From Sipunculus nudus (lineage: Eukaryota > Annelida > Sipuncula > Golfingiida > Sipunculidae), in contig CM049317.1 in assembly GCA_026874595.1 (NCBI GenBank), forward strand, positions 44,168,401 through 44,232,400: a stretch of DNA of 64,000 nucleotides. Direction: 5' to 3'. Within the stretch, counting starts at the first letter, position 1. Every line of letters begins with the position of its first letter. The translations under genes were made by a program, and so were the position numbers. Below the pieces are notes generated by a model. It saw only the letters and a list, made by a program, of their open reading frames with translations, ran no database searches and was not told the origin of the DNA. This document shows positions 1 through 64,000 of the stretch, one piece after another.

Positions 1-720
1 ATAACTAGCTTAATTTTCAAGCTTTTATTTTCAAATTTCAGATTTAGACAAACTAAATATTTATGTTTACATGCTGTGAAAATTAAATCAATGGTGCTTA
101 CAGAAAAAAAACGTGCCATGGTCAAAGTTGGGCAAAGTTTAAGGTACTGATTTTTTTTATGCTAATAACTTAAAAAATTTACAAAATTCAGATCTAATTT
201 TGGGTAAACAATTGAATCTTAATTAAACATAGTTATATACTTGAGAAAATAGACTCTAGTTTCAAAATTTTTCATGTTAAGTGAGATATTATTTTTCCTG
301 ATTTTTTACAAAGTCCATTATGTTTGGGCCCATAACTTATAGAATTTATACTTTACAGACTTAATTATTGGCAAGTACATAGGAACTATATGGAGGAATA
401 TTTATGGTAAATATGAGGAAAAACAGATGAGTGGTTTTGATATTAGGCAGTCCTGAAGTGTGAAAATAGGATTTTAATAAAAAATTGAGGTTTTTCCTTA
501 ATTTCTCAAAGGAACAAAGTCGCAAAGACCCAGTTTTCGGCTTGGTAGGAGATCTTGGGGACATCTAACATTATGCTGAATTTTGGATCCCTAGGTCTTA
601 CGGTTTCAAAACGTGCCACATCTACGGACAGACGGACGGACGTCCGGACGGCCGGACGGACGGACGACGGACAATGGACCACGACTATAGCTCAGATGAC
701 TTATAGTCAGCTGAGCTAAA
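1..720 (+). repeat. Dispersed repeat family A, copy 1 (left end outside window)
   Basis: The block ends in a run of GGAC/GGACGGACGG units followed by ACTATAGCTCAGATGACTTA and a GTCAGCTGAGCTAAAA tail. The same order of blocks (GTGCCATGGTCAAAGTT, TACTGATTTTTTTTATGCTA, the 'tgatnttaggcagtcctgaagtgtg' segment, the GGAC run and the tail) recurs at 7560-8140 and 18050-18732, so this is an interspersed family. No coding capacity is seen. It is probably a non-autonomous element; its class is unknown. Confidence 0.75.
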
Positions 721-848
721 AATACCATAGGTGACTGCATGGTGTTATTTGAAATACATTTTTATCAATCCATACAAGATTCTTACAATATCAATAATTG
801 CAAGGAATTTCCTGTTACTCATCAACCAGCAAATTCCTTTTCTATTAA

Positions 849-881
849 GGCCAGACTTTTTTAATCTTTCGGTTTACGAAC
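849..881 (+). repeat. Left terminal inverted repeat of the 6.4-kb transposon
   Basis: This 33-bp end begins GGCCAGACTTTTTTAAT and ends GGTTTACGAAC. It is preceded by TAA. Its partner is the reverse complement of 7240-7272. Confidence 0.85.
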
Positions 882-1459
882 CCGCCGACCTCCGATTTCC
901 TCAAATCAGAAAAAAAATAAAATTTGCATTTTGTGTTTTTTTTTCTTTTATATTGCGCCGCTGAGTCCGTAACTGTTGCCATTGCAAAAAAAGCCATGTT
1001 GATTATGAACCTGTAATTAGCGTAAGTGTCAGAACTCTTCCGATTGGCTGATAAGTTAGCTTTCCTGTTTGCAAATGGAGTTTTTAAGCCAATCATGATA
1101 GCGTATTCTTCGGCCATAAAGGCAAATGAATGGGCGTCTAAAAGGTACAAATATATGGAGAATTCACGGAGATTTTCTCTTTGGAATATAATTATGATTA
1201 TGTCAATTAGATAATATTTACAAAATAAATAACATAATAAAAATGCAAAATTAAACAATGATCAGTTGAAAGTTCGTAATTTAGTTTTAAATAGAATAGA
1301 TGAAAAGCGTAAAATGCATTTGATAAAGACGTAATTTAATGTGGAAATTCTCCGATAAATCTCCTGCGTCGCTCAAACTCCGTCATTTAGAAGTTCTACC
1401 CATGGCGCGAGCGTTCTGGGACTTTCAACTGCATCATTAAATTGTCTAAAAGGAACATA

Positions 1460-1833
1460 ATGGATGGGAATAACTGGGTCTGCATGAATATCAAAACAGA
1501 GTGTCGGACTATCGGCCGAGAAATAACCAAAGTCCCCGGTGATGCGACTGTTGGAGATTTGGTGGGAGCCGTTGAGCTCGATGCGGACCTTCGACTCAGT
1601 AAAATTGTTGGTTATTCGAGGGACCCTGAAGTTTGTGCATCCGAGAAAGGAATGGCCTTAGACCAGTCAATGCCTAGTTCATTACTATCAGTTTTTGAAA
1701 TTAAGCATATCGTCATCCATATGACGAAACTGCAGAACACTGACGACAGCGCAACGGGCCCAGGACAGCCTCAGAATGGACTAGAATTATTAATGAACAT
1801 GAACAGAAAATATGCCCATCTGCCACCTAAAGT
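1460..1833 (+). CDS. Exon 1 of the transposase-like gene
   Basis: It opens at ATG 1460 and stops before the consensus donor GTAAGT at 1834. It ends with two bases of a valine codon completed by the first base of exon 2. Intron 1 is 522 bp. Confidence 0.8.
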
Positions 1834-4800
1834 GTAAGTATTTAATAAAACCATTTTAATAATGATTTAATTTATTGTCATAACAGTTATTACTTTTTAC
1901 TATTGATCAATTCATGTTTAAGTTGGATAACAATTGTTAAATATAATAAATAATAATTTAATATTCCTTGACTCAAGATGTCTGTGTGGATCATATCACT
2001 AGTATGTGACAGTATTATTACATGTTTTTTATTTTAAGTTTTAAGATAAACCATTGAGTCATTTTTTTGCTGTTCTTAACAGTCATTTCTTTTCAACTTT
2101 AATTATTAGCTTTCTCAAGTAAACTAAATAACCAATTTAAATACTGTCGAATTGGAAAATTAACACCAATCTGAATATTTTTGTTGATTTTTTTTTAATA
2201 AATTTGTGAATTTGGATGAACTTATGTTACGTGGAGACCTGTATGCTTGAACAGATTTTATAGCCCCAGGGCACAGAAAATTCAATGAAATATATGGACA
2301 ATATTATGACTAGCAGATGAAGATAGTAATTTAATGAATTCTCTCTTTGTCGCAGGGAACCAAGGAATGCTCGTCACAGGCTCCAGAATGAAGTTTTAGA
2401 CATCATGAGAGACCACTACAAACTGGGTTTCCGACCAAGTCAGGTGCATGATATTGGGATCAAGATTCTGCTGGTTCTGACTGATGTTCTATGGTTCATA
2501 GATCCGTATCTTGAAAGGCTGGAGCATCGGAGCATACGGTTGCCTGAACCTTTTGCTGGATTGAAAGGTTTCCGGGATCTAAAGGCCCAGCATAAGAAGC
2601 TTCCAGCGGTAAATATTTAGCTTTCTGTCAACAAATTGACACCTTCATGGTTTTGAAATATGCATCATTGTAAAGTCTTCTTATTTTGTATAATTTTAAC
2701 AGTACACTTTAAAATTATGGGACTACTTTTTTAATATACTAACACATTACATGTTTTTAATTGTTCATATAATATTTATAAAATGATATTTATTTCTAGT
2801 TGAAAAGGCAGCCTCATTAGCCCTGCTGATCAATACATTACTTAAACAAGTGTATGCCATTTTTTCATGTGTTTTATTAGCAAGTTTATATTATTGTTGC
2901 CTACTTCAACAAGGGTCATTCTGAGTTTTATAAATGAGTTACCTCGGTTATTTTTCATACTTTTTATCTTGGTTAACATTGAAAATTCTTTATTGAAATA
3001 ATATAGAGGAACCTGGCCTGGTGATGTGAACTTGCACTTGTTTCTAATTATTTCTTTCAGCTAAAGTGTGAGGAACTTAAATCTAAATTGGACACCCTTG
3101 CTGAAACCCTGATGCTGCCTTGGTTCTTAGTTAGCCAGTTCAAATCATTCAGGGATGATGTAACAGCTCTGTATAATGCCTTGCTCAAATATAAGGAGTT
3201 TCTAACAAAACAGAGTGAACGTTCAGCTGCACACCATTCTTCAAAGGATCCAGTTAGGAGTGTCAAAGATAACTGGTGTTTGGAAGTAATTGAACGCAGT
3301 GAGCAGATAGAAAAGTTAGACATTGAAATGTATGAAAAATTGCATAGCTACATGGAAAGCAGAGAACTTTATGATCCTGTGTGTCTGCAAGATTTTCAAC
3401 CAGATGATAAACTTTTAAGGAGAAAATGGATAACAAACTTAAAATTCCCCTTCACCTGTTCTAAATATGTGTATTCTCAGGGTAATTATTTGGGAAATTT
3501 AACATTTGTATGGAAAATACATGAAATTCAGTATCAAAGAGATCCAGCACTGGATATTAAGATCATTCATGATCTACAAACACAGATTCCAAAATATTCC
3601 ACAAGGTCAATGCGCAAGGAATTCATTGAAGTGTTCTCAAGCCATGCAATTTGTACCCCTGCCCTATTGCGCAATATGTATCATTATCTGACTGAATATG
3701 AATTTGCTACAGAGAATCAGGCCCAGAGTGGTATAGATGACAGAGTTTGTGAATATTTACTCAGCGCTGATGATCCTGACTTAATATTCGATTTAAGAGC
3801 GCAGAATGGTAAGCACAAAAATCCTGAATTTGATGTCTTTTGGGAGGCCTTTGGAAAATTTCTTGATGAGAGGGCAATCTGTGACGAAAGGAGACATGGT
3901 GAAACGCTATACATGCCGCTAGCCATCTCTGTCCGAGATCTCAGGGAGCAAGTGCTGAAGACACTGCCAGAGGGTACAAAGGCACCCTCTCTATCTTGGA
4001 TACTGCTGAATTTTCAACCAGCTAATCCCTACACAAGGGCTGCAATGTATTACACTGGCAGATACAATGTTAAGTTTGCTGTTCAACAGAGAATTCTAAG
4101 ATCTAAGCATGAGGACTCGGCATATGCCTTTCATTTGTTTCAAATGCTGAAATGCATGGCTGTTAAATATAGAGATGTTTCAATGTTTCAGTGTTTGGAT
4201 GACAAGGCTGTTATCCCCATTGGTGAGCCAAGTGGGGCAATCTCTACAGGAGTCAGGGCTCACCATGGAGCTTTGGTTGTGGGGGGTAAGCGGTCTGCAC
4301 CATTGGCACTTGACCATGACTTCCATGTGGGGGGAATCATCCCCTCTGTATGCCTTGTAGTACAAATACCGCAAGATTCCAAGGATTCTTTTTACAAGGG
4401 AACAGTCTTTGTGACTGTGAAGGACAAAGTCTTCCAGCCTTCATCACCCATAAGACATGCAGCGGAGACCCTGAACATAGTCCGAGAAAACTACTCAGAG
4501 GATGATGTGTCATCACAATTTCCCATACTTTTCAGATTCACTGATGGAGGTCCAGATCATAGAACAATAAATAAATCAGTGCAGGCTGCAGCCTTGCTGG
4601 AATTCATTGCACTTGACCTTGACATGTTGGTGGCAGTGCGCACAGCCCCAAACCAAAGTTATAATAACCCGGCTGAGAGGATCATGTCGCTCTTGAATCT
4701 GGGGTTGCAAAATGTCGCTTTATCAAGGGAAGAAATGCCAGAGAATTTGGAAACCCGCATGAAGTCTTTGAACTCCCTGAAAGCCATTCGTAGGGCTGCA

Positions 4801-6479
4801 GAGAAAACCCCAAACCTTAAAGCCAGTTACATGAAAGCCACAGCGAAACCAATTGAAATTGTGAAGGAAAGATTTTCAAGGCTTGAGAGATTAGATGAAA
4901 AAGTTCAGGTTCACACAGCAGCCTGTGATACCGACCTGACAGCCATCAGGGAACTCATTGGAGTAATAGATAACTCCGTGGACCTGGATGATCTGAAGAG
5001 TGACTTCAGCAAATACCCGGCACTGGGCGACTTCTTCAGGAAACACACCAGACAAAGACATTATTCTTTTCAGGTAATAAAAGTTTCTAAGTTTCATTAG
5101 GTCAACCTAATTCAATGTATTACAGTTAAAAAATCACAATTTATAAAGCCTTTCATACTGGTTGCAAATTCTGCATGCCTTGGCATTTTACTCTTTTCAT
5201 TTCACGGTCTGATCTTTGTATTAAAAAAAAAGGAATTTTTGTGCATCATGAAACCCAGAATGCCTAGTTCAGTGTACTTTGACCTTATGGCCAGTGAACA
5301 TGTCAATTTTAATACATATGACAGGTGAGCATGGAAAAATGCTAAAATGTCCTGAAAAATTGCCAGCCTTTCTTCAGACTTGCACAGGAAAACCAGATTC
5401 AGGTTTTGTAAAATAAAAATATGGAAACTAAGATCATGGGGGGGGGATGGGAACAAGTCAGATGTCCACCTTCATAACATAGCGCATAATTTAACATGTA
5501 GAATTTAAAATGTGTCATTTTTTCATATTTCGTAGATAAAGAAGTGTGGAAACTGTGGATATTGCATCCTAAATCCATGGAGACTGACCAGTGATGTTGT
5601 TGACAGCCTCCATTTCCTGCCTGATCCAGTCCTGGATTCCAGTGGGGAATACCTTAGCTTTGAACAGTTGTATGGGACAGAAACTTCCGATGCAGACAGG
5701 CCTGGTTCCAAAAAGCAAGGGCAGCCAACAGACATGGACAGGAAACGCAAATCTTTACTAGTTGGTGGTGGGTAGCTGGTGATGGGGCATCAATTACAAT
5801 TGATAAATGTATGGATGGTCTTCTGTCCAGATAAAGGTTATTATTATTTGATCAGTGGCAGAAATTAAATTTATATAATAATAAACAGTAATGTTTCTGA
5901 GATTGTAAGAATATTTTCTTGTTATTAGATAGTGGCATCCTTTTACATTCCTGTCCTACCATAGAATTTTTTTCCAGTAATGATACAAAATATTAAAGTT
6001 CAAGTTTAAATGTTTCATTTTTAAAATGCCTGTACCCTTTTATATTTACAGGGAAGGTCAGGGCTTACATCATATGCGCTGAGTGCGGAAAGCGCAGGGT
6101 GGTTTACAGTGCCAAGAGATTTTCAATTCAGGAGGAACAAGCACTTCACCGGATACAAGAAGAGCTGATTTATACTTGTGGCAGCCCCTTAATTCTGGAT
6201 GGGCCACATAAAGATGTCCTTATTGTTAGAGAAGGTTTGACATGTGCATCACCAGTTGAGACTCAGTATTTTGCCAGTGTTACTCAAACATTTGATCCTG
6301 TCTGCTGCCACTGTAGCAGCACTGTGATTTTTGAGAATGATCACATTGAACAGCTGAAACAAGAGTGGGGAATAGTGAGGCCAATTTGTGAACTGTGTTA
6401 TAACAGTGGGAAGCGAGTAGTGACAAGAAATGCTTTAAAGGTTGCAATGCATAAAAGTGGTAAAAAGAAAAAGAAGTGA
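1460..6479 (+). CDS. Five-exon transposase-like protein, 1099 aa, DDE-type core with C-terminal cysteine clusters
   Basis: The coding sequence is join(1460-1833, 2356-2608, 3061-5073, 5536-5767, 6052-6479): 3300 nt, 1100 codons including TGA. Every junction has GT..AG and the phases agree (2, 0, 0, 1). The start is the first ATG in the open frame, at 1460. Candidate catalytic acids are D589/D590 (CLDDKAV), D704 (FTDGGPDHR) and E748 (NPAERIMS), the order expected of an RNase H-fold D-D-E nuclease. The 44-residue D-to-E gap is plausible for such a fold. The C-terminus has C884-x2-C887-x2-C890, C966-x2-C969, C1042/C1043/C1045 and C1070-x2-C1073, probably zinc-binding, and a lysine-rich tail. Residues 9-90 could form a ubiquitin-like beta-grasp domain, but that is weak. 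The placement between inverted repeats says it is the element's own transposase. The family is not recognised by name. A domesticated host gene is less likely given the intact ends. Confidence 0.82.
2356..2608 (+). CDS. Exon 2 of the transposase-like gene
   Basis: The acceptor is TTTGTCGCAG ending at 2355 and the donor is GTAAAT at 2609. The exon closes the split valine codon and continues EPRNARHRLQNEVLDIM. It leaves in phase 0. Intron 2 is 452 bp. Confidence 0.8.
3061..5073 (+). CDS. Exon 3 of the transposase-like gene (catalytic core)
   Basis: This 2013-bp exon follows a pyrimidine-rich TTTCTTTCAG acceptor and ends CAG before GTAATA at 5074. It encodes residues 210-880 without a stop and holds all three candidate acidic residues: D589/D590 near 4198, D704 at 4543 and E748 at 4675. 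Confidence 0.85.
5536..5767 (+). CDS. Exon 4 of the transposase-like gene
   Basis: The acceptor is TTTCGTAG ending at 5535. The donor GTGGGT at 5768 was chosen because only it and the poorer GTGGTG at 5765 keep the frame open into exon 5. It opens with IKKCGNCGYC, a CxxCxxC cluster, followed by a Ser/Asp-rich linker. Confidence 0.72.
6052..6479 (+). CDS. Exon 5 of the transposase-like gene
   Basis: It follows TATATTTACAG and enters in phase 1, reading KVRAYIICAECGKRR. It encodes further CxxC pairs and the Lys-rich C-terminus, then TGA at 6477-6479. Confidence 0.8.
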
Positions 6480-7077
6480 AGGATATTTTAGTATCCCTGA
6501 CCTGGTGATTTTCCTGTTATAGTAGTTGAGTACAAAATAGTACAAATGTTTTAAATGTTTCACCTGTACTGTTTGATTTTGGATAATGTTAAGGGATATT
6601 AAAATTATGATGTTCAAGATGAGCATAGTTCCTGCAGTAAACTAAAGGCCATTTTTTGTTACAAAATTAATTGACAAAATGATGAAAATAGGTGTATTAT
6701 CATTTAGCTTGGTGTGTTCTTAATTACTCCAAGATTTTATTTCAAATTCATGTCCTGATATAGCATACACTTTATATATGCAAAACATGGCAGAATTCTA
6801 TAAACAGTCTTCTGTTTATTATGTCATTTTAATATGTTAAAAGGTGATCATGCTGATTACAGAATATACTGCATGCTTTAAATGTTTCATCTTGATTACT
6901 AATTAAATGGTAAGTGCTTAAGAAAGATCATACTGATTAGTTTAATCTAAAGGACATTGTGAGGCCATTTTTTATAGTATTAACTAAAGTATAAAGTAGT
7001 AAAAATAAGTAATGACATGGAACGTGTTTTTGTTGGGTGGAGATTGCTTTCTGGATGTAGTTGATCAGTAATTTTAT

Positions 7078-7083
7078 AATAAA
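7078..7083 (+). terminator. Polyadenylation signal AATAAA of the transposase-like gene
   Basis: This is the first AATAAA after the stop codon, 600 bp downstream and 157 bp before the right inverted repeat. It gives an entirely element-internal 3' end. Confidence 0.5.
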
Positions 7084-7239
7084 GATTATGAAGTATTTGT
7101 TTAGTTTTTGTGCCATTTTAAAAATGATATGTAACCTGTTTGAATGATACAGCATTGCGAGCACCCATACATAGGTGTAAAGTGAATTTTTTTTTTTTTT
7201 TTTTTTTCCTACCTCCTACCTATGACTCTTTTCAAAAAT

Positions 7240-7272
7240 GTTCGTAAACCAAACAATTAAAAAAGTCTGGCC
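7240..7272 (-). repeat. Right terminal inverted repeat of the 6.4-kb transposon
   Basis: Its reverse complement begins GGCCAGACTTTTTTAAT and ends GGTTTACGAAC, matching 849-881 with three mismatches. It is followed directly by TAA. Confidence 0.85.
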
Positions 7273-7559
7273 TAATTTTTCTTATATTTGTTATTGAAAA
7301 CCATTAAAATATATTAATTTATTGTTTATTGTTAGGTTGTTGGTCAAAACAACTACTAGATGAGATGGGTTGGACACCTGGATCAACTGTGGCCAGCAAT
7401 AACCTGCCTGGATGCCAAGTATATGCCCCGCCTCAAGTGTGCAAAATTTGCCTGAAAGGTCAATAAGGTCATCATACATGTGACAGAAGAGGGGCTGGGT
7501 AGAACCTGGGTCTCACATGGTCTCATAAAAACCTTAATAAAAGCTACAGTTTTTGGCCA

Positions 7560-8140
7560 ATTTCTTTCAGCTTTCAAAACTAACAAGCATAAATCCTTTT
7601 GTGTGCATGATATGAAAATTATATCAACAGTGCTTACAGGAAACAAATGTGCCATGGTCAAAGTTTGGAAAAATTTAGGGTACTGATTTTTTTTTATGCT
7701 AATAACTTGTAATTTTTACAAAATTCAGATCTAATTTTGAGTATACAATTGAATCTTAATTAAAATAAGTTATATATTTGGAAAAAAGCCTCTAGCTTCA
7801 AAAGTTTTCATGTTATGTGAGCAAATATATTTCCTGATTTTTTACAAAGTCCAATATGTTCAAGCCAATAACTTATATGGCTTTGATGTTAGGCAGTCCT
7901 GAAGTGTGATAATAGATTTTTAATGGAAATTTGAGGTTTTTCCTTAATTTCTCTAATGAAAGAAGACGCAGTCACCCGGTTTTCAGTCTGGTAGGAGATC
8001 TTGGGGACATCTAACAGTATGCCCAGTTTTGGATTCGTAGGTCTAAAGGTTTCGAAACATGCCAGTCTAACGGACAGACAGACGGACTGACGACGGACCT
8101 AGACTATAGCTCAGATGACTTACAGTCAGCTGAGGTAAAA
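7560..8140 (+). repeat. Dispersed repeat family A, copy 2
   Basis: It is in the same orientation as copy 1, with the GTGCCATGGTCAAAGTTTGG block at about 7650, a shortened GGAC run near 8070 and the ACAGTCAGCTGAGGTAAAA tail. The 7273-7559 stretch before it shows nothing I can name. Confidence 0.75.
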
Positions 8141-8159
8141 TAATTTTGTTGCTGGGAGA

Positions 8160-8215
8160 AGGGGGGGGGCGTTAAAATTGATGCTAGCGGTGCCTCAGAA
8201 CCATACCTCCCCCCC
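8160..8215. repeat. Fragment related to the end of the 56.7-kb MITE
   Basis: The stretch TTAAAATTGATGC..GCGGTGCCT.AGAACCATACCT, flanked by G and C runs, matches the internal and right end of the element at 56682-57044. It appears to be a solo end or a degraded copy. Confidence 0.5.
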
Positions 8216-8289
8216 CCCCCAATATGTAAATTTTTATTCTTATAATTTAATTATTCTGTACAAATAAGTCAGTATAAAACTTTGATACA

Positions 8290-8745
8290 AGGTACCTGTA
8301 CAAACTAGTCAAGTATCTTCAAGATAAAAGTGATGTATCTTTGAATGAAGTACCAACTAGTCAAGTTTCTTACAGATAACAGTGATGCTTCTTTGAATTA
8401 AGACCCTACCAGTCAAGTTTCTTCCAATTAACAGTGATGTATCTTTGAATGAATTACACACTAGTAAAGTTTCTTTAAGATGACAGTGATGTAATCTGAA
8501 TGAAGTACACACTAGTCAAGTTTGTTCCAAATGACAGTATTGCATCTTTGAATGAAGTACCCATTAGTCAAGTTTTACCGAGATACTAGTAATGCATCTT
8601 TGAATGAAGTACACTCTAGTCAAGTTTCTTTCAGATAATAGTGATGCATCTTTGAATGAAGTACTTACTTATCAAGTTTCTCTCCGGATAACAGTAATGT
8701 ATCTTTGAATGCAGGTCACACTGGTCAAGTTACAGCTAACTGATA
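8290..8745. repeat. Tandem array, 52-bp unit, nine copies
   Basis: The core ACTAGTCAAG recurs at about 8304, 8356, 8408, 8460, 8511, 8563, 8615, 8667 and 8720, that is every 51-53 bp. The intervening sequence resembles 'tttcttccagataacagtgatgcatctttgaatgaagtac' with substitutions. No coding frame is conserved. Confidence 0.85.
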
Positions 8746-8863
8746 CTACCATTTTCTGCTACTACAGCAAAATGGTCAGTATACCAGGTAACGACACCTG
8801 CTGGCGACACTGCACTCCATTCAGATGTCCCCAAGATGGGCCTGCATATATTTGTGACTTTAA

Positions 8864-8985
8864 CTTCATACTGTGATACTGCCACAGGTTCAATGTAACT
8901 GTTACTTCATACTGTGACACTGTCACAGGTTCAATGTAACTGTTACTTTATACTGTGACACTGTCACAGGTTCAATGTACCAGTC
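8864..8985. repeat. Tandem array, 41-bp unit, three copies
   Basis: The unit runs CTTCATACTGTGACACTGTC then ACAGGTTCAATGTAACTGTTA. Copies start at 8864, 8905 and 8946. Confidence 0.85.
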
Positions 8986-9453
8986 TCACCCCAGTTTTTA
9001 CACATGCTAGACATAATATCTCCATCAAGTACTTTATTGTGCTTGCTATGCTGAAGATACCACATCCACCAATGGAAATAGTCCTACAAGTGTTACAAAG
9101 AAGTGGCCAACTACTTGAACAACAGTTTAAATGCATTGCTCACACTGAATCCCTGCAAGCTGCTAGTAAGCCAAGTGACCCATGGGTCACAGCACTCGTC
9201 TGACATGGATGACCTGTCACATCAAAGCCTGACATCCAACACTGTGAGTCACATGTTTGACCTGTTTGCCAGTTTTATTCAAATTAAGCATTCTGCTTGA
9301 AAATCACTCCTGTGGCAATTTTCAGGCGTATACACAAAACACATATATACTGACATACACATGGAAACACCACAGTTATATATCATAAGAGCTTTTTTCA
9401 CATAAATACAAGTAGAATTAGTAGTAGCTTGTAGCTAGTATAACCTGACTCAC

Positions 9454-43966
<34,513 letters not shown>

Positions 43967-43999
43967 TTTGACATCACTGTTGTGATAACATTTGTGCTG

Positions 44000-45002
44000 A
44001 AATGCCAAACTATGCGGGTTCAGTGCTGTTACCATAAAGAGACCAAATTACCGGAAAGAATCTAAAGTTGTTATTGCAGCTTGAAAGAACAATAATTTTG
44101 GAGCGTTTTTCTATATTCATTTTAGATCAAAGAGAGGACTACATTCTTGTTTTTTATATATAGATACATGATTTAAAATCTCAGAACTCTCACGAGTGTG
44201 TTTAAAAGTTGTTTCCTTATTCCCCCATATCACGAAAAACTGTTGATTTGGGAAATAAAATTTGACTTATTATGTTCTTAGTCAAATACTATACCTGAAA
44301 GCAAAATTATTCTTTATAATGTGGAATAAAAAAACTTTCACAAGTCGTAAACTATTTGATAATTAAAAATTTTAAAACAAATTTAAATGGTTTTATATAT
44401 TACAAGTTAAATTGATTTAATTTTTACTTTAAAGCATTCCACTGTTAACGTTGTACGTCAGCAAATGCTCTAAACGGCGTATGTTATACATTATGTTTAA
44501 TGCAGAATCTTTTAGAGGTGAAAATTTATAAAAAGGAATTTCTCATGTGCGTTTAAAAAAATCAATACCCAGAATAAAATCCTATTTTTGAAAGTTAACA
44601 TCCAAGTTAACATCCCAGGTATGTGGGGTTTTACCAAAATGTTAGCATGATGCTAATATCAGTACGGTATATACAGAAGTACTCTGTACCCGCAATAGGT
44701 ACAGTATGTAATAATTATATTATTTTAGTCAAATACCTTAAATTAAAATTTAAAAAAATATTTTAAAATCTAAATAGCATCAATCAGTATATCGGGAGAC
44801 CTTAAATTCTATACTCCATAACGTAAAATAAAATTCGGTTTTCAAGACATGTACACATAAAGAGGTCAAAATTATCAATTTTAGTCATTTGTTTTAAAAA
44901 CTTATTAATACACTGAAACATTGCCTATGTACTCGATGAGATGTGTTGAGACCTTCATAATTTTGCGCACTTTGAATTTAATGAATTAACTTTGAATAAC
45001 CC

Positions 45003-45074
<72 letters not shown>

Positions 45075-45171
45075 TCATCATCATCTGGACCTGTCATTGT
45101 AGGTGCTACTATCGAAGAGTGGAGTGTTGACTTTAGAGTGGACCAGGTTTTAGGCCCTAAGACTGATACTG

Positions 45172-45262
<91 letters not shown>
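44000..45262. other. Intergenic, upstream of the STARD3-like gene
   Basis: AT-rich sequence with no supported gene. The promoter of the STARD3-like gene should lie at its left edge, but no TATA box or other element could be assigned. (CT)n and (TA)n tracts occur at 45001-45072 and (TA)n at 45172-45258. Confidence 0.5.
45001..45258. repeat. (CT)n and (TA)n microsatellites flanking the CR1/L2 tail
   Basis: A CT run, a TA run, a short unique spacer containing ATCATCATCATC, and a second TA run of about 86 bp. Confidence 0.95.
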
Positions 45263-45264
<2 letters not shown>

Positions 45265-46552
45265 TTAATTTATATAGCGCTAATTCAACAAAATAGTTAT
45301 CAAAAGCACTTTACAAGACACAAAGCACAGTTTTACTAAAACATAAAATGTAGATTCCTACTAAAGCAAAGATTCCTAAAAGAAACCCTATATTTCTAAG
45401 AACTACCAAAAGCTAATATAAAAAGGTAAGTTTTAAGATTTCTTTTAAAAGAAGCTAAAGATGGTGAAGCTCCGATTGAGTGCGGAAGTTCATTCCACAA
45501 CCTTGGTGCCACAGCTGAGAAAGCTCTCGAACGACACATCTCACTTCGTGCTTTAGGGATCACTAAAAGCCCTTGGTCAGATGACCTAAGCTGCCTGACT
45601 GGAACATAAAAAGTTAAGAGGTTTCTAATGTAAATAGGCGATTGACCATTTATGGCTTTGTATACTAAGAATAAAATTTTAAAATCAATGCGCTGTCGCA
45701 CCGGGAGCCAATGGAATTCTTTAAGTATTGGTGTAATGTGGTCGCGCTTCTTGGCACCAGTTACAAGCCTAGCAGCTGCATTCTGCACTCTCTGTAGCCG
45801 GTCAAGTAACTTGCTAGGAAGACCACATAGCAAAGAGTTGGAACAGTTAATCCTTGAACTGATATGAACGCATGAGTTAATGTTATTAGTGAGTCTTGAG
45901 TTAGGAAACCCTTCATCCTAGCTATATTACGCAGGTTGTAAAAAGCCACACTACAAATATTATTTACATGCTTGTCAAGGCAAAGCCCTTGGTCAAACAC
46001 TACCCCCAGGTTTCTAGCACTGTTTGTTGGCACAACTACAGAGTCAAATATGTTAAGATTTTTCAACTGAATTATTGACCTCTGCTGGTTTGTACCGATA
46101 ATCAGAACCTCAGTTTTATCAGCATTGAGTTTAAGCAGATTCTGACACATCCAAACACCTATATGTCATGCAAGCATGTTTCAATGGTAGAATTGGGAAC
46201 CTTTGATTCTGGTTTAAATTATACATAAATTTGACTGTCATCAGCATGATAATCAATTCCATACTGTCGTATTAATTCACCAAGTGGTAATGTGTAAATT
46301 GTTAAAAACAGAGGCCCCAGCACAGAACCTTGTGGAACACCGTTGGTGATCTCAGCTGGAGAAGACTTATGACCTACAACACTAATACACTGACTTCGAT
46401 TGCACAGGTATGACCTGATCCATTGCAAGGCATCTCCAGTTATTCCAAGACTGGTGGACAACCGTTGTAACAGGAGCTGATGATCTACTAAATCAAAGGC
46501 AGCAGATAAATCCAAAAGTATGAGAATGGATACTTGTTGAGAGTCCATAGCC
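45263..46552 (-). pseudogene. 5'-truncated CR1/L2-type non-LTR retrotransposon, broken reverse transcriptase
   Basis: On the minus strand it reads LLDLSAAFDLVDHQLLLQRL, GVPQGSVLGPL, and HADDSQIYV (catalytic A-D-D). Then come KLNADKTEVLIIG, LRNIARMKGFLTQDSL, RLQRVQNAAARLVTGAKKRD, HWLPVRQRIDFKILFLVYKA and AFSAVAPRLWNELPHSIG, the usual C-terminal order of these elements. A stop at about 46219 and frameshifts near 46150 and 45860 break it. The 3' end resembles the family tail (AAAGTGCTTTTGATAAC, GCGCTATATAAAT). The 5' end is lost at a TA tract. Confidence 0.9.
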
Positions 46553-46574
46553 CAGAGGAGATCATTATATACTT

Positions 46575-46578
46575 ATAT

Positions 46579-46628
<50 letters not shown>
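46575..46628. repeat. (TA)n microsatellite
   Basis: Pure TA run next to the 5' truncation point of the CR1/L2 copy. Confidence 0.95.
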
Positions 46629-46629
<1 letters not shown>

Positions 46630-46632
<3 letters not shown>

Positions 46633-48250
46633 ACATCAATTCCTCCTGACTTTTAAAGTGTATTTCAAATTTCGCTTTTAATTTCATTTTATTTAAATTA
46701 ATCTACGAAGCACAATATGAGATAGCATGTTATATCTTTCATCATATCCCCCCCCCCCCCCCATGGGTTTTGAAATATTACGGTTTTCCTCCATAGTACT
46801 CAATCTGAGAAAGAAAAAATAAACCGCAAAATCAAATGTTTCATAAAAAAAACTCATCTAAGTTGAGCGTTCTATTTCAATTATGAGAGTTCAAATTTCA
46901 CACGAGGAGCGGTGAGATTTTCACGGTCGGCCTCAAACCCAGGATGAGCACTCTGCAGGCTTTATTGGAAGGCTGTACCCCACAGCCGTGTATCACTCAC
47001 AAAGAGTTCGTTTTTTGGGAGGTTAATTGGCGCCATGACCCAGCAATAGGGTTGATTACACACCCAGGACCTGCAGGTGAGGTATACACCGGGCCTGAGT
47101 GACACCAGGATATAAAACAGGAATCCAGTGCTACCGCCATATCATGTATAGCCCCCACAGCAAATAGAACTCTGCAGATGTGCATACTTAACAGCATTAA
47201 AAATAAAGGCGTTGCCTCCACAAAAAAAAATCTTTAAAAAAGAATAATCTGAACATTATATCCAATGCAAAAGGACCGTTGTTTGGTCACCAAGGATACA
47301 GCATTTTAGCTTAACAACATTGAAGATGAATGTTTGCTATAAATGCTTAACTTTAAATTGATATAATATTTGGTATATCCTACGGTAGCTCTTAATGGAA
47401 CGTCTGGACAGTCTGGAATGGCCATTGGCCACATTAACTTAAAATAGTCCATGGCAACGCGTGACCCGTGATGCATGAGCTGTGACGTGAAAGTAGTTTC
47501 CTAGCTGTCACTCGTTTGTGCCTCATGTGAAACTGAATGGTGTCATGGTTGCTGCAACCAGTGACTATTTTTTATATATAAAACTTTCAATTTATCTGGA
47601 ACCAATACTTTAAGCTTTATAAAGTCTGGAAAAAGACTCAATGAGATGGTGTTTCACATGAGAACTTGTGTGCAAACAACCAATCATATATACATATATA
47701 ATATATATAAGGAGTCCGGCTCCATGCTACGAAAATATTTCTGTAATGGTGAAAGAGTAAATAGTAAATTCCACTTGAATCACGTTAAATTTTCGATAAA
47801 TCTGCATCTTCTGCAGACAAATAATCAGGTAAGATCAACTGAAAACTACCGTGACACGGACACAATCCTCTACTGTCTAAAGACGTAAAAATCACTGTCT
47901 GTCCTGAACTGCAGGCGTTTAATATTCCTGCTTAGGGGTTTGCGGAGCGCCACCGTGTGTCTGTGTAAGAGACTATTAATATTCCGTACCTGTGTCCGGC
48001 ATCATGGAACAATTAATTTCACCAGCAACCAGCATATACAGATCTTTGACATTGGGACGTATTGTCTCTCATCCTGAATGAGTCATGATTGACTTTCTGT
48101 GTCCAGTCATGACTGACGCCCTGGTATGTGACAAAAGGGCAGTCATACGTGTTGACGATCACACTGATTGACAGTTCAAGACAGAGAAGTGGCCAACCTG
48201 ATCATGATAGAATGCTTGGACTAAACCTCTGCAGCATATTGCAAGGCGAT
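46630..48250. other. Intergenic, nothing identified
   Basis: A C run lies at 46747-46762. The 46900-47200 stretch has a tRNA-like GGTCGGCCTCAAACCCAGG and may be repeat-derived. No gene is supported. Confidence 0.5.
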
Positions 48251-48256
48251 CACGCA

Positions 48257-48427
48257 GTGCACAGAAGTCAGAACTGATCACCAACAGTATCAATGGCCTC
48301 AATATGTTAACATTAGCCAAAGGCTAGAGACAGGAGACAGTCCATAACGTCAAGTATTTTAGGGTAGTCATATCTGATGACGGAGCAAAGGCACTGACAG
48401 TACTAAGGCCCGTCTGGAATGATAGGT
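48257..48427 (+). pseudogene. Scrap of a non-LTR reverse transcriptase (post-RT region)
   Basis: One frame reads SAQKSELITNSINGLN, a stop, then ETVHNVKYFRVVISDDGAKA and LTVLRPVWNDR. This is the segment after the catalytic domain in BovB/RTE- or L1-like elements (K-T-x-x-M-x-N, S-F-K-Y-L-G, D-E-G-S-K, L-x-x-I-W-x-D). About ten residues are missing after DDGAK. No other part of the element was found. Confidence 0.65.
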
Positions 48428-51094
48428 TATCATAGATACTGACGCCTTCCCTGGTCATCCCCGTAATTCTACATGCACACCTTAAGGTGGCAGGACTGGT
48501 CCCCCACCTGACCTGACTTTGTTTCAGTTTTTCCTTTGCATTGAACAATCTAATGCTTTAGTAGCCCCTAAAGTATACATTTTCTGAAAGCTAAGAAAAT
48601 TCTCTATAGTTTGGTTATAATTAACTTTGTTTCTGAGGATCAGGCTTGAATTTGTGAGAATTTTAATTTAATTTTAATATTTAACAAAAAAAGTTTATTC
48701 CAGCACAACTAAAGCAGATACAGAAAATCTTCTTAAATAAATCGAGTATTTAGATAATAATCCCGAGGCGTTTTTTTGTTTAGTGAGATAAGTTTAAAAA
48801 TTACGATTTTACAGAGTATTTAATTTTGAAATCTTCACAAATCATTTAATTTTTTACTTTTACCTGAATAAAATCCTTCAAACTTAGTATAGGCGTAAAA
48901 TAAAAAAAAACGCTTTTTAGAAGACATATTAACAGTTACATATATCAAAGATGGTATGTTTCGGACAAGTACTTACTGAGAAATAACGCTCTAAAGATAA
49001 GGTGTTCAGGTGAAATGATGTTTCGAGAAAATGGCCAAAAACTATATTCGTAGAGATCATTCGTCCTACACACGTAATTAACCACAACTACATGTTGACA
49101 GTCACATGAATTTGGTCAAGACGGTGGTTCTTATCAAACCATGCTATAATAACATGGATTGACTATTTTGCTTTAAAAACGTATTAAAACGATAAAAGTT
49201 TGACATGTCACACCGGCGAACTGTCAAACACCACGTGCATGGACTTCAGTAGGCGGAGCTTACAGTTTTGGCCGAGTGCCAAGGTGCGCTGAGCACCCGA
49301 CAACCGGGACCCGTGGCTGAACAGGTGCATAGCCGGGCCTAATAGGTAATCTGTCGATAGGCTCAGGATATAGCAGAAATAACATGATGTCAAGTGAAAA
49401 TTTGTGTTTCGGCGTAACATACCCGAAAAAATAGACAGAAAGGCCAATGACACTAACAGATCATTCACAAGGACGGATTTGTTTGCACACTAATTAGTTG
49501 TATGCTCAGCTAATTAGATTGGGGTATCAGACGTCGACCGTCAGTTCTTGCCACCTCGTGTACGGAGGTACTTGGCCCATGCATTAATTAAACACTTGCA
49601 CCTCGCGATTGGCTGAATGACCCAGGTGAGGGCTGGGGGCAGAGTGATTGACAGGCCTGTGGCAGGGCTGGAGTTAGTTTACAAACACCCTCTCAACATA
49701 TCTTGGTGTTTACTGAATAGAAATAACCCTTTTCCACAAAATGTAACCGGCGACCCAAAATAGGCTCAGCTGCATTAGATCCGCCCAGTATTCAGTATTA
49801 CGTATACCTTTTATTGAAAAAACACAAATTTTTAGGATTTTGACCAGTCCTGCTACCTTAATGGATAAAGATAAAGAGGACACAGGCCAGAGATCAGAGA
49901 TGCTTCCACAGTGTCCTTAACAACTTCTACATAGACTACATAAATGAAGTAGAACGGAGCTGAATCAGGCCAACTGTTTGGTTTTACAAGCTAGGACTCC
50001 GAATCACCGTTAAGAGGTGTACAGTCTTGACGTGTGGATACGTCCCAAGTGCTTCAAGACTGGACAGAATAACCTTACAGAACACAGTACAGGCTTGTAA
50101 TTGAGCGAGACCATCGGAAAGATAGACAATCGAATATAGGAAACTGTAGCCAGACCTGCGACCTGTGGTTCCCTAACGGTCGTCAAGAAATTGAAGTTTA
50201 TGATGATTAAGTTTACAGAATCAGTGTTATTTTTCATGCTGCAAGCTTACTTGACATGCATTGACGTTTACCATCGCCATCAGAAAAAAGTAATTTTCGC
50301 ACAATCAACATGGTGGCGCTATGTCTGTCGATGAATTTCACAGAGAAGGCTGCCCTTTGCCCCTCCAGCAAGGGGGAGGGGGGGGGGGGATGTCTGTGGT
50401 ATTATAACTGCTATACATGCTGCTATACATGATTGTGTTTCACATGATTGTTGTGGAAAATATTTCTGCAATATGACACGTACTGTACCTGTTGTGGATC
50501 ATATCAATCTTTGTTAAGAACAAAGACTGACTAATAAAAAAAAAAGAAATAACCATAAAATAGCAAATAAAAGTCTAATGAAGATGTCTGCTTTTTGTCA
50601 AATAGATAAATAAATTAAATTTAATATATCTATATATAATTATTATTATCATATATTAATGAAAGGAAACCCATGGATAGTTTATATGATGTAAGTTAAT
50701 TACACCATTATTATTCTATTCATTAAGATATATAGCAATACTTAATATAGCGGTGGAAATTGATTTAATCAAAGCCTTGCAAAATACTTTTATCCTTGAA
50801 AAGAGTTAATTTATGACTTATATCACAGTTTTGTTTTATTATGTCCAGGCCAATCGCACTTAGCAAGGCGGAGATGTCACCGTTATGGCAAGCCCGTGTG
50901 ACGTCCTCCTGGCTGGATTCGGAAACCGATGTTGGAGGTAGCGGCCTCAATGTTTTAATGCTATCCTAACATTAATTAAGTATATCTGCAAAATTCCATT
51001 GCGGTTTTGGATTGTAGCGTTAGCGCTCGCATCCTCTGATTCTATATCCTGTTGTCTCCCATGCCCAGTGTCTAACGCACCTGCTGGCCCTGTC
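48428..51094. other. Intergenic, nothing identified
   Basis: AT-rich to mixed sequence, less repetitive than elsewhere, with a G run at 50380. Short open frames (49208-49468, 50765-50950 on the minus strand) have no supporting similarity that I recognise. Confidence 0.5.
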
Positions 51095-51274
51095 TGTGTA
51101 ATGAACCACCTCATAATAACAAGGAATTTGACCTGAATTTGAAATTATGTTCCTCTTCACATAGTGTAAAACATTCTGGAAATTAAGGCTGCAATGGCGC
51201 ACTCCAGCAAGCGCTTCCGCCGGGCGGTTGATATTAAACTTAAACAATAAGTGTCCAAGCGCGGTAACTCCACA
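51095..51274 (+). repeat. 5' LTR of the BEL/Pao element (approximate)
   Basis: It ends AAGTGTCCAAGCGCGGTAAC then TCCACA, matching the 3' LTR end AAGTGTCCGTGTGCGGTAAC then TCGACA. Upstream blocks TGTAATGAACCA and GCGGTTGATATT also have partners. A primer-binding-site-like TGGTGCCCGGACCCGG follows at about 51279. Confidence 0.6.
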
Positions 51275-51503
51275 TTTTTGGTGCCCGGACCCGGAAAGGA
51301 CTTTTTTGTTCAAGAGTGCTGATACATAGGTCCTGTCCAGCCTTGAAGGTCGGTAGAACGGTTGAGACAGGATTCAGTTAACATTGCGTCAGCTGTTTGC
51401 CGCGCGGGCTGTAATTGGATCAGGCCAAGTGGCTGATCCGCCTTTGATAGTGTGTGAGGCTGTTGTTATGGAACTGGGATAGTTGTTAAGGCATTCTAGT
51501 ACT

Positions 51504-54500
51504 GCAGATATGGCTCATGTAAGAAAAATTCGTGCTGCAGCTAAAGGTTGGCTCATCAAAGCCAGTGTGCGTCTTGATGAGCTGTACAAAGGTAAAGCCA
51601 GTATAGACTTTGATGAATTAAATGATGCTGTGGCGGAATATGATAGACGATTAATGCATGGGACTGCTCAGTCAGAGGTTGAGCTAGTACTTTATGAGGC
51701 AGACATAGAAACTTAAACAGAGGAAGCCCATAGTTATCGTGAGAAAATCCGCATACTACGTGTTACTGCCTTAAAACTACTTAATATACAGACTTTTAGT
51801 AAGGATACTCTGGTTTATACGGACACTGTGGCATCTGTGGATGCAAAGCTGCCGAAGTTACAGTTGCCCAGCTTTAGTGGTAATGTAACATAATGGACTT
51901 CTTTCTGGAAAAGTAAATTTCACATACCTGTGATCCCTGTTAAAAGGAGATGCAAAACATGCGGTTCAAGGATTTTCACTGACTTGGTCGCACTATACAC
52001 CTGCAGTTGAACTGTTACAACAGCGTTTTGGTAGGAAAAAGCGTATTATATTCTCTCATATGCAGCAACTGTTAAACCTGACTGCACCAAAACAACCAGA
52101 GAGGCTTTATTGATAATGTTTAAACACGTGCGTTGTCTTGACAAAATAGGAATTTCGGGTGACCCAGTATGGTGTAGTGCTGACACCACTCCTCTTGTCA
52201 GGTTTACCGTCGGACATGCCCTTGGAATTGGCGCGTAAAGGCGAATTACATGAAAGTGATCTGGACTTTCTGTTGAAATTCCCAAGGAGGCCCAGGACAG
52301 TACCAGTATTGTATACAGACTCTTTGCGGCCACTTCCAGAGAAGTTTCCCACTGTAGCTGCATTACTATCTAGTGAGACTTTTCTGTGTGGTCGTATCAA
52401 GCATACTATTGTAAAACGACATAATGTTACATGCGTTCATGTCAGAGAGAATAAAGATGTATTACATTCAGTGAATGCATGTGTCAGATGTACAAAGAAG
52501 AATCATATGTACCGTAAATTGTACAGCCCTGTGTTGCAAGTGTGGATGTTAGGACCATGCTCTTTTGCGTGATGAAAAAAGTGATGGTAAGAAACCACAG
52601 AGTGAGTGTAGTGAGACTAGTGAGTGTAGTGAGACTAGAGACCCGAAATTGCCCCAGATTCCACCTGCAAAATCTCAACTCATGATTATACTCTGAATAC
52701 TTGTAGTGTACCTGTATCTGGTAAACATGTTTTATTGCAGACTGCCCGTGTAGCTGTGTAGGGGGAGTGGTATCACAGAAGCTGCCCTGTCAGACGAAAC
52801 ATGTGAGTGAGTCACTTGGGGGGTAAAGTAGGGCCCCAGTGGGTGGATTTACAAGGTCTTGACTATTATTGGAAAGTCATGAATTCTCATATAGTTTGTC
52901 TCCCAGCTGGTTTGGTGGCACAGCGATCCATCTTTGGTTGGACCTTGTCAGGACCCATGTCTAGTTGTGTGGACGATGTGTCGGGGGACAATGTCGTCTC
53001 TTAACAGCTGCTTTGCATTAATGATACGTCTGATTAATTTAGAATCTATTGGGATTATACCTGATTCTCCGTCTACAGCTGTAGACCCTGTATTAAAGCA
53101 TTTCTCTGAAAATGTGAAGTTTGTGGAAAATCGTTTTGAAGTATCGTTGCCCTGGCGGTCAGAGCATATTAGCAAACAGTTGACGGGCAAAAAACTCAAG
53201 CTCAGCTAAGCCTTATTCAGTAGAATAAGAATTTGGTAGGGATCCGTACCTTAATGGAAACAAATTGTGTCATTCAGGAGATGTTCGACTCTGGTGTTGT
53301 TGAGGAGGTCCCTGCCGATGAGCGGGATTATGACCCCCAGTGTTCTATATGCCACATAGACCTGGTATCAAGGAAAGTAGTCGTACAACCAAGGGGAGGC
53401 CAGTTTTCGATGCCTCAGCTAGTTCGTTGGATGGTGTGTCCTTGAACAGTTGTTTAAACACGGAACCGTGTCTATTGACTAATTTGGTAGAGATCCTCAT
53501 ACGCTCCGCAGGTGGAAGATGCCTGTCACCTGTCATATTTCAAAGCCATTTCTCTAAACCCGAGAACGATAAGAAGATCGTAATGCGCATAGGTTTCTCT
53601 GGAATCATAATGGCAAGATCAAGGTGATGATATTCAACAGGGTCCCATTGGGAACCGTAGCGCCAATTTTTCCTGAATGCGACAATAAAACATCACCTCA
53701 GCAAGTACCTATCAACCAGAATAATGCATAAATTATTCAATAATCTGTATGATGTTGATTGGCTCAGTAGAGCCGATTCGGACAATGTGAAATGATCGTT
53801 GCTGCTTCGCATATCATGTCGGAAGCCAACAGGAGTTTAACAAAGCGGGGCTCGAGCAGTGCGGCTGTTGCTCAGTTGCTGCCATGCTATAGTCAGAATA
53901 AAGAATAAATTAGCCTGTCAAGGCTTTAGGTCTAAGGTGTTTTGTATCGAGAGATGCGTTCTCTTTTGACGGCATACAAATACCAGAAGATTTTGTATGT
54001 GACAAAACGAGTTTTATAGCTGGATTGTTCGACCCTCTTGGGTTTTTGACTTCCTATGCCATGACAGCCAAACTCATGTTCCAACAATTATAACGGAGTG
54101 GGATGGATCCGTTCCAGAGGCTATCCAGTCTGAGTTCGGCAAGTGGTTAACTGTTTTGCAGAAACTTCATTGTTGGAAGGCTCCTCGAAGTTACACTGGC
54201 CACTCTTGGTGGGAGAATCAACAAGTTGACCTGCATTTGGTGATTCATCCGAAGCTTCTTATGGAGCCTGTGTGTACCTCCGGATTCAGTTGAAGGACAG
54301 TCCATGGAAGTCCTCTCTCGTTGTTGCCAAGGCTCGCGTAGCTCCAATATAATGGACAACTCTCCCACGTTTTGAGCTTTTGGATGCTCTTCCTTGTGCT
54401 CGTTTGATTGAGTTTTTAGACAGACACTCAAGTTGCCTATCGAGGACTTTTGTCAGTGTTGGACTGATTCCACAGTGGTGGTATCTTGGATTTAGGGGAA

Positions 54501-56036
54501 CCCCTGTCGTTGGAAGTCATTTGTGGCTAACAGGGTTATTGAGATCCAAGATCTGACTAGTCCGGCTCAGTCGAAACATTGTTCTGGCACTGAGAATCCT
54601 GCAGATTTGATGACTCTAGGACTTTTAGCTCAGGATTTGATTCAATCTGATCTTTGGTTGAATGGTCCACTATTTTGCCGGAGTGATGTAATCAGTTGTG
54701 ACAATTTTCATATTTCATTCGAGTCTTGTTCCGCATTGGAGAAGGTTCAAGATGAAGTCCGTGGTAAAGGAAACCAGGTAGATAGTGGTTTGAACAGAGC
54801 TGCACAGACGAGAAATGTCAGTGAACTTACCTATGAAGAGTTGTGTGGCAAAACTCACCTTGATTAAGTGTTCAGCAGACTGAATACAAATTGAATCTGA
54901 GGCTTAAGAAAAGAATCAACCTGTGTCCAGGTTTTCCTCTCTTCACAAATTGAGTCAGTTTGTCGATAGTTAGGGTTTTCTCAGGGTTCAAGGAAGACTG
55001 CAGTTAGCGTATCTGACTTTTGAGGAGAAGCAGACCATCATTTTGCCCAAATCTCACTTAGTTTTGTTAATGGTACGTCACCAATACAATATTCGCAAAT
55101 GTGCTGACCATTGTATTGTTGTGACCATGTGGGAATGAAGTTTTATGTCCTTTGTTTACATGTGTAGTTACCAGAGCTGTACATTTGGAGTTAGTGGAGT
55201 CGTAATCCGCTGAGGTAACAGTTATGGCCTTGTGTCGCTTTATAGCTCGACGAGGTATACCTTCTATTTTGATGTCAGATAATGCTTAATGATTTTGGGC
55301 TTCAAGATACCAGATCCAGAAGCTAATGGGACTGGTGGTCCACATTGGAGGTTCATTGTTCCCCGTGCCAAATGGGGAGGGGGGGGGGTATTGGTTCTGT
55401 GAAGTTTGCGTTCAAGAGATCTCTTCGTAATAGGTATCTTACTCGTGTTAAATTGGAGACGACACTGCATGAAATATGGCATAAATTCACGTCCGTTGAC
55501 ATGCGTTGGCGATGATCTTGATTCGGGATCTCCCTTAACACCTTCCTGTTTTCTGATTGGTACATCCTCTGATTTTAGTTCTGGTGTGGTTGCGGATGAA
55601 CAAGTGGTCAAATAGTGTGACCTAGTAGAACGCCAGAAGCTTAGATGTGAAGTCATAGATCAGTTTTGGTCATATTGGTCTAAAGAATACATCCGCATTG
55701 TTCCTACTTGTAAGGGCTCACCTAACTTTAAGGGCGGTGTTCAGATAGGGTCCCTTGTTTTGGTTATGGATGAGGCAACAAAGAGATTGCGGTGGCCCCT
55801 TGGTGTTGCTCAGAGGGTTTATCCTAGTCGGGATTTGGAATGGGTCGTACTGTTCAAAGTCAAACCTCCAAAGGGTTTGTTCGTAAGACCGATACCGAAA
55901 GTCACTGGTCTAAACACATATGCACTGAAAGCACAAGGTTCAAATTACTTTAGCACTGATATTGTGAATAATAATCCAAATGTTGTTACCAGATCTGGTC
56001 GCCAGATTGAAGTGCCTACCAGGCTGGATTCATAAT
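51504..56036 (+). pseudogene. Decayed BEL/Pao LTR retrotransposon gag-pol
   Basis: In order on the plus strand are: gag (MAHVRKIRAAAKGWLIKASV at 51510, then LPKLQLPSFSGNV and LPSDMPLELARKGELHESDL); a protease-like stretch (LDYYWKVMN, SIFGWTLSGP, at about 52800-52970); RT (VFDASASSLDGVSLNSCLNT at about 53400, LYDVDWLSRADSD at about 53740); RNase H (VANRVIEIQDLTSP, NPADLMTLGL at about 54520); an integrase zinc-finger region (about 55000-55130); and a C-terminal DUF5641-like part (about 55690-56030). Many stops and frameshifts separate them, so it cannot make a polyprotein. Confidence 0.85.
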
Positions 56037-56182
56037 CCGTCTTTCCTTAACATATCTGGACTCTTTGTGTTGATGTTAACCAGGAAATATGTTATCATCT
56101 AACGTAGGAATCTGTTCTTGTCATAGCTAACACAGACTGAATGCTCATAGTTTAGTCCGTGAAAGTATCTTCTGACATGCTT

Positions 56183-56451
56183 GTTGTGATGAACCATATA
56201 TGTAGATGTACCATTTTATTTGAACGTTGCAGTATCTAAAGATACTCCAAGATGGTGAGAAAGTTCAGGATTCCCCTAGCAAGTGCTGCCACCTAGCGGT
56301 TAATATTTAACTCAACAATGATCTCCCATATATTCATTTGCGCTAAAGATAAGAAAACAAAATGGTAAAAAACATGGCTGTCTAGTTTTTGTATGAACTG
56401 TGTGGAAGTTTTCGGGCTGATTTATAAGTGTCCGTGTGCGGTAACTCGACA
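56183..56451 (+). repeat. 3' LTR of the BEL/Pao element (approximate)
   Basis: It starts near TGTTGTGATGAACCA and ends GTAACTCGACA. It matches 51095-51274 in blocks, but carries about 85-100 bp not present in the 5' copy (around 56310-56410). The divergence implies an old insertion. Confidence 0.55.
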
Positions 56452-56681
56452 GTAATCATGTCTCTCACTGTATCACAGTAACGACACCTGGCACTGAGCA
56501 AATGTGAAAGAGAAGATGAATAGTGGAGAGGACATCCTAAGACTGCGCTCCGACAGGACTCACAAGTCTAAAAATATTACTAATGATAAAGGAATTATTT
56601 GGAACAGTGATTATTATAATAATTTAATAAAGCAGTGGTAATAAAAATACATAGTGGAATCGGGCTAGGTTGAGGCTCTTA

Positions 56682-57044
56682 GGCCAAAAAAAAGGTATGG
56701 TTTTCAGGCACTTTTTTTCAGAAATCAGTGCGGGCGGGAGGTATTTTGATTTTTTACCTTTATCGTATGTTTCGATAAAAATGTCATTTGATCAGTTAAA
56801 AGCATGAAAATAACAAATTTTTATGATCAGATAAAAATACTACATAAATTGTATTATCTTCTTGAAGGAAATAAAAAAATTTGATGCGGGGGGGGGGGGG
56901 GGGGTTAAAATTGACGCGGGCGGTGCCTAAGAACCATACCTTTTATTTTTTTCTTTGGTCTAATGAAATTGCTTTTCAAAAATAAAATACTGGCCGCACT
57001 GATTTCTGAAAGAAAGTGCCTGAGAACCATACCTTTTTTTTGCC
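56682..57044. mobile_element. MITE (family H), 363 bp, with about 50-bp inverted repeats
   Basis: The left end is GGCCAAAAAAAAGGTATGGT. The right end is its reverse complement with one C fewer, and similarity continues through 'caggcactttctttcagaaatcagtgcgg'. TTA borders both sides (56679-56681 and 57045-57047). A second end-like block (GGTGCCTAAGAACCATACCT) lies inside at about 56920, so the element is composite or nested. G runs occur within. Confidence 0.78.
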
Positions 57045-57047
57045 TTA

Positions 57048-58915
57048 ACGATCAGATATATAAAATCGACGGTTTGGGAAGGGGTCTTCCAGTGTATCGA
57101 CCCTCCCCCCCCCCCCCCCCCCACCCCCGAACCCCATACACACACATTGTGTCAAGTGTTTGTGCATCAGATGCACAGAACACAAGTTCGGGTCTAACAT
57201 ATAAATTAAAGAAATAGAACAGAAGCTAGCCGACAGGACTGCGCTATGTAGTCCCGATTTGCTGATTATGTAATTACTTGATATCGTTACACTACCTTTC
57301 TTCGTTTCATAAGCAGTAAAATCTACATCGGAATGGGTTTAAGGTAGGCGTCGCACACACTCACGTGCCAGCTAAGAACGGCGTAATTGCAACGAACAAT
57401 CACTATCAAGAAGGCAGCGCAGGTGTTACGATAGATGTCGCTAACCGTCCCAGTAACCCTGTGCGACGCCAGAGTTTAACGCACTGTAACGAACTCTTAC
57501 AAACTCTTCACTATGTTGCAAAACTGTCATTATAACCGTCACGTAGCAAATACTGACAAGGCCTTGAGCTGGAAAGGCCTGAGGTTTTACTATTTTATTT
57601 ATTTATATATTTTTTGGCGCAGCTTAATGTTATTCTCTAACTTGATTTCCCCAACCCCAATTTGTATAAATAGGGATGCAATGATGAAGAAAACAGGCGA
57701 TGATTGCTAAGTTGGGGAAAAGGAGTAATCTTGATTTTATGAGTCAACTATAAGCATGCATCTATCAAAAGATTTGAACTAACATGTACTATAGTGGCAA
57801 GTTTGACACGTACGTAATTCAGGAAAGATGAACCTAGGAGTCTGAATTTACAATAGTGCATGGCAAGTTTGACACGTAAGTTATTCAGGAAAGATGAACT
57901 TAGGACTTAATATAAAGTATAAAAGATCAAACATTCAGATTTAAAAGCTGTCAGAGCGTAAACAACACAGCTGGAGGTACATAGATAGGAAGCAAATCAG
58001 AGAAACAAACGAGAGTAACCATATTGGATTGTATATAGAAAATAAGAATTAAAGAAGCCGAGGTCAGGGAGATATCTGCCAAAGGAGTGGTGAAAAGTTG
58101 GTTTAGTCCTGGCTCTGGCCACCTTTAAGTTGATTTGGCGTCCGGAAACGCCATACGAAGCATAGGAAGCGTTTTCTGTCCGTTTTGAGGGGTGTCAAGC
58201 TATTTGCTTAGTGATACTAGTAACCGAAAATCAAAGATTTGCATGTTTAATATGAAAAACGCTTGCCCTGTGTGACTCGCTGGTTAGTTCTAATAATCGA
58301 CAGTCGGGGATCTCAGAACACTTGAAATCGCATTAATGAATTCCCGTGCAGAAACGGTATGGCAAGGATCGCATTCAACTTAGTTACCTTTCGTGTATAC
58401 TTCTAGACATCAGCAAGTCCCTCGAGTTCATAAAAAGTACAAGTATGATGAATTATGGGCAGACAGTGAACAGTGTACAGTATCAGTGGGTATTATCAGA
58501 CACCAGTCCGATAAATGCTACTGACTATAAATTAAAGGATAAATAGATGGACTCATTAAAATTAATATAATTTTAAGTGTAGTTTATGTCATTATAAGTG
58601 TATTCTTCTCTTGACGGCCATGACATATACTACTTTTCGACAGTTTCTATTTGAGTACACTCATTTTTTAAAGCTCAGACTTTCATTTCTTTATGTTCAT
58701 ATACATGAGTTAATGGCTTCTCAGTGAACCCTGGGCTTCGAAAAAAGAACATGTATACAAGATCATCACATCGTTAAAGGGTGTGACAATATTTTGACAC
58801 TGCTTTGTTAATCACCTAAGTAATAACTAGTTCACAACTGGGCTTCATTTTTCTATGTGTGAAAAGAAACCAGGAATAAATACAGCGACTGAATGATGAT
58901 AACACAGGCAGTATA
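57048..58915. other. Intergenic, mostly unique sequence
   Basis: A C run at 57103-57122 and a 66-bp duplication at 57796 are the only structures seen. No gene is supported. Confidence 0.5.
57796..57920. repeat. Tandem duplication, 66-bp unit, two copies
   Basis: GGCAAGTTTGACACGTACGT and 'aattcaggaaagatgaac(c/t)taggag' at 57796 recur at 57862. Confidence 0.85.
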
Positions 58916-59291
58916 CTGTGGTTGGCGTCATATTTAGCGGAGTTATCGTTTCGCGATTTCCAATTTATCAGTGTTTCGCGAGGGTTCAATTTTCGTGATC
59001 CAACCATTTTAAAAGCCAACACAAAGTAAACCATTATTATATGAAATAATTATATTTAATAATAATAATTTTTGCGCCAAATCTTAATAATTGGACTTTG
59101 GTCCAAGAGAACATCGAACGAGTTTTAGTTATTTTTCATTGATGGCCGATTTTGAAAGATCTGGTTTATAACAGAAATACAGAAATCTTTGAGCATACTA
59201 GATCTGTTATTTATATTAAATATTTGTATTTTACCTTTCACCTTTCCTTCACTGTTGAGACCTCTAATTCACAAACAAAAGGCAACCACAG
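58916..59291 (+). mobile_element. MITE (family G), 376 bp, second copy
   Basis: The ends are CTGTGGTTGGC and the reverse complement of CTGTGGTTGCC, with TA on both sides. It shares GTTTCGCGAGGGTTCAATTT with the copy at 26565-26994. Confidence 0.8.
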
Positions 59292-59984
59292 TAGTGATTT
59301 ATACAAAAAGACATGACTGACTGTAACAGATCATTTTATTGGTAAGAAACACTCGTGAGATACAGATTCAAAAAGATATATACTGTTGCCCATGGTATCC
59401 TTTCAAACTAGGGTTGTTACAGCTACCAAAAACTATATAATTTAGCAAGTGGCCATGCATGAGCCACGACGCTCAGCTGATTTTGAGAAAACAGGAGATG
59501 TTTAAGTAGATATTAGTAATAAGATATGCATGTACGTTTCCCAACGATAAAACAAATTTGAGAAATATTACTGAAAAATATGAGAACTCTTTTAGGTGAT
59601 TTATTACAAACTTTGCATGCTTACAGAAAAACTGAAGACGTGATTGAAACAGATCGGTTAAATCTTATAAATCTGTGAAACATATGAAACTGCTAAAAGA
59701 TATGGGAGGCTGAAAACACAATTAGAAACCATGTAATAAATTCACCGGTTTTCAAACTCCCAAGACAACATGGTTGAAACAGTCCCTCAGAATGTGTTTA
59801 CTTGAAAGTGTGGCATTAGTGATTCTATTATACCCCCAAACCTTGATAAGAACCCATTTCAAATTCAAAATACATGCAAAATTTAAGCTTGAATAAAAAG
59901 ATAAAATTGCCTTTTATTTATTCAGCTGACCTTCCTTTTAAAATGTGAGCAATGAGGATGTTTACTTCCAGATTGAAACAAGAG

Positions 59985-60650
59985 ACACAAGAGTTAGGTC
60001 TCTAAGGACTCAAATATAGTGGGTGAAAAATCGTTAAGAAAACAAAAACCATAACTGAAAATAAAAATAAAAGCTAACAGCTTCTGATATTCCAAGATTA
60101 CTAGTATTTGGTACCAGATTTTTAATAAATCAAGGTGGTAGATGGTGCCATCTGCAGGTGAACATCAGATAACAGTCACATCATCAAGATTTCTGCCAAA
60201 TTTGGTATGAAATTTGGCACAGTAGTTTCGAGAAAAAAAAGTAACAGATTTCGCATAACAGGTTTTGCATGATAAATGAAAAGTCTTAAAATAATATTAA
60301 GCGACAAGCAGAAATGTGAAGCCAGTGGAAACAATTTTGAGAATAAATCCATTCAAGTTAGTGAATGTTCAATTTGCCTTGCTCCACTGAATCCTTGTAT
60401 TTGATCTGAAGGATTTAGTATTCTAGTTTTACTGACTTATCTGAAGAAACATGAAAAAGACCATTTCGGATCATAGAAAATAGTTTATCAGCTCCTGATC
60501 ACAGGCCTGTAATGTGACGAGTATGTCTGCAAAATTTGGCAAAGGCAGCTGCAGGGGTTCTAGAGATATTTGGTAACAGAAGGGGGATCGATGAACACAC
60601 ATGGACTATTTTAATAGTCCACCCTCCTATGGCAGGGAACTAAATATAGA
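59985..60650 (+). repeat. Diverged relative of element D
   Basis: It opens CAAGAGACACAAGAGTTAGG and has a module with GGTAGATGGTGCCATCTGCA, 'aacagtcacatcatcaagattt' and 'agatatttggtaacaga', all as in 36670-38790. It has only about one and a half units and no terminal repeats that I can see. Confidence 0.6.
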
Positions 60651-61018
60651 GTGCTTTAAATGTTGTGGGGGTCACCATAATTCTGCATTTAAGCAAATTT
60701 GAATTTAAAGCTCAAATTTTCAAACTCATCTTGGTTAAAAAAATATGGGTATCAAAATAATATATGCAGTACATGCACATAAAAAAATGGTGTTCAAAAA
60801 ATCATTTTTTCTGCAGATTTGACAGTCAAGATCAAGAGTGTTCAAGAATTTCTCTTTGAGCTTTGTTGAAACAAATGTGTTTAATTTGAGAAAGAACTAT
60901 GCAGTATTATATGCAGTTTTACTATCTAAATTTATGCAGTACTCAAATATTATGCGGTTTACAAAAATTTGTTCAGAAGTTCGCCAGTTTACGTATTTGT
61001 CCCAGAACTTGAGTTAAC

Positions 61019-61935
61019 AAGGCCTAAAGGCCTAATGCGAACCTGTGCAAAGGGATTTACATCAGGTATAATGCTTCCATGCTGGAACGTTACTTTGCAA
61101 GTACATGTGAGACATGTATATGTTCAATGCAAGTACTAAACATTTTGAACCAGAGTACAAATACCAATTACACAAACGTCACTGCTTAAATACTGGCATG
61201 GAAGCACACAACACAAAAATGATTGTAGGTGGCGCCATCAGTCTTGTGTACGAGAAAGCCATCGAAGATGTACAGACATGCAACATTTCAGGTAGATACT
61301 TCAAACAACTCTTGGGCTATGTGCACAGATGTATGAAACAATTAAAGATGGCACCAGAGGTCTTGTATACAACAAAACCATCCGAGATGTATTGACATGC
61401 ATTATTTCTGGCTGATATGTCAAATCACTCCTGAGAAATAAGCAGGAGCATACACAGTGCATAAAATTATTGTAGGTGGCGCCACCAGTGTTGTATACAA
61501 CAAAGCTATCAGAGATGTATAAAAATGCACAATTTCAGGCTGATATATCAAATCCCTCCTGAGAAATAAGCAGGGACACGCACTGTGCAAAAATTATTGT
61601 AGGTGGCGACACCAGTTTTGTGTACGAGAAAGCCATAAAAAATGCATTGACAAGTCAAAGTCAGGCAAATTCATCAAACTTCTCATGAGTCAGGTGCACT
61701 GGGCTGACAAAGCTTAGGTGTGGAAGGCAATTGTACTGAGTGAACCAGAACCAAAAATCCAGCAGTAACTACTGCACTGATTGAACTCTTGACCTGTACC
61801 TGGCTGCACTGAATGAACTCTTGACCTGTTGCCTAATCTGATACAGTTGTCAGTCTGTCAAAGCTATAAAGAGATGCAGACTGACCTTTGGCCTGTTGCC
61901 AAATCTGAAATATTTGGCAGTCCACAAGCCAACAA
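61019..61935 (+). repeat. Dispersed repeat family B, copy 3 (most complete)
   Basis: It runs from AAGGCCTAATGCGAACCTGT through four successive palindrome modules (including GGTGGCGCCACC at 61476) to the GAACTCTTGACCTG tail repeats. It defines the uninterrupted form of copy 1. The plus-strand open frame at 61114-61395 is incidental. Confidence 0.8.
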
Positions 61936-62404
61936 TGGTAGCAATATGCAGCAAGCTAAGCTACTGCAAGTAGTGTTTAGGTGGGACTTATAGATTGATT
62001 GTGGTCAAACGGTATACAAAGTGACCTTACAAATAAGCCGATTCCATGCAAATGATAGGTCAATCAGTTTTTTTATTAACTGTAACAACCCTAATTCAAA
62101 CAAGATATTTCATTCCAAAGCAGATCATGCTGTGTTTATAACCCTCTTATTAAAATGTTTAAAGCAAACACTAAAATAGAATTAAATATCCTAATCTACT
62201 TGATGCTGCACTTAAGTAAACTGAAACACACTGACCCAGTGAAAGTAAAATAAACTGCAAAATAATCACTGAAATAAAAAGCCAAATATCTTGTGAACAA
62301 AGTCCTCTATGATTCAACTAATACAAGAAAATATACTAACAATCCAGCACTGTGCATGGTAGATCCTTTGCAGGTGGTAATTATATATTCTTTGTACGGA
62401 CATC

Positions 62405-62410
62405 TTTATT
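62405..62410 (-). terminator. Possible polyadenylation signal of the 62.9-kb gene
   Basis: TTTATT on the plus strand is AATAAA on the minus strand, about 360 bp after the stop codon at 62772. Confidence 0.35.
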
Positions 62411-62771
62411 TTTTCTGAAGCACAATATCAATCACTGTTACAGGCTTTTTGTGCGATTCCGATAAACTGGTGGAAATCCTTTATCCCCAGGCCTATTTCA
62501 CCACTGGTTCTGTTTCCCCATTCTCCTTCCCTAGAATGTGGAACAACACAAATATTGCTTTTACTGGATCAGATGACTTATCTCAATGCATCCAGTAAAA
62601 GCTCCCACAGGGCAAAGAAAACATGTCCCTCTTATCTTCTAGTAGTCCTAACACACTTTGGGCTCTCATGAAAACCATCTGGTGATGTGGTGGAGAATCC
62701 TTCAGTGTAATTTAAATCTAATTCTGACTCACATAGAGCAGGAATTCCTTCAGAGAATGACACTTTAGTTG

Positions 62772-62953
62772 CTAACGATGCTGATTACGAGGGCCCTGCT
62801 GGGTTAATCCTGTAATGCTGGCTGGATCCTGCACACACGGCCACTGTCCTGTGTACTGGTAGGTGGGCATACTCAGGTAGTCATCAGTCAAGTAGTTCAG
62901 CATGGGCTTGTAAGCCATGGGTTTGAAGGCCTGGGAGTGGGTGGTTGTGCGAG
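62772..62953 (-). CDS. Last coding exon of an unrecognised gene
   Basis: The acceptor TATTATTTCAG is followed by an open frame entering in phase 1 and reading RTTTHSQAFKPMAYKPMLNY, LTDDYLSMPTYQYTGQWPCV, QDPASITGLTQQGPRNQHR and TAG. It is rich in Tyr, Pro and Gln, with no transmembrane segment and no motif that I can name. The sequence is non-repetitive, more GC-rich than its surroundings and without stops, which supports a real exon. Upstream exons would lie beyond position 62954, perhaps outside the window. It is on the same strand as the STARD3-like gene. Confidence 0.6.
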
Positions 62954-64000
62954 CTGAAATAATATAAATAAAAGAAAGGCAACTGGGTATATTCTTTGCT
63001 CTGATCACACTCTGACCCCACAGAATGTCATCATATTACATCATCAATAACCACTGATATCGCTCTAAAACTGAAGATTAGCAATGTCCTTTTACTCTTT
63101 TGACTAACTGCCCCAGGGATATAAGGATATGAACCAGGCTCTAATATCATGTTTGTGTTAATTATGCATCTGGTACACATATTTATTATCCTGGTTAGAC
63201 TTATCAAACTGGAATATACTAAATAACAGGCAGTCTACAAGTGACAAATCACAGAGGCATGGGTTAAGTAAGGCACTGAATGGTCCTGACATGACATGAC
63301 TCAAAATTTGTGGCAACAGTGATGCCAATTAAACTTCTCTCATATGTGCAATTTTCATACTAAAAAACAGATCTACAGATGACTACACCATGCAAAATTT
63401 CAGGCCCAGACACAAATCTACTACTGAGATAAAGTGCATCAATGTATTCTAATACAGGGCCAACAGGCCTAATATGAACCTGTGCAATGGGATATACATC
63501 AGTATTATGCTGCCATGCTGAACCATTGCTTTTCAAGTGTCATGAGTGCATGTGAACTCATAAACCCCAACCTAGGTGGATGTACAGGTAACAGGCCCAA
63601 GCTGTAGTGAATATACAAGTTATGTAGAGGTAACAGTAGACAAGTAGTAGTGAATGATTATTGTCACAAAAATCTTTGTGCTTTGTCGCACCTGTAGTAC
63701 CATGAAGTTTCAAACTGTGCATGATCACTTTACTATATTGCGAGCTAACAAACCACAGGTAATATAAAATAGGGTGTTGTTAACCTCATAGCCAGAGCTA
63801 CACACAACACCATGTTGAGATATATAGTCAACCTTAGGCTCTCATGTGTCATGTATATAACCTGGTCAGAAGGTATGTACGACTTTGTTTTAAATAGTAA
63901 ATATGATTATCAGAGTACAACTACAATGTTTATAGATAACCCTTAAATGATTAAAACATGTGTATATAATAACTCTTAAATAAATCTAAATGTGGGTTGT
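62954..64000. other. Intron or upstream region of the unrecognised gene
   Basis: It contains a partial family B copy at 63455-63560 and a sequence at about 63236 weakly like the left end of element C. No further exon was recognised. Confidence 0.4.
63455..63560 (+). repeat. Dispersed repeat family B, copy 4 (5' fragment)
   Basis: Only the first block is present: GGCCTAATATGAACCTGTGC, GGGATATACATCAG and CCATGCTGAACCATTGCTTT. Confidence 0.7.

Follow-up and report, generated by a model that had tools for sequence, protein, structure and literature searches.

Zator elements are described in PMC10045372 as the eukaryotic counterpart of the bacterial ISAzo13 family, both of them generating 3-bp target-site duplications; PMC5718144 makes the same pairing, and PMC7386202 ties Zator to bacterial TP36. 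Here we examined a 64,000-nucleotide stretch of the Sipunculus nudus genome (hereafter the window), in which positions 849-7272 form a DNA transposon of 6,424 bp. With a rough probability of 0.87, we consider it an autonomous-looking cut-and-paste element of the Zator/ISAzo13 group. This assignment was made because its family is homologous to ISAzo13, to which Zator corresponds among eukaryotes, and 3-bp duplications are found on both sides. The element is ordinary in kind; what makes it unusual is that it is complete, young and unseen by the profiles tried.

The first bases of the element are GGCCAGACTTTTTTAATC, and a near-inverse of them closes it. The two terminal inverted repeats (TIRs; 849-881 and the reverse complement of 7240-7272), of the form GGCC...GGCC, are identical at 30 of 33 bp. 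When the window was scanned for inverted pairs, allowing up to 5 mismatches per 33 bp and partners up to 20 kb apart, the TIRs of the element were the only pair not made of (TA)n among the first 60 of the 749 matches listed. Likewise, the first 17 bp of the TIR, with up to 3 mismatches allowed, were found at just two places in the window, corresponding to both element ends. The features of the locus, in window coordinates, are the following:

846-848, no strand: left target-site duplication TAA; unoccupied paralogous sites hold a single copy
849-881, plus strand: left TIR, 33 bp, first letters GGCC, identical in copies L026, L027 and L028
849-1133, plus strand: left 285 bp, about 77% shared with non-autonomous elements of about 1.8 kb
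1460-1833, plus strand: exon 1, with the ATG at 1460, N-terminal region; matched upstream of the coding exon of relative L029 (31%, E 1.2e-8)
2356-2608, plus strand: exon 2, homologous to L029 and L030
3061-5073, plus strand: exon 3, 671 aa, containing the DDE catalytic core
4186-4740, plus strand: catalytic core with DDK (D589/D590), DGGPDHR (D704) and NPAER (E748), conserved in alignments A1 and A2 and aligned with ISAzo13 transposases
5536-5767, plus strand: exon 4, last base 5764 or 5767, start of the Cys-rich C-terminal part
6052-6479, plus strand: exon 5, encoding the Cys-rich C terminus, with the stop codon
7240-7272, minus strand: right TIR, 33 bp, with 3 mismatches to the left TIR
7273-7275, no strand: right target-site duplication TAA

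The five exons are joined in phase through introns bounded by GT...AG and run to one terminal stop, giving a protein of 1,099 aa. Since a second donor lies 3 bp upstream in exon 4, the use of which would give 1,098 aa, this junction is uncertain by one residue. The gene model is not a product of chance, because the ends and the splice sites are kept in three further copies, and divergent relatives retain exons 4-5. Indeed, 11 of the 12 cysteines that the window protein carries in exons 4-5 are invariant in four lineages (window, L029, L030 and L036), supporting exon 5. As for exon 1, the appearance of its sequence leads us to guess that the product might adopt a ubiquitin-like fold.

We then searched the S. 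nudus assembly (1.43 Gb, 153 contigs) in six frames with exon 3 and obtained 24 matches: four are near-identical full exons, located in the window and on C4, C3 and C1, and the other 20 are either divergent or broken. The three further full-length copies, L026, L028 and L027, are 99.9% (5 mismatches), 99.7% (12 mismatches) and 98.7% identical to the window copy, respectively, and end at the same termini, with different 25-bp flanks. L026 has no in-frame stop, L028 has one and the frame of L027 is shifted, leaving the reading frame undisturbed in 2 of the 4 full-length copies. All four copies show the same three mismatches between the TIRs, indicating that these are fixed in the family and do not measure age; their use as an age gauge was dropped. 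Age is instead indicated by the divergence among copies, and L026 and L028 differ little from the window copy. Two undisturbed frames out of four, together with two copies within 0.3% of the window copy, are consistent with an element that may still be mobile. In the same genome, L033 and L034 (C13:30.66 and 30.81 Mb) are 99.7% identical across 9.8 of the 9.9 kb examined and, given this identity, probably represent a recent segmental duplication with a broken copy.

Target sites were compared in 17 insertions: the 4 full copies, one element of 1,776 bp (L044+L047), another 10 elements whose ends are presumed to be paired, and two relatives, L030 and L036. The count leaves out L029, L031, L033, L034, L037-L040 and L035 (5′ end), whose borders are not fixed, as well as L041-L043, L045 and L046, fetched at the 5′ end only. 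A perfect 3-bp duplication was found in 14 of the 17 (6 TAA, 7 TTA and 1 TCA; the ends of L030 and L036 having been picked with the duplication in view), the chance probability of a 3-bp match being about 0.019 from base composition. Three insertions fail: L027 shows TAA/GAA, another TAA/TTA, and another has no 3′ end. The window copy itself lies within a repeat of very high copy number, for which there were 1,901 first-look candidates; its flanks are 720-848 and 7276-7439. When these flanks were joined via one TAA, the resulting sequence matched in all 40 places listed (the best 40 of the 1,901 candidates), nearly all end to end and at 86-91% identity. Six unoccupied paralogous sites were read, and the junction of each has a single 3-bp site (five TAA, one TAT). 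This fixes the borders and the 3-bp duplication without reliance on the inverted repeats. The element targets a TWA-like 3-bp site, which it duplicates.

An earlier note made from the letters of this DNA had described a complete, apparently young transposon with 33-bp inverted ends differing at three positions, a TAA duplication and a five-exon gene with agreeing phases and no disabling change, and had proposed to look for empty sites. Coordinates and scan bear out the ends and the duplication, and read-through to a single stop bears out the gene; the other copies, the target-site duplications and the six paralogous sites, each with one 3-bp site, support completeness and youth.

The ends of the element are shared with shorter ones. 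For the left 452 bp, 303 candidates in the genome, the best 40 of which were scored, led to 41 listed matches; 29 of them run from base 1 or 2 to base 285, at 76-78% identity. The right 451 bp gave 42 (best 40 of 287 scored), many covering the last 83-183 bases. From the distance between 5′ and 3′ matches that pair up, we derived at least 7 elements of 1.77-1.83 kb, on C5, C2, C10 and C4 and three on C1, besides the 1,776-bp element, which was read whole and carries a TTA/TTA duplication. Other paired ends among the matches listed are longer, about 2.0, 3.3, 5.7 and 6.3 kb. A 6.3-kb element at C14:62866936-62873214 has ends about 84% like those of the window element and a TCA/TCA duplication, and is absent from the exon-3 matches.

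The window also contains remains of other repeats. A pogo-type transposase remnant lies at 14068-14730 (plus strand; Pfam DDE_1, 5.4e-23), and at 55616-56032 (plus strand) there is a match to Pfam DUF5641 (1.2e-12), a domain typical of BEL/Pao retroelements. Two overlapping open frames at 45399-46165 (minus strand), with no Pfam match at E 0.01, are presumably LINE reverse transcriptase remains. Long tandem arrays occupy 29329-30738 (37-bp units), 31225-32167 (278 bp), 36903-38613 (339 bp) and 40871-41903 (279 bp), and the 278-, 339- and 279-bp units have stretches such as GGTGGCGCCACC in common.

Searches with the window sequence yielded very little about the transposase. The whole protein (1,098 aa) had no Pfam match at E up to 10, and neither it nor alignment A1 matched any PDB sequence. 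The window exons and the core gave chance-level Pfam matches only (best SRP14, 0.016), the five exons gave 4 chance-level matches in PHROGs (E 0.037-0.29), and exon 3 had no match in NCBIfam, where the scan covered the family rows of exon 3. No useful relatives of the window protein were obtained from viral contigs, prokaryote genome contigs, phages or plasmids; L001, the sole contig from a motif scan of the viral contigs, was discarded, its 8-residue match being due to chance. More information came from relatives in the same genome. L029 (49%) and L030 (34%), aligned with the window, share with it invariant acidic positions in DDK, DHD, KD, DGGPD and NPxER. A low-confidence predicted structure of the core has the RNase-H order of strands and helices, and among solved DDE folds Mos1 gave the best alignment to the catalytic stretch, in a list whose top entries are helical matches due to chance (residues 1-66) and in which the absence of a family is uninformative. 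L030 (reverse complement of 2886-8303) and L036 (reverse complement of 463-7943) represent two additional lineages of transposons within this group, each with its own GGCC ends and TTA/TTA duplication.

The connection with ISAzo13 emerged from the divergent members. The Pfam model PF07592 (ISAzo13 transposase; curated cut-off 26.9 bits) matched one place in the whole genome, C7:75738369-75738902, at 38.7 bits, and nothing in 14 control genomes. This place is L036, previously found as a member of the family of the window element. Among the 15 family rows, PF07592 was matched by two, L036 (2.1e-10, 40.6 bits) and, below the cut-off, L035 (0.0015, 18 bits), and was not matched by the window protein alone; eight other Pfam models appeared weakly in 1 or 2 rows each (best NYN_YacP, 2 rows, 0.0024). 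The NCBIfam ISAzo13 model also matched 2 of the 15 rows, at best 2.2e-6. A tblastn search of 72,556 plasmids with the L036 core returned 8 records at E 0.08 to 6, of which 5 were annotated as ISAzo13 family transposase, and 5 of the 8 (H8, H4, H2, H1 and H3, the match being unannotated in H1 and H3) were aligned with the family. Profile comparison of the family with ISAzo13 gave a probability of 92, rising to 95.5 on the catalytic columns; leaving out L035 and L036 the values were 51 and 63.4, and the highest values from 60 column shuffles were 2.5, for comparison with 95.5, and 2.0. The family shares with ISAzo13/TP36 the motif order D-K, DHDF, DGG/DNG, P..S..N..E, and the number of residues between D and E is similar (42 versus 43); unlike the proteins of about 400 aa encoded by two fully annotated ISAzo13 genes, the protein here has 1,099 aa, four introns in its gene and a Cys-rich C-terminal part. 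The DDE-type catalytic region of the family is homologous to ISAzo13 transposases.

Zator, compared here by its published description, is alike in its 3-bp duplication and in that the ISAzo13 profile is reached through L036, whereas the window protein itself escapes that profile. Zator was among the candidates listed in the earlier note, and the group has gained support from PF07592, the D-E spacing and the 3-bp duplications. The accompanying suggestion of a lesser-known or undescribed lineage survives in part: the window protein is unseen by single-sequence profile searches, but divergent members tie the family to ISAzo13/Zator. The novelty is smaller than hoped and the observation is better supported than first stated. 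No published description of exactly this family was found in the open-licence literature, to which the search extended, and the family may be deposited in Repbase. Tentatively, and with more doubt than confidence, we suggest that this is a recently active lineage with a long, Cys-rich, intron-bearing transposase, which left the ISAzo13 stock apart from described Zator and is systematically missed by profile annotation, only its most conserved members reaching the ISAzo13 models. Comparable uncharacterised proteins may occur in other animals.

A different view is that the family constitutes a separate undescribed superfamily, having only a remote DDE ancestor in common with Zator/ISAzo13 and 3-bp TWA duplications of independent origin. 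The lack of a significant profile match for the window protein favours this view, as do its length and Cys-rich C terminus; however, L036, which plainly belongs to the same family, exceeds the curated PF07592 cut-off, and motif order, D-E spacing and duplication length all fit ISAzo13/Zator, so that we judge a separate superfamily unlikely. PIF/Harbinger elements have TWA targets and GG ends, traits also seen here, with TWA duplications in 13 of the 17 insertions and ends that begin with GG. A Harbinger-type element is nevertheless very improbable: no Harbinger DDE model occurs among the Pfam matches of the 15 family rows, whereas the ISAzo13 model does, in a test limited by HMMER dropping most matches above E 0.1 and by the window row also missing the model of its own group; nor was a separate Myb-like gene noticed. 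Academ elements, also named in the earlier note, combine a 3-bp duplication and a long protein with an XPG-type nuclease or an Academ DDE region. The first two traits are common to both. The 1,098-aa protein has no XPG or other Pfam domain, and the family rows show no XPG/Academ-type match, in a database that may contain no Academ model; Academ was not retained as the main reading.

Kolobok, for which PMC9587614 gives TTAA duplications and reports that KolobokP is rich in bivalves, does not fit the 3-bp duplications found here. TAA duplications can occur in Fot/pogo elements according to PMC7386202, and Mos1 is the best-aligned solved DDE fold for the catalytic stretch; yet the family has no DDE_1 (PF03184) match in a Pfam scan that was able to detect the pogo family, since the pogo-type fragment of the same window was recovered by it, and the likelihood of a Fot/pogo-type element is minimal. 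Least probable of all is the domestication of a transposase as a host gene. A multi-exon gene devoid of disabling changes speaks for it; against it stand four near-identical copies with TIRs, different flanks and disrupted frames in 2 of the 4, together with clean unoccupied sites. Other copies with the same ends, the check proposed against a host gene, were found and refute that reading at this locus.

Taking the element as a Zator/ISAzo13-group transposon, its movement can be pictured as follows. The spliced five-exon gene would produce a transposase of about 1,099 aa, whose N-terminal and/or Cys-rich C-terminal parts may bind the 33-bp ends and assemble a synaptic complex. The RNase H-like core, presumably through D590 or the adjacent D589, D704 and E748, would cut both ends and join them to the target DNA at positions staggered by 3 bp, and repair of the stagger by the host would leave the 3-bp duplication. 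The elements of about 1.8 kb could be mobilised in trans by this enzyme or by that of a close relative.

The locus also exposes an annotation blind spot, the window core being missed by Pfam, PHROGs and NCBIfam though its cousin L036 in the same genome exceeds the ISAzo13 cut-off. Since its borders, target site and empty sites are well supported, its copies nearly identical and its gene undisturbed, the element would allow direct tests of end recognition and of the chemistry of transposition in its group.
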